This document shows, piece by piece, positions 1-64,000 of a stretch of DNA of 64,000 nt (its first letter is position 1; every line of letters starts with the position of its first letter). Origin of the DNA: Flavobacterium album (lineage in GTDB: Bacteria > Bacteroidota > Bacteroidia > Flavobacteriales > Flavobacteriaceae); assembly GCF_003096035.1 (NCBI RefSeq), contig NZ_CP029186.1, positions 1,129,001 through 1,193,000 of the forward strand, in the 5' to 3' direction. Position numbers and translations under genes: made by a program. The notes below the pieces were generated by a model that saw only the letters and a list, made by a program, of their open reading frames with translations, did not search any database and had not been told where the DNA came from.

Positions 1-1
1 G

Positions 2-190
2 TTCATCGATAATAAGAATGCCATCCTGAAAAGGGAAAAGATACTCACCGCCCTTTGGGGCACTGACGATTATTTTATGGGGCGAAGCATGGATGTATTC
101 ATTTCCCGCCTTCGCAAAATATTCAAGGACGACGAGACCATTCGCATAGAAAATATCCCAAGGATAGGGTTTAAGCTTGTGGCTCCGTAA
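2..190 (+). CDS. Response regulator, C-terminal DNA-binding end (partial)
   Basis: Only the last 62 residues are in the window; the gene starts before base 1 and the frame is set from base 2. They form the end of an OmpR/PhoB-type winged helix: the helix with REKILTALWG, then the recognition-helix segment SMDVFISRLRKIF, then the wing with IENIPRIGFKLVAP and a stop at 188-190. The family binds direct repeats in promoters after phosphorylation of an N-terminal receiver domain, which cannot be seen here. The partner kinase would be expected upstream, outside the window. A GC-rich inverted repeat begins directly at the stop codon. Confidence 0.85.
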   Translation, partial: FIDNKNAILKREKILTALWGTDDYFMGRSMDVFISRLRKIFKDDETIRIENIPRIGFKLVAP

Positions 191-289
191 GCCCCCTAAC
201 CCCGAAGGGGGAACAGCTTTCAGGAACGACATAGAAATCGCCAGTCGTTTTAAGCAAGAGTGGCGTTCCCCCTTTGGGGGTTAGGGGGC
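191..289. repeat. Family C palindrome pair (CCCCTAACCCC type)
   Basis: Two inverted copies face each other: 191-214 reads GCCCCCTAACCCC then GAAGGGGGAAC, and 265-289 is its near-exact reverse complement. The pair lies between two convergent genes and could form a long hairpin acting as a bidirectional terminator. Its right arm supplies the last codons and the TAA stop of the cytochrome c gene. Related copies are at 737-774, 42025-42060 and 44207-44326. Confidence 0.75.
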
Positions 290-682
290 TAAACTATAAA
301 TATAGGCTTCCACTGCCTTCAGTTCTTCATCACTGAAATTTTTGGTGATGTAAAAATTGGTTTTCATCGTTTCATATTGCGACGGATCCACAATCGGTTC
401 GCCTTTGCCCTTCAGGAATGTTGGAATATCGCCTTTTTTCTCTTTGTAAACTTTGGCTATTTCCTTTATGCTTGGCCCGATGGCTTTTTGCTTCGGCTTG
501 TGGCAGGTAAAGCAGTTGCCTTTACCATCAAAGATCTCCTGGCCCATCTGTTGTGCGGGCGTGAGGCTGGAAACTTCGCCTTCGGCAGATGATTCGCTGC
601 CTGTTGTGATCTGTTCTTTTTTCTCTTCGGTCTTGCAGGAGAAGAGTGTAAGCGTAAGAAAAAGTAAAAAGATGTTTTTCAT
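281..682 (-). CDS. Lipoprotein monoheme cytochrome c
   Basis: A 133-aa class I-like cytochrome c. Residues 1-16 are a lipoprotein signal (hydrophobic stretch, then LFSC with the lipidated Cys16), followed by an acidic, Ser/Gly-rich linker to about residue 40. The heme site is CFTCH at 57-61; Met106 in YETMKTN is the probable sixth ligand. It should sit on a periplasm-facing membrane leaflet and pass electrons; the partner is unknown. It is co-directional with hemB and the heme cluster, separated by a family C repeat. The last residues (Leu-Ala-Pro) and the stop are encoded inside another family C repeat, so the C-terminus may have been reshaped by repeat insertion. Confidence 0.85.
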   Translation of the reverse strand: MKNIFLLFLTLTLFSCKTEEKKEQITTGSESSAEGEVSSLTPAQQMGQEIFDGKGNCFTCHKPKQKAIGPSIKEIAKVYKEKKGDIPTFLKGKGEPIVDPSQYETMKTNFYITKNFSDEELKAVEAYIYSLAP

Positions 683-736
683 TATAGTTTGTATTTAACG
701 GCTTAGCTGTTTAAACAACATGAGTGCATCGGTATG

Positions 737-774
737 AGTTCCCCTCTCCTTCGGAGAGGGGTTAGGGGTGAGGC
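737..774. repeat. Family C palindrome (GGGGTTAGGGG type)
   Basis: Reads AGTTCCCCTCTCC-TTC-GGAGAGGGG followed by TTAGGGGTGAGG. The hairpin TCCCCTCTCC/GGAGAGGGG ends exactly at the hemB stop codon at 775, so it may act as a terminator or mRNA 3'-end stabiliser. Confidence 0.75.
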
Positions 775-1770
775 CTATTTATTCAAAAGTATCGCAGCTT
801 CTTTAGCAAAATAAGTCGATATCAAATCGGCACCCGCACGCTTGATGCAGTACAGCTGTTCGATCATAACCCGGTCGTGGTCGAGCCAGCCCCTTTCGGA
901 TGCCGCCTTGATCATGGCATATTCTCCCGACACATGAAATACCGATACCGGCACGTTCACCGCATTTTTCACTTCGCGCACAATATCCAGGTAAGCGATA
1001 CCGGGTTTCACCATCACGATATCCGCGCCTTCTTCCACATCGTGAACCGCCTCTTTAATAGCCTCGATGCGGTTGGCGTAGTCCATCTGGTAGGTTTTCT
1101 TGTCTTTCGGTACTTCAATCTCTGCATCCTTAGGCGCACTGTCCAGCGCATCGCGGAACGGCCCGTAGAATGACGAGGCATACTTGGCGCTATAGCTCAT
1201 GATGCCTACCTTCTGGTGCCCTGCGCTATCCAGCCCTTCGCGAAGGCGCAGCACCCTGCCGTCCATCATATCGCTTGGCGCTGCAAAATCGGCACCGGCA
1301 TCAGCATGCGATACGGCCATGCGTACCAATGCTTCTACAGTTTCATCGTTAGCAACATCGCCATTCTTGATAATGCCGTCGTGCCCGTAAATAGAGTAGG
1401 GGTCGAGTGCTACATCTGGCATCACGATCATTCCCGGCACAGCATCTTTAATGGCTTTTATAGCGCGCTGCATGAGCCCGTCGTGATTCCACGCTTCTTT
1501 GCCGGTGTTGTCTTTCAGTGTGTCATCTACTTTTACATAAATGTTCACTGCCTTTATGCCAAGGCTCCAAAGCTCTTTTACTTCCTTAACCGTAAGGTCG
1601 AGCGAGCGGCGGTAAATGCCGGGCATCGACGGGATGGGTATTTCTACATTGGTCCCTTCTGCAATGAACATCGGGAACATAAAGTCATTGGGTGTTACTA
1701 TCGTTTCACGAACGAGCGAACGTATGGAATCGTTGGTTCTTAGTCTTCTATTTCTGTGTAATGGGAACAT
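775..1770 (-). CDS. hemB: Delta-aminolevulinic acid dehydratase (porphobilinogen synthase)
   Basis: A 331-aa enzyme of normal family length that condenses two 5-aminolevulinates to porphobilinogen in the cytosol. The two active-site lysines are visible: Lys196 in MSYSAKYASS and Lys255 in IVMVKPG (Schiff base). At 119-131 the metal-loop reads DVALDPYSIYGHD, without the three cysteines of zinc enzymes, which in this family marks a magnesium-dependent form. It is the last heme gene of the minus-strand cluster; a DUF3800 gene separates it from hemF, and 72 bases precede its start. The start ATG at 1770 fits the family N-terminus (FPLHRNRRLRT). Confidence 0.97.
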   Translation of the reverse strand: MFPLHRNRRLRTNDSIRSLVRETIVTPNDFMFPMFIAEGTNVEIPIPSMPGIYRRSLDLTVKEVKELWSLGIKAVNIYVKVDDTLKDNTGKEAWNHDGLMQRAIKAIKDAVPGMIVMPDVALDPYSIYGHDGIIKNGDVANDETVEALVRMAVSHADAGADFAAPSDMMDGRVLRLREGLDSAGHQKVGIMSYSAKYASSFYGPFRDALDSAPKDAEIEVPKDKKTYQMDYANRIEAIKEAVHDVEEGADIVMVKPGIAYLDIVREVKNAVNVPVSVFHVSGEYAMIKAASERGWLDHDRVMIEQLYCIKRAGADLISTYFAKEAAILLNK

Positions 1771-1842
1771 TTTTTATTGCGATTTTTTTATTATCTTTGC
1801 AGTGAACCACTTGAACCCTGAATGGGGTGTAGGGTGGTGTTT

Positions 1843-2637
1843 TTATTTTGGGTAATATACTATACCAAACTTATTATTTTTATTAGCTTTAGTATTTAGC
1901 TTTCCTTTTTCCAGCAATATATCGAGAAAGCCTTCATCATCACCGTATTTTAGCACCTGCTGCACTCTTTTTGGCCATGACAAAGGATTTTCAACCAACT
2001 TATGCTGGGCGTATAAATTAACAATGTATGCCAATGTATCTGATAATTGAATAAAATATGATTCGTTGGATTTCTTAGGCAGTGGGTCTTCAATAATTGT
2101 TTTCAAATCATTTCTATAACTGCCTTCATCAAAAAGTGAAGGAATGTAATTTATCCTTTGTAGTAATCTGGCAACCGAGGTCATTTTTTTTATTCGCCCT
2201 TCGTCTGTAATTACTATAAAACGATTGTCATTTCCTTCAGCCATATCATTTTCAATTCGCTGAAGACTATATGTGAAAGCATTTTTTAGAACATCATATT
2301 CTTCTTTCTTAATCCTGTTTTTATCAATGACTACATTGATAACTTTTAACTTTAGGGCAGCTATAAGTTTAAAGTGAAGTTCTATTAATTCTTTTCTCTC
2401 TTCTGTTGAATACTTGCCATGATATGGATACTTGTCCTGTATAAGTTGGCGGCAATGAAATTCCATTTTGATCGGGAAATCATATTTATCTTTAAGATAT
2501 TGCCTGAATTTTCGAATTACGTCATAATTATCTTTCCAGTCACTTTCATGCATATAAACAGCACTCAACACAAATAATTGTGATGAAAATTTTGGATACC
2601 CATCATCTCCGGATTCGTCAAAATAGGCTATATACAT
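1843..2637 (-). CDS. DUF3800 protein, possible RNase H-like nuclease
   Basis: A 264-aa protein of the DUF3800 family. It opens with MYIAYFDESGDDGYP, the family's signature acidic first strand, has a middle acidic motif VITDEGR near residue 134 and a late QLSDTLAYIVNLYA helix. This spacing of acidic residues resembles RNase H-fold nucleases, an inference only; no activity is established here. The ATG overlaps the last 10 bases of hemF, so translation may be coupled, yet the gene is clearly more AT-rich than its hem neighbours and interrupts the hemF-hemB order, suggesting a transferred gene. DUF3800 genes are frequent in phage and defence neighbourhoods; no partner gene is visible. Confidence 0.8.
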   Translation of the reverse strand: MYIAYFDESGDDGYPKFSSQLFVLSAVYMHESDWKDNYDVIRKFRQYLKDKYDFPIKMEFHCRQLIQDKYPYHGKYSTEERKELIELHFKLIAALKLKVINVVIDKNRIKKEEYDVLKNAFTYSLQRIENDMAEGNDNRFIVITDEGRIKKMTSVARLLQRINYIPSLFDEGSYRNDLKTIIEDPLPKKSNESYFIQLSDTLAYIVNLYAQHKLVENPLSWPKRVQQVLKYGDDEGFLDILLEKGKLNTKANKNNKFGIVYYPK

Positions 2638-3539
2638 TCTATCCAGTTTTTAGGATCGTTCAAAACTTTTATCAATCGCTCCTCCTCACTCCCCGGCTCC
2701 GGATGATGGTCATATACCCACTGCACATGCGGCGGCAGGCTCATCAATATGCTCTCGATACGGCCATTGGTTTTTAACCCGAAGAGCGTTCCCTTATCAT
2801 GTACAAGGTTGAATTCTACATACCTCCCACGGCGTATTTCCTGCCAGTTACGGTTGGCTTCATCCCATGCAATATCTTTTCTTCGCTCTACTATCGGTAC
2901 ATAGGCGCTAAGGAAACTATTGCCAACTTCCGTTACAAAATCATACCAGTTTTCCATCGAAAAATCGTCAGTGGCCTTGCAATGGTCAAAGAACAAGCCG
3001 CCAATACCCCGTGCTTCACCACGGTGAGCATTCCAAAAGTATTCATCGCACTGCTTTTTAAATTTCGGATAAAATTCCGGGTTATGCTTATCGCAAGCTG
3101 TTTTACAGGTTTGGTGGAAGTGGCGTGCATCCTCATCGAATAAATAATAAGGCGTAAGGTCCTGCCCACCGCCAAACCAGCTATCTACAATATTACCCTG
3201 CTTGTCATACATTTCGAAGTAACGCCAGTTAGCATGTACGGTTGGCACAAAAGGGTTTTTGGGATGGATCACCAGGCTCAGGCCACAGGCAAAGAAATCT
3301 ACATCGCCTACATTAAAATAGGCCTGCATGGCTTTTGGCAGTTCTCCATGCACTGCAGAGATGTTCACACCGCCTTTTTCAAAAACAGCGCCGTTCTCTA
3401 TCACGCGCGTGCGTCCCCCGCCGCCTTCAGGACGCTGCCAAAGATCTTCACGGAATCTGGCGCTGCCATCAACTGCCTCAAGTTTAGAAGTTATGGCATC
3501 CTGTAAGCCTTGTATGTATTGGTAAAATTTATCTTTCAT
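2628..3539 (-). CDS. hemF: Oxygen-dependent coproporphyrinogen III oxidase
   Basis: A 303-aa enzyme that oxidatively decarboxylates coproporphyrinogen III to protoporphyrinogen IX with O2. The diagnostic block PTVHANWRYFEMYD followed by DSWFGGGQDLTPYYLF is present, as is RGIGGLFFDH. I chose the ATG at 3539 (MKDKFYQYIQ), which gives the usual family length of about 300; an upstream in-frame ATG would add 33 atypical residues overlapping the GNAT gene. With this start it overlaps the GNAT gene by 11 bases. An aerobic route is implied; no hemN is in the window. Confidence 0.95.
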   Translation of the reverse strand: MKDKFYQYIQGLQDAITSKLEAVDGSARFREDLWQRPEGGGGRTRVIENGAVFEKGGVNISAVHGELPKAMQAYFNVGDVDFFACGLSLVIHPKNPFVPTVHANWRYFEMYDKQGNIVDSWFGGGQDLTPYYLFDEDARHFHQTCKTACDKHNPEFYPKFKKQCDEYFWNAHRGEARGIGGLFFDHCKATDDFSMENWYDFVTEVGNSFLSAYVPIVERRKDIAWDEANRNWQEIRRGRYVEFNLVHDKGTLFGLKTNGRIESILMSLPPHVQWVYDHHPEPGSEEERLIKVLNDPKNWIECI

Positions 3540-4068
3540 TGTATTCTGATCGTAATAATCCATAATAAAAAATATCTTCCAGAACGCCTTGTCCATTCTT
3601 AAACTCCTGCCGCAATACACCTTCCTTTGTAAAGCCATGTTTCAGTGCAATCCTCTGGCTGCCGTAATTGACAGGCGAAGTACAGATGGTTATTTTATTC
3701 ATGTGCAGTTCTTCAAAGCAAAAAGCGATGAGGTTGCCGACTGCCTTTGTGATGATACCTTTCCCTTCAAAATCTTTATCTATAAAATAGGCGAGTTCGC
3801 ATTTGGCAATTTTCCGGTCGATATTCTTTACAAGCACATAACCGATAAGCGCATTAGTGTCAAGGTTACGGAGATAATAGTAATAGTTTTCTTTCCGCCC
3901 TTCATTCATAGCCGACTGCCCTAATGCCGCAACGGTGTCTTCAAAATAGGTGTTGTTGGCCAGTGTCCCCGGAAAGGTTTTGGCAATATGATCCCTGTTC
4001 CTGTCGATGAGGGCATAAAATTCCTCCGGAAGGATGTCGGCAAGGGTATCGGTTTTCCAGTTGGTCAC
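3529..4068 (-). CDS. GNAT family N-acetyltransferase (RimJ/RimL-like)
   Basis: A 179-aa single-domain acetyltransferase of the RimJ/RimL type. The acetyl-CoA region is seen as CELAYFIDKDFEGKGIITKAVGNLIAF (about 90-117), where the Q/RxxGxG/A loop is replaced by a FEGKGI variant, then the typical C-terminal motif NYGSQRIALKHGFTKEGVLRQ. The family acetylates protein N-termini or small amines; the substrate is unknown. It overlaps the preceding 117-aa gene by four bases (ATGA) and hemF by 11, so it is co-transcribed and probably co-translated with the heme genes. Confidence 0.88.
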   Translation of the reverse strand: MTNWKTDTLADILPEEFYALIDRNRDHIAKTFPGTLANNTYFEDTVAALGQSAMNEGRKENYYYYLRNLDTNALIGYVLVKNIDRKIAKCELAYFIDKDFEGKGIITKAVGNLIAFCFEELHMNKITICTSPVNYGSQRIALKHGFTKEGVLRQEFKNGQGVLEDIFYYGLLRSEYNER

Positions 4069-4418
4069 TTATTCAGGTTGTTTATCTTATTAAAAATATC
4101 AAATGAGAACATCCTGCTTTCTGTCTGTATGAAATTATAGAGTGATACCGCTTTTTCCTTAAACGAAGGGATTGTCGCCAGCATATCGGCCAGCTTTTCC
4201 ATATTGGCAAAATCGAAATGGAATTTAACTACATGGCTGTTCAGGTCGTCATTGCTCATTTCTGCAATGCTTTCAACAGACAGCCCCATTTGCGCCAACA
4301 GCTGTTCGGCATGAGGCGTACTCATGCCACCCGGAACGTAAACCAGTTCCATAAGCTTGTTAAGGATGTTATTGATCCTCTCATTTTCCTCGTCGCGCAG
4401 TCCTAAGCTTAAGGGCAT
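4065..4418 (-). CDS. Unknown protein in heme operon
   Basis: A 117-aa soluble, mostly helical protein that I do not recognise. It has no signal peptide, membrane span or cysteine. Leu/Ile spacing suggests a helical bundle with a central HAEQLLAQMGLSVESIAEMS segment. It starts 75 bases after hemE, across a hairpin repeat, and overlaps the GNAT gene by four bases (ATGA). Its tight placement suggests a role tied to the acetyltransferase, perhaps as a partner or substrate, but nothing in the sequence proves it. Confidence 0.75.
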   Translation of the reverse strand: MPLSLGLRDEENERINNILNKLMELVYVPGGMSTPHAEQLLAQMGLSVESIAEMSNDDLNSHVVKFHFDFANMEKLADMLATIPSFKEKAVSLYNFIQTESRMFSFDIFNKINNLNK

Positions 4419-4433
4419 ATTTTAGTTGTTGGT

Positions 4434-4495
4434 TGTTAGTTGCTGGTTGTCGGTGTCGGAAGCTTCCAACAACCGACAACCAGCAACCGATAACT
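4434..4495. repeat. Long hairpin (GGTTGCTGGTTGTCGG arms)
   Basis: The left arm TAGTTGCTGGTTGTCGGT and right arm ACCGACAACCAGCAAC pair around a central GGAAGCTTCC, giving a stem of about 25 base pairs ending at the hemE stop. It lies inside the hem operon and may attenuate, process or stabilise the transcript between hemE and the downstream genes. Confidence 0.7.
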
Positions 4496-5519
4496 ATCTG
4501 TATTCTTTCACCGCATCTATAAAAGCTTTCGCGTGGTCTACCGGGATATTCGGTAATATTCCGTGACCCAGGTTCACAATATAATTGTCCTTGCCGAATT
4601 CATCGATCATCTGGTGCACCATTTTCTTTATCGTTAGTATTGGCGAAAGCAGCCTGCTTGGGTCGAAATTACCCTGAAGCGTTATTTTACCACCGGAAAG
4701 GTAGCGGGCATTTCTTGCAGAGCACGTCCAATCAACACCAAGCGCCGATGCCTTGCTCTGGCCCATTTCGCCAAGTGCGAACCAGCAGCCTTTGCCAAAC
4801 ACTATAACATGAGTCTCCGGTGCCAGTGCTTCCACGATCTGGTTGATGTATTTCCACGAGAATTCCTGATAATCTACAGGGGAGAGCATTCCGCCCCAGC
4901 TGTCGAATACCTGTACGGCATTCACGCCAGCCTTTACTTTCTCCTTAAGGTAAGCAATGGTAGTGTTGGTTATTTTTTGCAGTAAAGCATGTGCAGCTTC
5001 CGGTTGCGAAAAGCAGAACCCTTTTGCGGTATCAAAGCTTTTCGATCCTTTTCCTTCTACCGCGTAACAGAAGATCGTCCATGGCGAACCGGCGAAACCT
5101 ATAAGCGGTACCTCGTCGTTCAGCATTTCTTTCGTCAGCTTAATGGCATCCATTACATAGCCAAGCGTTTCGTGGATGTTCGGCACGATCACTCTTTCCA
5201 CATCCTGTACAGTGCGGATAGGATTCGGCAGAAACGGACCAACGCTTTCCTTCATCAGCACCTCGATGCCCATGGCCTGCGGCACTACAAGGATGTCTGA
5301 GAACAATATCGCGGCATCCGGCTTCACAATGCGGATTGGCTGAACGGTTATCTCGGCAGCAAGTTCCGGTGTCTGGCAGCGCGTAAAGAAATCATACTTG
5401 TCGCGCAGTGCACGGAATTCCGGCAAGTACCTGCCGGCCTGGCGCATCATCCATACCGGCGGCCTTTCTACAGGCTCGTTGCGCAATGCTTTTAAAAAGA
5501 GGTCGTTTTTTAAGGTCAT
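4494..5519 (-). CDS. hemE: Uroporphyrinogen decarboxylase
   Basis: A 341-aa cytosolic enzyme that removes four acetate carboxyls from uroporphyrinogen III to give coproporphyrinogen III. The substrate-binding [10 protein letters not shown] lies at 26-35, the conserved [12 protein letters not shown] follows, and GHGILPN is near the C-terminus. I used the ATG at 5519 ([12 protein letters not shown]); an ATG five codons upstream is possible but atypical. The gene is separated from hemD by a pair of family A repeats and from the next gene by a long hairpin. Confidence 0.96.
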
Positions 5520-5532
5520 ATTTTTGTTTTTC

Positions 5533-5623
5533 AACCTGCAAGGTTTCCAGAACCTTGTAGGTTTAATTATTTGTTCCTGAATATTTTATTTTTATACCTA
5601 CAAGGTTTTCAAAACCTTGCAGG
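5533..5623. repeat. Family A REP pair (REPIN-like) between hemD and hemE
   Basis: Two inverted imperfect palindromes: 5533-5564 (CCTGCAAGG-tttccagaa-CCTTGTAGG) and 5595-5623 (CCTACAAGG-ttttcaaaa-CCTTGCAGG), 30 bases apart. They are of the family that flanks the transposase at 9679-10230. The pair occupies the whole hemD-hemE gap and ends one base from the hemD stop. Confidence 0.85.
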
Positions 5624-5624
5624 A

Positions 5625-6284
5625 TTACAAATTTCGATAATAATTCACACACTGCACTACTACATTCTCTACCGTAGGCTTATTGGCAATTACTATAGTC
5701 GAAGTAATGCCTTCTAATGCTTTCGAAGTTGTATTTCCAATGCAAAAGCAAACCGCATTCCCAATGCTATTCTCCTTCAAATAACTCTCCACTCCCGACG
5801 GACTGAAAAACAATATCCCGTCAAGCGGGGCATTTATCTTTTGCGGGCTCAATACCGTTTCATACACTTCAATCTCGTTGAAAGCTATCCCTGCATTCGC
5901 CAAAGCATCCGGGAGTGTGTCCCGCCTCATGCTTCCCGAAAAAAAAGTGAAGCTTTCGCCTGTATAATCTTTTATAATGATCTCCGCCAGTCCCTCGGCA
6001 TATTCGGCGAATGCCAAAACTTTGAAACCCGCCTTTTCAATCGCCTCCCTTGTCTTGCTGCCTACACAGAAAACAGGATGGCTTTTATAATCGCCTGCTT
6101 TTTCATTCTCAGAAAAACTTTTAAAAGCATTCTGGCTGGTAAAGATGAGATTTGGACTTATATCGTTTAATTCAAAAGGCTTATAACTGATGCTGATAAA
6201 ATCTGCTTCCAAAACTGCAAGGCCGGCGTTGAGCAGGAACTGCCTGTGGTTAGGCTGCAGTTTTTTACTGGAAAGTATCCGCAT
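5625..6284 (-). CDS. hemD: Uroporphyrinogen-III synthase
   Basis: A 219-aa protein that cyclises hydroxymethylbilane with inversion of ring D. HemD is poorly conserved, and the call rests on length, the two-lobed alternating strand/helix pattern, features such as LIFTSQNAFKSF, VFCVGSKTREAIEKAGF, FFSPSGVESYL and CFCIGNTTSKALE, and its place directly after hemC (four-base gap). The ATG at 6284 follows hemC closely, as expected in an operon. Confidence 0.92.
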   Translation of the reverse strand: MRILSSKKLQPNHRQFLLNAGLAVLEADFISISYKPFELNDISPNLIFTSQNAFKSFSENEKAGDYKSHPVFCVGSKTREAIEKAGFKVLAFAEYAEGLAEIIIKDYTGESFTFFSGSMRRDTLPDALANAGIAFNEIEVYETVLSPQKINAPLDGILFFSPSGVESYLKENSIGNAVCFCIGNTTSKALEGITSTIVIANKPTVENVVVQCVNYYRNL

Positions 6285-6288
6285 CGGT

Positions 6289-7209
6289 TTATTTTTTAAG
6301 TTCGGCGCGGATCTTCTCCATCAGTCCGGCGCCACCATTTTTCAATATTTCCTCAGCACACTCATTGCCAAAATTTGTATAGTCTTTACCCACATGCAGC
6401 ACCTTTTCAATATGCAGCCTTTCGGTTCCGTCAATCGAGAGCAGCACACCTTCAAAGCGTATTTCGTCATCAATATAAGTAGCCAGTGCGCCTATCGGGG
6501 CCGTACAGCCGCCTTCCAGTTTTTTCAGGAACTGGCGTTCTATATGTGTAGCAATCTCGCTGGGCTTGTGGTTCAGTTGTGCCAATGCCTTTTGGCTGTA
6601 CAGGTCGTTTTCCATAGCAACCACAACCATTGCGCCCTGTGCAGGTGCGGGTATCATCCAGTCCAGTACCATGTGGTTTTCCGGCAGCAGGTTGATGCGC
6701 TCCAGCCCGGCAGCGGCAAACACAGCGCCTTGCCAGTCGTTTTCATTAAGTTTCTTCAAGCGGGTGTTCACATTGCCGCGAAGGTCGACCACCGCATGGT
6801 TGGGGTAGCGGTTAAGCCATTGTGCCTGTCGGCGAAGGCTTCCTGTAGCAATGGTGGCAGCATCGGTAAAAAAGCCTGTTTTGCCTTTGTGCACGAGTAT
6901 ATCATTCACGTCTGCACGTTCCAGCACTGCCGCTTGCACAATGCCTTTCGGCAGCGCGGTAGGCACGTCTTTCATGGAATGTACGGCGATGTCTACCTGG
7001 CCTTTCAGCATGGCAACATCAAGGGTCTTGGTGAAAATGCCGGTAATGCCCAGCTCGTATAGTGGCACATCCAGTATAATATCGCCGGTAGATTTTACAG
7101 CTACGATCTCGGTCGGGTAGCCCAGGTGGTTCAGCTTCCGCTCTACGGTGTGTGCCTGCCACAGGGCAAGCTCGCTGTCGCGGGTGCCTATCCTTATAGG
7201 TTTTTTCAT
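6289..7209 (-). CDS. hemC: Hydroxymethylbilane synthase (porphobilinogen deaminase)
   Basis: A 306-aa cytosolic enzyme that polymerises four porphobilinogens on a dipyrromethane cofactor. The cofactor-bearing cysteine is Cys235 in LEGGCTAPIGA, the catalytic aspartate is Asp81 in HSMKDVPT, and the N-terminal IRIGTRDSELALWQ and the GSLRRQAQWL blocks are intact. The ATG overlaps the hemA stop by four bases (ATGA), a sign of coupled translation. Confidence 0.97.
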   Translation of the reverse strand: MKKPIRIGTRDSELALWQAHTVERKLNHLGYPTEIVAVKSTGDIILDVPLYELGITGIFTKTLDVAMLKGQVDIAVHSMKDVPTALPKGIVQAAVLERADVNDILVHKGKTGFFTDAATIATGSLRRQAQWLNRYPNHAVVDLRGNVNTRLKKLNENDWQGAVFAAAGLERINLLPENHMVLDWMIPAPAQGAMVVVAMENDLYSQKALAQLNHKPSEIATHIERQFLKKLEGGCTAPIGALATYIDDEIRFEGVLLSIDGTERLHIEKVLHVGKDYTNFGNECAEEILKNGGAGLMEKIRAELKK

Positions 7210-8462
7210 TTTACGGGAGTTTCGATCCTGAAGACTTTCTCAATCCATTCGATGCTTTCGTCCACTACGGTATCGCGGTCTTTCAGGTGATTGGCAAAAT
7301 GGGTAGTAATTTTATGGATGATGCGCCGGCTGATAATTTCGGCCTGCTCTTCGTCAAAATTACTTATTTTCTTGCGCTGGAAATCAAGTTCGCTGTCTTT
7401 TATTGAGTTCAGCTTTTCTTTAAGCGCGTTGATCGTCGGTGCAAATTTGCGGGCATTGGTCCAGTCGTTGAATTCTTCAACAACTTCTTCAATAATCGCT
7501 TCGGCAGCAGGAATATGCAGCCTGCGGTTTTCCAGTGTGCTGTCGGTTATTTTAGAAAGGTCGTCCAGGTGCACTACGGTAACGCCCGGCAGTTCCTTTA
7601 CATCATCATGCACGTTCTTCGGGATAGAAAGGTCCAGGATCAGCAACGGCTTGTCCAACACCAGGATATCTTTGTCTATTGTGGGCTGCGGCGCACCGGT
7701 GGCTACCACAAGCACATCGGCTTTCGGGATCTCAAGGGGCAGCAGGTCGTGGTCCTTCACGATCAGGTTGAACTTTCCGGCCACCTGTTCGGCCTTTTCG
7801 CGGGTGCGGTTTACCAGCACAATATGGTTGTTCTTCGTGTGCTTCACCAGATTCTCGCAGGTATTGCGGCCTATTTTCCCCGTGCCGAAGAGCAGGATAT
7901 TCTTATTGCTGATGTCCGGCACATTGTTCATGATGTACTGCACCGATGCAAACGACACCGATGTAGCGCCCGAACTCAGTTCTGTCTCATTCTTGATGCG
8001 CTTACTGGCCTGTATCACGCTGTTTACCAGCCTTTCCATAAAGGCGTTGGCAAGGCCCTGCGCTTTGGCTTCTGTAAAGCTCGTCTTTATCTGGCTGATG
8101 ATCTCGAAGTCGCCCAGTATCTGGCTGTCGAGCCCTGTGCCCACACGGAATATATGGTTGATGGCCTCGGTGTTTTTATATACAAAGGCAACACGCTGGA
8201 ATTCTTCCACCGTCCCTTGGCTGTTATCGCAAAGCAGTTTTATCAGCTGGAACGGATGTTGCGCAAAGCCATAGATCTCGGTCCTGTTGCAGGTAGAGGT
8301 AACTATCAGGCTGGTAATGCCTTCCTCTTTCGCCTGCGTTAGCACGTTCGCCTTAGCTTCGTTGCCTAAGCTGAATTTTCCCCTTATCCCCGCATCAGCT
8401 TTCCTGTAGCTAAGTCCAATGGCATAAAAGTACAGATGCTTTGGGATGTTATTGTTCTCCAT
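7206..8462 (-). CDS. hemA: Glutamyl-tRNA reductase
   Basis: A 418-aa NADPH enzyme making glutamate-1-semialdehyde from glutamyl-tRNA, the committed step of C5 heme synthesis. The catalytic cysteine is Cys58 in STCNRTEIYG; the NADPH site is ILLFGTGKIGRNT; the C-terminal helical dimerisation part is complete. I placed the start at the ATG at 8462 (MENNNIPKHLYFYAIG). It heads the minus-strand hem operon, and a -7 box lies 26-33 bases upstream. The next enzyme gene, hemL, is not in the window. Confidence 0.97.
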   Translation of the reverse strand: MENNNIPKHLYFYAIGLSYRKADAGIRGKFSLGNEAKANVLTQAKEEGITSLIVTSTCNRTEIYGFAQHPFQLIKLLCDNSQGTVEEFQRVAFVYKNTEAINHIFRVGTGLDSQILGDFEIISQIKTSFTEAKAQGLANAFMERLVNSVIQASKRIKNETELSSGATSVSFASVQYIMNNVPDISNKNILLFGTGKIGRNTCENLVKHTKNNHIVLVNRTREKAEQVAGKFNLIVKDHDLLPLEIPKADVLVVATGAPQPTIDKDILVLDKPLLILDLSIPKNVHDDVKELPGVTVVHLDDLSKITDSTLENRRLHIPAAEAIIEEVVEEFNDWTNARKFAPTINALKEKLNSIKDSELDFQRKKISNFDEEQAEIISRRIIHKITTHFANHLKDRDTVVDESIEWIEKVFRIETPVK

Positions 8463-8487
8463 AATACACACTTTCCTAAAAGTTTCA

Positions 8488-8495
8488 CAAAATTA
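8488..8495 (-). promoter_or_regulatory. Predicted -7 box for the hem operon
   Basis: Reads TAATTTTG on the minus strand, matching the Bacteroidota TAnnTTTG motif. It predicts transcription from about 8482 and a leader near 20 bases before hemA. A well-spaced -33 TTTG is not evident. Confidence 0.45.
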
Positions 8496-8589
8496 TACTT
8501 TACCCGTTTTAAAAAGTAACGCTCAAAGTCCTATTTATACCGCTGCGGGATATTTTGCAGGCAAAATGCTTTTTTTAATCCAAAAGCCT

Positions 8590-8597
8590 TATTTTTG
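8590..8597 (+). promoter_or_regulatory. Predicted -7 box for the AraC-type gene
   Basis: TATTTTTG matches TAnnTTTG; transcription would start near 8604 and read into the AraC-type regulator. It is divergent from the hemA promoter 95 bases away, so one regulator could act on both. Confidence 0.4.
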
Positions 8598-8690
8598 TAG
8601 CAAAATCAGTGCTTTGTAAAAAGTTAGTTTAGAATAATTCTAAATAAAGCCGTGTCGTTTTTTTGCAATGGCATCCAAAAAAATACCGCT

Positions 8691-9563
8691 ATGGGTTCTC
8701 ATGAGGAGGTTATGATCGAAGATGGTTTTTATGTGCTGCGTTTCGAGAACAACAGCGACGAAACCATCCATTTTGAAAGGGAAGTGGATGTAGACCTTAT
8801 CCAGTTCCATTTTGGGGTAAAAGGCAGGGCCAAATTCATATTCAACCAGGGACGCTATGCGCTCGACCTGCGGGAAGAGCTGTCGCTGTTCCTGTTTAAT
8901 CCGCAAAAGGAATTGCCGGTGCATCTTGAGATCGCCCCGCATTCGTGGGTTATCTCAGTCCTTATTTCGATAAAAAAATTCCATGGGTTCTTTTCTGACC
9001 AGGCGGACCACATCCCGTTCCTCAGCCCCGATAACATCGATAAAAAATATTACAAGGATGAGAAAATAAACCCTTCCATGGCTATAGTACTCAGCCAGCT
9101 GTTCCATTTCAACCTGCACCCTTCGATAAAGAAATTATACTTTAAAGGTAAGGTCTACGAGCTGTTGAGCCTGTACTTCAACCGTGCCGAGGATGCCAAC
9201 ACCGAAGCCTGCCCGTTCCTGGTAGATGAGGAAAACGTAATGAAGATCAGAAAAGCGAAAGATATCGTGATCGCCAATATGGCCGAACCGCCGGGGCTGC
9301 AGGAACTCGCCGACCAGGTGGGTATCAACCTGAAAAAACTGAAGATGGGCTTCCGCCAAATCTACGGCGACAGCGTGTACAGCTTCCTGTTCGATTACAA
9401 GATGGACTATGCCCGCAAGCTGCTTGATAGTGGATCGTATAACGTAAATGAAGTCGGCCTGAAAATAGGTTACAGCACGGCAAGCCATTTTATTTCGGCA
9501 TTCAAGAAGAAATTCGGCACCACGCCGAAAAAGTATCTGATGAGTATTAATGAGAGGGTGTAG
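8691..9563 (+). CDS. AraC-family transcriptional regulator
   Basis: A 290-aa regulator. Residues 1-180 are a beta-rich cupin-like sensing part; about 195-290 is the double helix-turn-helix, seen as PGLQELADQVGINLKKLKMGF then NVNEVGLKIGYSTASHFISAFKKKFGTTPKKY. I chose the ATG at 8691 (MGSHEEVMIEDGFYVL); a GTG at 8652 would add 13 residues. It is divergent from hemA with a shared promoter region and precedes hemH, so it is a candidate heme-pathway regulator, by position only. The effector is unknown. Confidence 0.88.
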   Translation: MGSHEEVMIEDGFYVLRFENNSDETIHFEREVDVDLIQFHFGVKGRAKFIFNQGRYALDLREELSLFLFNPQKELPVHLEIAPHSWVISVLISIKKFHGFFSDQADHIPFLSPDNIDKKYYKDEKINPSMAIVLSQLFHFNLHPSIKKLYFKGKVYELLSLYFNRAEDANTEACPFLVDEENVMKIRKAKDIVIANMAEPPGLQELADQVGINLKKLKMGFRQIYGDSVYSFLFDYKMDYARKLLDSGSYNVNEVGLKIGYSTASHFISAFKKKFGTTPKKYLMSINERV

Positions 9564-9580
9564 TTAACGCGTACTTGTAA

Positions 9581-9663
9581 CTCCTGCAAGGTTTTCAAAA
9601 CCTTGTAGGCGTAAAACGTAACATATAATAAAACCTGTAAGGTCTCTAAAGGCCTTGCAGGTT
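9581..9663. repeat. Family A REPIN upstream of transposase
   Basis: Two inverted REPs: 9581-9609 (CTCCTGCAAGG...CCTTGTAGG) and 9631-9663 (AAACCTGTAAGG...CCTTGCAGGTT) joined by a GTAAAA...ATAA spacer. The same arrangement and flanks (TTGTAACTCCTGCAAGG outside, CAGGTTGG after) recur at 10298-10380 on the other side of the transposase. Confidence 0.85.
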
Positions 9664-9678
9664 GGGAAAACAAGGAAT

Positions 9679-10230
9679 TTGAAATTAGAAACATTAGATA
9701 AAGACGGTACGTATCACATTTATAACAGAGGGATAAATGGCGAGCCTATTTTTCTTTCTGAAGAAAATAAAAAGTATTTTCTGAAGCTAATGGATAAATA
9801 TATAAATGAGGAAATAGACATTTTGGCTTACTGTTTAATGGATAACCATTTCCATTTCCTATTAAACATTGTATCTGAAGGTGATATTGCCACCCAAATA
9901 TTGTCAAATCTCTTTAATGCTTATGCAAAAGCTTTTAATAAAGCTAATAACAGAACGGGAAGCTTATTTGAAAAGCATTTTAAACGTATAAGAATTAGTG
10001 ATGAAGATTATTTACGACAGGTAGTGGTTTACATACATTTGAATCCGAAACACCACTTCGGGATTGATTTCACATCTTTTAGATATTCATCATTCAATGC
10101 TATTTTATCCGATAAAGACACGAAAGTTAATCGCAGTGAGGTGTTGGAACTCTTTGGCGATAAAGAAAATTACCTGTATGTTCATCAGTTTAAAAATGAT
10201 ATAATGAACGAACAGTTAACTTTAGAATAA
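9679..10230 (+). CDS. REP-associated tyrosine transposase (RAYT, Y1_Tnp family)
   Basis: A 183-aa single-strand HUH nuclease of the TnpA-REP group. From the TTG start at 9679, the N-terminal TYHIYNRGINGEPIF block is typical of RAYTs; the HUH motif is NHFHFLL with His57 and His59; the catalytic tyrosine is Tyr118 in VVYIHLNPKHH. No ATG fits the N-terminus; a TTG at 9655 lies within the repeat itself. RAYTs cut at REP hairpins and are thought to spread them; here palindromes of one family flank the gene on both sides. It is AT-rich against its neighbours and appears inserted between the AraC gene and hemH. Confidence 0.9.
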   Translation: MKLETLDKDGTYHIYNRGINGEPIFLSEENKKYFLKLMDKYINEEIDILAYCLMDNHFHFLLNIVSEGDIATQILSNLFNAYAKAFNKANNRTGSLFEKHFKRIRISDEDYLRQVVVYIHLNPKHHFGIDFTSFRYSSFNAILSDKDTKVNRSEVLELFGDKENYLYVHQFKNDIMNEQLTLE

Positions 10231-10234
10231 TTTA

Positions 10235-10265
10235 AACCTACAAGGTTTTGAAAACCTTGCAGGTT
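10235..10265. repeat. Family A REP, 3' of transposase
   Basis: AACCTACAAGG-ttttgaaaa-CCTTGCAGGTT, four bases after the transposase stop. Its right flank (GGTTGGGAA) matches the flank of the upstream REP at 9631-9663. Confidence 0.85.
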
Positions 10266-10297
10266 GGGAATGGGAATCGACAAACGCACTCTTGTAA

Positions 10298-10380
10298 CTC
10301 CTGCAAGGACTCAAAGACCTTGTAGGTGTAAAAAGGAAATAAAAAAATAAACCTGCAAGGTCTTAGAGACCTTGCAGGTT
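10298..10380. repeat. Family A REPIN, 3' of transposase
   Basis: Inverted pair 10298-10328 (CTCCTGCAAGGACTCAAAG then ACCTTGTAGG) and 10350-10380 (AACCTGCAAGG-tcttagaga-CCTTGCAGGTT). The second is a nearly perfect palindrome. Organisation equals 9581-9663. Confidence 0.85.
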
Positions 10381-10464
10381 GGAAACAAAAGTTAAATAAA
10401 ACAAACAAATCGCTCCTCGCACGGTTTTTGACAACCTATGCAGGCGCAACAAATAGATGTAACC

Positions 10465-11496
10465 ATGAAAGGAGTACTACTCGTTAACCTCGGATCGCCG
10501 GACAGCCCGGAACCAAAAGATGTAAAGCCCTACCTGGACCAGTTCCTGATGGACAAATATGTAATAGACGTGCCTTTTCTGCTAAGGGCATTACTCGTGC
10601 GCGGCATTATATTGCGCAAAAGGCCGGAAGAATCGGCGCATGCTTACAAAAAAATATGGTGGGAGGAAGGCTCCCCGCTGATTGTGCTTTCGCAAAGGAT
10701 GCACAAAAAAGTGCAGCAAAAAACGGAGATGCCGGTTAGCCTTGCCATGCGTTACGGCAAGCCTTCTATAGAAACAGGGCTTCAGGAACTTGCCGATAAA
10801 GGCGTCACCGAAGTGCTGCTGTTCCCGCTGTACCCGCAGTATGCCATGGCATCAACGCTGACTATTTTAGTGCTTGCCGAAGAGATCCGCAAAAAGAAAT
10901 TCCCGCAGATGACCTTTACCGATGTCCCTGCTTTTTATAACAAGCCCGACTATATAAAGGTGCTTGCCAATTCCATTAAGCGTTCGCTGGAAGGGTTCAA
11001 TTACGACCACCTGCTGTTCTCCTACCACGGTATCCCGGAACGCCACATCCGGAAAACGGACGTAACGAAGTCCCACTGCAAAATAAACGATACCTGCTGT
11101 GTAACACAGTCGGCAGCACATAAATTCTGCTACCGCCACCAGTGCTATGAAACTACAAGGCTGGTAGTTGAAGCGCTCGGCCTGCCGGAAGATAAATATT
11201 CGCTTACATTCCAGTCGCGCCTTTCGGGTGACAAATGGCTGGAGCCTTATACCGATATCGAGGTTAATAAAATGCCGGCAAACGGAATTAAAAACCTCGC
11301 TGTGGTAACACCTGCGTTTGTATCCGACTGTCTTGAAACGCTCGAAGAGATCGCGATGCGGGCCAAAGAGGATTTCCAGGAAAACGGAGGCAAAGAGTTT
11401 CTTGCCATACCGTGCCTAAACGACAGTGATGAATGGGTAGCCGTTGTAGCCAACTGGATCAATGAATGGGCCTCAGCTGAAATACCTGTAGCCTAA
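10465..11496 (+). CDS. hemH: Ferrochelatase
   Basis: A 343-aa enzyme that inserts Fe2+ into protoporphyrin IX. It shows the N-terminal MKGVLLVNLGSPDSPE, the metal-side histidine motif SYHGIPERHIRK, the DKWLEPY block and PAFVSDCLETLEEI near the C-terminus. The start at 10465 matches this N-terminus; an in-frame ATG at 10438 would add nine atypical residues. It heads a plus-strand unit with a MATE exporter and hemJ, each joined by a one-base TAATG overlap. A cluster of cysteines (CKINDTCCVTQSAAHKFC) could bind an Fe-S cluster or metal, which is uncertain. Confidence 0.96.
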   Translation: MKGVLLVNLGSPDSPEPKDVKPYLDQFLMDKYVIDVPFLLRALLVRGIILRKRPEESAHAYKKIWWEEGSPLIVLSQRMHKKVQQKTEMPVSLAMRYGKPSIETGLQELADKGVTEVLLFPLYPQYAMASTLTILVLAEEIRKKKFPQMTFTDVPAFYNKPDYIKVLANSIKRSLEGFNYDHLLFSYHGIPERHIRKTDVTKSHCKINDTCCVTQSAAHKFCYRHQCYETTRLVVEALGLPEDKYSLTFQSRLSGDKWLEPYTDIEVNKMPANGIKNLAVVTPAFVSDCLETLEEIAMRAKEDFQENGGKEFLAIPCLNDSDEWVAVVANWINEWASAEIPVA

Positions 11497-12836
11497 TGGA
11501 ATTATCCAACCGGGACCTTGCAAAAAAAGACATCAGGGGATTGCTCATCAAGCAGTCGGTCCCCGCCTCCATAGGCATATTGTTCATGACAGTGAACGTG
11601 CTTATCGATGCTGTTTTTGTAGGCCGTTGGATAGGATCGCTTGCCATTGCCGCCTTATCGGTGGTAATGCCGATCACGTTTTTCATTTCTGCTATAGGAC
11701 TGGCAATAGGTACAGGGGGTGGCTCCGTGCTTTCGCGTGCGTTGGGTGCCAATGATAAAGAAAAAGCCCTCAATACTTTTGCCCACCAGATCATGCTCAC
11801 TTTCGGGCTGTCGTCCATCTTTGTGGTTTTCGGGATCTTCTTTGGCGATGAAATACTCTATGCTTTTGGAGCCAACGGCGCGATAAAAGGACCCGCGCAC
11901 GAATTTTTCCTGCCAATACTTTTGGCCGTACCGTTCCAGGCATTGTGCATGATGGGCAACAATGTGATCCGTGCCGAGGACAAGTCGCGGCATTCCATGG
12001 TATCGATGATCATTTCGGCAGTTGCCAATATTGTTTTCGATATCCTCTTTATTAATATACTGGATATGGGCATCTTTGGGGCGGCACTGGCTACAGCGCT
12101 TTCCTTTTTTGCCTGCTTCTTATATATCTTATGGTTCTTTATTTTCAAAAGCGAACTCCGCCTGTCCTGGAAGAACTTTGTTTTCCGTAAAAAGATAGCT
12201 GGGGAGATAACATCCCTGAGCTTTGTTACTTTTGCACGCCAGGGAGTAATCAGTGTGCTGGCGGTATTACTCAACCACACGCTGTATGCCTTTGGGGGCG
12301 AGCATGCCGTTACCGTTTATGGCATTATCAGCAGGATGCTCATGTTTGCGCTCTTTCCGGTGTTAGGAATCACTCAGGGGTTCCTGCCTATTGCGGGCTA
12401 CAACTATGGCGCGGGTAATTACGGGCGTGTCCGCGAAACGATATCCACCTCTATAAAGTATGCCGGCGGACTGGCGATAATCATCTTTGTTGTCATACTC
12501 GTATTTGCACGGCCGATAACCGCTGTATTTACCACAGACCCCGAAGTGATACGCGATACGCCGGGTGCACTGCGTTGGGTCTTCGCGGCATCGCCAATTA
12601 TCGCGGTGCAGTTGATAGGTGCGGCCTATTTCCAGGCTGCCGGCAAGGCCACAAAGGCTTTAATGCTCACGCTAAGCAAGCAGGGTTTCTTCCTGATACC
12701 TTTGGTATTAATTTTGCCGCAATTTTTTGGTATCTTCGGGGTTTGGGTTGCCTTCCCGATCGCCGATGTGCTTTCTACGATAGTGACGGGAATCTTTTTG
12801 AGGAAAGAAATGGCAACCGATCTTAAACAAAAATAA
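11496..12836 (+). CDS. MATE family efflux transporter
   Basis: A 446-aa polytopic inner-membrane protein with about 12 hydrophobic segments and two homologous halves, of the DinF/NorM-like MATE superfamily. Family features are the first helix after LIKQSVPASIGILFMTVNVLIDAVFVGRW and the repeat-half PVLGITQGFLPIAGYNYGAG. MATE proteins export cations or drugs using Na+ or H+ gradients. Both ends overlap heme genes by one base (TAATG with hemH and with hemJ), so its synthesis is coupled to them; a porphyrin-related or oxidative-stress role is an inference from position. Confidence 0.9.
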   Translation: MELSNRDLAKKDIRGLLIKQSVPASIGILFMTVNVLIDAVFVGRWIGSLAIAALSVVMPITFFISAIGLAIGTGGGSVLSRALGANDKEKALNTFAHQIMLTFGLSSIFVVFGIFFGDEILYAFGANGAIKGPAHEFFLPILLAVPFQALCMMGNNVIRAEDKSRHSMVSMIISAVANIVFDILFINILDMGIFGAALATALSFFACFLYILWFFIFKSELRLSWKNFVFRKKIAGEITSLSFVTFARQGVISVLAVLLNHTLYAFGGEHAVTVYGIISRMLMFALFPVLGITQGFLPIAGYNYGAGNYGRVRETISTSIKYAGGLAIIIFVVILVFARPITAVFTTDPEVIRDTPGALRWVFAASPIIAVQLIGAAYFQAAGKATKALMLTLSKQGFFLIPLVLILPQFFGIFGVWVAFPIADVLSTIVTGIFLRKEMATDLKQK

Positions 12837-13381
12837 TGGAATACTACAACTACATAAAATCCCTCCACCTCATTTTCGTGATCACCTGGTTTGCCGGGTT
12901 GTTCTATATCGTGCGGTTATTCGTGTATCACATTGAAGCTAACGACAAGCCTTCGCCCGAAAAAGAGATATTAACCGAACAATATAAGCTGATGAGCTAC
13001 CGCCTGTGGTACATTATCACATGGCCATCGGCGGTGCTGGCTGTTATTTTTGCGATAACGCTCCTTGTCCTCATGCCGGGCTGGCTGAAGGAAGACTGGA
13101 TGTATGTAAAGCTTGGCTTTGTATTCCTGCTGATACTGTACCAGCTTAAATGTCACCAGATATTTAAGCAGCTGCAACGTGGGGAGGTAAAATATACAAC
13201 AGGCTTTATGCGCTTATGGAACGAAGGCGCTACTATCATACTGTTTGCCGTAGTGTTTTTGGTGATCATGAAAAACGCAATCAACTGGATATACGGTGTT
13301 GTGGGCATCATCCTTTTCAGTATCCTGCTGATGCTGGGCTATAAATTTTACAAACGCATCAGGCAGAAAAACAATTCCTGA
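12836..13381 (+). CDS. hemJ: HemJ-type protoporphyrinogen IX oxidase
   Basis: A 181-aa membrane protein of the CopD/UPF0093 (HemJ) family, with four main hydrophobic segments. The conserved first-helix histidine is His11 in KSLHLIFVITWFAGLFY, followed by RLFVYH; MSYRLWYIITWPSAVLAV and KLGFVFLLILYQLKCH are also typical. HemJ converts protoporphyrinogen to protoporphyrin, the step between HemF and HemH, both encoded nearby. The ATG overlaps the MATE stop by one base. Confidence 0.92.
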   Translation: MEYYNYIKSLHLIFVITWFAGLFYIVRLFVYHIEANDKPSPEKEILTEQYKLMSYRLWYIITWPSAVLAVIFAITLLVLMPGWLKEDWMYVKLGFVFLLILYQLKCHQIFKQLQRGEVKYTTGFMRLWNEGATIILFAVVFLVIMKNAINWIYGVVGIILFSILLMLGYKFYKRIRQKNNS

Positions 13382-13386
13382 AACGC

Positions 13387-14895
13387 ATGAACGAACGCTT
13401 CAAAATAAAACGCTGGTCGCTCCGCACAAGGATATTCCTGTCGATGATACTCATCACGCTGTTTGCATCGTTCCTTATTGCCATTGTAGCCGTTTACCAG
13501 TTTAAAAAAGAAGCCAAAGATTACAACGAAGACCGTCTTGAACGCAAGGAAGCCGCCATCAAGGCACACATGAATTACGTTCTTTCCACTACTACCTATC
13601 CAATGACCACCGAGAACCTGCCGCTGATATTCAGGGAGCGCATACACGAGCTGTCCAATATACACGGCATGGAGATCAATATTTACGACCTTAACGGGCA
13701 TTTGCTGAAGTCATCAAAAGCTGCCTTTTCGGTAGATACCATCAACAGCAACATACCGCCTAAGATACTTAAGGTGCTGCGCTCCATTGCCGAAAAGCGC
13801 TATGTTGATCAGAAAGTTAACGACGGAAAAAAAAGCCGTTCCTCCTACAGCTATATTAAGGACAATAAATTCAAGCCGCTCGGGATACTGAACCTCCCTT
13901 ATATTGAAGACGATGGTTACTACGACAAGGAAACCAACAACTTCCTGATGCGGTTTGTGCAGGTGTATTCGTTCATGCTCCTGCTGTCGGTTATCATAGC
14001 CTATTTCCTGTCTAGCTATATTACCAGGTCCATCAAGGAGATCAGTGAGCGCATCAAGGAAACGCGCCTGAATGAAGTGAATGAAAAAATAGATTTGGGC
14101 GACTCACCGCAGGAAATAAGCCTGCTTGTAGATGCCTACAATAACCTTGTGGAAGACCTCGACGAAAGCGCAACCAAACTTGCCCAGAGCGAACGCGAGC
14201 AGGCCTGGCGCGAAATGGCCAAGCAGGTAGCCCACGAGATCAAGAACCCGCTCACGCCCATGCGCCTTACCGTGCAGAGCTTCCAACGAAAGTTTGACCC
14301 GAACGATCCCAACATTAAGCAAAAGCTGGACGAATATTCTAAAACGCTGATACAGCAAATTGATACTATGAGCGCTGTTGCCTCGGCATTCTCGAGTTTT
14401 GCCTCGATGCCGGCACAGCAGAACGAAACGCTGAACGTGGTGAAGATCGTTCAGCTGGCATTGGAGATATTTAACGAGCCCTACATCACCTTCCATAGTG
14501 ATGAGCCCTATATTATCACGCGTATGGACCGTACCCAGCTCATACGCATCATTACCAACCTGGTGAAGAACGCTACACAGGCTTTTGACGAAAACCAATC
14601 TAACCCGACCGTAGATGTAAGGGTGTACCGCAAGGGCGACAAAGCGATGATCCTGGTGAAAGATAATGGCAAAGGCATTACCATAGAAAACAAAAACCGT
14701 ATTTTTGAGCCGAAATTCACTACCAAGACCAGCGGTATGGGCCTTGGGTTAGGAATTATTAAGAACATAGTGGAAAACTACCACGGTACTATCACCTTTG
14801 AGAGTGAGCCGGGACAGGGGACTTCCTTTTTGGTAACGCTCCCGATCACCGCACCCGAAGGCAACGAAATGGAAACAAACGACAAACCGATATAA
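13387..14895 (+). CDS. Sensor histidine kinase (HAMP, NtrY-like)
   Basis: A 502-aa transmembrane kinase. TM1 lies at about 15-38, a periplasmic sensing part follows, and TM2 is near 195-217 followed by a HAMP region. The dimerisation helix holds the phospho-accepting His283 in VAHEIKNPLTPMRL, a sequence typical of NtrY-like kinases. The ATPase has LVKNATQAF (N box), VKDNGKGI and GMGLGLGI (G boxes). It starts five bases after hemJ and ends two bases before an enoyl-CoA hydratase gene. No response regulator is adjacent, so its target is unknown. Confidence 0.92.
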   Translation: MNERFKIKRWSLRTRIFLSMILITLFASFLIAIVAVYQFKKEAKDYNEDRLERKEAAIKAHMNYVLSTTTYPMTTENLPLIFRERIHELSNIHGMEINIYDLNGHLLKSSKAAFSVDTINSNIPPKILKVLRSIAEKRYVDQKVNDGKKSRSSYSYIKDNKFKPLGILNLPYIEDDGYYDKETNNFLMRFVQVYSFMLLLSVIIAYFLSSYITRSIKEISERIKETRLNEVNEKIDLGDSPQEISLLVDAYNNLVEDLDESATKLAQSEREQAWREMAKQVAHEIKNPLTPMRLTVQSFQRKFDPNDPNIKQKLDEYSKTLIQQIDTMSAVASAFSSFASMPAQQNETLNVVKIVQLALEIFNEPYITFHSDEPYIITRMDRTQLIRIITNLVKNATQAFDENQSNPTVDVRVYRKGDKAMILVKDNGKGITIENKNRIFEPKFTTKTSGMGLGLGIIKNIVENYHGTITFESEPGQGTSFLVTLPITAPEGNEMETNDKPI

Positions 14896-14897
14896 CC

Positions 14898-15680
14898 ATG
14901 AACTACGAAAACATACTCGCCGAAAAAGATAACGGCATTGGGCTGATAACCATCAACAGGCCTACGAAGCTGAATGCACTGAACAGGGCAACGATACTCG
15001 AACTTAATGAAGCATTTACCGCCTTTAATACTGATAAGGCTGTAAAAGTGATCATCGTGACCGGCAGTGGCGAAAAGGCTTTTGTGGCCGGCGCCGATAT
15101 TGCAGAGTTTGCCGATTTCAACGAGGAAGAAGGCGAAAAGCTGGCAGCGCTTGGGCAGGAACTTCTTTTTGACCTCGTACAGAACCTGGGCACCCCGGTA
15201 ATTGCTGCTATAAACGGCTTTGCCCTTGGCGGCGGACTGGAACTGGCTATGGCGGCACACTTCCGCGTGGCCAGCGACAATGCTAAAATGGGCCTTCCGG
15301 AAGTATCGCTTGGCGTCATACCGGGCTACGGCGGCACGCAGCGCCTTCCTCAGCTTGTGGGCAAAGGCCGCGCTATGGAAATGATCATGACCGCCGGAAT
15401 GGCAAATGCAGAAGAGGCGAAAACTTACGGACTGGTAAACCATGTGGTGCCACAGGCAGAGCTTATCGACTTCTGTAAAGGCATTGCCGCCAAAATAATG
15501 AAGAACTCATCCGTGGCTATTGCCAATGCCATAAAAGCGATCAATGCCAATTATGAGGATGGCGTGAATGGCTATAACACAGAGATACGCGCTTTCGGCG
15601 AATCCTTTGGCACCGCCGATTTTAAGGAAGGCACTACCGCATTTTTGGAAAAGAGGAAAGCGGAGTTTCCGGGGGAATAA
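14898..15680 (+). CDS. Enoyl-CoA hydratase/isomerase
   Basis: A 260-aa crotonase-fold enzyme of standard length. The oxyanion-hole elements are AFVAGADIAEF and ALGGGLELAMA, and the family signature is GVIPGYGGTQRLPQLVGK with the catalytic glutamate region MGLPEVSLG. It probably hydrates trans-2-enoyl-CoA in fatty-acid or amino-acid breakdown; the exact acyl chain cannot be told. It directly follows the kinase gene and ends at a good terminator. Confidence 0.93.
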   Translation: MNYENILAEKDNGIGLITINRPTKLNALNRATILELNEAFTAFNTDKAVKVIIVTGSGEKAFVAGADIAEFADFNEEEGEKLAALGQELLFDLVQNLGTPVIAAINGFALGGGLELAMAAHFRVASDNAKMGLPEVSLGVIPGYGGTQRLPQLVGKGRAMEMIMTAGMANAEEAKTYGLVNHVVPQAELIDFCKGIAAKIMKNSSVAIANAIKAINANYEDGVNGYNTEIRAFGESFGTADFKEGTTAFLEKRKAEFPGE

Positions 15681-15701
15681 TTAAAAATAATTAAGACTAT
15701 C

Positions 15702-15729
15702 AAGAGGTTCATTAAGAGCCTCTTTTTTA
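15702..15729 (+). terminator. Rho-independent terminator after the hydratase
   Basis: AAGAGGTTC-attaa-GAGCCTCTT followed by TTTTTAT. Confidence 0.75.
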
Positions 15730-15730
15730 T

Positions 15731-15738
15731 TATGTTTG
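15731..15738 (+). promoter_or_regulatory. Predicted -7 box
   Basis: TATGTTTG, matching TAnnTTTG, 23 bases before the ATG at 15761 and just after the previous terminator. Confidence 0.4.
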
Positions 15739-15760
15739 CACCATATTTAACAATTTTTTT

Positions 15761-17350
15761 ATGAGAAAAACATTACTTGCCTTATCATTAGTTATAGGAC
15801 TTTTCAATGCGTTTGGACAGCAGTCTACAATTCAATGCAAAGTGCAAAAAGGTACAATATTTAGTGATGAGGCTAAAAAGTCCACTATGGCAATGGCGGA
15901 GGATGATGGCAATGGAGGTGTGGTCATTGTGCGGTCTTATCTGGAAGGAGGCTTATTCAACATAATACCTGATGGCTATTATTTTGAACATTACGATGCC
16001 AATATGAAGCTAATTAAAGACTATAAATACGAATTTAAAAACGGTTCAATAATAGGCATTTGTATAAAAGGCGACAATGTCAATATGATCGCCGTAGAAT
16101 ATGATAAAAAGGATAAAGCATACATATATAGCGCAATACCAGGGAATATTAAAAATCTTAGTTTTACCACTCCCAAAGAACTGTTTCGAATTGAAGGTGA
16201 GGATATGCAACTTTATGTATCTCCATATATTGGTAATTCCTGGGATCCTGAACGGGACCGCTATGATAAAGGGGCGCAAATAATTTTCAACAACGACAAG
16301 ACGGCGTTTGCAATATCGATAGATATTAACGACAGGGATGAAAGAAAGGAGATGCGGAAAATATATGTTTATGATGCAAACCTGGACCTAAAGATCGAGC
16401 ATACGTTCAGGAGGGATATCAAGGACCGTAAATTCATTTTTGAAAATATAGACATATCTCCGGATGGCAGCGTTGCCTACCTTTTAGGCAAGGCGTATAC
16501 AAAAGAAGCCAGGAAGAAAAATGATGGTGGCAAATACCAGTATGAACTTACCCGTATTACCGCAAACGGCAGCAATACTAAAGTATTCGATACGGAGGAA
16601 CATTATGCAAAGTCTTTACAAATTGTATTCAGGAAAAACACGATTGCATGTCTCGGCTTCTATTCTGACCGAAAAGATAATCGTTTCAAAGGAGTATGTT
16701 ATTTCGACATGGACCCTGTTACGCTTGAAACGAAAATCGCCAGGTATAATCCTTTTACGGACCAGTTCATGACAGACAAATACGGTACAAAGAAAGGCGG
16801 GGAACTCAAGGATATACTATTTAAGAATGTCTCACTTACTGACGACAACAGTATTATTTTAAACGCTGAAGAATATTATTTGTCGAACGCAAAAGGATGG
16901 GGCCCTCAGGGAATAGATAACATGTATACTTCCTATAGCTACACCTACAATTACGATGATATAGTATGTGCTAAAATAGCAGACAATGGGGATTTAGTAT
17001 GGGCAAGGAATATTAACAAGCGTCAGAGTACTATGACCAATGACCAATACGTATCTTATTCTTCAATGGTAAAAGGTGATGATACATACTTTTTCATCAA
17101 TGCTGGTGATAAACTAAAGAAATTAAGCAAGGACAGAATTCAGTTTAGCCAAAAAGCAGCTAAAAAGTCAAACCTGAATATTATCCACATAAATAAAGAC
17201 GGAGATATTGATTTTAAAGAGCTATTGGATGACAAAAATAATGAGGTGCCTTTCATGGTTGCTAACGGGGCTACCACAAAAACAGGTAACTCGATCTATT
17301 TTCTCGGCCAGCTTAAAAAGAAAAAGCAACTGCTAAAGCTGACTTTATAA
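15761..17350 (+). CDS. Unknown secreted protein
   Basis: A 529-aa protein with a clear Sec signal peptide (MRKTLLALSLVIGLFNAFGQ, cleavage near 20). The rest is beta-rich and repetitive, with segments such as SIDINDRDERKEMRKIYVYD, NIDISPDGSVAYLLGKAY and NIIHINKDGDID that suggest a propeller-like or WD-type fold. I do not recognise a named family. It is a single-gene unit between a terminator with promoter and its own terminator, with lower GC than its neighbours. It is likely periplasmic or outer-membrane associated. Confidence 0.8.
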   Translation: MRKTLLALSLVIGLFNAFGQQSTIQCKVQKGTIFSDEAKKSTMAMAEDDGNGGVVIVRSYLEGGLFNIIPDGYYFEHYDANMKLIKDYKYEFKNGSIIGICIKGDNVNMIAVEYDKKDKAYIYSAIPGNIKNLSFTTPKELFRIEGEDMQLYVSPYIGNSWDPERDRYDKGAQIIFNNDKTAFAISIDINDRDERKEMRKIYVYDANLDLKIEHTFRRDIKDRKFIFENIDISPDGSVAYLLGKAYTKEARKKNDGGKYQYELTRITANGSNTKVFDTEEHYAKSLQIVFRKNTIACLGFYSDRKDNRFKGVCYFDMDPVTLETKIARYNPFTDQFMTDKYGTKKGGELKDILFKNVSLTDDNSIILNAEEYYLSNAKGWGPQGIDNMYTSYSYTYNYDDIVCAKIADNGDLVWARNINKRQSTMTNDQYVSYSSMVKGDDTYFFINAGDKLKKLSKDRIQFSQKAAKKSNLNIIHINKDGDIDFKELLDDKNNEVPFMVANGATTKTGNSIYFLGQLKKKKQLLKLTL

Positions 17351-17367
17351 TACACGAAACATAATAG

Positions 17368-17396
17368 CCCCGGATCAATTCCGGGGTTCTTATTTA
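17368..17396 (+). terminator. Rho-independent terminator
   Basis: CCCCGGA-tcaa-TTCCGGGG followed by TTCTTATTTAT, 18 bases after the secreted-protein stop. Confidence 0.8.
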
Positions 17397-17405
17397 TAGT
17401 AACCT

Positions 17406-17600
17406 TATTCCTCGGGCATATCTTTAAACTTCAGCATATCTTCTAACCGCTGCTCTTTTTCATTGTAAAAGCCACAGCAGGTCGTGAATGCTTTTGGGGT
17501 TTCATAGATGCCTAAAAAAGTATATCCGACCACAAGATATCGCCATAGTTATTGGCGTGCTTTATTTGGTTTTTATACATCCCGAATCCGCCCGATGTAA
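17406..17600 (-). pseudogene. Probable frameshifted gene remnant
   Basis: On the minus strand a frame encoding SGGFGMYKNQIKHANNYGDIL runs into a stop shortly after, while the next frame continues VVGYTFLGIYETPKAF and then TTCCGFYNEKEQRLEDMLKF to a TAA at 17406-17408. Joining them at about 17535 with a one- or two-base shift gives one coherent peptide with no start codon. I take it as the decayed tail of a gene of unknown family; a sequencing error is an alternative. It sits between terminators at 17368-17396 and 17607-17643. Confidence 0.35.
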
Positions 17601-17606
17601 AGAAAT

Positions 17607-17643
17607 AAAAACCCCACACACCCACCGGAGTGGGAGCATGGGG
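17607..17643 (-). terminator. Rho-independent terminator after yiaA-like gene
   Basis: Minus strand: a stem built of CCCC/GGGG and CCCAC/GTGGG around CGGA-like loop, then TTTTTATTT, 14 bases beyond the yiaA-like stop. Confidence 0.7.
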
Positions 17644-17656
17644 TTACCGCTAAGCG

Positions 17657-18130
17657 TTAGATATTTTGTGCTTCGGCCTGTTTAAGGTCGCGGGTATTTT
17701 TCTGTACGGCTATCGCGGCAAAGAGGCTAAGGGTAAATGCCATCCCGAAAAACCCTTTTTCGCTTAGCAGCAGGTCGGCGTTCCAGAGGCCGATGATCAG
17801 CAGCACAACTGCGGCTATGGTAGTAAACCAGCTGATGCCGTAGTACAGGTCGGTTACCGGTATACCTTCCATACGGTCGCGCACGCTTTTCTGCACGGAT
17901 ATCACCGAGAACAGACCGAAGAGCAGGATGGTAAAATAGTACCCTTTTTCGTTCAGCTCCATTTCGGCATTAAAAAGCCCGATACAGAATGCGGTCATCC
18001 CGATGAGCAGCGCCATCCATGAGGCACCCACGAAGGCAGGGCTCGGTTTTAGCGTAAGCACGCCATTAGCAATTGTTTCTTTCTTCATAGTTTCGGAAGT
18101 TGTAGCTTCCTGTGGTTTTAGCGGTTCCAT
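17657..18130 (-). CDS. yiaA: YiaA/YiaB-type inner-membrane protein
   Basis: A 157-aa protein with two copies of the YiaA/YiaB two-helix domain: [29 protein letters not shown] at about 34-62 with its second helix, and [29 protein letters not shown] at about 100-128. Each copy has the conserved W-N-A-(E/D)-x-x-L-x-E-K-G core ending in QK(S/N)(V/T)RD. Four membrane spans result. Function is not established for the family. A terminator follows; the upstream region holds a MITE-like repeat. Confidence 0.88.
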
Positions 18131-18197
18131 AATTTATTGTTTAAAATTATAGGACAAATCTCCGCCAAAAACCAAAGCTGCAAAAACCAATTTTATG

Positions 18198-18216
18198 TAG
18201 AAACTGACGATATAAA
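18198..18216 (+). repeat. 19-base direct repeat, copy 1
   Basis: TAGAAACTGACGATATAAA, identical to 18577-18595, which lies inside the gene that starts at 18456. Confidence 0.8.
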
Positions 18217-18238
18217 CATATACACATCTACTTTTTTG

Positions 18239-18384
18239 TTAACCACATAGATACATAGATTTCATAGTGATTTATTGTTGCTGAAGGAAACATATTTACA
18301 CATAGAGAAGCGAAGCTTCATGCTTTGTGTCACTTCAATAGAGTTTTATAATCCCTCTTTAAAGCTATGTGCCTATGTGGTTAA
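18239..18384. repeat. Family E MITE-like element, copy 1
   Basis: A 146-base element bounded by terminal inverted repeats TTAACCACATAGATACATAG and CTATGTGCCTATGTGGTTAA, with an inner AGCGAAGCTTCA block. A second copy is at 43031-43168. It fills most of the 325-base gap between the yiaA-like gene and 18456; nothing else was seen there. Confidence 0.85.
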
Positions 18385-18455
18385 ATATTTATTTTACTTA
18401 AATTTAAATAGTTAAAAATTTCGTGTTATTTTAGAAAGTACTAAAAACTATCGCA

Positions 18456-19946
18456 ATGAATAGCCTTTCCGATATTATAAACCTGATGAATGAAGAAGAT
18501 AAACAATCATTTAAAGGATATCTTCAGTCGCGGAACAAGCGGAATGATGTGCAAAACATAAAATTATTTCGTTCTATAGAAACTGACGATATAAATATTC
18601 AGGAAAAATTTGTAAAGACCAAAAAAAACAGCGATGCCTACCATGCGCTCCGTAAAAGGCTGTATGATACGCTGGTCGATTTTATGGCCAATCGGGCTTT
18701 TGAAAAAGGCACCTCCGAACCCCACGAGGTGCTCCGCCTTATTGTGGTAAGCCGCCTTTTCTTTGAGCATAAATTGTATAAAGCCGCTTATAAATGCCTG
18801 GCAAAAGCAGAAGCAAAAGCGCTCAAGCTCGACCATTTCAGTTTGCTAAATGAGATCTACCAACTGCAGGCGCAGTATGCCCATTTCAACAGCGGCTTAC
18901 CATTAGAAGATGTGATCGAAAAATACAATACCAACCGCAAAAAAATGGCACAGGAAGAAAAGCTCAACATGGGCTATGCATTGCTGCGAAGGGAACTGGC
19001 CGAGATCTACCACAAAGGCAAGGTGGTCAACTTTCGTACGCTTGTAAAAGACACCATGGCGGCACAGGGCATTTCATTAGACGATATCCTTTCCTTCAAA
19101 TCGCTGTACCAGATATTATTTATTGCCAATGAATATGCTTCCATGAACAGCGACTTCAGCCTTGTGGAGCCTTTTACCGAAAAGAGCTACGCGTTTATCG
19201 CCGCGAAAGAAGACAAGGCAGAAGGGCAGTTGTATTACCACATTTATATTTTGTACCTGTTGGCCAATATGCATTTCCGCAATCGAAGGTTTACCGATTC
19301 AAAGGCATACCTTGATACGATGTATGCGCAAATGCAGAAGCAGTCCGGGAAATACCATAGCCGTTTTGTCCTGCGCTATTCGCTGCTTGTGGCACTGAAT
19401 GATAACTACTCCGGCTCATGGCAGCCCGCATTGGAGCGTGTGGAAAAGGCCCTGAAAGCGCTTACTGCAAAGTCCGACCCGGTAGATGTAAACGACCTGC
19501 GGATGTGTGCCGTGATCATATGCCTGCAACAAAATGACAAAGCCGCCTTTAAGCACCTGAAGCTTTTTGCCCACAGCGATGCCTGGTACGAAAAGAAAAT
19601 GGGAATGGATTGGGCCATCAAAAAAAGCCTTGTGGAGATACTGGCACATGCACAATTTGAGAATACCGAACTCGCGCTTTCCCGCCTGAAAAGCTTTAAG
19701 CGGCGTTACAAAAAGTACCTCTCTGATGTAAAAGAGGAACGCGTGATGGACTATGCCCTCATCGTGGAGCGCTACCTCCTGAAACCCGAAATAGCCAAAC
19801 ACCCTGATTTTACTAAAGGCATCCTCAGCCTAAAAGCAGAAGGTGCGCAGGAAGATATTTTTGTACTGAGCTTTATGGCGTGGCTTTTGGCAAAAGCAAG
19901 TAAGAGGCCGGTGTATGATGTGATATTGGAGATGGTAAAGGGATAG
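18456..19946 (+). CDS. Unknown protein with helical (TPR-like) repeats
   Basis: A 496-aa soluble, almost entirely helical protein without signal peptide. Pairs of amphipathic helices with A/Y/L spacing, e.g. LYKAAYKCLAKAEAKALKLD (about 105-125) and FRNRRFTDSKAYLDTMYAQM (about 272-292), suggest degenerate tetratricopeptide-like repeats, thus a scaffold or binding protein. I do not recognise a named family. A 19-base stretch at 18577-18595 is repeated exactly upstream of the gene. The stop codon TAG is part of a family G repeat. Confidence 0.8.
   Translation: MNSLSDIINLMNEEDKQSFKGYLQSRNKRNDVQNIKLFRSIETDDINIQEKFVKTKKNSDAYHALRKRLYDTLVDFMANRAFEKGTSEPHEVLRLIVVSRLFFEHKLYKAAYKCLAKAEAKALKLDHFSLLNEIYQLQAQYAHFNSGLPLEDVIEKYNTNRKKMAQEEKLNMGYALLRRELAEIYHKGKVVNFRTLVKDTMAAQGISLDDILSFKSLYQILFIANEYASMNSDFSLVEPFTEKSYAFIAAKEDKAEGQLYYHIYILYLLANMHFRNRRFTDSKAYLDTMYAQMQKQSGKYHSRFVLRYSLLVALNDNYSGSWQPALERVEKALKALTAKSDPVDVNDLRMCAVIICLQQNDKAAFKHLKLFAHSDAWYEKKMGMDWAIKKSLVEILAHAQFENTELALSRLKSFKRRYKKYLSDVKEERVMDYALIVERYLLKPEIAKHPDFTKGILSLKAEGAQEDIFVLSFMAWLLAKASKRPVYDVILEMVKG
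18577..18595 (+). repeat. 19-base direct repeat, copy 2 (in coding sequence)
   Basis: Same 19 bases as 18198-18216, here read as part of the codons for IETDDIN in the 496-aa protein. Confidence 0.8.
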
Positions 19947-19990
19947 TTTTCAGCCTGCCTGCCAAAGGCAGGTCGCAGTCGCAGTTTCCA
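19945..19990. repeat. Family G repeat, copy 1
   Basis: Starts with AGTTTTCA, then GCCTGCCTGCC-aaa-GGCAGG hairpin, then TCGCAGTCGCAGTTTCCA. Its first bases complete the TAG stop of the preceding gene. Copies are at 56603-56653 and, without the hairpin, 22103-22133. Confidence 0.75.
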
Positions 19991-20106
19991 GTAGTGTTGT
20001 GTTTGATGAGTGATGAAAGAAATGTTTTTAGCAAAATACTTCACGGCACGTAGTTATGTTACAGTTGAAATTGCTATATCTTTATAAGGATCTAAATACA
20101 AAAGCG

Positions 20107-21396
20107 ATGCTGAAAAAGTTTTTTGCACTGATGTTCATTGCCTTCCCCTGCCTGCTTTTTGCACAGGAGCGCTATATTGATTTCATTGCACACGAAAGGC
20201 CGGAAGATGCAGAATACGACAGTATCAGTTGGCTTGGTAAAGATAAGATCCATCAGGGATTTACCCTGAAAGGCAAGAACGATCCAAAGTGCAGGCTTAC
20301 AGTTGTACCCAAAGGTGTGGTGCTATTGGAGCAGTCCCTCCAAAACAAATGGTATGTTGTAGATACATTATCTTATGTGGTATTCCCTGCCGATGAGGGA
20401 TATATTACACCTCAATTCATTATTACCGACTTTAATGAAGATGGCCTTGAAGACTTTATGTTCCTGCCGATGACCAATATGCATGGTGTTATGGGGTATT
20501 ACATTTACATGCAGGATGATAAGGGTACTTTAATTCCACTGAAAAACGAAGCATTTGTGGATGAAGATGATGATTCCTGGCCTGCGGCCAACTATGATGC
20601 AGCAACAAAGACCATTCATTGCGAAATGCCCGGAGGCGTGTTCGGATCCTCATGGGAAGCTACGTACCGGTTGGAAGGCTATATGGCTATCCCGCTGGAG
20701 ATGCATGTAGAGGTACGTAATAACCAGAGCTGGCTTGAGAAATATTTTAAGGGTGAAAAAGACCGCTGGGCGTTGGCGCGGCAGGAGATTGATGTGGCTT
20801 TGGGCCTGGGGTATGAGGATTATGACAAAATGGATGTTATACATTATAAGCTCGAACAGGATGGGGACGAAATACTAAAAATGTATACTGCCACCAGCGA
20901 TGAAAATGAAAACACGATCACTACCTACCAGGAAACGGTAACTGTTCCCGGATTTCTGGACGAGCTGTTTAGCCATGAACATTACGAATACTTTCCCGGT
21001 TTTTTGATAACCGATTTTAATAACGACGGCGACCAGGACCTTGTGATCTATACCGGTGCAGATGTGCATGGCAATTTGGAAACGCTTATATTTTTAGCTG
21101 ATCGCAAGACCAAAAAGCTGGTAAAGCTTCAAAACACAGCAGAAGGCACCGATGTGTGGGATACACCGGAATATGACCCCAAAACCAAGACCATTACCTG
21201 CAACCGTATCTCCGGTAATGCCGGGTTATCCTTTAGAAGTAGGTATAAGCTGAAAGGCTTCATAGCAGAACCGCAAACAAAAGAGGTACAGGACCGCACG
21301 AATGTTAATGGCGAAACAGGCAAGGGCTACAGCGAAAGCACCTATAAAGGCAAAAAGGGCAAATGGGTGTTGACAAATAAGGTAATAGATGAATAA
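20107..21396 (+). CDS. Secreted protein with FG-GAP/VCBS-like calcium loops
   Basis: A 429-aa secreted protein. The start at 20107 (MLKKFFALMFIAFPCLLFAQ) gives a proper signal peptide with cleavage before ERY; an upstream in-frame ATG at 20056 would bury it. Two loops match the DxNxDGxxD calcium-binding pattern of FG-GAP/VCBS repeats: ITDFNEDGLEDFMFL and ITDFNNDGDQDLVIY, each followed by a long beta region ending in similar W-x-x-x-YD-x-x-TKTI-x-C segments, so the protein is an internal duplication. Role unknown; probably surface or periplasmic. Confidence 0.82.
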   Translation: MLKKFFALMFIAFPCLLFAQERYIDFIAHERPEDAEYDSISWLGKDKIHQGFTLKGKNDPKCRLTVVPKGVVLLEQSLQNKWYVVDTLSYVVFPADEGYITPQFIITDFNEDGLEDFMFLPMTNMHGVMGYYIYMQDDKGTLIPLKNEAFVDEDDDSWPAANYDAATKTIHCEMPGGVFGSSWEATYRLEGYMAIPLEMHVEVRNNQSWLEKYFKGEKDRWALARQEIDVALGLGYEDYDKMDVIHYKLEQDGDEILKMYTATSDENENTITTYQETVTVPGFLDELFSHEHYEYFPGFLITDFNNDGDQDLVIYTGADVHGNLETLIFLADRKTKKLVKLQNTAEGTDVWDTPEYDPKTKTITCNRISGNAGLSFRSRYKLKGFIAEPQTKEVQDRTNVNGETGKGYSESTYKGKKGKWVLTNKVIDE

Positions 21397-21400
21397 ACGC

Positions 21401-21475
21401 TGTCATTCTGAACGGAGTTTGCGAAGTGAAGAATCTCTTTTGGTTTGTTTAAAGATTCTTCCTTCGTCAGAATGA
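21401..21475. repeat. Family D solo repeat 1
   Basis: Arms TGTCATTCTGAACGGAG...GAAGAATCTC and AAAGATTCTTCCTTCGTCAG-AATGA, about 75 bases. The left arm has nine to ten extra bases relative to the right. Confidence 0.85.
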
Positions 21476-21486
21476 AAGCCGACCTC

Positions 21487-21890
21487 TGTCATTCTGAACG
21501 TAGCCTGCGGAGTGAAGAATCTCAAATCTCATCATTCAGGAATTTCCATCCCGGATTGAAGTCGTCAATAAGTTTATTTTTCTTTTCCCTGGTCCACCCT
21601 TTTATTTGTTTTTCCCTGTCAATTGCAATTTCTATATCCTGGTAGTGTTCAAAATAAACTAAATAAAAGCATTTATATTTTGCAGTAAAAGCTTTAGAGT
21701 AAGGTTCCGGATTTCGGTGATAATAAATCCTTTCTTTCAATTCATTGGTAACGCCGGTGTATAAAACGGTTTTTGCTTTATTAGTAAGCATGTAAACATA
21801 GTAATTATGTGTTCCTAAAGTTTTATACATGAATCAAATATAAGATTTATTTCATGAGGAACAATTTGAGATTTTTCCGTCAGAATGACA
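21487..21890. mobile_element. Family D element carrying a GIY-YIG gene
   Basis: A 404-base unit with long arm 21487-21527 (TGTCATTCTGAACGTAG...GAAGAATCTCAAAT) and short arm 21864-21890 (ATTTGAGATTTTTCCG then TCAGAATGACA) as terminal inverted repeats. Between them is one GIY-YIG nuclease gene whose TGA stop is inside the long arm. The arms have the same asymmetry as the gene-less copies at 21913-21989 and 22012-22090. Interpreted as the full-length form of the repeat. Confidence 0.65.
21522..21830 (-). CDS. Single-domain GIY-YIG endonuclease
   Basis: A 102-aa protein that is just one GIY-YIG domain of the small UvrC-N-like type. The two motif strands are YVY (11-13) and YTG (24-26); Arg34 in LKERIYYHR, Glu73 in DREKQIKGW and Asn92 in DDFNPGW complete the expected catalytic set, so it looks active. 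The family makes metal-dependent DNA cuts; many are homing enzymes. The gene lies precisely between the arms of a family D repeat, and its last codon and stop fall in the long arm. It is AT-rich. No other gene is in the element. Confidence 0.9.
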   Translation of the reverse strand: MYKTLGTHNYYVYMLTNKAKTVLYTGVTNELKERIYYHRNPEPYSKAFTAKYKCFYLVYFEHYQDIEIAIDREKQIKGWTREKKNKLIDDFNPGWKFLNDEI

Positions 21891-21912
21891 CAACGTAGGT
21901 AATAAAATGTTC

Positions 21913-21989
21913 TGTCATTCTGAACGGAGTTTGCGAAGTGAAGAATCTCTTTTGGTTTGTTTAAAGATTCTTCCTTCGTCAGAATGACA
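21913..21989. repeat. Family D solo repeat 2
   Basis: 77 bases, TGTCATTCTGAACGGAG to CTTCGTCAGAATGACA. It follows the GIY-YIG element after a 22-base spacer (CAACGTAGGTAATAAA then atgttc). Confidence 0.85.
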
Positions 21990-22011
21990 CAACGTAGGTA
22001 ATAAAGCATTC

Positions 22012-22090
22012 TGTCAGTCTTAACGGAGTTTGCGGAGTGAATAATCTCGTTTACGTGGACTCTGGAGATTCTTCCTTCGTCAGAATGACA
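22012..22090. repeat. Family D solo repeat 3
   Basis: 79 bases, diverged left end TGTCAGTCTTAACGGAG, right end CTTCGTCAGAATGACA. It follows repeat 2 after another 22-base spacer (CAACGTAGGTAATAAA then gcattc), forming a tandem array with a unit near 99 bases. The 300-base gap between the GIY-YIG and HD genes holds only this array and a family G repeat. Confidence 0.85.
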
Positions 22091-22102
22091 CAACGCGCCA
22101 AA

Positions 22103-22133
22103 AACCGCGACTGCGACTGAAAATTGAAAACTA
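22103..22133. repeat. Family G repeat, short copy
   Basis: On the minus strand: TAGTTTTCAATTTTCAG then TCGCAGTCGCGGTTTTTGG. It lacks the GCCTGCC hairpin. The leading TAG is the stop of the HD-domain gene. Confidence 0.65.
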
Positions 22134-22778
22134 CTTTTCCCCCTTCCACTCTCCATAAAACTGCTCCAAAAAGCCTTCCATATACTGGTGTCTTCCTTCG
22201 GCAATTTTCTTTCCGGTGGCGGTATTCATCCTGTCTTTTAGAAGTAATAGCTTTTCGTAAAAATGGTTGATGGTGGGTGCGGTAGTATTTTTATATTCCT
22301 CTTTATCCATGTCGAGGTTGGGTGCAATGGCTGGGTCGTACATGCCGCGGTTCTTGAACCCGCCGTAATTGAACGCCCGCGCAATGCCTATCGCACCTAA
22401 TGCATCCAGCCTGTCGGCATCCTGTACGATGTCGAGCTCTATAGAATCGAATTTTCGTTCGAAATTGCCGCCCTTGAAAGAAATATTCTCAATGATGTTT
22501 ACCACATGTATGATAGTATCTTCGGCCACACCCTGCGCCGAAAGAAAGCGCCATGCCAGAGTTGGGCCAACCGTTTCATCCCCATCGTGGAACTTGCTGT
22601 CGGCAATATCGTGCAGTAGCGCACCCAACTGCACCACCAGCAGGTCGCAGTCCTCGCCTTTGGCAATATTCATGGCATTGTTATACACCCGCTCGATGTG
22701 GAACCAGTCGTGGCCGCCCTCGGCATGGGCAAGCTGTGCTTTAACAAAGGCTATAGTGATGTCTATCAGGTTGGTCAT
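22131..22778 (-). CDS. HD-domain phosphohydrolase
   Basis: A 215-aa HD superfamily hydrolase. The metal ligands are His in GGHDWFHIERV (about 18-28), the His-Asp pair in GALLHDIADSKFHDGD (about 50-65) and Asp in DADRLDALGAIG (about 115-126), the pattern of YedJ/YpgQ-like nucleotide phosphohydrolases. It probably cleaves nucleotides or related phosphates; substrate unknown. Its TAG stop is the first codon of a family G repeat. Confidence 0.88.
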   Translation of the reverse strand: MTNLIDITIAFVKAQLAHAEGGHDWFHIERVYNNAMNIAKGEDCDLLVVQLGALLHDIADSKFHDGDETVGPTLAWRFLSAQGVAEDTIIHVVNIIENISFKGGNFERKFDSIELDIVQDADRLDALGAIGIARAFNYGGFKNRGMYDPAIAPNLDMDKEEYKNTTAPTINHFYEKLLLLKDRMNTATGKKIAEGRHQYMEGFLEQFYGEWKGEK

Positions 22779-22845
22779 AGGGGATTTATTTCAGGTACAA
22801 ATTACACTAATTATCAGAAAGATTTTATCTATTAACTCATATTTA

Positions 22846-23223
22846 TTATTCCGACACAGGTTTTAATTGTCTGTCATACAACCATAAACTTCCGGTCATT
22901 ATAAAACTATAAATCGCAAACCACCACGGGATAATATCGAATTCGCTGAGCACAAATGTAAAATAAACGCTCAAAAACGTGTAAATGCTTAAGATAATCT
23001 TCCTCGCAACCCCACTCAGGTATTTTTTGAGGTAAATATTTAGATAATAGAAAATTGCTATTGCCGGAAGCGATAAGACTGCGCCAAACATAACTATGAA
23101 TAAATACATTGTAATAGCATATAATACCCAATCATTACCGTTGAAAAAATTAGGAATCAGAATTAATATAATCAATGGGGAAATGGCAACGGTTGTAGCC
23201 CATATTTTACAAGTATAGCGCAT
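22846..23223 (-). CDS. Unknown small membrane protein
   Basis: A 125-aa protein with four predicted spans (about 8-25, 32-58, 76-95 and 98-116) and a charged C-terminal tail. There are no recognisable motifs. It is a single gene between an HD-domain gene and the desaturase operon, with about 70-90 bases on each side. Confidence 0.65.
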   Translation of the reverse strand: MRYTCKIWATTVAISPLIILILIPNFFNGNDWVLYAITMYLFIVMFGAVLSLPAIAIFYYLNIYLKKYLSGVARKIILSIYTFLSVYFTFVLSEFDIIPWWFAIYSFIMTGSLWLYDRQLKPVSE

Positions 23224-23279
23224 TTACAAGATTATTCGGTTTAATATTATCCGATTTGTTACTTCTTTAATTCGCGGCA

Positions 23280-23306
23280 AAAAGAAAGCCGCAACAGTGT
23301 GCGGCT
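23280..23306 (-). terminator. Terminator after desaturase
   Basis: Minus strand: AGCCGCA-cactgt-TGCGGCT followed by TTCTTTTT. Confidence 0.75.
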
Positions 23307-23312
23307 CCTATA

Positions 23313-24308
23313 TTATTTCACCAATGCAGGTGTCACCCATTTGAAGATGTGCGATTCCTCAGGGATTACAAGCCTTTCGGAGATGCGTGCCATGCGGTCC
23401 GGCAGCTTCATCAGGAAGTCACGCGCTTTTTCTGCTTCAGCGGTCAGCCCATTTATTTTATCGATCTGCCATTTGTCAATAAGCTTGCGCAGGATATCTA
23501 CATAATCCATCGCGGTATATACCCCAATGCGTTGTGCCGAATCGGAGAACTGCTCAAATGCCTCGCCGATCTTCTGGCCTGATTCCCTCAGGAAGTGCGC
23601 CGGCATAACGATTTTTTGCTTCATCATGTACTGGAAGGCCAGCATCATTTCGCTTGGATCTACCTGGAAAATACGGTTGATGAACTCGCTATAGGCCATG
23701 TGGTGGCGCATCTCGTCGCCCGCAATAAGGCGGCAGGTCTTAGAGAGTTTGTTGTCGCCATATTTTTTTGCCAGCTGCGATACGCGGTTGTGCGATATGT
23801 AGGTGGCCAGCTCCTGGAAGCTGGTATATACAAAGTTTTTGTAGGGGTCGCGGTCGGTACCGATGTCAAAACCGTCGTTGATCAGGTGCTGTGTGGTCAT
23901 TTCCACTTCGCGCATATTGATGCGGCCCGAAAGGTAAAGGTATTTGTTGAGCACATCGCCATGGCGGTTCTCTTCGCCGGTCCAGCTGCGCACCCATTTC
24001 GACCATCCGTTGCCGCCTTCATCTACCTGGTTGACGCCTTCTACGGTCATCAGCCATGATTCATAAGTGGGCAGCGCCTCTTCGGTAATAGTGTCGCCAA
24101 CCATAACCACCCAAAAATCATACGGGAGGTCTTTAGCGATTTCGCGAAGCTCCTTAACATCGTCATAAAAGCTTTCGCTTTGCGGGTCGGGCAGCAGATC
24201 GGTAGGCTGCCAAATTTTTTCTACGGGAATGAGGTAGTCGTCAACAAATGTGTTGATGTCCTTTTCAAGCAATTGCATCACCTCAAGCCTTACATTGTGT
24301 GTAGACAT
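23313..24308 (-). CDS. Acyl-ACP desaturase
   Basis: A 331-aa soluble diiron desaturase of the plant stearoyl-ACP type (FA_desaturase_2). The two diiron motifs are EENRHGDVLN (about 110-119) and GDEMRHHMAYSEF (about 196-208). It puts a double bond into acyl-ACP with O2 and ferredoxin, for membrane fluidity. It lies six bases after a plsC-like acyltransferase gene, so the pair probably modifies phospholipid acyl chains. A terminator follows. Confidence 0.93.
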   Translation of the reverse strand: MSTHNVRLEVMQLLEKDINTFVDDYLIPVEKIWQPTDLLPDPQSESFYDDVKELREIAKDLPYDFWVVMVGDTITEEALPTYESWLMTVEGVNQVDEGGNGWSKWVRSWTGEENRHGDVLNKYLYLSGRINMREVEMTTQHLINDGFDIGTDRDPYKNFVYTSFQELATYISHNRVSQLAKKYGDNKLSKTCRLIAGDEMRHHMAYSEFINRIFQVDPSEMMLAFQYMMKQKIVMPAHFLRESGQKIGEAFEQFSDSAQRIGVYTAMDYVDILRKLIDKWQIDKINGLTAEAEKARDFLMKLPDRMARISERLVIPEESHIFKWVTPALVK

Positions 24309-24314
24309 AATATC

Positions 24315-25049
24315 TTAGTTTTTTATTCCTTGTACTACTGCATTCTCTGTTCGTTCCATCACTTCAGCAAAAGGAATATCTTTAATAGCAAAAGGTTCCT
24401 GTACCGTAAAAGTCAGACGGTTGCCCAATCCAAGCGGAAATTGCCCGTAACGCACCAACTTCCATGAATTGTTGATGCTGATAGGTACAATATACGCAGA
24501 AGGGGCGTATTTACAAAGTATTTTAAGACCGTTTTCAGAAAAGCGCTTCGGCTCGCCGGTCTTGCTTCTTGTCCCTTCGGGAAAGATCACTGCCGAACGC
24601 TTGTGTTTCTCAATATATTCGGCTATCTGTTTTATGGCAGGGAGCGCCTGTTTAGGGTCTTTACGGTCTATCAAAACGCTGCCGCCGTGCCTTAAATTGT
24701 AGGACACGCTCGGTATGCCTTTTCCTAACTCTTTCTTGCTGATGAATTTAGGGTGTACTTTGCGCATGAACCAGATAATGGGCGGTATGTCGTACATGCT
24801 CTGGTGGTTGGCTACAAGTATGAGCGGTGCACCCTGCGGAAGGCGGTCCAGGTGCTGTATATCGTAAGTTGTGCCAAGTATATGTGTGGTACGCACCAGG
24901 CAGCCATTGAGCAGGTCTACGCTCTTTTTATGGGCCTGGTAGCCGAATACGTTAAGGCAGATCCACTGGATAGGATGGAAGATGAGCAGCATTATTAAAA
25001 ATGCCAGGTAAAATAATATGGATAAGGGATAGGATAATATCTTTTCCAT
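24315..25049 (-). CDS. plsC: 1-acyl-sn-glycerol-3-phosphate acyltransferase
   Basis: A 244-aa membrane-bound acyltransferase. The catalytic motif is VANHQSMYDIPP (an NHxxxxD form, about 82-93) and the glycerol-phosphate motif is FPEGTRSKTGEPKRF (about 154-168). An N-terminal hydrophobic segment (about 8-30) anchors it. It makes phosphatidic acid and is in an operon with the acyl-ACP desaturase. The downstream gene spacing of six bases supports co-expression. Confidence 0.92.
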   Translation of the reverse strand: MEKILSYPLSILFYLAFLIMLLIFHPIQWICLNVFGYQAHKKSVDLLNGCLVRTTHILGTTYDIQHLDRLPQGAPLILVANHQSMYDIPPIIWFMRKVHPKFISKKELGKGIPSVSYNLRHGGSVLIDRKDPKQALPAIKQIAEYIEKHKRSAVIFPEGTRSKTGEPKRFSENGLKILCKYAPSAYIVPISINNSWKLVRYGQFPLGLGNRLTFTVQEPFAIKDIPFAEVMERTENAVVQGIKN

Positions 25050-25157
25050 TGATCGGGTTAAAATTCCGGTAAAAGTAAGCCCTTTTTGTGGAATACGAAA
25101 AAGTTTTAGTATGCAGGCATAACGATGTGATGAAGATCACTTTTTTATAGATAGTAA

Positions 25158-25316
25158 TGGAACGCGGATGACGCGGATGACCGCAGATTTTATATTCAAT
25201 ACCTATAATATGTTTTATTCAATTTACAAGTCCGGCTTTCCTTAAGGCAGGGTAAATTTTCACGAGCTATGAGATAATCCGTGAAAATCTGCCCCATCCG
25301 CGTCATCCGCGTTCCA
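25158..25316. repeat. Family F element (GGAACGCGGATGACGCGGATG ends)
   Basis: A 159-base element with inverted ends of about 33 bases: left begins TGGAACGCGGATGACGCGG, right ends CCGCGTCATCCGCGTTCCA; both run inward to GCAGATTTT. The core is AT-rich and non-coding. It fills half of the 332-base gap between plsC and the bacilliredoxin gene. Confidence 0.85.
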
Positions 25317-25330
25317 AATTCACTGCTAAT

Positions 25331-25358
25331 AAAAAACCACGCCGTTAAAGCGTGGTTT
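25331..25358 (-). terminator. Terminator after bacilliredoxin gene
   Basis: Minus strand: AAACCACGC-tttaacg-GCGTGGTTT followed by TTTATTAG. Confidence 0.8.
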
Positions 25359-25381
25359 ACTATAAAATCTAAAATTGCTGT

Positions 25382-25792
25382 TTAGCAAAATTCTTCGTAA
25401 GCATCTTTCAGGTTCTCTGCGATCATTTCTGCAGGGCGGCCCTCAATGTGATGGCGCTCCAGCATATGTACCAACTCGCCATTTTTGAACAAGGCCATAC
25501 TTGGCGATGATGGCGGGAAAGGGAACATCTGGCTCCTTGCCTCATCTACCGCTTCTTTGTCTACACCGGCGAAAACCGTGATAAGGTGGTCCGGTTTTTT
25601 AGCGCCGTCAAGGCTCATTTTAGCGCCCGGGCGTGCATTGCGCGCTGCACAGCCGCATACCGAGTTTACTACTACAAGGGTAGTACCTTCTTTAGACATT
25701 GCATTTTTTACCGCATCGGCTGTATATAATTCTTCAAAGCCTGCGTCAGACAGTTCTGCGCGCATTGGCCTTACTAATTCTTCTGGATACAT
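25382..25792 (-). CDS. BrxA/BrxB family bacilliredoxin
   Basis: A 136-aa thioredoxin-fold protein of the YphP/YqiW family. The redox motif is CGC in VNSVCGCAARNARPG (about 45-59). Such proteins remove bacillithiol or other low-molecular-weight thiols from proteins; bacillithiol is known in some Bacteroidota. Length matches the family. It is a single gene with its own -7 box (TATCTTTG at 25819-25826) and terminator. Confidence 0.92.
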   Translation of the reverse strand: MYPEELVRPMRAELSDAGFEELYTADAVKNAMSKEGTTLVVVNSVCGCAARNARPGAKMSLDGAKKPDHLITVFAGVDKEAVDEARSQMFPFPPSSPSMALFKNGELVHMLERHHIEGRPAEMIAENLKDAYEEFC

Positions 25793-25818
25793 AATTCAAT
25801 TAATTAATAATTACGGTA

Positions 25819-25826
25819 CAAAGATA
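25819..25826 (-). promoter_or_regulatory. Predicted -7 box for bacilliredoxin gene
   Basis: TATCTTTG on the minus strand, 27 bases before the ATG. Confidence 0.4.
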
Positions 25827-25864
25827 TATAATTTCCGCCTAATTTATAACAGCAACTTTTTTTA

Positions 25865-27013
25865 TTACAGACGGAACAGCCTTTTAAAAAGGGCTTTGAT
25901 AAACAGGCCTTTCGGGCATTGCCATATCACTTTCAGCTCTTCAATGAATGACGTTTCCTCATCAAGGAATTTGAATACCGGCGCCGCCTTTCCGGACCTG
26001 AACATGGCCGAGAATATTGCCGCGCCCTTGTGGTTTTTTTCGGCCAGTATATCAAGGAGCAACAGGTCGTAAAACCAAAATCGGTTTTTCTTATGAAACT
26101 TCCTCATGTCCGGTCCATCGGAAAGCAAATGGCCTACAAGCCTGTCCGATAGCTTGTCGGCATTGCGGAAGGTATAGCCCGTACTTGCTTTGGTCCACCC
26201 GCCGGCCGACCCGATATGAACGATATTCTTCGTGTTGCGTTTCCAAAAAGGATAACATGTCATGGGGATGCTGCCTTTTTCCGTGTCGATGATCTTATAG
26301 GATATGGCGCCCAGGTCATCAAGATAGCTTTTTATGGCATCTTCATATTCTTTTTGCGGAAGCAGGTCTTTCGAGAAAAGCGTGTACTCTACAATAGCTT
26401 CGGTTTCGGACAAAGGAAGGGCATACATAAAGCGTGTGTTGCCTTTTTGTAGAACGCTGAAGTCCATGAACGTGGGGCACTGTGGGTCAAACACCGGTTT
26501 TTCAGTTGCCACATGCCATCCAATGAAATGCTGCTGCAGTACAGGGTATTTGTTTTGCGACAAAGGAAGCGCCGGGTTATAAATGCTGTTAAAAAGCCTG
26601 TTGCAGGTGTAGCTTTCACTGCCTGCCATCACCGTCACCCTGCTTCCTGAATCGGCAAACTCAACAACTCTCTTGTTAGCAAACTCAATGTTGGGATGAT
26701 TTCGCAACTCATCAAAAACAAAATTATAAAAGTCTATACCGCGAATCATTTTGTATTTATAGCCTGAGAAGTCAAGCTCAGTACTTCGTTTGTCGTTGGC
26801 AAAGCGGGCGGTGTCCCATGTTTTATAGATAATGGAATCCCAGGCGCCGGGGCCTTTCTGCCAAAAGCACCAGGTACGATCATTATCTTTTTTGCTATCA
26901 GGATCGATAAGCAAAACCGAAGCATCGGTAAACTTTCTGCTGATGGCCATTTTGTAAACCGTCATCAGCGAAGCCAGCCCAGCCCCGGCAAAAATGTAGT
27001 CGTAATGCTTCAT
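25865..27013 (-). CDS. Lycopene cyclase family protein
   Basis: A 382-aa FAD-dependent enzyme of the CrtY/CrtL type. The N-terminal dinucleotide motif is YDYIFAGAGLASLMTVYKMA, WCFWQKGPGAWDSII and GSIPMTCYPFW follow the CrtY pattern, and HIGSAGGWTKASTGYTF is the late FAD motif. It cyclises lycopene ends to beta-carotene, consistent with yellow flavobacterial pigments such as zeaxanthin. The start is the ATG at 27013; a TATTTTTG box at 27020-27027 would place transcription at or within a base or two of this ATG, so the mRNA may be leaderless. Other carotenoid genes are not in the window. Confidence 0.9.
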   Translation of the reverse strand: MKHYDYIFAGAGLASLMTVYKMAISRKFTDASVLLIDPDSKKDNDRTWCFWQKGPGAWDSIIYKTWDTARFANDKRSTELDFSGYKYKMIRGIDFYNFVFDELRNHPNIEFANKRVVEFADSGSRVTVMAGSESYTCNRLFNSIYNPALPLSQNKYPVLQQHFIGWHVATEKPVFDPQCPTFMDFSVLQKGNTRFMYALPLSETEAIVEYTLFSKDLLPQKEYEDAIKSYLDDLGAISYKIIDTEKGSIPMTCYPFWKRNTKNIVHIGSAGGWTKASTGYTFRNADKLSDRLVGHLLSDGPDMRKFHKKNRFWFYDLLLLDILAEKNHKGAAIFSAMFRSGKAAPVFKFLDEETSFIEELKVIWQCPKGLFIKALFKRLFRL

Positions 27014-27058
27014 AGTAGCCAAAAATACGCATTTGGCAGAACTTTAGCATTTGAATTA

Positions 27059-27090
27059 TTTAGACTGACCTAAAAATTAATTTATATTTG
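27059..27090 (+). promoter_or_regulatory. Candidate MntR/DtxR operator overlapping promoter
   Basis: TTTAGACTGACCTAAA at 27059-27074 has inverted arms TTTAG/CTAAA like DtxR/MntR boxes; TATATTTG at 27083-27090 is a -7 box with its expected -33 position falling on the left arm. It lies 18 bases before the regulator start, which suggests metal-dependent autorepression. Confidence 0.5.
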
Positions 27091-27107
27091 TGTATAATTT
27101 ATCCGTA

Positions 27108-27761
27108 ATGACCTATTCTGAAGAAAACTACCTTAAGGTAATTTACCATCTTTCGCAAAATGCCAACAAAGGTGTTACCACCAATGCCATTGCCAATGTG
27201 ATGGAAAGCAAGCCGTCTTCGGTTACCGATATGGTGCAAAAACTCGCCGATAAAGAACTGGTGATCTATAAAAAATACCAGGGGGTAGCACTAACGGATA
27301 AAGGAAAGTTTATGGCCCTGATGATCGTACGCAAGCACCGCCTGTGGGAAGTTTTTCTGGTGGAAAAGCTTCATTTCTCATGGGATGAGGTGCACGACGT
27401 AGCCGAGCAGCTGGAACACATCAAAAGTGAAAAGCTGACGGACAAGCTCGACGAATTTCTCGATTTCCCTACTGAAGACCCGCATGGCGACCCGATACCC
27501 GACCGCAACGGCAAGATAGCCAAGACCGATAAGAAGCTGCTCTCCGAAATGGCGATCGGCAGGAAAATGATATGCGTGGGCGTGAAGGACAGCTCGCCGC
27601 CGTTCCTGCAATACCTCGACAAGCAGCAAATCGCCCTCGGCTCTGCCATAGAGATCATAAGCAAGGAAGATTTCGACATGTCGCTTACCCTTCGCCTGGG
27701 CGATAAGGAAGTCACTGTATCTAATAAAATTGCCGCCAACCTTTTTGTAAAAACCGTATAA
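27108..27761 (+). CDS. mntR: MntR/DtxR-family metal-dependent regulator
   Basis: A 217-aa regulator. The N-terminal winged helix (about 1-65, TYSEENYLKVIYHLSQ and ESKPSSVTDMVQKLADK) and dimerisation domain with metal-ligand region (MIVRKHRLWEVFL, DEVHDVAEQLEHI) are followed by a C-terminal SH3-like FeoA domain (about 145-217). It is named MntR because it directly precedes an Nramp-type transporter gene with no gap, the usual target. I chose the ATG at 27108; the GTG at 27090 would overlap the -7 box. A candidate operator lies upstream. Confidence 0.9.
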   Translation: MTYSEENYLKVIYHLSQNANKGVTTNAIANVMESKPSSVTDMVQKLADKELVIYKKYQGVALTDKGKFMALMIVRKHRLWEVFLVEKLHFSWDEVHDVAEQLEHIKSEKLTDKLDEFLDFPTEDPHGDPIPDRNGKIAKTDKKLLSEMAIGRKMICVGVKDSSPPFLQYLDKQQIALGSAIEIISKEDFDMSLTLRLGDKEVTVSNKIAANLFVKTV

Positions 27762-29654
27762 ATGCAGCACACCAATAGCAACAGCCATTCGCTGGAAGAA
27801 GTACATGAGTCGGTAGCCGTAGGACAGAATACCTCGGTGTGGAAAAAGATACTGGCCTTTTTCGGACCGGCCTATATGATCAGCGTCGGCTATATGGACC
27901 CCGGCAACTGGGCTACCGATATTGCCGGCGGAAGCCAGTTTGGCTATACATTACTGTGGGTATTGCTCATGAGCAACATCATGGCGCTCCTCCTGCAAAG
28001 CCTTAGCGCCCGCTTGGGTATTGTCAGCCGTAGGGACCTGGCGCAGGCTTCGCGCGAAACCTACTCTAAGGGCATTAACGTAGTGTTATACGGCCTGGCC
28101 GAAATTGCCATTGCCGCCTGCGACCTTGCCGAAGTACTGGGTATGGCGATAGGATTAAAATTATTATTCGACCTGCCGCTGCTTTGGGGCGTGAGCATTA
28201 CCATGCTCGATACTTTCCTCCTGCTGTTCCTCATGAACAAAGGAATCAAAAAGATGGAGGCCTTTATCATCGGGCTTATTGCCATTATAGGCCTTTCATT
28301 TTTAGTAGAAATGTTCTTTGCAAAACCTGATATGGCCGAAGCCGCTAAGGGACTTATACCTTCTATACCCAACAGCGCTGCGCTGTACATTGCTATAGGC
28401 ATCATCGGCGCAACCGTAATGCCGCATAACCTGTACCTCCATTCGTCTCTGGTGCAGACCCGAAAGTTCGACCGTACTTTCAAGGGGATAAAACAGGCGA
28501 TACGCTATAATTTTATAGATTCGGTCATTGCGCTCAACATGGCCTTCTTTGTCAATGCCGCTATACTTATATTGGCTGCCGCGACCTTTTATACCAACGG
28601 GTTCCATGAAGTTGCCGACATACAAGATGCACACAAGCTTTTAGAACCGATGCTTGGCTCCGGGTGGGCGGCCCCACTTTTTGCACTCGCGCTTATCGCC
28701 GCCGGGCAAAGCTCTACCATTACGGGCACCCTCGCCGGTCAGATCGTTATGGAGGGCTATCTTCACCTGCGCATACAGCCGTGGGTACGGCGCATCGTTA
28801 CAAGGCTCATCGCCATCGTCCCTGCTTTCCTTACCATATTCTATTTTGGTGAAGATTCTACCGGGGAGCTGCTGGTGTTCAGCCAGGTGGTGCTTAGCCT
28901 GCAGCTGGGCTTCGCTATTATACCGCTCATTCATTTCGTTAGCGATAAGAAAAAGATGAAGGAGTTTGCTATCGGTACTATTACTAAGATCGCCTCGTGG
29001 GCAATAGCGCTCATTATTGTTTCGCTCAATGCCAAATTGGTTTATGATGAGATATATTCCTGGATTACCACTTCCCAAAACCCTGTTTATATTTGGGTAT
29101 TTGTTGTGCCTTTGGCATTGGCCGCCGCCGGACTGCTGCTGTACATCATCCTTGAGCCGTTCGTCAGGAAAGAAAAAGATAAGTCAGCCCGGGGGCTGCA
29201 CATGGACCAGGTAATGCTCTATGAACTTCCCGAAAAGCGTGTGTACAGCAATATCGCTGTCGCCCTCGATTTTTCGAAGACCGATACGCGTACCATTTCC
29301 AGCGCGTTACAGCTTGGAGGCAACACGGCGCATTATACCCTGATACATATCGTGGAAACTGTAGGCGCCATGATACATGGCGACCTGGCCGAAGATTATG
29401 AAACGGGCAGCGACATGGAGTACCTGTCCCGTTACCGCGACAGCCTGCGCGAACAGGGCTACAGTGTGGCTATAAGGCTCAGCTTCGGCAGCCCGAAAAA
29501 GCAGATACCGCAAATCATTAATGATGACGGTACTTTTGATATCCTTATTCTTGGAGCCCACGGGCACAACTGGCTAAAGGATATCATTTTCGGTACAACA
29601 GTAGATGCCGTGCGGCACAAGGTTAAAATACCCTTGCTGATCATTAAGGATTGA
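27762..29654 (+). CDS. mntH: Nramp Mn2+/Fe2+ transporter fused to UspA domain
   Basis: A 630-aa protein with two parts. Residues 1-480 are an Nramp transporter with about 11 membrane spans; the metal site includes DPGN at 46-49 and MPHNLYLHS. Residues about 493-630 form a universal stress protein domain whose ATP-binding signature G-x2-G-x9-G-T is exact (GAHGHNWLKDIIFGTT). Such fusions occur in Bacteroidota and may gate uptake by nucleotide binding. The gene starts on the base after the mntR stop, so metal levels likely control it. It imports divalent metal with H+ at the inner membrane. Confidence 0.95.
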   Translation: MQHTNSNSHSLEEVHESVAVGQNTSVWKKILAFFGPAYMISVGYMDPGNWATDIAGGSQFGYTLLWVLLMSNIMALLLQSLSARLGIVSRRDLAQASRETYSKGINVVLYGLAEIAIAACDLAEVLGMAIGLKLLFDLPLLWGVSITMLDTFLLLFLMNKGIKKMEAFIIGLIAIIGLSFLVEMFFAKPDMAEAAKGLIPSIPNSAALYIAIGIIGATVMPHNLYLHSSLVQTRKFDRTFKGIKQAIRYNFIDSVIALNMAFFVNAAILILAAATFYTNGFHEVADIQDAHKLLEPMLGSGWAAPLFALALIAAGQSSTITGTLAGQIVMEGYLHLRIQPWVRRIVTRLIAIVPAFLTIFYFGEDSTGELLVFSQVVLSLQLGFAIIPLIHFVSDKKKMKEFAIGTITKIASWAIALIIVSLNAKLVYDEIYSWITTSQNPVYIWVFVVPLALAAAGLLLYIILEPFVRKEKDKSARGLHMDQVMLYELPEKRVYSNIAVALDFSKTDTRTISSALQLGGNTAHYTLIHIVETVGAMIHGDLAEDYETGSDMEYLSRYRDSLREQGYSVAIRLSFGSPKKQIPQIINDDGTFDILILGAHGHNWLKDIIFGTTVDAVRHKVKIPLLIIKD

Positions 29655-29706
29655 TCTGTGCTTCTTTAGCATCATTCTGGAAAAATAAAATAAATTTACA
29701 CAGTTT

Positions 29707-29733
29707 TGTCCCCGTTTTAAAATGCGGCTCGTT
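29707..29733 (+). promoter_or_regulatory. Candidate ECF-type promoter of YCII/sigma pair
   Basis: TGTCCC (29707-29712) and CGTT (29730-29733) are 17 bases apart, similar to ECF42 promoters (TGTCGA...CGTC). It lies 28 bases before the YCII gene, so the sigma factor may drive its own operon. Confidence 0.4.
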
Positions 29734-29760
29734 ATAGAGGCATAACTTAAAATTTATACC

Positions 29761-30117
29761 ATGAAAGATTTCGTTTTAATTTTCAGGAGTAATGATGATC
29801 CGGCACAAAGGCCATCGCCGGAGCAAATGCAGCAGGCATTCGCAAAATGGATGGACTGGATGGCCGGCATTGCTGCACAAAACAAAATGGTCGACAGGGG
29901 AAACAGGCTTTCTCCGGCCAATGTCAAGGTAGTAGCGCCGGGCAATGTGGTGACCGACGGCCCCTACACAGAGATCAAGGAGTTTATAAGCGGGTATACC
30001 ATAATAAAATCCCATACGATTGACGAGGCGGTTGAAATTGCAAAAGGCTGCCCTATATTTGAGTTTGGCGGAAGGGTTGAAGTAAGGGCTGTAATTGCAC
30101 CCGATGACAACGACTAA
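29761..30117 (+). CDS. YCII-related (DGPF-type) protein
   Basis: A 118-aa ferredoxin-like YCII-family protein. The family motif appears as TDGPYTEIKEFISGY (about 61-75), and the RVEVRAV strand ends the fold. Genes of this kind accompany ECF42 sigma factors; their role is unknown. The end overlaps the sigma gene by 14 bases, so both are translated from one mRNA. Confidence 0.9.
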   Translation: MKDFVLIFRSNDDPAQRPSPEQMQQAFAKWMDWMAGIAAQNKMVDRGNRLSPANVKVVAPGNVVTDGPYTEIKEFISGYTIIKSHTIDEAVEIAKGCPIFEFGGRVEVRAVIAPDDND

Positions 30118-31336
30118 CCAGCTGATACCCCATCTGTTCAGGCAGGAGTTTGCCAAAATGACGGCAGTTTTGTGCCGTCATTTTGGCCTTCTGTATTTAG
30201 AGACTGCCGAAGATATAGCGGGCGAAACATTCCTCAAGGCATCGGAATACTGGGCCGTGCATGGCATTCCCGATAACCCTGTTGCGTGGCTCTATACTGT
30301 TGCAAAAAATAAAGCGCGGGACCACATCAGGCACAACACCATTTTTCGCGATAAGGTAAGCAGGGAGCTAAAAGCCGATGGAATCTTTGAGGAAAACTCC
30401 TTTGAAGTCGACGACAGGATAATTGCCGACAGCCAGCTGGCCATGATATTTGCAGTTTGCAATCCGGCAAATCCTCCCGAAAGCCAGATTGCACTGGCCC
30501 TTCAGATATTATGCGGCTTTAGTGTCGAAGAAATTGCAGATGCTTTCCTGGCTAAGGCCGAAACCATTAAAAAGCGCCTGCATCGCGCAAGGTCAAGGCT
30601 CCGTAATGATAATTTCCGGATTAAGGATTTAGCCGGTAAAGAAGTCGCGGAGCGAATGGAGACTGTATTAAAGACTTTGTACCTCCTGTTTAATGAAGGT
30701 TATTTTTCCAGGTCGAATAACCGTACAGTCCGTAAGGAGCTATGTTGCGAAGCGATGCGGCTAACCCTTGTTTTAACCCAAAACCCGCTCACCGATTCGC
30801 CCGATAGTAATGCGCTGCTGGCATTAATGTGCTTTCAAAGTTCGCGGCTTGAGGCAAGGATGAACGAGGAGGGTGAGCTCATCCTGTTTGAAGACCAGGA
30901 CAGGGCGTTGTGGGATAACGAACTGATACATAAAGGAAATAATTTCCTGGTAAATGCCTGTACAGGGGACAAAATTTCGAAATACCATCTGGAGGCAGGC
31001 ATTGCTTACTGGCATACCACCGCGGCAACCACAGACAAATGGAAGCCTATACTGCAATTATATAATGAGCTTGTAATTATTGAATACTCGCCGGTCACTG
31101 CATTGAACCGTACATTTGCTTATGCGATGGTGCATGGAAATGAAATGGCCATAACCGAAGCCGAAAAGCTAAACCTGCCGGAAAGCAGCCACTACCACGC
31201 GCTTTTGGGTTACCTGTATAGCGATGTAAATGCAGATAATGCTGCCCGGCATTATAAAGAAGCAATCAGGATCACGAAAGTGAAGGCAGAAAAACAAACA
31301 CTGCAAAAAAAATTAGTACAGCTTCAAAAAGGGTAA
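30104..31336 (+). CDS. ECF sigma factor, ECF42-like, with C-terminal TPR extension
   Basis: A 410-aa sigma factor. Region 2 is at about 12-75 (FAKMTAVLCRHFGL...AWLYTVAKNKARDHIR), region 4 at about 115-165 (LQILCGFSVEEIADAFLAKAETIKKRLHRARSRLR), then a long helical C-terminal part (about 170-410) ending in TPR-like helices (HYHALLGYLYSDVNADNAARHYKEAI), as in ECF42 proteins (DUF6596). No anti-sigma gene is present, matching ECF42, where the C-terminal part regulates activity. I chose ATG 30104; TTG 30095 is an alternative. The YCII partner is upstream. Confidence 0.92.
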   Translation: MTTTNQLIPHLFRQEFAKMTAVLCRHFGLLYLETAEDIAGETFLKASEYWAVHGIPDNPVAWLYTVAKNKARDHIRHNTIFRDKVSRELKADGIFEENSFEVDDRIIADSQLAMIFAVCNPANPPESQIALALQILCGFSVEEIADAFLAKAETIKKRLHRARSRLRNDNFRIKDLAGKEVAERMETVLKTLYLLFNEGYFSRSNNRTVRKELCCEAMRLTLVLTQNPLTDSPDSNALLALMCFQSSRLEARMNEEGELILFEDQDRALWDNELIHKGNNFLVNACTGDKISKYHLEAGIAYWHTTAATTDKWKPILQLYNELVIIEYSPVTALNRTFAYAMVHGNEMAITEAEKLNLPESSHYHALLGYLYSDVNADNAARHYKEAIRITKVKAEKQTLQKKLVQLQKG

Positions 31337-31341
31337 CCTTA

Positions 31342-31479
31342 TCAATGGCATCCGCAATCCTCGCAGCCATCCTTCTTGTTCTTTTTAAAAAAGAATTTCT
31401 TTGCCAAAAAAGCCGCCGCCGCGATCACAATAATATAGGCGATGATGCTTTGGATATCGATGTCGAATTCTATCTTCAT
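31342..31479 (-). CDS. FeoB-associated Cys-rich membrane peptide
   Basis: A 45-aa peptide: one membrane span (about 9-25, IQSIIAYIIVIAAAAFLA), a lysine-rich stretch KKFFFKKNKK, and a short Cys tail DGCEDCGCH that could bind Fe2+. This is the architecture of FeoB-associated Cys-rich proteins. It begins one base after the feoB stop. It probably assists ferrous iron passage through FeoB; that is inferred from family and position. Confidence 0.88.
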   Translation of the reverse strand: MKIEFDIDIQSIIAYIIVIAAAAFLAKKFFFKKNKKDGCEDCGCH

Positions 31480-31480
31480 T

Positions 31481-33583
31481 TTACTTCAGCATTTGGTAGG
31501 TTATTAACGAAACAACATAGGCAAAAGTACTCATCCCGAACAACTGTATCATGGGCCATTTCCAGGAATTGGTTTCCTTTTTGGTTATTGCGAGCGTACT
31601 GATGCACTGCATGGCAAAGGCGTAGAAGAGCAGCAATGATATGCCGGTAGCAAAATTAAACACCTTTTCACCGGTTAAAGGATTAATTTCCGACTCCATA
31701 CGCTGCTTTATGGTCACTTCATCCTCGCCGCTGCTGCCAATATTATAAATCGTGGCCAGCGTGCCTACAAAAACTTCGCGCGCCGCGAACGATGACACGA
31801 TGGCAACGCCTATCTTCCAGTCGTACCCCAGCGGGCGGATAACCGGCTCTATGGTTTTACCCATAATGCCGATATAGGAATGCTCCAGGCGGTAAGAGGC
31901 CACAGCATCGTCAAACTCTTTTTGGGTAAACGACTTATATTCCCAACGCTTTACAACCGATTCGGCATTTTCAAGGTCATTGCCCGGCCCATGCGAGCCA
32001 AGGAACCAGATGATGATGGAAAGCGCAAGGATGATTTTTCCGGCGCCATAAACAAAAGCCTTTGTTTTTTCCAGTACATTAAGCCCTACATTCTTAAAGA
32101 GGGGTAGCTTGTAGTTGGGCATTTCGGCGACAAAAAAGCTTTTGTGCTTTATGTCGAGAACCTTATTGAGTATCCATGCCGAAAGTATGGCACCGGTAAA
32201 GCCCAGCAGGTACAGCGCCATTAGGGTAAGCCCCTGCAGGTTGAAAATGCCCAACACGTATTTTTGCGGAATAATGAGCGAAATGAGTATGGTATATACC
32301 GGCAGCCTTGCTGAGCAGGTGGTAAATGGCGTAACTAATATCGTGATAAGCCTTTCGCGCCAGTTCTCTATGTTGCGTGCCGCCATGATGGCCGGTATGG
32401 CACAGGCCGTACCCGATATGAGGGGCACTACGCTTTTGCCGCTAAGCCCGAAGCGCTTCATTATCTTATCCATGAGGAAAACCACACGGCTCATATAGCC
32501 GCTTTCTTCCAATAATGAAATGAAGAGGAACAGGAAGGCTATCTGCGGTATGAATATAACCACGCCGCCTATGCCGGGGATAACGCCCTGCGCAATAAGT
32601 TCGGTGAGCTTGCCCGGGGCCATGTTTTCCTGAGCAAATGCCGAAAGCCTTGCAAAGGTTTCATCGATGAGGTCCATTGGTACGCTCGACCAGGAAAAGA
32701 TAGACTGGAAGATGAGCATAAGTATGCCAAAGAAGATAACGTACCCGAACACCTTATGCGTAAGCACCCTGTCGAGGCGCGCACGAAGGTCTTTTGCCTT
32801 TGCTGTATCGATAACCTGTCCGATCTTGAGCACATCGTTGATGAACTGGTAGCGCTTTATGGTTTCTTTTTGCTGCAGCCTTTTCAGTTCTGAACGGGTT
32901 TTGGTGAATGAGGTGCCCAGCAGTTCTTTTTTCTCCGAGATACCGAAATTCACGTCCTGCGTGATCACCAGCCAAAGCTTGTACAATAGCTGGCTGGGGA
33001 AGGCTTTGCGCAGCTTGTTGAAATAGTCAGGGTCGATAGTAGAGGCATGGAGGCAGGGCTCGGTAGACAGGCTTTGGTAGTCTACAATAAGCCGTTTCAG
33101 GTTTTCAATGCCCGTTCCCTTGCGCGAGCTTACCAGTGCTATTTTGGTATTCAGCTGGCTTTCGAGGTAGGGAATATCCAGGGTAATGCCTTTCTTCTCC
33201 ATCCTGTCGGCCATATTAATGACCAGTATAGTAGGGATCTCAAGGTCTTTTATCTGGGTAAAGAGGAGCAGGTTGCGCTTCAGGTTCTCTACATCGGTAA
33301 CCACAACGGCAACATCGGGATAGTCTTTATCGTTCTTATTCAGCAGCAGCTCGATCACCACATTCTCATCAATGGAGCTGGCATTCAGGCTGTAGGTACC
33401 CGGCAGGTCCATTACGGTTCCCCTTACATGATCGGGCAGTTTGCACACGCCGGTTTTCCGCTCTACGGTAATACCGGGATAGTTGCCCACCTGCTGGTTA
33501 AGACCGGTAAGGTGGTTGAATACCGATGTTTTGCCGGTATTCGGGTTGCCTATCAATGCGATTTTGAGGGTTGGTGCTGCCAC
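31481..33583 (-). CDS. feoB: Ferrous iron transport protein B
   Basis: A 700-aa Fe2+ permease. The N-terminal G domain has G1 GNPNTGKTSVFN (12-23), G3 DLPGTYSL and G4 VINMADRME; a helical GDI-like spacer follows; then about ten membrane spans carry two Gate motifs (GYVIFFGILMLIFQ.. and the half with SGTACAIPAIMAARNI). It drives Fe2+ uptake. It starts three bases after feoA and is followed by the Cys-rich peptide gene. Confidence 0.97.
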   Translation of the reverse strand: MAAPTLKIALIGNPNTGKTSVFNHLTGLNQQVGNYPGITVERKTGVCKLPDHVRGTVMDLPGTYSLNASSIDENVVIELLLNKNDKDYPDVAVVVTDVENLKRNLLLFTQIKDLEIPTILVINMADRMEKKGITLDIPYLESQLNTKIALVSSRKGTGIENLKRLIVDYQSLSTEPCLHASTIDPDYFNKLRKAFPSQLLYKLWLVITQDVNFGISEKKELLGTSFTKTRSELKRLQQKETIKRYQFINDVLKIGQVIDTAKAKDLRARLDRVLTHKVFGYVIFFGILMLIFQSIFSWSSVPMDLIDETFARLSAFAQENMAPGKLTELIAQGVIPGIGGVVIFIPQIAFLFLFISLLEESGYMSRVVFLMDKIMKRFGLSGKSVVPLISGTACAIPAIMAARNIENWRERLITILVTPFTTCSARLPVYTILISLIIPQKYVLGIFNLQGLTLMALYLLGFTGAILSAWILNKVLDIKHKSFFVAEMPNYKLPLFKNVGLNVLEKTKAFVYGAGKIILALSIIIWFLGSHGPGNDLENAESVVKRWEYKSFTQKEFDDAVASYRLEHSYIGIMGKTIEPVIRPLGYDWKIGVAIVSSFAAREVFVGTLATIYNIGSSGEDEVTIKQRMESEINPLTGEKVFNFATGISLLLFYAFAMQCISTLAITKKETNSWKWPMIQLFGMSTFAYVVSLITYQMLK

Positions 33584-33586
33584 TGT

Positions 33587-33823
33587 TTAGAAGTCTTTTA
33601 GGATTTCAACATCTATCTCGGCAGCAGTTTCCATACGTATGGCCACATGGCTGTCATTCACGTTGATGTAGATAGGGTCGCCCATAGGAGCCACCTGTAA
33701 CAATTGCACTATATTACCGGGAAGGCACCCCATTTCGAGGAGCTTAAGCGGGATAGCATCGATATCAAAATCGGTGATAATGGCTTTCTGGCCTTTTTTG
33801 AGCCCGGCAAGAGTTGTTTTCAA
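33587..33823 (-). CDS. feoA: Ferrous iron transport protein A
   Basis: A 78-aa SH3-like protein needed for FeoB activity in the cytosol. The fold is seen in AIITDFDIDAIPLKLLEMGCLPGN and GDPIYINVNDSHVAIRMETA. The start codon is TTG at 33823 (MKTTLAGLKKGQ); no ATG fits, and this start gives the family length. It leads the feoA-feoB-Cys-peptide operon with a promoter and palindrome just upstream. Confidence 0.93.
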   Translation of the reverse strand: MKTTLAGLKKGQKAIITDFDIDAIPLKLLEMGCLPGNIVQLLQVAPMGDPIYINVNDSHVAIRMETAAEIDVEILKDF

Positions 33824-33826
33824 CGC

Positions 33827-33879
33827 TTTATTTAGAATAAATTAAGATTGCAAAATTACGAATAAATATCTTTTTCAAA
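33827..33879 (-). promoter_or_regulatory. feo promoter and candidate iron-regulator operator
   Basis: Minus strand: TTTG (33876-33879), 17 bases, then TAATTTTG (33851-33858), a Bacteroidota promoter. Just downstream is the palindrome TTTATT-tag-AATAAA (33827-33841) at the expected transcription start. A Fur- or DtxR-type regulator could bind there; no experiment supports it. Confidence 0.5.
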
Positions 33880-33991
33880 CGAATTACAATGATTTATTTA
33901 GGACCGGAAGATGCAGGGTCATGTATCAAAGCGAATCAGATTGCCCGGGGCCTTTTGCAGTCAGGCTCCAGGGGCATTCGTGGCAGGAAAA

Positions 33992-34684
33992 CTATTCATT
34001 TTCCCGCAGCCACTTAATGTCTTCGAGCAGTTGCTTTACGTTCTTTTCGCCTTTTGGGGGTGTTTCATCCAAAAGGGTGCCATTATAAAACCCGCGGATA
34101 CGGCCCTTTTTATCCACCAGTACGAAATTCTCGGTATGTACCATGTCGTAAAGTTCGGCAGAAGTATTGGTCTTTGCGGCAAGGTAGGATTTTCGTGCAA
34201 TGTAGTAAATGTCTTCTTTCTTTCCCGTAACCAGGTTCCATTTACCGTCGATGGCGCCTTTCTTTTTCGCATAAGCCTTCAGTACCGGCACAGTATCGGT
34301 ATCCGGCATTACGGAGTGCGAAAGCAGCATAACATCGGGCATATCTTTTACCTGGCCCTGGAGCCACGACATGTTTTCGCCCATCGGCACACAGATGCTC
34401 GGGCAGGTGGTAAAGAAGAAATCGGCCACATAAATTTTCCCTTCGTAATCTTTTTGGGTAACGGTCTTTCCGTTTTGGTTAGTGAAAGCAAAATCAGCTA
34501 TGCGGTGATTGCGCTTAATATATTGCGCTGTACTGTCTACCAGTTCGGGGTTTACATCGGCAGGGTTGTATACTTTCAGCGTTTTCCGTGGCTTAAGCGC
34601 CGTATAGAAAAGCGTCAGTATTATTGCCGAGAGGATAGCAAGGACAATGAAAAAGATTCTATATTTTTTAAAAAAGCCGGGCAT
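33992..34684 (-). CDS. SCO1/SenC family copper chaperone
   Basis: A 230-aa membrane-anchored thioredoxin-like protein. One span is at about 9-28 (IFFIVLAILSAIILTLFYTA). The copper ligands are the two cysteines of TTCPSICVPMG (about 93-103) and the histidine in YDMVHTENFVLVDKKG (about 186-201). SCO proteins load Cu(A) of cytochrome oxidase in the periplasm. It has its own -7 box (TAATTTTG, 34701-34708) and follows no obvious operon partner. The 168 bases between it and feoA hold only the feo control region. Confidence 0.93.
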   Translation of the reverse strand: MPGFFKKYRIFFIVLAILSAIILTLFYTALKPRKTLKVYNPADVNPELVDSTAQYIKRNHRIADFAFTNQNGKTVTQKDYEGKIYVADFFFTTCPSICVPMGENMSWLQGQVKDMPDVMLLSHSVMPDTDTVPVLKAYAKKKGAIDGKWNLVTGKKEDIYYIARKSYLAAKTNTSAELYDMVHTENFVLVDKKGRIRGFYNGTLLDETPPKGEKNVKQLLEDIKWLRENE

Positions 34685-34700
34685 CGGGAGTAAATTTTTG

Positions 34701-34708
34701 CAAAATTA
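34701..34708 (-). promoter_or_regulatory. Predicted -7 box for SCO gene
   Basis: TAATTTTG on the minus strand, 17-24 bases before the ATG. Confidence 0.4.
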
Positions 34709-34817
34709 CGAAACAACGCAGGATTTAAACAGCCATTGTCGCAATTATACCACATTAAAAATCAAGAGGAAACCCACATTTAACACTTTTCGGAAAGGTA
34801 TTTGCATGCATCCTTAA

Positions 34818-34825
34818 TATTTTTG
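34818..34825 (+). promoter_or_regulatory. Predicted -7 box for M13 peptidase gene
   Basis: TATTTTTG, 23 bases before the ATG at 34848. Confidence 0.4.
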
Positions 34826-34847
34826 TAATGCAAGCAAAACATAAACT

Positions 34848-36908
34848 ATGAAATTCTACTTAAATACAGCCCTGGCTGTTACCGCTTTATTAACTATGAA
34901 TACAGGCTCCGCGCAGACAAAGAACCCTAAACAACAGAAGCCGGGCATCAACCTTTCTTATATGGATAAGAAAGTGAAGCCTGCCGATGATTTCTTCCGT
35001 TACGTGAACGGCGCATGGGTAGACCAGACTGAAATACCGGGCGACAAGACACGCTGGGGCAGCTTTGACGAGCTGCGGGAAAACACCAATAACGATGCAC
35101 TCGCGATACTGAAAGAAGCCGCAGCCAATAAAAAGCTCGGGTCGAATACCGACCAGGGTAAGGCGGCCAACCTGTACAAAACCATTATGGACACGGTTAC
35201 AAGGAACAAGCAGGGCATTAAGCCATTGCAGCCCTACCTTAAAAAAATAGATGCTATTAAGGATGTGAAAAGCCTTCAGGCATTCCTTATAGAAATGGAG
35301 CCCGAAGGCGGCATAGGGTTCTTTGGGGTGTATATTGACGAAGATGCCAAAGACAGCAATAAAAATGTAGTGTCTGTAAGCCCGGGAAGCCTCGGATTGC
35401 CCGACAGGGACTACTATGTTTCTGATGATGCCGACTCAAAAGAAAAGCGCGAAAAATATGTTGCACACGTAGGCAGGATGCTGAAATACCTTGGCTATAA
35501 AGAAGCCGATGCCAAAACCGCCGCAAAACAGATCCTCGCACTCGAAACCGCTATGGCACAGCCAAGGCTGGACAGGGTAGAACGCCGCGACCGCAGGAAA
35601 AGCTACAACCCGATGGCTGTGGAAGGACTGGAAAAAATTACGCCAGCCATCAACTGGAATACTTACCTGAGCGGTATTGGCATAAAAAATATCGATACTA
35701 TAATCGTTTCGCAGCCCAAATATATGGCTGCCCTGCAGGAGCTTTTTAAACAAAATAAAGTAGAAGACTGGAAAGCCTATATGAAATGGACATTGCTTAA
35801 CAAGGCTGCCGGCTACCTTACAACTGATATAGAAACGGCCAACTGGGAGTTTTACAGCAAGACCCTGAAAGGCGCGCTTAAAGAAGAGACACGCGACAAG
35901 AATGCGCTGCAGGTCATAAACGGCACTGTAGGCGAGGCATTGGGCAAGCTGTATGTGGAGAAGAAATTCCCTGCTGAAGCCAAGGCCAAAGCCGAAAGTA
36001 TGATCAAAAACGTAATGCTGGCCTACGAGAACCGTATCAACCGCCTGCCGTGGATGGCAAAATCGACACGTGAAAATGCGATACAGAAACTCCGCAAGCT
36101 TACCGTGAAGATCGGCTACCCTGACAAATGGAAAGATTATTCGGCGCTTACATTGCAAAGCCCGGCCGAGGGCGGTACGTTTTTCAATAACATGAAAAAT
36201 ATAATGCGCTGGAGATGGCAAAAAGACCTTGAGAAACTCGGCAAGCCGGTAGACAAGACCGAATGGGGCATGGCGCCACAGATAGTGAACGCTTACTTTA
36301 ACCCGTCGAACAATGAGATCGTGTTCCCTGCCGGTATATTGCAGCCGCCTTTCTACGACTACAGGGCCGACGAAGCCGTGAACTACGGAGGCATTGGCGC
36401 GGTTATTGGCCACGAGATATCGCACGGATTTGATGATTCAGGTTCACGCTATAATGCCGATGGCAACTTGGTGAACTGGTGGAGCGACGAAGACCTGGCA
36501 CAATTTACAGGCCTTGGCGGTGCACTGGCCGACCAGTACAGCGCCCTGCAGCCGCTGCCGGGAATTTATGTAGATGGCAAGTTTACCCTTGGTGAGAACA
36601 TTGGCGACCTTGGCGGTGTAAACGCGGCTTATGATGGCTTACTGCTCTACCTTAAGAAAAACGGCAACCCGGGACTGATAGACGGCTTTACGCCCGAACA
36701 GAGGTTCTTTATCTCATGGGCAACCATTTGGAGGACAAAAATGCGCGATGAAGCCATAAAGAACCAGGTGAAAACCGACCCGCATTCGCCGGGAATGTAC
36801 AGGGCTTATGTTCCTCTTCAAAACGTAGATGCGTTCTATGATGCCTTCGGAATAAAACAAGGGGATGGCATGTATGTGGCCCCTGAGAAGCGGGTGAGGA
36901 TTTGGTAA
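34848..36908 (+). CDS. M13 family (neprilysin-like) zinc metallopeptidase
   Basis: A 686-aa secreted peptidase with a Sec signal (MKFYLNTALAVTALLTMNTGSAQ). The zinc site is HEISH at 522-526 plus Glu583 in GENIGDLGG, with Asp587; the NAYFNPSNNEIVFPAGILQPPF substrate block and the late CxxW-free C-terminus (EKRVRIW) fit bacterial PepO-like members. It cuts peptides in the periplasm or outside. Single gene with its own promoter and terminator. Confidence 0.95.
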   Translation: MKFYLNTALAVTALLTMNTGSAQTKNPKQQKPGINLSYMDKKVKPADDFFRYVNGAWVDQTEIPGDKTRWGSFDELRENTNNDALAILKEAAANKKLGSNTDQGKAANLYKTIMDTVTRNKQGIKPLQPYLKKIDAIKDVKSLQAFLIEMEPEGGIGFFGVYIDEDAKDSNKNVVSVSPGSLGLPDRDYYVSDDADSKEKREKYVAHVGRMLKYLGYKEADAKTAAKQILALETAMAQPRLDRVERRDRRKSYNPMAVEGLEKITPAINWNTYLSGIGIKNIDTIIVSQPKYMAALQELFKQNKVEDWKAYMKWTLLNKAAGYLTTDIETANWEFYSKTLKGALKEETRDKNALQVINGTVGEALGKLYVEKKFPAEAKAKAESMIKNVMLAYENRINRLPWMAKSTRENAIQKLRKLTVKIGYPDKWKDYSALTLQSPAEGGTFFNNMKNIMRWRWQKDLEKLGKPVDKTEWGMAPQIVNAYFNPSNNEIVFPAGILQPPFYDYRADEAVNYGGIGAVIGHEISHGFDDSGSRYNADGNLVNWWSDEDLAQFTGLGGALADQYSALQPLPGIYVDGKFTLGENIGDLGGVNAAYDGLLLYLKKNGNPGLIDGFTPEQRFFISWATIWRTKMRDEAIKNQVKTDPHSPGMYRAYVPLQNVDAFYDAFGIKQGDGMYVAPEKRVRIW

Positions 36909-36927
36909 TTCGCTTTTAGAAATCATA

Positions 36928-36961
36928 AAATAACCCATGCCGCAAACGGTGTGGGTTATTT
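36928..36961. terminator. Hairpin terminator after M13 gene
   Basis: AAATAACCCATGCCG-caaa-CGGTGTGGGTTATTT, symmetric with A/T runs, so it can work in both directions. Confidence 0.8.
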
Positions 36962-37067
36962 GTTTATATCCAATGATTTTAGTTGTAGTAAACCGTTATT
37001 TCTTTAGACGTTTCCCAAGAATATGTTAATTGCGGAAAAACCGTAATTTTGCTAAAAATTTAAAATA

Positions 37068-37075
37068 TAATTTTG
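37068..37075 (+). promoter_or_regulatory. Predicted -7 box for response regulator gene
   Basis: TAATTTTG; a second TAATTTTG lies at 37044-37051. Either could serve the TTG-started gene at 37103. Confidence 0.35.
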
Positions 37076-37102
37076 TTATGCGCAAAATAAATAGGTAGTA
37101 GC

Positions 37103-37765
37103 TTGGGAAAAAAATTGCATGTACTTGGTATTGACGACCATGTTGTGGTCCTCGAAGGGTATTATTCTATATTTAAATATTTTGAAACAACTTTTGATGA
37201 GCTAAAATTCGCAAAAGCGTATGATTGCAGGTCGGGTTATCAGGTGATTCAGCAAAACAAAGATACTTCTTTTGACATCGCCGTACTGGACTACAGCATA
37301 CCTGCTTACCCTGAAATGGGGCTGTATACCGGGGAAGACATTGCGCTATTGGTACGAAAAACCATGCCCTCCTGCAAGATCGTCATGATGACGATGCACA
37401 AGGAAGTAGATATCATGGGGCGGATACTCGAAAAGATAAAACCCGAAGGCTTCATCAACAAAAGCGACTGCACGACATCTGAACTGATAGACGGTTTCAG
37501 GACAGTGCTTGACGGCAGTACCTATTTTTCTAAAACGGTCTTAAATTTTATTGCGAGGCAGGAAAGCGAAATATTGCTGGAAGACATCGATATAAAAATT
37601 ATCTTGTTTTTAGCTAAGGGCATTAAGAACAAAAACCTTGGTAAGTACATACCTTTATCGGACAGCGCCATCGAGAAAAGGAAATACCGTATAAAGCGCC
37701 TGCTGGATGTATCCGGCGGCGATGAAGAGCTGATCACCAAAGCGCGGGACCTGGGGTATATTTAA
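37103..37765 (+). CDS. Orphan response regulator with LuxR-like HTH
   Basis: A 220-aa regulator. The receiver domain (about 4-135) has acidic Asp11/Asp12, phospho-acceptor Asp63 in AVLDYSIPA, Thr in VMMTMHKE and Lys in FINKSD. The C-terminal part (about 155-220) resembles a LuxR-type HTH (DIDIKIILFLAKGIKNKNLGKYIPLSDSAIEKRKYRIKRLL) but is divergent. No ATG fits; TTG at 37103 is the likely start. No kinase gene adjoins it. Its stop overlaps the convergent gene by four bases. Confidence 0.85.
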   Translation: MGKKLHVLGIDDHVVVLEGYYSIFKYFETTFDELKFAKAYDCRSGYQVIQQNKDTSFDIAVLDYSIPAYPEMGLYTGEDIALLVRKTMPSCKIVMMTMHKEVDIMGRILEKIKPEGFINKSDCTTSELIDGFRTVLDGSTYFSKTVLNFIARQESEILLEDIDIKIILFLAKGIKNKNLGKYIPLSDSAIEKRKYRIKRLLDVSGGDEELITKARDLGYI

Positions 37766-38553
37766 ATCCCCGCCGTGAATGTAAATCCTGTTAGTTCCTG
37801 AATTTTTGTTGAGTCTATAATTTTACCTCCACGCTCTTTTTCTAAAAACCCGGGCAGCGGCAATCCTGCTTCGGTTGCTTTTTTTGTGTAGTAGTCCTTC
37901 CGGGTGGGGTGCTGTGGCGCAACAACATTAAAGGTTTCTCCCCAGGCATTGCTTTCAATCACTTTCAGGATGCTGCCAATGCAGTCGTCACGATGCACGA
38001 GGTTAACCGGCGCATCACCATCGGGCAGGTTCTCCCTTCCGGCAAGGTGCTTAACAGGGTGCCGGTCTTCGCCTATCAATCCCCCAAAACGGAGCACTGT
38101 GGTTTTAAAGCTTTTATTTTCCTGCAAAAGTCTTTCTGTCGCAACCAACTGTTTCCCGCTATCCGTAACGGGATTCGGACTAGTATCTTCAGTGACAACA
38201 GCTGCATCGTCCGCATAAACCGATGTCGAACTGATAAATAAGATTTTATCTGTTCCCGACTGCTCTATATACGGAAGGAGCGTACGTATCTTTTTCGCAA
38301 AATCTTCACCGCTTTTTGCCTTGGGCGGCACATCAATAATAAGAATTTCAGCATTAGCCAAAAAACCGGCAATGTCTCCTTCAACCTCATTTTCGTGTAA
38401 CGAAATATGAAAAGGAGTTATCCCTTCATTATTTAAAATTTCCAGTTTATTTTCAGATGTGGTCGATCCTTTAATGGTAAAAGAATTATTGAGCAATTTT
38501 TTTGCTAACGGAAGCCCCAGCCACCCGCAGCCGAGTATAGAAATGTTCTGCAT
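37762..38553 (-). CDS. NAD(P)-binding epimerase-like protein (YeeZ type)
   Basis: A 263-aa Rossmann-fold protein of the atypical extended-SDR group that includes YeeZ. The nucleotide motif is ISILGCGWLGLPLAKKL at the N-terminus; LFISSTSVYADD and VLRFGGLIGEDRHPVKHLAG are typical of the group. The substrate is unknown. It is third in a tight unit: the Zn-ribbon gene ends one base into its start codon. Confidence 0.85.
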   Translation of the reverse strand: MQNISILGCGWLGLPLAKKLLNNSFTIKGSTTSENKLEILNNEGITPFHISLHENEVEGDIAGFLANAEILIIDVPPKAKSGEDFAKKIRTLLPYIEQSGTDKILFISSTSVYADDAAVVTEDTSPNPVTDSGKQLVATERLLQENKSFKTTVLRFGGLIGEDRHPVKHLAGRENLPDGDAPVNLVHRDDCIGSILKVIESNAWGETFNVVAPQHPTRKDYYTKKATEAGLPLPGFLEKERGGKIIDSTKIQELTGFTFTAGI

Positions 38554-38906
38554 CAGGATATATCTTTTCGCACCAGTATGAAATAATCGTTCTCCAGCGG
38601 CATGTAGCCCTGTTCGTAAACAAAGAAATAGGTATTGCCGGTCTTAGTGTTCAGCAGGCTGGTAAAGTAGGTAAAGTCAAAACCCATTGCCATCATTTTG
38701 GAGCGGGTGGTCTTTGTCTTGCCTTCTACATTCAGTTCGGCCAGGATGCGGTAGTTCTTGCGCAGCTTGTTGTTGATGTTGCGCATAAAATTATTGCTGT
38801 CCTTATTGATCTTGTTATTCCAGGCATTGCGGCAGCCGTCGCTGCAGAATTTCTTGTCTTCGCGGCCTACAATGGCATCGCCGCATTCGGGACAGGTGCG
38901 TGTCAT
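38553..38906 (-). CDS. Small protein with N-terminal zinc ribbon
   Basis: A 117-aa protein. Four cysteines in TCPECG...KFCSDGCRNAWNNK (residues about 4-27) form a treble-clef-like zinc site; the rest is a helix followed by strands (TYFFVYEQGYMPLENDYFILVRKD). I do not recognise a named family; a nucleic-acid-binding role is possible. It overlaps the upstream GNAT-amidohydrolase gene by four bases (ATGA). Confidence 0.8.
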   Translation of the reverse strand: MTRTCPECGDAIVGREDKKFCSDGCRNAWNNKINKDSNNFMRNINNKLRKNYRILAELNVEGKTKTTRSKMMAMGFDFTYFTSLLNTKTGNTYFFVYEQGYMPLENDYFILVRKDIS

Positions 38907-40498
38907 TTTCGCGAACGTGTTTTTGGTTTTACTTCACCGGCTTCCGGCTTTGGCTGGGCTGCGGTCAGTTTTTTTATTTTGTAAAGGTCTTCCCGGCGAT
39001 CCTTCAGGATGCGCACGCTTCCAAACTCATGAAGCTCTTTCAGCAGGTCGAGGTCCACATCCACAATAATGGTCATCTCGGTATTCGGAGTAGCCTCGGC
39101 CTTGATGCCATTTGACGGGAACGAAAAATCGGAAGGCGTAAATACTGCGGTCTGGGCATACTGTATATCCATGTTGTTCACGCCCGGCAGGTTGCCCACA
39201 CACCCGGCTATAGCCACATAGCATTCGTTCTCTATGGCGCGTGCCTGTGCACAGCTTTTTACGCGCGTATAGCCATTTTGCGTATCGGTAAGGAAGGGTA
39301 CAAAGAGTATCTCCATTCCTTCATCGGCCATGAGTCTGGACAGTTCGGGGAACTCTATATCATAGCATATCATAATGCCTATCTTTCCGCAGTCGGTATC
39401 AAAGGTCTTTATCTCGTTGCCGCCCACCATACCCCAGTAGTTCACCTCGTTGGGAGTAATGTGTATTTTGGTGTACATCTCGAAAGTACCATCCCTTTTG
39501 CACAGAAACCCGACATTATACAGGTTGCCGTCCTCAACCATGGGCATGCTTCCTGTAATGATATTGATATTGTAGGATATTGCCATTTCCTGGAACCGTT
39601 TGCGGATAGGCTCGCAATACCTTGCGATTTCCCGGATGGCATCCGCTTCGCTGAGGTGGTTGAAATCGGCCATCAGCGGCGCTACGAACAATTCAGGGAA
39701 TAAGGCAAAGTCGCTCCCGTAGCCCGACACGGCATCGATAAAGAACTCTGCCTGCTCGAACAATGCCTCCACATTCGCCAGCGGTCGCATCTGCCACTGC
39801 ACCAGCCCGAGGCGGATAACGCTCTTACGGGTATTGATGAGCACAGGGTCTTTTTCGTAGTAGATATTATTCCATTCCATCAGTACGGCATAATCCTGCG
39901 AGTTCTTGTCGCCCTCAAGGTAGTTGCGCATTACTTTTATAACGTGGAAATCGTTGCTCAGCTGAAAGGCCAGCACCGGGTCGTGTATCTCTTTCAGGCG
40001 TACCTTTTCGATATATTCCTTTGGGGTAAGCTCACTGGCATATTCATTGAACATTGGCATCCTCCCTGCAAAGATGATGGAGCGCAGGTTCAGCTGTTCG
40101 CACAGTTCCTTACGGGCATCATACAGCCTGCGCCCCAGGCGCAGCCCGCGATAGGCTGGGTCGATGAACACGTCGATGCCATACAGCACTTCGCCCTCAT
40201 AGTCATGGGTGTTGAAAGAATAGTTGCCCGTGATCTTTTCGTAGGTATGGTTCATCGTGGCCTTCTTATGGTCAACAATAAGCGAAAGCGCAGAGCCCAC
40301 CACTTTACCGTCGACCAGTACCACTAACTGTCCCTCGGGGAATATCTTCAGCAGGCGCTTGATGTCCTTTTCGTCCCAGTAGGGCTGTTCCATTTCCATA
40401 TCGGCAGGCTTGTAGGCGTGCTGCATGGTCATGCGGAGTTCTTTATAATCCTCTATACGAAGGTTACGAAGCTCTACTTTGGAAATTTCTGTTTGCAT
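38903..40498 (-). CDS. Bifunctional GNAT / carbon-nitrogen hydrolase
   Basis: A 531-aa two-domain protein. Residues about 1-210 are a GNAT acetyltransferase (VFIDPAYRGLRLGRRLYDARK is the acetyl-CoA loop). Residues about 225-510 are a nitrilase-fold amidohydrolase with the Glu-Lys-Cys triad: Glu in LFPELFVAP, Lys in YTKIHITPNE and Cys in IMICYDIEFPE. The combination is a known Bacteroidota/Proteobacteria architecture with unknown substrate. I chose the ATG at 40498 (MQTEISKVELRNLRIED). It leads a three-gene unit. Confidence 0.92.
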   Translation of the reverse strand: MQTEISKVELRNLRIEDYKELRMTMQHAYKPADMEMEQPYWDEKDIKRLLKIFPEGQLVVLVDGKVVGSALSLIVDHKKATMNHTYEKITGNYSFNTHDYEGEVLYGIDVFIDPAYRGLRLGRRLYDARKELCEQLNLRSIIFAGRMPMFNEYASELTPKEYIEKVRLKEIHDPVLAFQLSNDFHVIKVMRNYLEGDKNSQDYAVLMEWNNIYYEKDPVLINTRKSVIRLGLVQWQMRPLANVEALFEQAEFFIDAVSGYGSDFALFPELFVAPLMADFNHLSEADAIREIARYCEPIRKRFQEMAISYNINIITGSMPMVEDGNLYNVGFLCKRDGTFEMYTKIHITPNEVNYWGMVGGNEIKTFDTDCGKIGIMICYDIEFPELSRLMADEGMEILFVPFLTDTQNGYTRVKSCAQARAIENECYVAIAGCVGNLPGVNNMDIQYAQTAVFTPSDFSFPSNGIKAEATPNTEMTIIVDVDLDLLKELHEFGSVRILKDRREDLYKIKKLTAAQPKPEAGEVKPKTRSRK

Positions 40499-40570
40499 TA
40501 GAAAGTCATTTTTGTAAAGATAGGGAAAACTTTCCGTTTGCAAACGTTTGTATGAGGGTTTATGTATGTC

Positions 40571-40996
40571 TTAAGGTATTATGCTAATATTCCTAATATC
40601 GCAGAGGTCCTTAAAGTCTTTTACATTAAATGTAACTAATCCATCAACTTTAATATTTATATCTTTTAAAATTTCTCTAATAATTGAATCGACTAAGGCA
40701 ACTTTAGGAATAGGAGATTTATGAACCTGATATACATTATGAAGAGCATTATCTCTATAACTCTCATCGTATATTAATGCTGTCTTTTCTGATTTGATTA
40801 AGTTTTCTAAATTTTCTAATGCTGCTTTATTCTTTATAAAACTTGAATTAAGTACTTCATATAAAGTAGGGAAAGGGATTATAAGAGTGTAATCTGAGAT
40901 TATTTCAGCAACCTCTTGAGCTTGTTGATGATAAGAATCGCTAGGATCTAATAGCCCAAACCAATATCCGGTGTCAACAAGAATATATTTGTCCAT
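40571..40996 (-). CDS. PIN-domain ribonuclease, likely toxin
   Basis: A 141-aa PIN domain. The acidic metal site is Asp8 (ILVDTGYWFGLLD), Glu47 (LYEVLN), Asp103 (LVDSIIREI) and Asp127 (VTFNVKDF). VapC-like toxins of this size cut tRNA or other RNA. It lies nine bases after a 110-aa gene, an arrangement like a toxin-antitoxin pair, though that gene is no recognised antitoxin. Both are AT-rich against their neighbours. Confidence 0.85.
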   Translation of the reverse strand: MDKYILVDTGYWFGLLDPSDSYHQQAQEVAEIISDYTLIIPFPTLYEVLNSSFIKNKAALENLENLIKSEKTALIYDESYRDNALHNVYQVHKSPIPKVALVDSIIREILKDINIKVDGLVTFNVKDFKDLCDIRNISIIP

Positions 40997-41004
40997 ATAA
41001 AATA

Positions 41005-41337
41005 TTAGAAAACATCCTCTTGAAACGTCTCCTTATTGCCATATCCTTCCCAAATAGCTCTTTTTCGTGTACCAAAAAGGAATCTGCCACGCATTTGACA
41101 CGAACTATCAGTTACGGTTAAATATAATCTATCGTTGTTGGAAATGGTTATTTCCGATTCAATCAGTTCTTTTGTTTCTTCATAAATTATATCAAAATTA
41201 TCTTCTGAAACTTCTATTTCTAATGCAGCATTACTATTACCGCAATCCAAAGCATCATGATTATCTAGAAATCTATAAAGGTTTTGATAGTCTCCTTTTA
41301 AACCTAAATCGTAATTAATCATAATCCACTTTTTCAT
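41005..41337 (-). CDS. Unknown partner of PIN gene, possibly Cas2/SinR-like fold
   Basis: A 110-aa protein of unnamed family. The N-terminus KKWIMINYDLGLKGDYQNLYRFLDNH, with Asp10 closing the first strand, then ECG-like DCGNSNAALEIEV, resembles the beta-alpha-beta start of Cas2/VapD/SinR-like ferredoxin folds. A basic stretch GRFLFGTRKRAIWEGYG lies near the C-terminus. It precedes the PIN gene by eight bases and could be its antitoxin. The fold call is by eye and uncertain. Confidence 0.6.
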   Translation of the reverse strand: MKKWIMINYDLGLKGDYQNLYRFLDNHDALDCGNSNAALEIEVSEDNFDIIYEETKELIESEITISNNDRLYLTVTDSSCQMRGRFLFGTRKRAIWEGYGNKETFQEDVF

Positions 41338-41544
41338 TGAAATTAATTTTGGTTCAAAGATAGCAATTTATGGAAATGAACTCAATTTCCCATTTACAAA
41401 CGCTTACAAATAACTACAACCGATTTTAAACAGTTAACAACCGAATAAAGTTTGGTGCCTGCCGCAACTTTGCCTCGTTGAAACTATGATACGGTTTCTT
41501 CAGTTGATGCTAATATAACGATAACAATTTAATTACTACACGCC

Positions 41545-41877
41545 ATGAACGCATTAAAGAACAAAGTACAACTGATAGGGAACGCGGGGTCCGACCCGGA
41601 GATCAAAACCTTTGAAGGAGGTAAAAAGCTGGCACGGCTCACCCTGGCCACCAACGAAAGCTACACCAACGACAAAGGCGAAAGGATAACCGATACCCAG
41701 TGGCATACGGTTACCGCCTGGGGAAAGACCGCGGCGATCATAGAGAAATATGTTACCAAGGGTAAAGAGCTGGCCATAGAGGGCAAGCTGACGCATCGCA
41801 GCTACAACGACACCAATGGCGAGAAACGCTATATTACCGAGGTCGTTGTTAGTGACGTGCTGCTGTTTGGTAAGTAA
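41545..41877 (+). CDS. ssb: Single-stranded DNA-binding protein, short form
   Basis: A 110-aa OB-fold SSB: KNKVQLIGNAGSDPEIKTFEGGKKLARLTLATNE at the start, WHTVTAWGKTAAIIEKYVTKGKELAIEGKL in the middle and YITEVVVSDVLLFGK at the end. It lacks the Gly/Pro linker and acidic tip found in full-length SSB, so it probably is an accessory SSB for recombination or repair rather than the replicative one. Single gene with a strong terminator. Confidence 0.93.
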   Translation: MNALKNKVQLIGNAGSDPEIKTFEGGKKLARLTLATNESYTNDKGERITDTQWHTVTAWGKTAAIIEKYVTKGKELAIEGKLTHRSYNDTNGEKRYITEVVVSDVLLFGK

Positions 41878-41912
41878 CAGGGCGGAAGGTGGGGATCGTC
41901 CCCCTGTTGCAA

Positions 41913-41948
41913 AAGGCTGCCTGTGCACGGGCAGCCTTTATTTTTTTT
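41913..41948 (+). terminator. Rho-independent terminator after ssb
   Basis: GGCTGCC-tgtgcacg-GGCAGCC followed by TTTATTTTTTTT. Confidence 0.9.
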
Positions 41949-42024
41949 AATAATATATTTATAACGCCTGAAGGAAAGAAATCGAAAACAATTACCTGAT
42001 ATCACGTACTGTCGGCACGTCTCG

Positions 42025-42060
42025 CTCCCCTCTCCTTGGGAGAGGGGCCGGGGGTGAGGA
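42025..42060. repeat. Family C palindrome
   Basis: CTCCCCTCTCC-ttg-GGAGAGGGG then CCGGGGGTGAGGA. With the ssb terminator it accounts for the visible content of the 311-base gap before the SDR gene. Confidence 0.7.
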
Positions 42061-42188
42061 CTAACCGATAGGAGTAATATCAAAAAAAAATCACTATCCT
42101 CATTTAGCCTACATAACCACCCGTTTAGGCTACATCCCAACAAACCTCCCTGCCGACCTTTGTATTATAATTTTTAAATAACAAAATC

Positions 42189-43025
42189 ATGTCAGATAAA
42201 ACAACATCAGGGAAAGTTTGGTTCATAACAGGCGCATCACGCGGATTTGGCCGTATATGGGCCGAAGCAGCATTAAAACGAGGCGATAAGGTAGCGGCAA
42301 CAGCCCGCAACCTGGGTAGCATAGCTGCCCTTAAGGATACTTACGGCGACAACGTGCTTACGCTGGAATTGGATGTTACCAATGCCGCACAGGCCAAAGA
42401 AACGGTGCAGAAAGCCTATGAGCACTTCGGAAGGCTGGATGTAGTACTTAACAACGCCGGTTACTCGCTTGTGGGAACCATAGAGGAAGCCCCTGCCGAT
42501 GAGGTAAAAGCTATGTTCGATACCAATATTTTTGGTGCGGTTACTGTAATTCAGGCTGCGTTACCGTTACTAAGGAAACAGGGCTACGGACACATACTCG
42601 GCACATCGAGCAATTTGGGACATGTAACCCTCCCGGTAATTGGATATTACGCGTCTTCAAAATGGGCCTTCGAAGCGATCCATGAGAGCCTTGCGCTGGA
42701 GGTTAAAGATTTTAATGTCAAAGTGACGATCATAGAGCCCGGTGCGTACGCCACCGAATTCGGTACACCGGAATCTTTAAAGTTTGCGCCGTCTATGGAA
42801 ATATACGACGGGTTCAAAGCCAACTTTTTCAAAAGCCTGCAAAACATGGAGCGCGGTAACCCTGCTGCAACGCCCGACAGCCTCTTTAAAGCTGTAGATA
42901 CAGAGAACCCGCCATTGCGACTTTCGTTGGGCAGCAACAACCTCGCCTGGGTACGCGGCGCCTATGCCGACCGTATGGCGGAATGGGAAGCCTGGGAAGA
43001 TATAGCGATCGCTGCCCAGGGGTAA
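42189..43025 (+). CDS. Short-chain dehydrogenase/reductase
   Basis: A 278-aa classical SDR. Cofactor motif ITGASRGFGRIWA (about 15-27), NNAG at about 92, catalytic YYASSKWAFEA (Tyr-x-x-x-Lys, about 155-165) and PGAYATEF are present. It likely uses NADP(H) on an unknown ketone or alcohol. An AraC-type regulator follows 236 bases downstream, across a family E element, and might control it. Confidence 0.93.
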   Translation: MSDKTTSGKVWFITGASRGFGRIWAEAALKRGDKVAATARNLGSIAALKDTYGDNVLTLELDVTNAAQAKETVQKAYEHFGRLDVVLNNAGYSLVGTIEEAPADEVKAMFDTNIFGAVTVIQAALPLLRKQGYGHILGTSSNLGHVTLPVIGYYASSKWAFEAIHESLALEVKDFNVKVTIIEPGAYATEFGTPESLKFAPSMEIYDGFKANFFKSLQNMERGNPAATPDSLFKAVDTENPPLRLSLGSNNLAWVRGAYADRMAEWEAWEDIAIAAQG

Positions 43026-43030
43026 TTTTC

Positions 43031-43168
43031 TTAACCACATAGGGACATAGGTTTTATAGTCCTTGATTAAGGATACATAATTCCGCATAGCGAAGCGAAG
43101 CTTCAGGCTCTGTGGAACTTAATTAAAACTTCATAACCGTTACAAATGCTATGTGCCTATGTGGTTAA
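43031..43168. repeat. Family E MITE-like element, copy 2
   Basis: 138 bases, ends TTAACCACATAGGGACATAG and CTATGTGCCTATGTGGTTAA, with the inner block GCGAAGCGAAGCTTCA. It is homologous to 18239-18384 along its length but the cores have diverged. Confidence 0.85.
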
Positions 43169-43261
43169 AGATTTCAAAATTTGTGAATTAGTGTAATTCA
43201 TAGCAAAAAAATAACCGGTAATAATAACATTATCGGTTATCTTTATATAAAGAATACAACG

Positions 43262-44182
43262 ATGAAAAAAGATACAACGGCACCGCATAATTTTACCTCA
43301 CTTACTGAGGCGGCACGCACTTTTGGCCTGCCGGAACCCAACCATCCGCTGATCACGATACTGGGCGCCGAAAGCAACAATATAATAGAACTTGCCGTAC
43401 CACAGTCGCACGTACTGCATTTTTACAAAATATCATATAAACCGCGCCTTAGCGGCCGGATAAAATATGGCCAGGATTACTATGACTTTGACGAAGGCGG
43501 CCTCCTCTTTGCCGCGCCGGGCCAGATCATAGGCGCTGACGAAAAGCACGGTGGCGTTTGCGCGCAATACACGCTGCTCATACACCCCGATTTTTTACTG
43601 GGCTACTCTCTCGCAAAAAAGATAAAGCAGTACGGGTTCTTTTCTTATTCTGCCAACGAGGCATTGCACCTTTCAGATAAGGAAAAAGCCACCATTATTT
43701 CCATTTTCACGATAATAGAAGAAGAGCTGACCGGCAGGCTCGACGATTTCAGCCAGGATGTCGTTATTTCACAAATAGAGCTGCTACTCAACTATGCCAA
43801 CCGTTTTTATAAACGCCAATTCATAACCCGTAAGGCGGTAAGCAACGGACTCCTGCAGGACATGGAGGAAATTCTGGATGAATACTTTGGCAGTGACGCA
43901 TCAACAGGCAAAGGCATCCCTACCGTGCAGTATTTGGCCGACAGGCTGCACATATCCTCCAGCTACCTTAGCGACATGCTGCGGTCGCTTACCGGGCAGA
44001 ATGCACAGCAGCATATACACGGCAAGCTTATCGACAAGGCAAAGGAAAAATTATCTACAACAGAATTATCCGTCAGCGAAATTGCCTATGACCTGGGTTT
44101 CGAACACCCGCAGTCGTTCAGCAAATTGTTCAAGACCAAAACCAGCTTATCCCCTGTAGAGTTCAGGCGGAGTTTTAATTAA
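43262..44182 (+). CDS. AraC-family transcriptional regulator
   Basis: A 306-aa regulator with an N-terminal cupin-like sensing domain (about 40-190) and a C-terminal double HTH: PTVQYLADRLHISSSYLSDMLRSLTGQNAQQHIH and ELSVSEIAYDLGFEHPQSFSKLFKTKTSLSPVEFRRSF. This matches AraC proteins that often lie next to oxidoreductase genes. The co-directional SDR gene upstream is a possible target. Confidence 0.92.
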   Translation: MKKDTTAPHNFTSLTEAARTFGLPEPNHPLITILGAESNNIIELAVPQSHVLHFYKISYKPRLSGRIKYGQDYYDFDEGGLLFAAPGQIIGADEKHGGVCAQYTLLIHPDFLLGYSLAKKIKQYGFFSYSANEALHLSDKEKATIISIFTIIEEELTGRLDDFSQDVVISQIELLLNYANRFYKRQFITRKAVSNGLLQDMEEILDEYFGSDASTGKGIPTVQYLADRLHISSSYLSDMLRSLTGQNAQQHIHGKLIDKAKEKLSTTELSVSEIAYDLGFEHPQSFSKLFKTKTSLSPVEFRRSFN

Positions 44183-44206
44183 AAATTTTAAAATTAATGA
44201 GTAGGA

Positions 44207-44326
44207 ACACACCCCTAACCCCTCTCAAGAGGGGAACACTCAGACTTGCTACTCAGATCCTTAATAACGAAATGCCTGTCGGCATGAGTGAAGCTCTTCC
44301 CCTCTTGAGAGGGGTTAGGGGTGTGT
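44207..44326. repeat. Family C inverted pair
   Basis: Copies at 44207-44235 (ACACACCCCTAACCCCTCTC then AAGAGGGGAA) and 44297-44326 (exact reverse complement) face each other across 60 bases that include a small TGCC-tgtc-GGCA hairpin. They sit between two convergent genes. Confidence 0.8.
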
Positions 44327-44361
44327 CTTCAGGGACTGTCGATAAATCCTTCTGAATATAA

Positions 44362-45261
44362 TCAATACAACCCCTTCGCTACACGATATGTATTCGCATG
44401 CGCCTCAATAATGGTTTTTATATCCGGGCTATAACCCCCACCCATGCTGCATTGCACCGGAATGCCTAATTTATGGCAAAGTGACATAACAAAGCTATCG
44501 CGCTCTTTGCATCCGTTTATGGTGCAGCCCAGTTTTCCCAGCTTGTCCGTTGCCAATATATCCACCCCGCTGAGGTAAAAAATAAAGTCAGGCTTTTCGG
44601 TAGCAATAAGATTCGGAAGTGTTTCTGTTAGAATGGAAAGGTATTCCTCATCGCCTGTGTTATCGGGCAAAGCGATATCCAGGTCGGAAGTTTCTTTATG
44701 GAAAGGGTAATTGCTTTTCCCATGCATGGAGAAGGTAAAGACATTTTTATTATCTATAAATATCTCAGCCGTGCCGTTGCCCTGGTGTACATCAAGGTCG
44801 ACGATCAGGATTTTCTTTGCAAGAGTATTATCCAAAAGGTACTGCGTCCCAATTGCCTGGTCGTTCAACAAACAAAATGCCTCGCCGTGGGCGCTGTAGG
44901 CATGGTGTGTACCGCCGGCAATGTTGAAGGCAATACCGGTTTCCAAAGCCTTTTTACAGCCCAAGATCGTTCCTTGTGCGATGCGCAGTTCGCGTTCTAT
45001 AAGTTCAGCAGAAAGAGGAAATCCTATTTTGCGTACAGCCCTCGGGTCAAGCGTGAGATTGAGCAAATCATCAACATAATTCTTATCATGCACAGCCAGC
45101 ACATGCTTCATATCCGGCATGCCCGGCGCGTGGAAATCGCTTTCAACAGCCGTGCCCTCGTGCAGCAATTGCTGGGGCAGCAGCTCATATTTTATCATCG
45201 GGAAGCGGTGGCCTTCCGGCAAAGGGTGTTTGTAAATAGGGTGGAAGGCAATAGGCAGCAT
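44362..45261 (-). CDS. Histone deacetylase-like amidohydrolase
   Basis: A 299-aa arginase/deacetylase-fold enzyme. The catalytic His pair and zinc ligands are seen in GGTHHAYSAHGEAFCLLNDQAIG (about 117-139), DLDVHQGNGTAEIF (about 153-166) and LSGVDILATDKLG (about 229-241). Bacterial members deacetylate lysines or small acetylated amines such as polyamines; which one is unknown. Length is normal for the single-domain class. Confidence 0.93.
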   Translation of the reverse strand: MLPIAFHPIYKHPLPEGHRFPMIKYELLPQQLLHEGTAVESDFHAPGMPDMKHVLAVHDKNYVDDLLNLTLDPRAVRKIGFPLSAELIERELRIAQGTILGCKKALETGIAFNIAGGTHHAYSAHGEAFCLLNDQAIGTQYLLDNTLAKKILIVDLDVHQGNGTAEIFIDNKNVFTFSMHGKSNYPFHKETSDLDIALPDNTGDEEYLSILTETLPNLIATEKPDFIFYLSGVDILATDKLGKLGCTINGCKERDSFVMSLCHKLGIPVQCSMGGGYSPDIKTIIEAHANTYRVAKGLY

Positions 45262-45341
45262 GCAATCGGTTTTCTTGCAAAGATAGATGGACTTATAATA
45301 AAATAATATTTATTTCCAGTAACGTAGTAGTCTACGTATAG

Positions 45342-45370
45342 CTTTGCGGCTTTGCGTGAAATTAAAAATT
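45342..45370. repeat. Family H half element
   Basis: GCTTTGCGGCTTTGCGTGAA then ATTAAAAATT, matching the right end of 55319-55421. The inverted partner arm is missing. Confidence 0.6.
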
Positions 45371-45375
45371 GGTAA

Positions 45376-45687
45376 TTACATCAGCGAAAATATCTTCCAC
45401 ATCAGTAGTACTGCAGATACCAATCCCAACAGCGCCGCTACCATTTTAAGTGACCTTGTTTTGGAAGCGTTCAGGAAAATGAAGCCCGCTGCCGTGAGCA
45501 GTAAAATAGAAATAACAGTGAGCAGCCTCGCATTTTGCATCGAATCGGGATAATAGCTGAGGTACTGCTGTTTCGATTCTTCAAATGTAGCAGTATCTCC
45601 TGTAACCGAAAACCACAGGAACAGATCGGCCAGCACGATTACGAGGCAGACAATAGCTAAAGTAAAAAGGAAAGAAGAACGTTTCAT
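45376..45687 (-). CDS. Unknown small membrane protein
   Basis: A 103-aa protein with three predicted spans (about 4-27, 54-75 and 78-102) and a short outside loop rich in Tyr/Gln. No motifs are recognised. It is 19 bases after the 462-aa secreted-protein gene in the same direction, so the two may be co-transcribed. Confidence 0.65.
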   Translation of the reverse strand: MKRSSFLFTLAIVCLVIVLADLFLWFSVTGDTATFEESKQQYLSYYPDSMQNARLLTVISILLLTAAGFIFLNASKTRSLKMVAALLGLVSAVLLMWKIFSLM

Positions 45688-45706
45688 AAAACTTCAATTA
45701 AGGTGA

Positions 45707-47095
45707 TCAATACGCAAAATCATCGTCGAATTTCCTTAACAGATAGCGCTTGGTTTTAGTATCATAAAAACCAAGTATATAGGAACCTTTAAATGGTGTT
45801 ACCGTTTGTAGCGTAAGGTTCCGGTTCCCTCCCATAAAACGGCCAATATAGTCTATTGCCAGTGCCGGCATTACATAAGGGCGGTGGTTAAAGTTATCGT
45901 CAAAAAGGCTTTCAAAATAATTCACCTGCAATTCGCCGCCTTCAAACAGGTTACCTCCGCCGGTCAGCAGCAGCCCGGCGGCCCCGAGTATCACATCACC
46001 TGCCGGCATTATCGTCCGCACGCCTCCTGCCGTAATCAAAATATCATCGGGTGTACGGTACACTGATATAGCAGCCCCCGAGAAACCCGCCCTCCGAAGG
46101 AATTTTTTGGTATCCTTCAACTCGTCCGGACGGTTACTGCCTGTTTGCGACAGCAGCGGCGAATTCTTAAAATCAATAGCCTCTTCTGCGGTCACATGGT
46201 AATTTTTGCTGTCGGAAGTATTAGAAAGACTGGTCGCCGTCATTGCCATCTCCTCGTTGTTAAGTTTTATCTGGTACAGTTTTCCGTCAAGGTAAAACGA
46301 ATTGGCATCGGCGCTGTCGGCAAGTACCGAATGTGTAAATACCCGCGATGTAACTGTATAGTTGGCATTATCAATCGTGAGTATCTGGGTGTAACCGGGA
46401 TTGTGGTCCAGCGTCAGCAAGAAGGAATCCTTCAGCGCATACAGCTTTATTTTCTGGCTGGAGGTAGGGAGGTCGGTAAATCCATTAGTCTCTATTTTTT
46501 GCAGCGGATAGTCCCCGATAAGGTTATTCAGCGTGGTTTTTTTGCTTTTCGCATCGGTGAAGGATAAAGCCGAAAAGTCAATAGTTTTGGTGGTATACGT
46601 GCCATTGCTGAAAATGTAGCATTTCAGCTCTTCTTTTCCATGGGGCAGCGTTACGATATAAAAAGCTTCGTATTCGGAGAATGTAGTTAGTACCTCCTCA
46701 TCTTCGGCATAAGGCATTTCGAAATTCGCCCGGCCCACAACCCTGTTCGCAAAATCGAAGTAAACGCCCTGTAGCTTTTTCAGGTTCCGCGATGCCCAGT
46801 ACACGGCGGGCTTACCATCGGTAAAGCTGTAGCCGGGCATAAAGTCGTAGTCCTTAACGGGGCGTGTTGTGGTAAGGCTGTCTTTAAAGAACAGTGCGCC
46901 GTTCAGCCGCAATGCCTTCAGCGATTCTTTATCCGAAATAAAAACAGCGAATTGCGAATACGCAGTATCCGTGGCCGCCAGTGACTGTTGCTGATCGGTG
47001 CCGCGTTTAAGGTCGAGGGGCGTTGAAAATAATGGGACTTGTGCCTGCCCTGCGTACAAGGCCAGCATACATAAAACAGTAAATATCTTTTTCAT
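45707..47095 (-). CDS. Unknown secreted protein
   Basis: A 462-aa protein starting at MKKIFTVLCMLALYAGQAQVP, a signal peptide with cleavage after QAQ; seven codons upstream another ATG exists but would mask the signal. The body is beta-rich with repeated YxVTLPHGKEELKCYIFSNG- and RVFTHSVLADSAD-like strands and a C-terminal segment LRKFDDDFAY. No named family is recognised. Probably periplasmic or outer-membrane associated. Confidence 0.78.
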   Translation of the reverse strand: MKKIFTVLCMLALYAGQAQVPLFSTPLDLKRGTDQQQSLAATDTAYSQFAVFISDKESLKALRLNGALFFKDSLTTTRPVKDYDFMPGYSFTDGKPAVYWASRNLKKLQGVYFDFANRVVGRANFEMPYAEDEEVLTTFSEYEAFYIVTLPHGKEELKCYIFSNGTYTTKTIDFSALSFTDAKSKKTTLNNLIGDYPLQKIETNGFTDLPTSSQKIKLYALKDSFLLTLDHNPGYTQILTIDNANYTVTSRVFTHSVLADSADANSFYLDGKLYQIKLNNEEMAMTATSLSNTSDSKNYHVTAEEAIDFKNSPLLSQTGSNRPDELKDTKKFLRRAGFSGAAISVYRTPDDILITAGGVRTIMPAGDVILGAAGLLLTGGGNLFEGGELQVNYFESLFDDNFNHRPYVMPALAIDYIGRFMGGNRNLTLQTVTPFKGSYILGFYDTKTKRYLLRKFDDDFAY

Positions 47096-47158
47096 GTGCC
47101 GAAGCTTTAGCACCACACAAATTACTGCTTTTTACGATCACGGCAATGTGTGGGAATG

Positions 47159-47785
47159 TTAATTATCCATTTCCCTTTGCAGCGCATCAAAAAACAGGCC
47201 AACATGGTAGCCATCCATCAGGCCGTGGTGTACGTGTACCGATACAGGCATCGACTTCCGGCCGTCTTTCTCCGTCATTTTGCCAACCGATATTTTAGGG
47301 CAGCTGTCGGGAAATGTAAAACTCCGCGCATGCGACAGCGACGTAAAGTCCACCCACGGGATTGCCGAAAAGTGGATGATATTGTCATTATCGAATTCCC
47401 TTGTGAACAATCCCGTCGTGTTACGCACACGTTCTATTTCTGCTTTGGAATTCGCCGAAAACACTTCAATTTCGGGGTTGAATTCCATCAGCGAAAATCC
47501 GAAGGTATTATCTTCTCTTGTAAGCGTTGCCGAGGCATCCACACGGTCGTACACAACTACCTCATTCCCCGAAATACGGTATCGGAATTCCTCCACGTTG
47601 TTCACTGCCGCCAGGACTTTATGAAGATAGTATATAAAGAAGGATACATTCTTGGCTTTCGCCGAAGCATAGCCTTTGGTGCAGTCGATAGTCGCCACCA
47701 GCCCGAAGAACGGCTCCTCAAATTGACTGAAGAACCCGAAGTGCTCTTTGCGGGGCCAGGTGGAGAGGTTGAGTTTAGTTTTCAT
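47159..47785 (-). CDS. Chloramphenicol acetyltransferase (CatA-type)
   Basis: A 208-aa trimeric-type CAT. The active-site motif HHGLMDGYHVG (His-His-x3-Asp-Gly) is near the C-terminus, the N-terminal WPRKEHFGFFSQFEEPFFGL is typical, and IPWVDFTSLSHAR is present. Chromosomal members may acetylate chloramphenicol or another substrate; resistance cannot be concluded from sequence alone. A start at 47785 gives the standard length. Confidence 0.9.
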   Translation of the reverse strand: MKTKLNLSTWPRKEHFGFFSQFEEPFFGLVATIDCTKGYASAKAKNVSFFIYYLHKVLAAVNNVEEFRYRISGNEVVVYDRVDASATLTREDNTFGFSLMEFNPEIEVFSANSKAEIERVRNTTGLFTREFDNDNIIHFSAIPWVDFTSLSHARSFTFPDSCPKISVGKMTEKDGRKSMPVSVHVHHGLMDGYHVGLFFDALQREMDN

Positions 47786-47800
47786 GGTATATTGTAATGA

Positions 47801-47826
47801 AAAGCCACACGGTGAGGTGCGGCTTT
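47801..47826 (-). terminator. Probable terminator downstream of metG
   Basis: Minus strand: AAAGCCGCAC-ctcacc-GTGTGGCTTT followed by TCATT. It lies 180 bases past metG, after two repeats. Confidence 0.5.
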
Positions 47827-47854
47827 GTATTGTTATTATATAATTTCAGGCGTT

Positions 47855-47932
47855 TGTCATTCTGACGAAGGAAGAATCTCTTAACCGCTCTTGTTTTGAG
47901 ATTTCTCTCTCCGCAAGCTCCGTTCGAAATGG
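47855..47932. repeat. Family D solo repeat 4 (diverged)
   Basis: TGTCATTCTGACGAAG-GAAGAATCTC at the left and GAGATTTCTC then CTCCGCAAGCTCCGTTCGAA at the right: the short and long arms are in the opposite order to the 21.4-22.1 kb copies, and the outer end of the long arm has decayed. Confidence 0.7.
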
Positions 47933-47942
47933 AAAACCTTCT

Positions 47943-47965
47943 GAGACGTTGCAGTGCAACGCCTC
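47943..47965. repeat. Short palindrome GAGACGTTGCAGTGCAACG
   Basis: GAGACGTTGCA-g-TGCAACGCCTC, a near-perfect 23-base palindrome directly after repeat D4. It belongs to a type of 23-base palindrome often seen in Bacteroidota. Confidence 0.5.
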
Positions 47966-48004
47966 TACATCGTATTGCCATGCAGCATCCGGCCTCCGAC
48001 AGTT

Positions 48005-50104
48005 TTAGCGTATCACTTCCCCATTCCCAACACCATCAGTATCCGGGTTTACGAAAACCAGTTTGCCTTCGCTGTTCTGGGTCATCAGTATCATGCCCTG
48101 GCTTTCTACGCCGCGAAGTGCACGCGGGGCAAGGTTAACCAGTACAGTAACGCGCTTGCCAACTACTTCTTCAGGCGTAAAACTTTCTGCAATGCCCGAA
48201 ACAATGGTACGCACGTCGATACCGGTATCCACTTTTAGTACCAAAAGCTTGTTGGCTTTCGGCATTTTTTCCGCTTCCAGGATAGTTCCCGTACGGATGT
48301 CCATCTTGGCAAAATCCTCATAAGTGATCAGTTCTTTTTGCGGCTCGGCCTGTTTGTTCTCGGCAGCGTTTGTGGTTTTTGTAGCTTCCAGTTTATCCAC
48401 TTGTTTTTGTATTTCGTCGTCTTCTATTTTGGCAAAAAGCAGTTCTGCCTGCCCTATTTGGCTACCTGCAGGAAGCAGGTCGGTTTTGAGGGAAATGTCG
48501 TTCCATGAAAGCTTCCCGGTTGCGCTCGCCTTCTCGACTGCGCTCGAAGTGACATCCGGTACGCCAAGCATGGTCTTCAGCTTAGCGGCAGTAAACGGCA
48601 GGAACGGCTCGCTCAGTACAGACAATGCAGCCGCGATCTGCAGCGCTACATACATTTGTGTCTGTACACGTGCCGGATCTGTCTTTATCACTTTCCATGG
48701 CTCTTCGTCGGCCAGGTATTTGTTGCCAAGGCGGGCCAGGTTCATCAGCTCACCCAACGCTTCACGGAAACGGTAACGCTCTACCGAACTCGCTATAACG
48801 GCAGGGTAAGCACGCATTTCGGTTAGCGTGGCTTCATCCACATCGGTATATTCGTTAGGCTGTGGCACCACACCTTGGTAGTATTTATTGGTAAGGACTA
48901 CAACGCGGTTGATGAAATTGCCAAAAACGGCTACCAGCTCATTGTTATTGCGGGCCTGGAAATCTTTCCATGTAAAATCGTTGTCTTTGGTTTCCGGTGC
49001 GTTCGATGTCAGTGCATAGCGCAGCACATCCTGCTTGCCCGGAAAATCCTGAAGGTATTCGTGCAGCCATACCGCCCAGTTTTTGGAGGTAGACAGCTTG
49101 TTGCCCTCAAGGTTCAGGAACTCATTGGCAGGAACATTGTCCGGCAGTATATAGGAACCCTCAGCCTTCAGCATCGCCGGGAATATCACACAATGGAACA
49201 CGATGTTATCCTTCCCGATAAAATGTACCAGCTTGGTATCGTCGCTTTTCCAGTACGGTTCCCAGTCCTTGCCTTCACGCTGTGCCCATTCTTTGGTTGA
49301 AGAGATGTACCCGATAGGCGCATCGAACCATACATACAGCACCTTACCTTCAGCGCCTTCTACCGGGACCGGTATGCCCCAGTCGAGGTCGCGGGTTACA
49401 GCACGTGGTTTTAGTCCGTCATCCAACCATGATTTCACCTGGCCGAAAACATTTGATTTCCAGTCTTTTTCGTGGCCTATCAGTATCCATTCGCGAAGGA
49501 ATGCATCATATCTGTCCAATGGAAGGAACCAGTGTTTGGTCTCCTTCAATACCGGTTTGCTTCCTGATATGGTCGATTTCGGGTTAATGAGGTCGGTTGC
49601 ATTCAGGGTCGACCCGCAGCGTTCGCACTGGTCACCATAGGCTTCCTCGTTGCCGCATTTAGGGCAGGTGCCTATTACGAAACGGTCGGCCAGGAACTGG
49701 TGCGCTTCCTCATCATACAGCTGCTCGGTCACTTCCTCGATGAAATCGCCTTTATCGTATAATTTTTTAAAAAACTCCGAAGCCGTATCGTGGTGGATCT
49801 TTGCCGAAGTGCGCGAATAATTATCGAACGAAATGCCAAAATCCGCGAAACTCTGCTTGATGATCGCATGGTATTTATCGATCACTTCCTGCGGGGTGAT
49901 GCCTTCCTTCTTGGCTTTCATAGAGATGGCCACGCCGTGCTCGTCGCTCCCGCAGATGAAGGCAACATCCTTGCCCTGCAACCTGAGGAAACGCGAATAA
50001 ATATCGGAAGGGACATATACGCCTGCCAGGTGGCCGATGTGTATGGGGCCGTTGGTGTAAGGCAGCGCTGCGGTAACAGTATATCGTTTCGGGTCTTGTA
50101 ACAT
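48005..50104 (-). CDS. metG: Methionyl-tRNA synthetase with C-terminal tRNA-binding domain
   Basis: A 699-aa class I synthetase that charges tRNA-Met. HIGH is at 22-25 (PIHIGHLAG), the zinc knuckle is [18 protein letters not shown] (about 145-162), the KMSKS loop appears as NKLSTSKNW near 335, and an EMAP-II-like domain (about 590-699, [24 protein letters not shown]) ends the protein. The start at 50104 ([16 protein letters not shown]) fits the family; the longer frame would overlap the TACTTTTG -7 box at 50127-50134. A dispersed repeat is read in frame at about 517-525, forming part of the linker [14 protein letters not shown]. Confidence 0.97.
48530..48554 (-). repeat. Dispersed repeat read in frame inside metG
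   Basis: On the minus strand TGTCACTTCGAGCGCAGTCG then AGAAG, a repeat type widespread between flavobacterial genes. Here it is coding (Val-Thr-Ser-Ser-Ala-Val-Glu-Lys). The inner TTCGAG-cgcagt-CTCGAA-like symmetry is retained. Confidence 0.65.
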
Positions 50105-50126
50105 TTGTGTATCGGATTTAAAGATG

Positions 50127-50134
50127 CAAAAGTA
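50127..50134 (-). promoter_or_regulatory. Predicted -7 box for metG
   Basis: TACTTTTG on the minus strand, 23-30 bases before the chosen ATG. Confidence 0.4.
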
Positions 50135-50177
50135 CGAAATATATGGGTTGTTTGTTTTGCTGCCAATTACAGCAATT

Positions 50178-50354
50178 GTTCTTTTGTCTTGAAACAAAAG
50201 AACCAAAAATTCAAGGCTCCAAATTTTTCACTTAAAATCTACGGCAAGCTCTCCCATCGCGACCCGAGCCGCTCGAACAAGTTCTTCGCTCGCGGGTCGC
50301 TCTCCTTCTCCCGACGCTGAAGCTTCCCTTGATTTTTACGCGAAAAATTTAAGG
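50178..50354. repeat. Large structured palindromic element (family I)
   Basis: Nested inverted repeats: GTTCTTTTGT/ACAAAAGAAC (50178-50203); outer arms with AAATTTTTC (about 50214-50230) and GAAAAATTT (about 50338-50354); and a central GCGACCCGAGC/GCTCGCGGGTCGC hairpin (about 50258-50301). It is non-coding. It fills the left half of the 420-base gap between metG and the OmpA-like gene; nothing was seen in 50355-50500. Confidence 0.65.
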
Positions 50355-50524
50355 CCCAGCTTCACTCGGATATGCTACTCATTATAACCAGGCTTGAGTA
50401 AATATTTGAGGCCAGGTAAAAATCTCCCTCTTCATTTTTTAATTACTCCATAAGATTCCAACCCTTTTTATAACAAAGCGCATCTCTACAAGAAACAGGA
50501 CATTTATCTTTAAAAAGAATTAAC

Positions 50525-51706
50525 ATGAAAAAATTATTCCCCTTACTATTGATGCTTATTGCGGGACTAGAGCTTCACGCGCAGGAAACCATCAAGGCAT
50601 TCACCATCTATTTTGATCATGACAACTATGCACTTTCTGATAAGGCTAAGGCAACGCTCGATAGTGTGGCGCCATACGCAAAGCAGTTTACCGGCACAGC
50701 TATTTCCAGCATCGGCTATACCGATGATTCCGGGACGCTTGAGTATAATAAAATACTGGCAGTTAACAGGGCGAATGCTGCAAAAGATTATCTTGAAGCA
50801 AAAGGTGTAACAGTCGGGATGACCGGCGGCAATATTTATCATGATAAAAAACCTTCGGCACCCGAAAGGCAGCGGAGGGCAATTATTACCGTAAAAGGGA
50901 ATAAGGCCACGCCATCTGTTGCCGGCTGCAATTTCGAGCAGCAGGAGTTCACCGGCCCGGAAGGGACTGTTGTAATCGCCAGTGTAGCAAAAGGGTCGGC
51001 CGGCGCGGTTACCGTAAGCGAATACTATAACTCCACTACCATGCTGGCAGGAAATATGAATGCTGTGGACGTGAACAATAATGTGCTGTGGACCTGCGGT
51101 ATGATGGAAATCTGCTTTAATAAGGGAGATCTTGATCCTTCCGGTAAATTTTATACGGTAAAAGTGCCCTTAAACGGAAAACGGAAGATAAACCGGGCCA
51201 TGTCCATATGGCTTACGATAAGGGGAGAAGATGGCGTCCTGCGATGGGAGAACACTTCGATCCAAATTACATCAGATACTGAAAGGAAATACTACATGTT
51301 CAATTTGCCGGTAGGTACGGAGAATTGCGTAAAGATCAACCTTGATGCCAGTTGCGTGAACGACAGCGAGTGCAGGGTAATCCATATTGTCACAAGCAGG
51401 CCGTATAATTTCCATAAGCTGACGGTTACCGATGGGAAGAACAGTCTTTCATTTTCGGCAAAAATAAACGACACTTTATATGCCTTTACAACAGATGGCG
51501 ATGGCAACATCAACCTGCGTAATATGATATTTACGGGAGTCTATTCTAAAAGCAATAAGGCAAGAACCATAAGGGCGCGATTAAGGAAGATGAAATATAC
51601 TTCCGATAAGTATGGCCTTGCACACTGCTATTACCTGGACAAGAAAGCCCGGCCGGTAGAAGAAAAAGGCTTTTGGGCATGGGTGCGCAGGCAGTTTAGG
51701 GGGTAA
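50525..51706 (+). CDS. Secreted protein with N-terminal OmpA-like domain
   Basis: A 393-aa protein with a signal peptide (MKKLFPLLLMLIAGLELHAQ). Residues about 22-125 are OmpA_C-like: IYFDHDNYALSDKAKATLDSVA, SIGYTDDSGTLEYNKILAVNRANAAKDYL and ERQRRAIITV; this fold binds peptidoglycan. The order is unusual, since the OmpA-like part is N-terminal; the remaining 270 residues are beta-rich and unrecognised, ending in a basic tail. Probably periplasmic and wall-attached. Confidence 0.82.
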   Translation: MKKLFPLLLMLIAGLELHAQETIKAFTIYFDHDNYALSDKAKATLDSVAPYAKQFTGTAISSIGYTDDSGTLEYNKILAVNRANAAKDYLEAKGVTVGMTGGNIYHDKKPSAPERQRRAIITVKGNKATPSVAGCNFEQQEFTGPEGTVVIASVAKGSAGAVTVSEYYNSTTMLAGNMNAVDVNNNVLWTCGMMEICFNKGDLDPSGKFYTVKVPLNGKRKINRAMSIWLTIRGEDGVLRWENTSIQITSDTERKYYMFNLPVGTENCVKINLDASCVNDSECRVIHIVTSRPYNFHKLTVTDGKNSLSFSAKINDTLYAFTTDGDGNINLRNMIFTGVYSKSNKARTIRARLRKMKYTSDKYGLAHCYYLDKKARPVEEKGFWAWVRRQFRG

Positions 51707-51721
51707 TAATAGTATTAATAT

Positions 51722-53026
51722 TTACATTCTCAATGGATTATCCAACTTTATAACCTTCCCGTCCTTATCTACGTACACCATACACAGGGAATTGTTGTCG
51801 ATGTAAACAAGGTAGTTTTTGGAAACGTGGAAGCCGGTGAATTTTTTGAATGGAATATTTTTGATATTTTCACCAGTAGCTATATCGTAAAATGAGAATA
51901 CACTATAAAAACGCACGACGACAACAGCATCGGTTAAAAAATATATAAAATCAAATTCGGACGAATCGGAGCATGCATCAATAATTTTCAAAGGGGCTTT
52001 TCCATCCTGAACATTAAAAATGTAAATACTATAAGAAGTAGAATAACTGTAGTCAGTATTTTGTTTTGACGCTGATCGCATAACGGCAGCCCTTTGTCCT
52101 GTTTGGTTAATATCGATCGCTAAAAAAAGAAATGTCTCTCTGACTTCGTCAGGTTCACGCAAATTTAAAGGCTTATGGTCATAAGCATCAAAGCTGAAAA
52201 TATTTTGAGCGTAAGGTTTCCCTGCATCAATTTTTAAAATACGTATGCCTGTACAGCCATAAGTTGGATTGTCGCAGGTATAGGCAACTAACGAATGATT
52301 TTGCCTGAATTGTATTTCTCGTATGTATTCATAATAGAACTCCGTTTTCTCTTTACCGGTATTCTCATCATCGATATCTATGTCAAACGTTTTACCTGTT
52401 TCCAGATTTAAAATATGTAATTTGTAGCTATAAGGGTCGCTGTCATAACAAATAATATTGTTTTCATCTATAAAACGGGTATAATCGCGTTCGTTATACT
52501 GCTGGTTGTATTCAATATCCAGTTTTTTACTATAGCAATACCCCTGTTGGTCATATATCATAACCTGACGTGTTGATTTTTCCTCAATGGTAGACAAATT
52601 TATCGTGAAATCGTTTATAATCCCTTCAAGCAAAAACCGGCTGTTTTCAAAGTCCGCCTCAAAGGAAAGCAAGTGATAGATAAAATGAAAAGTCTTTACT
52701 TCGCCAGTATGATTGGTAATCGAGTAATAATCGGCATTACGCGAAAAAAGGCCGTCATAAGGTCGGGTAATGCTCGTGATTTTATGATTAAGTGAGATGA
52801 AGTTATTCGTGTAATCCTTGCGGCCCTCAAAATTTTCGATAATGCGACGCAAAAGGGGGCCTTCGATAAATAATCCTGTTTCAATGATCTGGCTGCTGTC
52901 AGTCGGCATATCGGTTACAAGGATATAAATGCTGCAATCCATTCTGCACATTACCATTGCCAGTTTGTGTACATCGCTGCCATAATGTAATTTTAGGATA
53001 TAGTCGCTTTCAATTTCAACATTCAT
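51722..53026 (-). CDS. Unknown protein, possible beta-propeller
   Basis: A 434-aa protein without signal peptide. Repeated strand sets with aromatic ends (e.g. NIICYDSDPYSYKLHILNLETGKTFDIDID, SLVAYTCDNPTYGCTGIRILKID, AVVVVRFYSVFSFYDIATGENIKNI) suggest a WD/propeller-like fold in the cytosol. No named family is recognised. It is AT-rich and convergent with the OmpA-like gene, 15 bases away. Confidence 0.75.
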   Translation of the reverse strand: MNVEIESDYILKLHYGSDVHKLAMVMCRMDCSIYILVTDMPTDSSQIIETGLFIEGPLLRRIIENFEGRKDYTNNFISLNHKITSITRPYDGLFSRNADYYSITNHTGEVKTFHFIYHLLSFEADFENSRFLLEGIINDFTINLSTIEEKSTRQVMIYDQQGYCYSKKLDIEYNQQYNERDYTRFIDENNIICYDSDPYSYKLHILNLETGKTFDIDIDDENTGKEKTEFYYEYIREIQFRQNHSLVAYTCDNPTYGCTGIRILKIDAGKPYAQNIFSFDAYDHKPLNLREPDEVRETFLFLAIDINQTGQRAAVMRSASKQNTDYSYSTSYSIYIFNVQDGKAPLKIIDACSDSSEFDFIYFLTDAVVVVRFYSVFSFYDIATGENIKNIPFKKFTGFHVSKNYLVYIDNNSLCMVYVDKDGKVIKLDNPLRM

Positions 53027-53099
53027 AAATTGATTTTATTCAAAAATACTCAAAATATACTAGTTTTTTGGACTCAGCATACCTTAACACCTGATTCAT

Positions 53100-53107
53100 T
53101 ATATTTG
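53100..53107 (+). promoter_or_regulatory. Predicted -7 box for S66 peptidase gene
   Basis: TATATTTG, 20 bases before the ATG at 53127. Confidence 0.4.
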
Positions 53108-53126
53108 TACATATAAGCCATTCAAT

Positions 53127-54086
53127 ATGTACAGGAAAATTCTATTATTGCTGATCGCCCTCGTCAACCTCCCACTTTTCGCCCAATCCGTAAAAATCCC
53201 GCCATACCTCAAAAAAGGCGATACCATCGGTATATTGGCTACAGCCCGAAAAGTAGATATGGCACCACTGGCTGCCGGAATAAAGCTCATGGAAAGCTGG
53301 GGACTGCACGTGGTCATTGGTAAAACCATAGGATTGGATGATAACCAGCTCGCCGGCCCCGACTGGCAGCGTGCCACCGATCTTCAGCAGATGATGGATA
53401 ACCCTGCCATAAAAGCCATCTGGTGCGCCAAAGGCGGCTATGGTACCGTACGCCTAATTGAACGTCTCGACTTTACAAAATTCAAAAAGAAGCCGAAGTG
53501 GTTCATTGGCTTTAGCGATGCAACAGTACTGCATAGCCACATCAATAACTTCGATATCGCCACGCTGCACGGTATGGTTGCCATAAGCGTGGGCCGCGCC
53601 ACGCCCGAGGCTATTGAGAGTTTCCGAAAGGCGCTCTTTGGTGAAAAGCTATCTTATAACATTCCTGCCCATCCGTTCAACAAACCCGGCAAGGCGACAG
53701 GAGAGATTATTGGCGGCAACCTTTCGGTGCTCTACAGCATCATCGGTTCGCCATCGGAAGCCGATTATAAAGGCAAGATCATCTTTATAGAAGACCTCGA
53801 CGAATACCTGTACCACATAGATCGTATGATGATGAACCTGAAGCGTAACGATTATTTCAAAAATGTAAAAGGTATTATTATCGGGGGCATGACTAAGATG
53901 CGCGATAACGACATCCCGTGGGGCCATGATGCGCTGGATATTATCCAGGATATTACCAAAGAATACAACATCCCCATCTGCTTTAACTTTCCGGCAGGCC
54001 ACATCCAGGACAACCGCTCGCTGGTCATGGGTAAAACAATCACACTTGAGGTAACGGCATCCGGGACAAAAATTACCTTCAATTAA
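53127..54086 (+). CDS. LD-carboxypeptidase (peptidase S66)
   Basis: A 319-aa enzyme of the LdcA/MccF family with an N-terminal signal peptide (MYRKILLLLIALVNLPLFAQ). The nucleophile is Ser in IGFSDATVLHSHI (about 128-140), the Glu lies in FIEDLDEYLYHIDRM, and the His in GHIQDNRSLVMG. LdcA removes the terminal D-Ala from murein tetrapeptides in recycling; an exported form would act on wall peptides in the periplasm. Its stop overlaps the yraN start by one base. Confidence 0.92.
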   Translation: MYRKILLLLIALVNLPLFAQSVKIPPYLKKGDTIGILATARKVDMAPLAAGIKLMESWGLHVVIGKTIGLDDNQLAGPDWQRATDLQQMMDNPAIKAIWCAKGGYGTVRLIERLDFTKFKKKPKWFIGFSDATVLHSHINNFDIATLHGMVAISVGRATPEAIESFRKALFGEKLSYNIPAHPFNKPGKATGEIIGGNLSVLYSIIGSPSEADYKGKIIFIEDLDEYLYHIDRMMMNLKRNDYFKNVKGIIIGGMTKMRDNDIPWGHDALDIIQDITKEYNIPICFNFPAGHIQDNRSLVMGKTITLEVTASGTKITFN

Positions 54087-54445
54087 TGGCAGGGCATAAC
54101 GACCTTGGTAAGCTGGGCGAGGACCTTGCTGTTGAGTTCCTGCAAAAAGCAGGGTACACCATATTACAGAGGAACTGGGTATACCAAAAAGCAGAGATTG
54201 ATATCATTGCGTGTAAAAGTGATGTGTTGGCTATAGTTGAGGTAAAGACACGCTCTACACTCGAGTTCGGGCTGCCGCAGGAATTCGTTAAGCCTGCCAA
54301 GATAAAACTGCTTGTCAGGGCCGTGGATGCGTTCGTAGAACAGAACGACATCGATGGCGAAGTGCGCTTCGATATAATTTCAATACATAAAAATAACACT
54401 GCCTTTGAAATAGAGCATCTGGAAGACGCTTTTTTTTATTTTTAG
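54086..54445 (+). CDS. yraN: YraN family (UPF0102) nuclease-like protein
   Basis: A 119-aa protein with a restriction-endonuclease-like core: GEDLAVEFLQKAGY, then EIDIIACKSDVLAIVEVKTRS containing the D-x(n)-E-V-K metal site (about 38-58). Function in the cell is unsettled. It begins at the TAATG overlap with the S66 peptidase gene, so the two are translationally coupled. Confidence 0.93.
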   Translation: MAGHNDLGKLGEDLAVEFLQKAGYTILQRNWVYQKAEIDIIACKSDVLAIVEVKTRSTLEFGLPQEFVKPAKIKLLVRAVDAFVEQNDIDGEVRFDIISIHKNNTAFEIEHLEDAFFYF

Positions 54446-54479
54446 TTTGTTTAATATTTAACAAAATTATTTTAGTTTG

Positions 54480-54487
54480 TATATTTG
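54480..54487 (+). promoter_or_regulatory. Predicted -7 box for ACT-domain gene
   Basis: TATATTTG, 43 bases before the ATG at 54530. Confidence 0.4.
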
Positions 54488-54529
54488 CGTGCAAACAACG
54501 ACTAAACAACTAAACACAACTATCTGAAT

Positions 54530-55192
54530 ATGAAAACTATTTCTTCTGTAGTCGAACACTACATTAAAACAAAGCCATTTTTGTTGAGTGCCCTCTCCCA
54601 AGGGATCATCAACCTCACATCGCTTGCCCGCAACATGATGCCTGAACTTGAGCAGGAACTGGGTAAAGATGTAAAACAGGGCGCTGTGGTAATGTCGTTA
54701 AAAAGGCTTTCCGAAGACCTGGATTTCAGGGTTAACCACAAGATCGTTAAGGTGCTGAAAGGCATAGGCGAAATCACTGTGCGCTCTTCACTCACGGATT
54801 ATACCTTTGCCGTAAGCGATACCATCCTCAACAAGCAGGCCGAGCTTATTGCAAAGATCAATGCGAATCCCGATGTTTTCTATACCTCGTCAAGGGGAGT
54901 GAATGAAACCAATGTTGTGGTAAGCTCTTCGATGAGCCATGTAGTAGATGGTCTTTTTGCCGACGAAAAGCAGATAGAGCGTACCGATAACCTGGCTTCG
55001 ATCACGGTAAAGCTTCCAAAAGACAATATCTCTACGCCGGGCGTATACTACTACATCTTCCAAAGGCTGGCATGGGAAGGTATCATCATCAACGAGGTGA
55101 TCTCTACATCCTATGAGTTTACCATTCTGGTTAGCGAAGATGAGGTGGATATGGCCTTTAAAGTGATAAAAGATTTGAAGAGCCTGCAATAG
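54530..55192 (+). CDS. ACT-domain protein (aspartate kinase-like C-terminal part)
   Basis: A 220-aa protein with no kinase domain. The N-terminal half has a helical, HTH-like segment (about 5-65, KPFLLSALSQGIINLTSLARNMMPELEQEL and DVKQGAVVMSLKRLSEDL); the C-terminal half (about 150-220) resembles an ACT domain, ITVKLPKDNISTPGVYYYIFQRLAWEGIIINEVISTSYEFTILV, as in aspartate kinases. It may sense an amino acid and regulate genes; that is inference. Single gene with terminator. Confidence 0.78.
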   Translation: MKTISSVVEHYIKTKPFLLSALSQGIINLTSLARNMMPELEQELGKDVKQGAVVMSLKRLSEDLDFRVNHKIVKVLKGIGEITVRSSLTDYTFAVSDTILNKQAELIAKINANPDVFYTSSRGVNETNVVVSSSMSHVVDGLFADEKQIERTDNLASITVKLPKDNISTPGVYYYIFQRLAWEGIIINEVISTSYEFTILVSEDEVDMAFKVIKDLKSLQ

Positions 55193-55211
55193 GCTTTGAT
55201 ATAGTAAATAC

Positions 55212-55245
55212 AAATGCAGCGGTCTTATCGCTGCATTTTTGGTTT
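55212..55245 (+). terminator. Rho-independent terminator
   Basis: AAATGCAGCG-gtcttat-CGCTGCATTT then TTGGTTTT. Confidence 0.85.
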
Positions 55246-55318
55246 TATATCTATTTCAAAAAATCTGTTTCGTAATGCTAAGCTAATACTCTGCCCACAA
55301 ATCGGTAGATAATGTCAT

Positions 55319-55421
55319 GCAAAGTCGCAAAGGCTGTACGGATAAGAATTGGAGGCAATTCAGCTTTGCGTCTTCTGGGCACATTGTTTCAGCATGAGTC
55401 TTGGCGGCTTTGCGACTTTGC
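55319..55421. repeat. Family H element
   Basis: Perfect 14-base inverted ends GCAAAGTCGCAAAG (55319-55332) and CTTTGCGACTTTGC (55408-55421) around a 75-base non-coding core. With the terminator it accounts for most of the 318-base gap. A half copy is at 45342-45370. Confidence 0.75.
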
Positions 55422-55510
55422 GTGAAATCAAAAATGAAAGCACTGATAAGATAGAAATCTGTGTCATCCACATCCCTTTTCTCTTTATCTTTGGGTATAA
55501 CTCCGCATCA

Positions 55511-56605
55511 ATGTTCACAACCCTCATAATCCTTATCTTCCTCATTGCAGGAATAGCCGTTTTCATGAACCAGCCGCAATTTGGGAAACTGCCTTCCGGC
55601 GAAAGACAAAAACGAATCGAAAGATCGCCCAATTACAAAGACGGCCAGTTCCAAAACCTCAGCCACACGCCCAGCCTTAAAGAAGGGGTCAGTTATTTCC
55701 AGGTATTTTATGAGTTTTTCTTTAAGAAGAGGAAACGCAGTAAGCCCAAAGATCCGCTGCCTTCGCAGAAAACCGACCTGCACAGCCTCGCACCGGATGA
55801 GAACATTTTAGTTTGGTTCGGTCATTCGTCCTATTTCATGCAGGTGGACGGAAAGAAAATATTGGTCGACCCTGTATTTAGTGGCAATGCATCGCCGGTA
55901 AAGTTCACCACCAAAGCCTTTCCCGGCAGCGATGTTTATACCGTAGCAGATTTCCCGGAAATAGATATCCTCATCATCAGTCATGACCATTGGGACCACC
56001 TTGATTACGAAACCGTGCTGAAGCTAAAGCCAAAAGTAAAAAAAGTCATTACCAGCCTTGGCACTGCCGAACATCTGCAGGCATGGGGGTATGACGTGTC
56101 CCTTATTGAGGAAAAGGACTGGAACGAAACCATTGAGCTCGGCAATGGCTTTACCATCGGCACGACTCCCGCACGCCATTTTTCCGGACGCACCTTAACA
56201 CGCAACAAGGCGATGTGGATGTCGTTCGTACTACAGACACCATCGTTCAGGATATTCCTTGGCGGTGATTCTGGCTACGATTATTTCTTTAAAGAGATCG
56301 GTGAAAAGTTCGGTCCTTTCGACCTTGCTATATTAGAATGTGGCCAGTATAACGAATATTGGAAATACATCCACATGCTGCCGGAACAGGTGGTTACCGT
56401 CGCACACGACCTCAAAGCCAAAAAGCTCCTGCCGGTACATTGGGCCAAATTCTCGCTCGCATTGCACGACTGGGATGAGCCCATAAAAAGCGTCACTGCC
56501 GAAGCCGAAAAACAGGGTATGCCAATATTGACACCAATGATAGGAGAGAAGGTGAGTTTAGATAAACCGCAGGTGTTTAAGAAATGGTGGGAGGGTTTGG
56601 AGTAG
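55511..56605 (+). CDS. Metallo-beta-lactamase fold hydrolase (NAPE-PLD/UlaG-like)
   Basis: A 364-aa protein anchored by an N-terminal span (FTTLIILIFLIAGIAVFM, about 2-19). The metal site is SHDHWDHLDYE (HxHxDH), then TPARHFSGR, GGDSGYD and PVHWAKF. It resembles N-acyl-phosphatidylethanolamine phospholipase D-like MBL enzymes; the substrate here is unknown. I chose the ATG at 55511; the in-frame ATG at 55349 lies in a family H repeat. Its TAG stop is the start of a family G repeat. Confidence 0.9.
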   Translation: MFTTLIILIFLIAGIAVFMNQPQFGKLPSGERQKRIERSPNYKDGQFQNLSHTPSLKEGVSYFQVFYEFFFKKRKRSKPKDPLPSQKTDLHSLAPDENILVWFGHSSYFMQVDGKKILVDPVFSGNASPVKFTTKAFPGSDVYTVADFPEIDILIISHDHWDHLDYETVLKLKPKVKKVITSLGTAEHLQAWGYDVSLIEEKDWNETIELGNGFTIGTTPARHFSGRTLTRNKAMWMSFVLQTPSFRIFLGGDSGYDYFFKEIGEKFGPFDLAILECGQYNEYWKYIHMLPEQVVTVAHDLKAKKLLPVHWAKFSLALHDWDEPIKSVTAEAEKQGMPILTPMIGEKVSLDKPQVFKKWWEGLE

Positions 56606-56653
56606 TTTTCAGCCTGCCTGCCGGCAAAGGCAGGTTGCAGTCACAGTTTCTAT
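56603..56653. repeat. Family G repeat, copy 2
   Basis: TAGTTTTCAGCCTGCCTGCC-ggcaaa-GGCAGG then TTGCAGTCACAGTTTCTA. The first three bases are the stop codon of the MBL hydrolase gene. Confidence 0.75.
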
Positions 56654-56679
56654 ACAATGGAATGAATTCCCGGTCAGCC

Positions 56680-57464
56680 AGCTCCGGAGGAGCGGCCTAT
56701 TTATAGCTAAAAATTTAACGAAATTATCTAAAGCTCCGGAGGAGCGATATATAATTCACGCTTCCTCGAAAATAAATTCTTCCTTAAAATCAACATTGTA
56801 AAGTTTTAAGAATTCTAAATATTCTTCCCTGAATGTTTTTGTCTTATGATGCTCTTCTTGGTTTTGGATATAATTTATAACTTTTGTCAATTGTGAATGG
56901 CCACATGAAAATGCTCCAAAACCATGCTGCCATTCGAATTTCCCTGCGATCCATTTTTGAGTATTGATAAATTTAGAGGAACTTGCTTTAATATCGCGTA
57001 CCAGATCAGACAATGCTATCGTTGGTTTTAAACCGATGAGAATATAGATATGGTTAGGCATGCCATTTATGGCGATCAATTTTTGCCCATCATTGGTAAT
57101 GATGCCTGTTATATATTTATACAATTCATCTTTCCATCTGGGAGATATAAGATTCAATCTTCCTTTTACAGCAAAAACGATATGAATGTATATTTGCGAA
57201 TAAGTGTCTGCCATTTTATATATCACTCCTCCGGAGTTTTTAGAAAAGATACGTATTTAATCCTATAAATATACCGCTCCTCCGGAGCTTTGAAATACGG
57301 TTATGTATTTGCTGTAAATACATCAGGGGTTGACTATCACTGTCTGTTTAAAATAGTTAGAAATTACAACAGATATCTTGGGCATTCAGGCCAACTCCGG
57401 AGGAGTGGTATATTTATAGCCTTGGATCTATCGCAAGTACAAAAGCTCCGGAGGAGCGATATAT
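56680..57464. mobile_element. Transposase with six family B hairpin repeats
   Basis: Six copies of a GCTCC-gga-GGAGC hairpin followed by G(A/G)TATATTTATAG-like sequence: 56680-56707, 56731-56752, 57218-57240 (reverse), 57263-57292 (reverse), 57393-57420 and 57442-57464. They flank an IS200-like transposase on both sides. In copies 3 and 5 the stem is ACTCC/GGAGT: paired changes keep it. Confidence 0.75.
56756..57214 (-). CDS. IS200/IS605-like Y1 transposase, HUH motif altered
   Basis: A 152-aa TnpA of the IS200 type. The N-terminus YSQIYIHIVFAVKGR and the C-terminal GFGAFSCGHSQLTKVINYIQNQEEHHKTKTFREEY are complete, with the expected catalytic tyrosine in NYIQNQ. The HUH motif, usually PNHxHxL, reads PNHIYILIG: the second His codon CAT has become TAT. 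This may disable metal binding. I chose the ATG at 57214 (MADTYSQIYIH). No TnpB or accessory gene accompanies it. Confidence 0.88.
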   Translation of the reverse strand: MADTYSQIYIHIVFAVKGRLNLISPRWKDELYKYITGIITNDGQKLIAINGMPNHIYILIGLKPTIALSDLVRDIKASSSKFINTQKWIAGKFEWQHGFGAFSCGHSQLTKVINYIQNQEEHHKTKTFREEYLEFLKLYNVDFKEEFIFEEA

Positions 57465-57474
57465 GAATAAAACT

Positions 57475-60400
57475 CTACTCCTCAAACACCATCTCCAGTA
57501 ACTCCAATGCTTTCTTCAACGATTTCACATTCTCAAATGTAAGCAGCAAGCGCAATCCATTCTTCGTTTGCTTTTCCTTCATTTTAGATAAGGTCGGGAA
57601 CTGCTGCACGAACTTCAGCACTTTACGGAAGGATGCCGACTGGTAGTAATCGCTTTGTTGGTCGCCTACAAAATAGCCTACCATTTTGCCCTGCTTCAAT
57701 ACCAGTTTTTCGAGGCCCATTTTGGTCGCAGCCCACTTAATGCGCATACTGGTAAGCAGCGCCTGTGCCTGTTTTGGCAGCGGCCCGAAACGGTCGATAA
57801 GCTTTTGCTCGAAGGCGATGAGCCCGGCTTCGTCCTTGATGGTAGCAAGGTCGTTATACAGGTTGAGCCTTTCGGTAATGTTGTTGATGTATTCGTCAGG
57901 GAACAGCAGCTCGAAGTCGGTGTCGATCTGCAGATCTTTTACGTATTCTTTTTCGGTATCGTCATCGCCATCGTCATACAGGTCTTTGAATTCGTTTTCC
58001 TTCAGCTCCTCAATGGCTTCATTCATAATCTTCTGGTAGGTTTCAAACCCGATCTCGTTGATGAAACCGCTCTGTTCGCCGCCTAAAAGATCCCCTGCCC
58101 CGCGTATCTCCAAATCCTTCATCGCAATGTTGAACCCGCTACCCAGCTCGCTAAACTGCTCCAGCGCCTGTATGCGCTTGCGGGCATCCTCGGTCATAGC
58201 CGAATACGGTGGCGCTATGAAATAACAAAACGCTTTCTTGTTGCTCCGGCCTACGCGGCCGCGCATCTGGTGCAGGTCGGACAGCCCGAAGTTATTGGCA
58301 TTGTTGATAAATATTGTATTGGCATTGGGTACGTCAAGCCCGCTTTCAATAATGGTCGTGGCAACCAGCACATCAAAATCGCCTTCCATAAAAGCAAGCA
58401 TCAGTTCCTCGAGTTTTTTACCATCCATCTGGCCATGGCCTACGCCGACTTTCGCACCCGGCACCAGCCGCTGTATCATTCCGGCTACTTCCTTAATGTT
58501 CTCGATACGGTTATGGATAAAGAACACCTGCCCACCGCGCTGTATCTCATACGAAATGGCATCGCGGATAACCTCTTCATTAAAGCCCACCACCTGGCTC
58601 TCTATAGGATAGCGGTTGGGCGGCGGCGTGGTAATTACAGATAAGTCGCGTGCTGCCATGAGCGAGAATTGCAGTGTCCTTGGTATTGGGGTGGCTGTTA
58701 GTGTAAGGGTGTCTACATTGGCGGCAATCGTCTTCAGTTTGTCTTTTACGTTTACGCCAAATTTCTGTTCCTCGTCTACGATAAGCAGCCCCAGGTTTTT
58801 GAACTTCACGCCTTTGCCAACCAGCTGGTGCGTACCAATGAGGATGTCCAGCTTACCGTCTTCCAGTTGCTTCAGGGTATCAGCCTTTTGTTTGGCAGTA
58901 CGGAAACGGTTCAGGTACCCGATGCTCACAGGCATATCTTTCAATCGTTCGCTAAAAGTGCGGTAATGCTGGTAGGCAAGTATGGTAGTTGGTACAAGGA
59001 TGGCTACCTGCTTGCCGTTATCCACAGCTTTAAAGGCGGCACGTATCGCAACTTCGGTCTTGCCAAAGCCCACATCGCCACACACCAGGCGGTCCATAGG
59101 GCGCTCGCTTTCCATGTCGGCTTTTACATCACGTGTTGCGGTGATCTGGTCGGGTGTGTCTTCGTAAATGAAAGACGACTCCAGCTCGGCCTGCAAATAG
59201 CTGTCGGGCGCGTATTGGAATCCTTTCTCCAACCGGCGCTTGGCATAGAGCTGTATGAGGTTAAAGGCAATGTGCTTAACACGTGCCTTTGTTTTCTGCT
59301 TGAGAGCTTTCCATGCACCGGAACCTAGTTTGTATATCTTAGGTGGCGCACCATCCTTGCCGTTGTATTTCGATATTTTGTGCAGCGAGTGGATGCTCAC
59401 ATACACAATGTCATTGTCCGCATACACGAGCTTTATCGCTTCCTGTGTCCTGCCTTCCACCTGTATTTTTTGCAGTCCGCCGAATTTCCCGATACCATGG
59501 TCGATGTGCGTTACATAATCGCCAACGGAAAGTGAGTTGAGTTCTTTCAGTGTAATGGTCTGCTTTTTCGAATACCCGTTCTTGATGCTGAACTTGTGGT
59601 AGCGTTCAAATATCTGGTGGTCGGTGTAGCAGGCGATCTGGTTTTCTTCGTCTACAAAGCCTTCATAAATGGGGAAGACGATGGTTTTATACTGCTTGCG
59701 CGTACTTTCATGATTGGCTTCGTCCAGGCTTTCAAAAATGCCATCAAAGCGTTTGGCCTGCGCTTCATTCGAGCAGAACAGGTAATTCTTAAAACCGTTA
59801 TGGTGATTCTCGTGCAGGTTGTTCAGCAGCAGGTCGAACTGCTTGTTGAACGACGGCTGCGGCTGTATATGGAACTCGAACACCTGGCTTATTTTGAAAG
59901 TGGCGCGGTTGCCCAGTTCTACTATAGTAAAGTCTAATGCTTTTTTCAGGAATGCCTGCTGGTTGAGGAACAGCTCTTCCGGAGAGGCGTGCTTCAGGTC
60001 TTTGGATAATTTGTCGAAAGCTTCATTGGCCTTGCCGAAAAGAATATCCAGCTGTGCCAGTGATGCCTCGCTGTCTTTTATAAAGATGACCGTTTTTTCA
60101 CTGATATATTCCAGAAAGCTCTCCCTTTTTTCCTGGAGGAATTTATTCTCAACGTTCGGGATAACGGTAATTTTCTTTTTCTTTTCCAATGACAGCTGCG
60201 AGGCCACATCGAACGTACGAATGCTGTCTACCTCATTACCGAAGAACTCTATACGGTAAGGGTTATCATTCGAAAAAGAGAACACGTCCACAATCCCTCC
60301 GCGCACAGAGAATTCGCCCGGTTCGGAAACGAAATCCACACGGCGGAACTCATATTCGAAAAGCACCTCATTGATAAAGTCGATAGATACAAGGTCGCCT

Positions 60401-60837
60401 GTCGCGATCTTCAGGGTGTTCTTTTCAAGCTCTTTGCGCGTTACTACCTTCTCAAAAAGGGCTTCGGCATAAGAGACGATTATAGCGGGCTTCTTACGTG
60501 AGTTGATGCGGTTGAGCACCTCGGCACGCAGCAGTATGTTGGCATTATCGGTCTCCTCTATCTGGTAAGGGCGGCGGTAGGAGCCGGGATAGAACAGCAC
60601 ATCCTGGTCGCCTATGAGCTGCTCCAGGTCGTTTAGGTAATAGGCGGCCTCTTCCTTGTCTTTTAAGATGAGGAGGAACGGTAGCTCGCTTTGGCGGAAC
60701 AGCGGGTCGATGACAAAAGACAGCGAAGAGCCCAAAAGGCCCTTTACCTGCAGCTTGTTCTCCGGCTTTGCGATAGCGTCGGCGATCTGCTTTACTTTGG
60801 GCGACTGCCCGTATTTATCTAAAAATTCAGGTCTCAA
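57475..60837 (-). CDS. mfd: Transcription-repair coupling factor
   Basis: A 1120-aa translocase that removes stalled RNA polymerase and recruits UvrA. N-terminal UvrB-like domains (about 1-400), the RNA-polymerase-interacting domain (VTHIDHGIGKFGGLQKIQVEG, about 440-460), helicase motor with Walker A GDVGFGKTEVAIRAA, LLIVDEEQKFGV, LTLTATPIPRTL, TTIIESGLDVPNANT and MRGRVGRSNKKAFCYF, then a C-terminal D7 region. Its start overlaps the stop of the upstream lipoprotein gene by four bases. Confidence 0.97.
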   Translation of the reverse strand: MRPEFLDKYGQSPKVKQIADAIAKPENKLQVKGLLGSSLSFVIDPLFRQSELPFLLILKDKEEAAYYLNDLEQLIGDQDVLFYPGSYRRPYQIEETDNANILLRAEVLNRINSRKKPAIIVSYAEALFEKVVTRKELEKNTLKIATGDLVSIDFINEVLFEYEFRRVDFVSEPGEFSVRGGIVDVFSFSNDNPYRIEFFGNEVDSIRTFDVASQLSLEKKKKITVIPNVENKFLQEKRESFLEYISEKTVIFIKDSEASLAQLDILFGKANEAFDKLSKDLKHASPEELFLNQQAFLKKALDFTIVELGNRATFKISQVFEFHIQPQPSFNKQFDLLLNNLHENHHNGFKNYLFCSNEAQAKRFDGIFESLDEANHESTRKQYKTIVFPIYEGFVDEENQIACYTDHQIFERYHKFSIKNGYSKKQTITLKELNSLSVGDYVTHIDHGIGKFGGLQKIQVEGRTQEAIKLVYADNDIVYVSIHSLHKISKYNGKDGAPPKIYKLGSGAWKALKQKTKARVKHIAFNLIQLYAKRRLEKGFQYAPDSYLQAELESSFIYEDTPDQITATRDVKADMESERPMDRLVCGDVGFGKTEVAIRAAFKAVDNGKQVAILVPTTILAYQHYRTFSERLKDMPVSIGYLNRFRTAKQKADTLKQLEDGKLDILIGTHQLVGKGVKFKNLGLLIVDEEQKFGVNVKDKLKTIAANVDTLTLTATPIPRTLQFSLMAARDLSVITTPPPNRYPIESQVVGFNEEVIRDAISYEIQRGGQVFFIHNRIENIKEVAGMIQRLVPGAKVGVGHGQMDGKKLEELMLAFMEGDFDVLVATTIIESGLDVPNANTIFINNANNFGLSDLHQMRGRVGRSNKKAFCYFIAPPYSAMTEDARKRIQALEQFSELGSGFNIAMKDLEIRGAGDLLGGEQSGFINEIGFETYQKIMNEAIEELKENEFKDLYDDGDDDTEKEYVKDLQIDTDFELLFPDEYINNITERLNLYNDLATIKDEAGLIAFEQKLIDRFGPLPKQAQALLTSMRIKWAATKMGLEKLVLKQGKMVGYFVGDQQSDYYQSASFRKVLKFVQQFPTLSKMKEKQTKNGLRLLLTFENVKSLKKALELLEMVFEE

Positions 60838-61496
60838 TTTTTTGGTCGGATAAAATTACCATGTCCTGCCGGTGTTATTCTGCGTGTCGGTTGGGATATG
60901 CTTGCAGGAGGCTGCGGCTGCGCTTCGGGATTGGCCATACGCACCGTGTCCAGGGCTTTCAGCATTTCCTGCTCGCCTTCTTCTTTCGGTATTTCCTTGA
61001 TACGGATAATCTCGTCGAACTGGTTGAATATCGATGCGGCCTCCTTATCGATGCTTCCCATGATCTCAAAAACCTTTTTGGCGGGTACCGGATCTACGCC
61101 CACAAAGGTATGGAGCGATTTTATTTTGGTGACCATCACATCAAAACGGCTTTTTACCTGGGGCTTGCTAAAAGCGGCCGGTATGGTATTACGGGCCATC
61201 TCGGCTTTTGCCACAAGGTTTTTGGTTTTCTGGCGGTAAGCGCTCAGGTCGCCTGCGGGTTTTTGCAGCATCTCATTTCTCAACTGGTCCCACTCGTTCC
61301 AGCTGCCCATCTGCTGCTGTGCTTTGGCAGAAGCTGTGGGAAGGCTGAATTTCCAGTTCTTATTAAGGGCTTTAACTATGGAGTCGTTTTGCCTCTCTAT
61401 CCTTTTTGCCTGCGCAATGCGCTGCTGCTGGTCGTCTTCGCACGAGAACAGGGCAAATGATAAGAGCACTATAATGACTGCTTTAAGGTATTTCAT
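60834..61496 (-). CDS. Unknown lipoprotein upstream of mfd
   Basis: A 220-aa lipoprotein: signal MKYLKAVIIVLLSFALFSC with Cys19 as the lipid site. The mature part is helical, probably coiled-coil (about 25-175), followed by a Pro/Gln-rich tail (NPEAQPQPPASISQPTRRIT) that may cross the wall or bind a partner. Family not recognised. It overlaps mfd by four bases (ATGA), a surprising coupling of an envelope protein and a DNA-repair motor. TAAATTTG at 61514-61521 is a likely -7 box. Confidence 0.78.
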   Translation of the reverse strand: MKYLKAVIIVLLSFALFSCEDDQQQRIAQAKRIERQNDSIVKALNKNWKFSLPTASAKAQQQMGSWNEWDQLRNEMLQKPAGDLSAYRQKTKNLVAKAEMARNTIPAAFSKPQVKSRFDVMVTKIKSLHTFVGVDPVPAKKVFEIMGSIDKEAASIFNQFDEIIRIKEIPKEEGEQEMLKALDTVRMANPEAQPQPPASISQPTRRITPAGHGNFIRPKN

Positions 61497-61513
61497 GTTC
61501 TTTGAATTGATGG

Positions 61514-61521
61514 CAAATTTA
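61514..61521 (-). promoter_or_regulatory. Predicted -7 box for lipoprotein-mfd operon
   Basis: TAAATTTG on the minus strand, 18-25 bases before the ATG. Confidence 0.4.
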
Positions 61522-61697
61522 CAAATGTTGGGCCAAACCGCCTGTCATCTTTTTAATTTCTTTAAGATGGGCAGGCTTATAATTTAATTGTTTGTTTTTT
61601 TATGGATAATTTGCTTATCGCCTTCGCGGAATCACAATCTTTTAAAATTTTGTTAGATACATGAGGTAAAAGAATAAATTTCATAATTCGAAACTAT

Positions 61698-61705
61698 TAT
61701 ATTTG
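61698..61705 (+). promoter_or_regulatory. Predicted -7 box for threonine dehydrogenase-like gene
   Basis: TATATTTG, 20 bases before the ATG at 61725. Confidence 0.4.
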
Positions 61706-61724
61706 CATTGCAAACGAACACAAC

Positions 61725-62672
61725 ATGGCAAAAATACTCATCATCGGGGCCTGCGGGCAGATAGGCACGGAACTAACAGCAAAACTACGAAGCATATACG
61801 GCACAGATGAAGTCGTGGCTTCGGATGTCAGGAAAGGCGACCCTGCATTTGTAGCTTCCGGCCCGTTTGAAGTAGTGAATGCCCTCGACTTTAACCAGGT
61901 GCAGTCCATAATTGAAAAACACAAGGTTGAAGATGTGTACCTTATGGCGGCGCTGCTTTCGGCGACTGCAGAAAAGAACCCTGCCTTTGCGTGGGACCTT
62001 AATATGAACTCGCTTTTCCATGTGCTGAATATTGCTAAAGAGGGGAAGATCAAAAAGATATTCTGGCCTTCGAGCATTGCCGTGTTCGGGCCAACTACAC
62101 CTAAGCAGAACACCCCTCAGTATACTGTGATGGAACCTTCTACGGTTTACGGCATTTCCAAGCAGTCCGGCGAGCGCTGGTGCGAATACTACCATAATAT
62201 TTATGGGGTAGATGTGCGCAGCATCCGTTATCCCGGCCTTATCAGCTGGTCTACACTGCCGGGCGGCGGTACGACCGATTATGCCGTTGATATTTACCAC
62301 AAGGCATTAAGCGACGGCAAATACACCTGCTTTCTTAGCGAAGAAACCCGCCTGCCAATGATGTATATGGACGATGCCATCCGTGCTACTGTAGAGATCA
62401 TGCAGGCACCTGCCGAAAATATAAAGATACGATCGGCTTATAACCTTTCGGCAATGGACTTTACTCCTGAAGAGATTGCCAATGCCATCAAAAAGCACAT
62501 CCCGGATTTCACCATTGATTATGCACCTGATTTCCGCCAAAAGATAGCCGACAGCTGGCCGCAAAGCATTGACGACAGCAGTGCCAGGCAGGACTGGGGC
62601 TGGAAGCACAATTTCGACCTGGATGCCATGACGGCGGATATGCTGGAGCATCTTGCTGCAAAGGCGGAATAG
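61725..62672 (+). CDS. Epimerase-fold L-threonine 3-dehydrogenase
   Basis: A 315-aa extended SDR. NAD motif ILIIGACGQIGTEL (about 4-17), active-site YGISKQSGERWCEYY (Tyr-x-x-x-Lys, about 142-156) and the block RYPGLISWSTLPGGGTTDYAVDIYHKAL, characteristic of GalE-like threonine dehydrogenases. It oxidises threonine to 2-amino-3-ketobutyrate. The other half, a ketobutyrate CoA ligase, is not in the window. Single gene followed by family A repeats. Confidence 0.93.
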   Translation: MAKILIIGACGQIGTELTAKLRSIYGTDEVVASDVRKGDPAFVASGPFEVVNALDFNQVQSIIEKHKVEDVYLMAALLSATAEKNPAFAWDLNMNSLFHVLNIAKEGKIKKIFWPSSIAVFGPTTPKQNTPQYTVMEPSTVYGISKQSGERWCEYYHNIYGVDVRSIRYPGLISWSTLPGGGTTDYAVDIYHKALSDGKYTCFLSEETRLPMMYMDDAIRATVEIMQAPAENIKIRSAYNLSAMDFTPEEIANAIKKHIPDFTIDYAPDFRQKIADSWPQSIDDSSARQDWGWKHNFDLDAMTADMLEHLAAKAE

Positions 62673-62701
62673 TTATCTTTCTCCTTAAATAAATTTAAAT
62701 T

Positions 62702-62785
62702 ACACCTATAAGGTATTCAAGACCTTGCAGGAGGTACAATATGTCGGTTGCCTAACTTGCAAGGTTTCAAAAACCTTGTAGGTTT
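62702..62785. repeat. Family A REP pair
   Basis: 62702-62733 (CCTATAAGG-tattcaaga-CCTTGCAGG) and 62754-62785 (CTTGCAAGG-tttcaaaaa-CCTTGTAGG), inverted and 20 bases apart. They lie 52 kb from the matching RAYT gene, between two co-directional genes. Confidence 0.85.
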
Positions 62786-62859
62786 AAATAAAGAATCTAA
62801 AATCCACCAACATAATTTTTTTCTATATTGCGGTAAGCGAAACCATCGCCTTGCCCGCT

Positions 62860-64000
62860 ATGAAAAAAACTGTTGCATTAGCTTTTGGACTTGCCGCATT
62901 CTTGCTGTTCTTCGGCGCATGCCAAAAAGAAAGGCAGGAACCTTTAGCGACAGGTAAAAAAGAGGTATCCGAATCGGTAAGCCTTACCGACCGGGGCAAT
63001 GAGCAGTGGCGCATCGGTAATTACCAGAAAGCGCTGGACTATTTCACCCAGGCCTATAAAAAGGTAAAACAGCAGGGAGATGAAAAGGAAATGGCCACGC
63101 TGCTCAATAACCTGGGGCTGGTACACTGGCGGCTGGAAAACAATGAGGCTGCCATGGAATGCTATAATGAAGCTGCGGTGCTGGCTGAAGAGACCGGAAT
63201 GAAGCGGCTGCTCGGGCTTACACATACCAACCGGGCCCTTATACTAAAGGAACGACGCGACTTTAAGGCAGCATTCGAACAAAACGGTGCTGCCATCGCG
63301 ATATTTAAAGAGCTTAATGAACCCCGCGACCTCGCTATTGCCTATAATAACGAGGGGCAGATATACCGCTATGGTGAAAACCTGGACCCGGCGCTGAAAT
63401 ATTATTTCCTGTCGCTGGAAGAATGCCGCAGCATCAATTACGCCGAAGGCATGGCCACGGCCTGGCAGAACATCGGCACGGTGTACACCAAAAAAGGCGA
63501 TGCTCCCCGCGCGTTTGATGCGGCACGAAAATGCCTTGCCATTGCACGGAAGCTCGACAGCAAAGTGCGTATAAGGGAGGCTTATGAGGAATTGTCCAAG
63601 AGCCATGAGCGTTTTGGCACGGCTGACTCTGCCTTGTACTACTACAAAAAATACTTTGAAATCGAGCGTGAACTGATGGAGGCCAACCAAAGCGAGCGCC
63701 TCTCGCAAAACCAGGCGGAGTTGGGCCTCGAAGTAAAGAACCTGCGCATACAGAACCTGCAAAATGAGAAAGAGATAGCTAACAACCGCCTCTGGACAAT
63801 CGGTTTCGGGATACTTACAGCGCTGCTCATAGGTGCGTTTTTCGTATACCGCTACCTGTCGCGGATACGCTTTAAGGAACGCCAGCTGGAAATGGAGCTG
63901 CTGAATACGCAAAAGATAATCGATGTAAAGGAACAGGAACTGAAGACGTATATTATCGACCTTTCCCGGAAGAATGCCATTATCACCAGCCTTCAGGAAG
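62860..64000 (+). CDS. TPR membrane protein, probable regulator (partial)
   Basis: The gene runs off the window end; 380 residues are visible. An N-terminal lipoprotein-like signal (MKKTVALAFGLAAFLLFFGAC) is followed by about five TPR units (about 50-260, e.g. ERGNEQW-like GNYQKALDYFTQAYKKV, NNLGLVHWRLENNEAAMECY, NIGTVYTKKGDAPRAFDAAR), a coiled coil, a span (WTIGFGILTALLIGAFFVYRYL, about 309-330) and a second coiled coil entering the cytosol. In Bacteroidota this layout usually ends in a LuxR-like HTH or a histidine kinase; which one cannot be seen. Confidence 0.85.
   Translation, partial: MKKTVALAFGLAAFLLFFGACQKERQEPLATGKKEVSESVSLTDRGNEQWRIGNYQKALDYFTQAYKKVKQQGDEKEMATLLNNLGLVHWRLENNEAAMECYNEAAVLAEETGMKRLLGLTHTNRALILKERRDFKAAFEQNGAAIAIFKELNEPRDLAIAYNNEGQIYRYGENLDPALKYYFLSLEECRSINYAEGMATAWQNIGTVYTKKGDAPRAFDAARKCLAIARKLDSKVRIREAYEELSKSHERFGTADSALYYYKKYFEIERELMEANQSERLSQNQAELGLEVKNLRIQNLQNEKEIANNRLWTIGFGILTALLIGAFFVYRYLSRIRFKERQLEMELLNTQKIIDVKEQELKTYIIDLSRKNAIITSLQE

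Follow-up and report, generated by a model that had tools for sequence, protein, structure and literature searches.

A small GIY-YIG nuclease gene between inverted, C/TGTC-tagged REP-like hairpins in Flavobacterium album and many other bacteria

The RAYT/REP systems, also known through their arrangements as REPtrons, BIMEs and REPINs, consist of one small gene, encoding a Y1 HUH transposase, that is flanked by two inverted hairpins with a GTAG tag, along with many gene-less units found elsewhere as single copies, pairs or arrays. The type of repeat follows the enzyme, there is no general target duplication and, according to the available portion of the discoverers' report, RAYT genes are always flanked by two inverted REPs (PMC2817692). 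The repeats tagged with CGTC or TGTC form one of the two REP superfamilies described in the available text of Di Nocera et al. 2013 (PMC3733652), where they are reported from five phyla, with a stem that opens with AT in its two initial positions, and are presented as being without a dedicated transposase. In the same text the CGTC-1 repeats of the Neisseriae are equated with dRS3, the Rickettsia RPE-4 and RPE-6 elements are included in the superfamily, and Azospirillum lipoferum and Sinorhizobium meliloti are both named among the species that carry CGTC repeats. For the dRS3/NIME elements of Neisseria a phage integrase is named as acting on dRS3 in the accessible parts of PMC3898611 and PMC2911385, while the term GIY-YIG is absent from such text of PMC3898611 as is accessible. 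The available part of PMC9465073 names a RayT and a GIY-YIG gene, unlinked to each other. No report of a link between a GIY-YIG gene and hairpins of this kind was found in the literature searched, the scope of which did not extend to bioRxiv preprints and most subscription papers.

The window, a stretch of 64,000 nucleotides from the 3.98-Mb, single-contig genome of F. album (G000), contains a small gene placed between inverted TGTCATTCTGA arms, with three gene-less copies adjoining (table 1). The first-pass annotation had described a complete GIY-YIG gene between inverted arms, and this was confirmed, the 102-residue product comprising the GIY-YIG domain in full (Pfam PF01541, E 1.1e-14). Residues Y13, R34 and N92 are invariant across a 35-member alignment of homologues, and the catalytic Glu is either E61 (nearly invariant) or E73 (invariant); the Tyr, Arg, Glu and Asn that we take to be the catalytic residues of the superfamily, including this protein, are thus present together with the fold. 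The AlphaFold2 model has a mean pLDDT of 92.6, and its best match among PDB structures is 1zg2 (E 9e-4), followed by Slx1 (E 0.04). By sequence and predicted fold the gene is that of a GIY-YIG nuclease, and the predicted fold appears near to those of branched-DNA nucleases. The small UPF0213 proteins (1zg2, 1ywl) and Slx1 share the fold, and UPF0213 also the size, but they are distant in sequence from the window protein (best E 1.6e-5). Membership of the RAYT family, defined by a Y1/HUH enzyme of the IS200/IS605 type, was rejected for a protein with a PF01541 match and the GIY-YIG fold. The genes named 'putative endonuclease' form a very large set, at least 7998 relatives having been scored in one search, and the window genome itself holds three homologues.

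Table 1. Features of the window; positions are counted from its first letter, with genome coordinates in brackets where given.
Feature	Position	Strand	Remarks
Left (long) hairpin arm	21487..21523	+	TGTC tag, stem class TTCT/AGAA
Small single-domain GIY-YIG nuclease gene (by sequence and predicted fold)	21522..21830	-	102 aa; stop codon overlaps inner edge of left arm
Right (short) arm of gene-bearing element	21867..21890	-	TGTC tag, stem decayed by one base
Gene-bearing element: GIY-YIG gene between inverted arms	21487..21890	.	404 bp
Gene-less element: long arm, loop, short arm	21401..21478	.	Outer end of short arm mutated
Gene-less element	21913..21990	.	76 bases identical to copy at 21401
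Gene-less element	22012..22090	.	Left arm partly decayed
Gene-less element, opposite orientation	47855..47927	.	One arm decayed
Y1 transposase	56858..57202 (G000:C1:1185858-1186202)	-	PF01797, E 7e-26; own different palindromic repeats, no TGTC arms
Second Y1 transposase	9709..10038 (G000:C1:1138709-1139038)	+	PF01797, E 8.7e-7; other palindromic repeat family, no TGTC arms

The four gene-less copies that had been reported with the same ends and the same asymmetry are all present, and one arm is indeed longer than the other where both are intact (34 nt from GTCAT to ATC for the long arm, 23 nt for the short one), but the copies at 22012 and 47855 have each one decayed arm. The identical stretch in the first two copies comprises the 76 bases from 21400 and those from 21912, and the right arm of the gene-bearing copy falls one base short of the hairpin rule. 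As to the stop codon, placed by the first-pass annotation inside the long arm, the overlap is real but limited, only the GA of TGA (21522-21524) being shared with the GA that opens the arm's GAGATTC. A known RNA element was set aside, with no Rfam match at 21300-22200. In the whole genome GTCATTCTGA occurs 38 times against 2 for the reversed control, and a longer arm pattern gives 68 matches against 2 for its control; this recurrence is not due to chance.

Read inward, an arm opens with TGTC, followed by AT with a variable triplet and by GA; after a loop whose length varies come the triplet's reverse complement, AT and mostly CT or CC. The arms are REP-like hairpins, with a TGTC/CGTC tag, a stem that begins with AT and contains covarying bases, and a CT or CCA tail. 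The pairing was evaluated on 318 half-arms from 76 loci, for which GTCATxyzGA was the sole search pattern and the best 80 loci of named genomes were covered up to a distance of 400 bp. The exact complement followed by ATC was found downstream in 203 of the 318, the mean being 46 and the maximum 63 when the triplets were re-dealt 1000 times. The search rules presuppose a complementary AT at the start of the stem, so that this feature is partly circular; the count of 203 was obtained with GTCATxyzGA alone required. Ten triplet classes pair in at least half of the cases, some of them with very few cases: TCT/AGA in 74/89, CCT/AGG in 39/58, GCT/AGC in 31/35, TTC/GAA in 16/21, TGC/GCA in 14/18, TCC/GGA in 12/21 and GTT/AAC in 4/5, the other three classes being smaller. 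The CCC class pairs in 4/15 and the TCA class in only 2/30, TCA being mostly followed by AGA, so that the third pair of that class would be A.A. Single arms fold weakly as DNA, with energies of −0.9 to −2.7 kcal/mol that are equalled by 24 to 165 of 200 shuffles in the seven arm stretches folded, some of which cut the arm short. Thus, it is the covariation that argues for a folded arm, whereas the predicted DNA stability does not.

The tag adjoins the stem as in the CGTC/TGTC superfamily. In gene-less pairs, 143/161 and 141/161 arms carry a T ahead of GTCA, while in alpha-proteobacterial, Aeromonas and Neisseria loci the base before GTC is mostly C. A stem of 8-9 bp with a loop of 4-5 and a CCA tail is seen in TTCCC and TCCTCGGG units, and the stem of the TTCCC-type arm is the ATTCCC-N8-GGGAAT of dRS3/NIME as given in the accessible parts of PMC3898611 and PMC2911385. 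The repeats as described in the available text of PMC3733652 share with the arms the tag and a mostly head-to-head dimeric arrangement and, apparently, the AT at the start of the stem and an unpaired tail that is mostly CCA; the window arms differ in being short-stemmed (approximately 5 bp), longer-looped and CT-tailed, and the superfamily lacks a dedicated transposase in that text whereas here a GIY-YIG gene is a regular partner. From these sequence features, the arms appear to match the CGTC/TGTC REP superfamily, to which Neisseria dRS3 belongs.

The association of gene and arms extends well beyond this genome. The titles of the best 80 loci from named genomes include Bacteroidota, Clostridia, Deltaproteobacteria, Calditrichota, Cyanobacteria, Anaerolineales, an acidobacterium, Bifidobacterium and others; 77 of the loci were usable, the other three (L070, L087 and L090) lying at contig ends. 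With a strict arm rule, an arm was found within 300 bp of 66/77 genes against 56/543 other ORFs of the same loci, and inward arms were present on both sides of 42/77 genes against 4/543 ORFs. With a relaxed rule any arm within 300 bp was found for 67/77 genes and 99/607 ORFs, and nearest arms pointing inward on both sides for 31/77 and 1/607, respectively. A test independent of the motif, in which a flank inverted-repeat score of at least 12 was required, selected 53/78 genes of the best named loci and 50/729 control ORFs. In the genus, 88 loci among the matches listed were considered (30 and 58 more, the window gene included, with L036 and L064 being the same place). Here any arm within 300 bp was seen at 86/88 loci versus 8/43 control ORFs, and on both sides the nearest arms pointed inward at 38/88 versus 0/43. 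Inward arms are therefore found at many small GIY-YIG genes, though not, as stated for RAYT, at every one. Several of the ten loci of the best 80 that lack an arm by rule show decayed or longer-looped arms by eye. That most homologues would be without arms, which the first-pass annotation had regarded as fatal to its reading, is not what was found.

These controls bear on another possible explanation, namely that the arms are ordinary terminator hairpins in gene gaps and that a small gene merely happens to sit there. Arm pairs do look as bidirectional terminators might, but control ORFs with inward arms on both sides are nearly absent from the same loci (the 1/607 and 0/43 just given), and the arm class agrees with the protein tree, as detailed below. 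By taking both into account, coincidence is refuted as the sole explanation and is considered extremely improbable overall.

Of 20 further regions, from nine genomes of the phylum and chosen chiefly because copies cluster there, 13 contain one or more rule matches within 450 bp, a few of them doubtful, and seven contain none; in one genome (G300) none of four regions has an arm by rule and three of the four show variant arms by eye. A protein search of a plasmid collection returned 35 records, some apparently chromosomes filed as plasmids, from which 15 loci were taken for variety. By rule, ten of the 15 show a C/TGTC hairpin at a distance of up to 450 bp, namely those of A. lipoferum, S. meliloti, Rhizobium, Shinella, Sphingobium, Aeromonas, Spirosoma, Planktothrix, Photobacterium and N. 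gonorrhoeae. The Photobacterium locus has hairpin units on one side only, at least 227 bp away, while the N. gonorrhoeae homologue has units of the dRS3 type on both sides. The other five (L371 and L382-L385) are without an arm by rule, a match at L385 having been judged spurious, and some of them show other inverted repeats by eye.

In the window genome all three homologues are bracketed by inverted arms, and no arm lies within 700 bp of the six other GIY-YIG matches, a match at 353 bp from one of them (L178) being judged spurious. Of these six, a frame of 605 residues is regarded as UvrC, three others measure 462-464 residues, and the remaining two adjoin tRNA genes, one of the two being broken. 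Likewise, the 12 GIY-YIG matches of six arm-rich genomes without a match of the A1 class are all free of arms within 300 bp; the 12 include, in G408, a small gene of another kind (104-residue frame).

Small GIY-YIG frames beside tRNA genes were encountered in this genome (L178, L182) and in G005 and G139 (L287, L288, L290, L300), and on the opposite side there is another tRNA copy, either whole or, by eye, partial. The tRNAs detected with ARAGORN are Asn (twice) in L178, Pro and Ser in L182, Val in L287, Ile in L288 and Ala in L300, with none in L290. These frames may possibly represent a tRNA-targeting GIY-YIG lineage. In G139 (G139:C1:1850616-1853114) seven matches (L288, L291, L294 and L296-L299) follow each other in tandem at a spacing of approximately 374 bp; each is a GIY-YIG frame that contains a single TAG stop and adjoins a tRNA-like piece. 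Three more distant small GIY-YIG genes (L281, L282 and L295) are flanked, by eye, by a repeat with CACTCGAACTGACG and TCTCGATACA, which may represent one more class of repeats served by a nuclease of its own.

The type of arm follows the type of protein. In the window genome, the window gene has TTCT arms, a paralogue 73% identical to it (L002) has TTTC arms and another, 47% identical (L003), TTGC arms. The nearest inward arms of one gene are of the same stem class in 51/69 cases, approximately 12 being expected. On a FastTree phylogeny of 123 proteins, from which 30 of 153 had been dropped for their unlike arms, the arm class changes 35 times, whereas 300 label shuffles give 79 changes on average and never fewer than 71. 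The values are 15 changes versus a mean of 43 and a minimum of 37 for the genus alone (76 rows), and 22 versus 30 and 25 for the named genomes alone (47 rows). Shared descent of the genomes can add to this agreement; because three paralogues within one genome carry three arm types, the data suggest that it is the gene, not the genome, that sets the type of arm. The proposed joint evolution of gene and repeat is therefore supported, as is the parallel drawn with RAYT/REP despite an unrelated nuclease fold.

Arms are also more numerous where the gene is present. Among 150 congeners, 114 of which have a gene match at E ≤ 1e-8, the median arm excess over a reversed control pattern is 14 with the gene and 3 without it (p 1.8e-7), and an excess of at least 10 is found in 69/114 and 7/36 genomes, respectively. 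Among 296 genomes of the phylum, 163 with the gene and 133 without it, the medians are 45 and 23 (p 6e-12), and an excess of at least 100 is reached in 27/163 and 3/133. Of the genomes without a gene match 18/133 still have an excess of at least 50. In both sets some of the genomes counted as without the gene may be misses, since for many genomes not all first-look candidates were scored in the gene search. In G166, 700 matches to the arm pattern (control, 24) coexist with only two GIY-YIG frames, of 609 and 460 residues, and no small GIY-YIG gene. Such genomes indicate that arms can persist, and perhaps spread, without the gene. The link across genomes is clear but not strict, and the abundance of arms in genomes lacking the gene, which had been named as evidence against the first interpretation, is in part observed (the 7/36 and 18/133 above).

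Arm-rich genomes without the gene would also be expected if the arms belonged to another transposase, of the DDE or the Y1/RAYT type, and the GIY-YIG gene were a passenger of its MITE. This reading is considered very unlikely by taking into account the association with one and the same gene family in many phyla, the lack of a general target-site duplication in gene-less pairs and the presence, beside the genome's own Y1 transposase genes, of different repeats. In 161 gene-less pairs with distinct flanks no general duplication was detected (lengths 2-6, offsets 0-4), the values being near those of shuffled sequences; two combinations exceeded all 200 shuffles (offset 3, length 6, six pairs; offset 4, length 4, seven pairs) and are perhaps due to repeated flanks. 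A MITE of a DDE insertion sequence was rejected on this result. The two Y1 genes of the window lie beside CTCCGGAGGAG and CCTGCAAGG..CCTTGCAGG palindromes. Neither has a GTC-tagged arm, and a match to a TCCA tag 304 bp from L302 was judged spurious. With other palindromic repeats and no TGTC arms at the Y1 genes, both kinds of system coexist in the window, and a Y1/RAYT enzyme was set aside as the mobilizer of the TGTC arms. The term 'MITE-like' of the first-pass annotation is likewise not the best one for REP-like hairpins that show no general target-site duplication and form alternating arrays. An array of two alternating arm types with the gene in one spacer is found at L332, and nested units are common in G166 (L404-L433), with a TGCT/TCCT pair inside a TTGC pair; both resemble BIMEs.

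Homing GIY-YIG endonucleases of the I-TevI type have the same catalytic domain and insert selfishly into specific sites, and homing into existing repeats is the main rival to be weighed. The repeats would have an origin and a role of their own, as terminators or as the repeats of another enzyme, and the gene would end up between arms because its nuclease cuts the repeats and is copied into them, moving no arms. Comparison of related strains, in which the first-pass annotation had proposed to look for empty sites, did provide sites without the gene-bearing element in three genera. In A. lipoferum the gene and CGTC arms lie between sufB and sufC, 617 bp apart, where A. ramasamyi, A. oryzae and strain B510 have gaps of 87-129 bp. 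In S. meliloti, strain Ak57 carries a whole gene together with a 3' remnant, while strain K101 has no gene at that site and one elsewhere. At a Sphingobium site, TYG46 has arms and gene, TYG74 a single C/TGTC palindrome and TYG72 neither, a series that would suit homing. The absence of the gene-bearing element could in these cases also reflect its loss. Homing would further accommodate the arm-rich genomes without a small GIY-YIG gene, the occurrence of the gene in either type of spacer (the nearest arms face outward at 9/77 of the best 80 named loci and at 11/88 genus loci among the matches listed) and the match, below cut-off, of a group I intron endonuclease model to one homologue. However, it accounts poorly for an arm class that tracks the protein clade, for two arms that match each other and for the larger number of arms in genomes with the gene. 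Homing nucleases are common in phages, yet at E 1e-5 a single query (L107) matched none of 50,697 phage records, and a phage homing nuclease was set aside on this result. Moreover, differently from homing endonucleases, the present protein has a single domain, with no second DNA-binding domain and no intron, and the gene has its own inverted hairpin arms. On the whole, homing is considered unlikely, although less so than the passenger reading.

Gene-less units also vary between Flavobacterium congeners. Two 400-kb stretches (G088 and G109, 88% identical in the aligned parts) differ by two gene-less units of 98-99 bp that are present in G109 and absent from G088 between conserved flanks, and one array differs by one unit (80 bp), while one cluster is common to both. 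No exact insertion junction was obtained from these stretches, 8 of 23 arm clusters being unplaceable in the other genome, and G015 and G077 shared too little for junctions to be found.

The observation is therefore confirmed as real and wider than first reported, and its first interpretation is supported in part. The reading that we prefer, and consider probable, is that gene and arms together make up a selfish system of two components, similar in its working to RAYT/REP but with an unrelated enzyme; the small GIY-YIG gene would act like a RAYT, but is not one. Two C/TGTC hairpin units in inverted orientation would make up the gene-less unit, and two inverted units with the gene between them the master element. 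The nuclease would recognize its own class of hairpin in single-stranded or extruded DNA, as on the lagging strand or in a cruciform, and would cut beside the TGTC tag; single-stranded action is suggested by analogy with that reported for RAYT. We infer that the enzyme moves or copies the hairpins. GIY-YIG enzymes hydrolyse rather than join DNA, and transposition would for this reason need host repair, which would copy or move the unit from the broken ends to another place, often next to or into another copy, with gene-less pairs being moved in trans. With somewhat less assurance, the balance is also taken to tip slightly towards a broader proposal, that a stand-alone GIY-YIG nuclease of approximately 100 residues is the missing mobilizer of the whole C/TGTC REP superfamily in many phyla, Neisseria dRS3 included, and thus the enzyme of a second, independently evolved REP system in which hairpins spread without intron or reverse transcriptase.

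If the link holds, a function would be available for the very large set of genes now named 'putative endonuclease'. The question of the enzyme of the CGTC repeats, as raised in 2013 in the available text of PMC3733652, would become testable with one small protein and one hairpin, and the result would bear on the dRS3 arrays that are implicated in Neisseria rearrangement in the accessible part of PMC3898611. Finally, F. album would harbour two convergent selfish repeat systems inside one genome.
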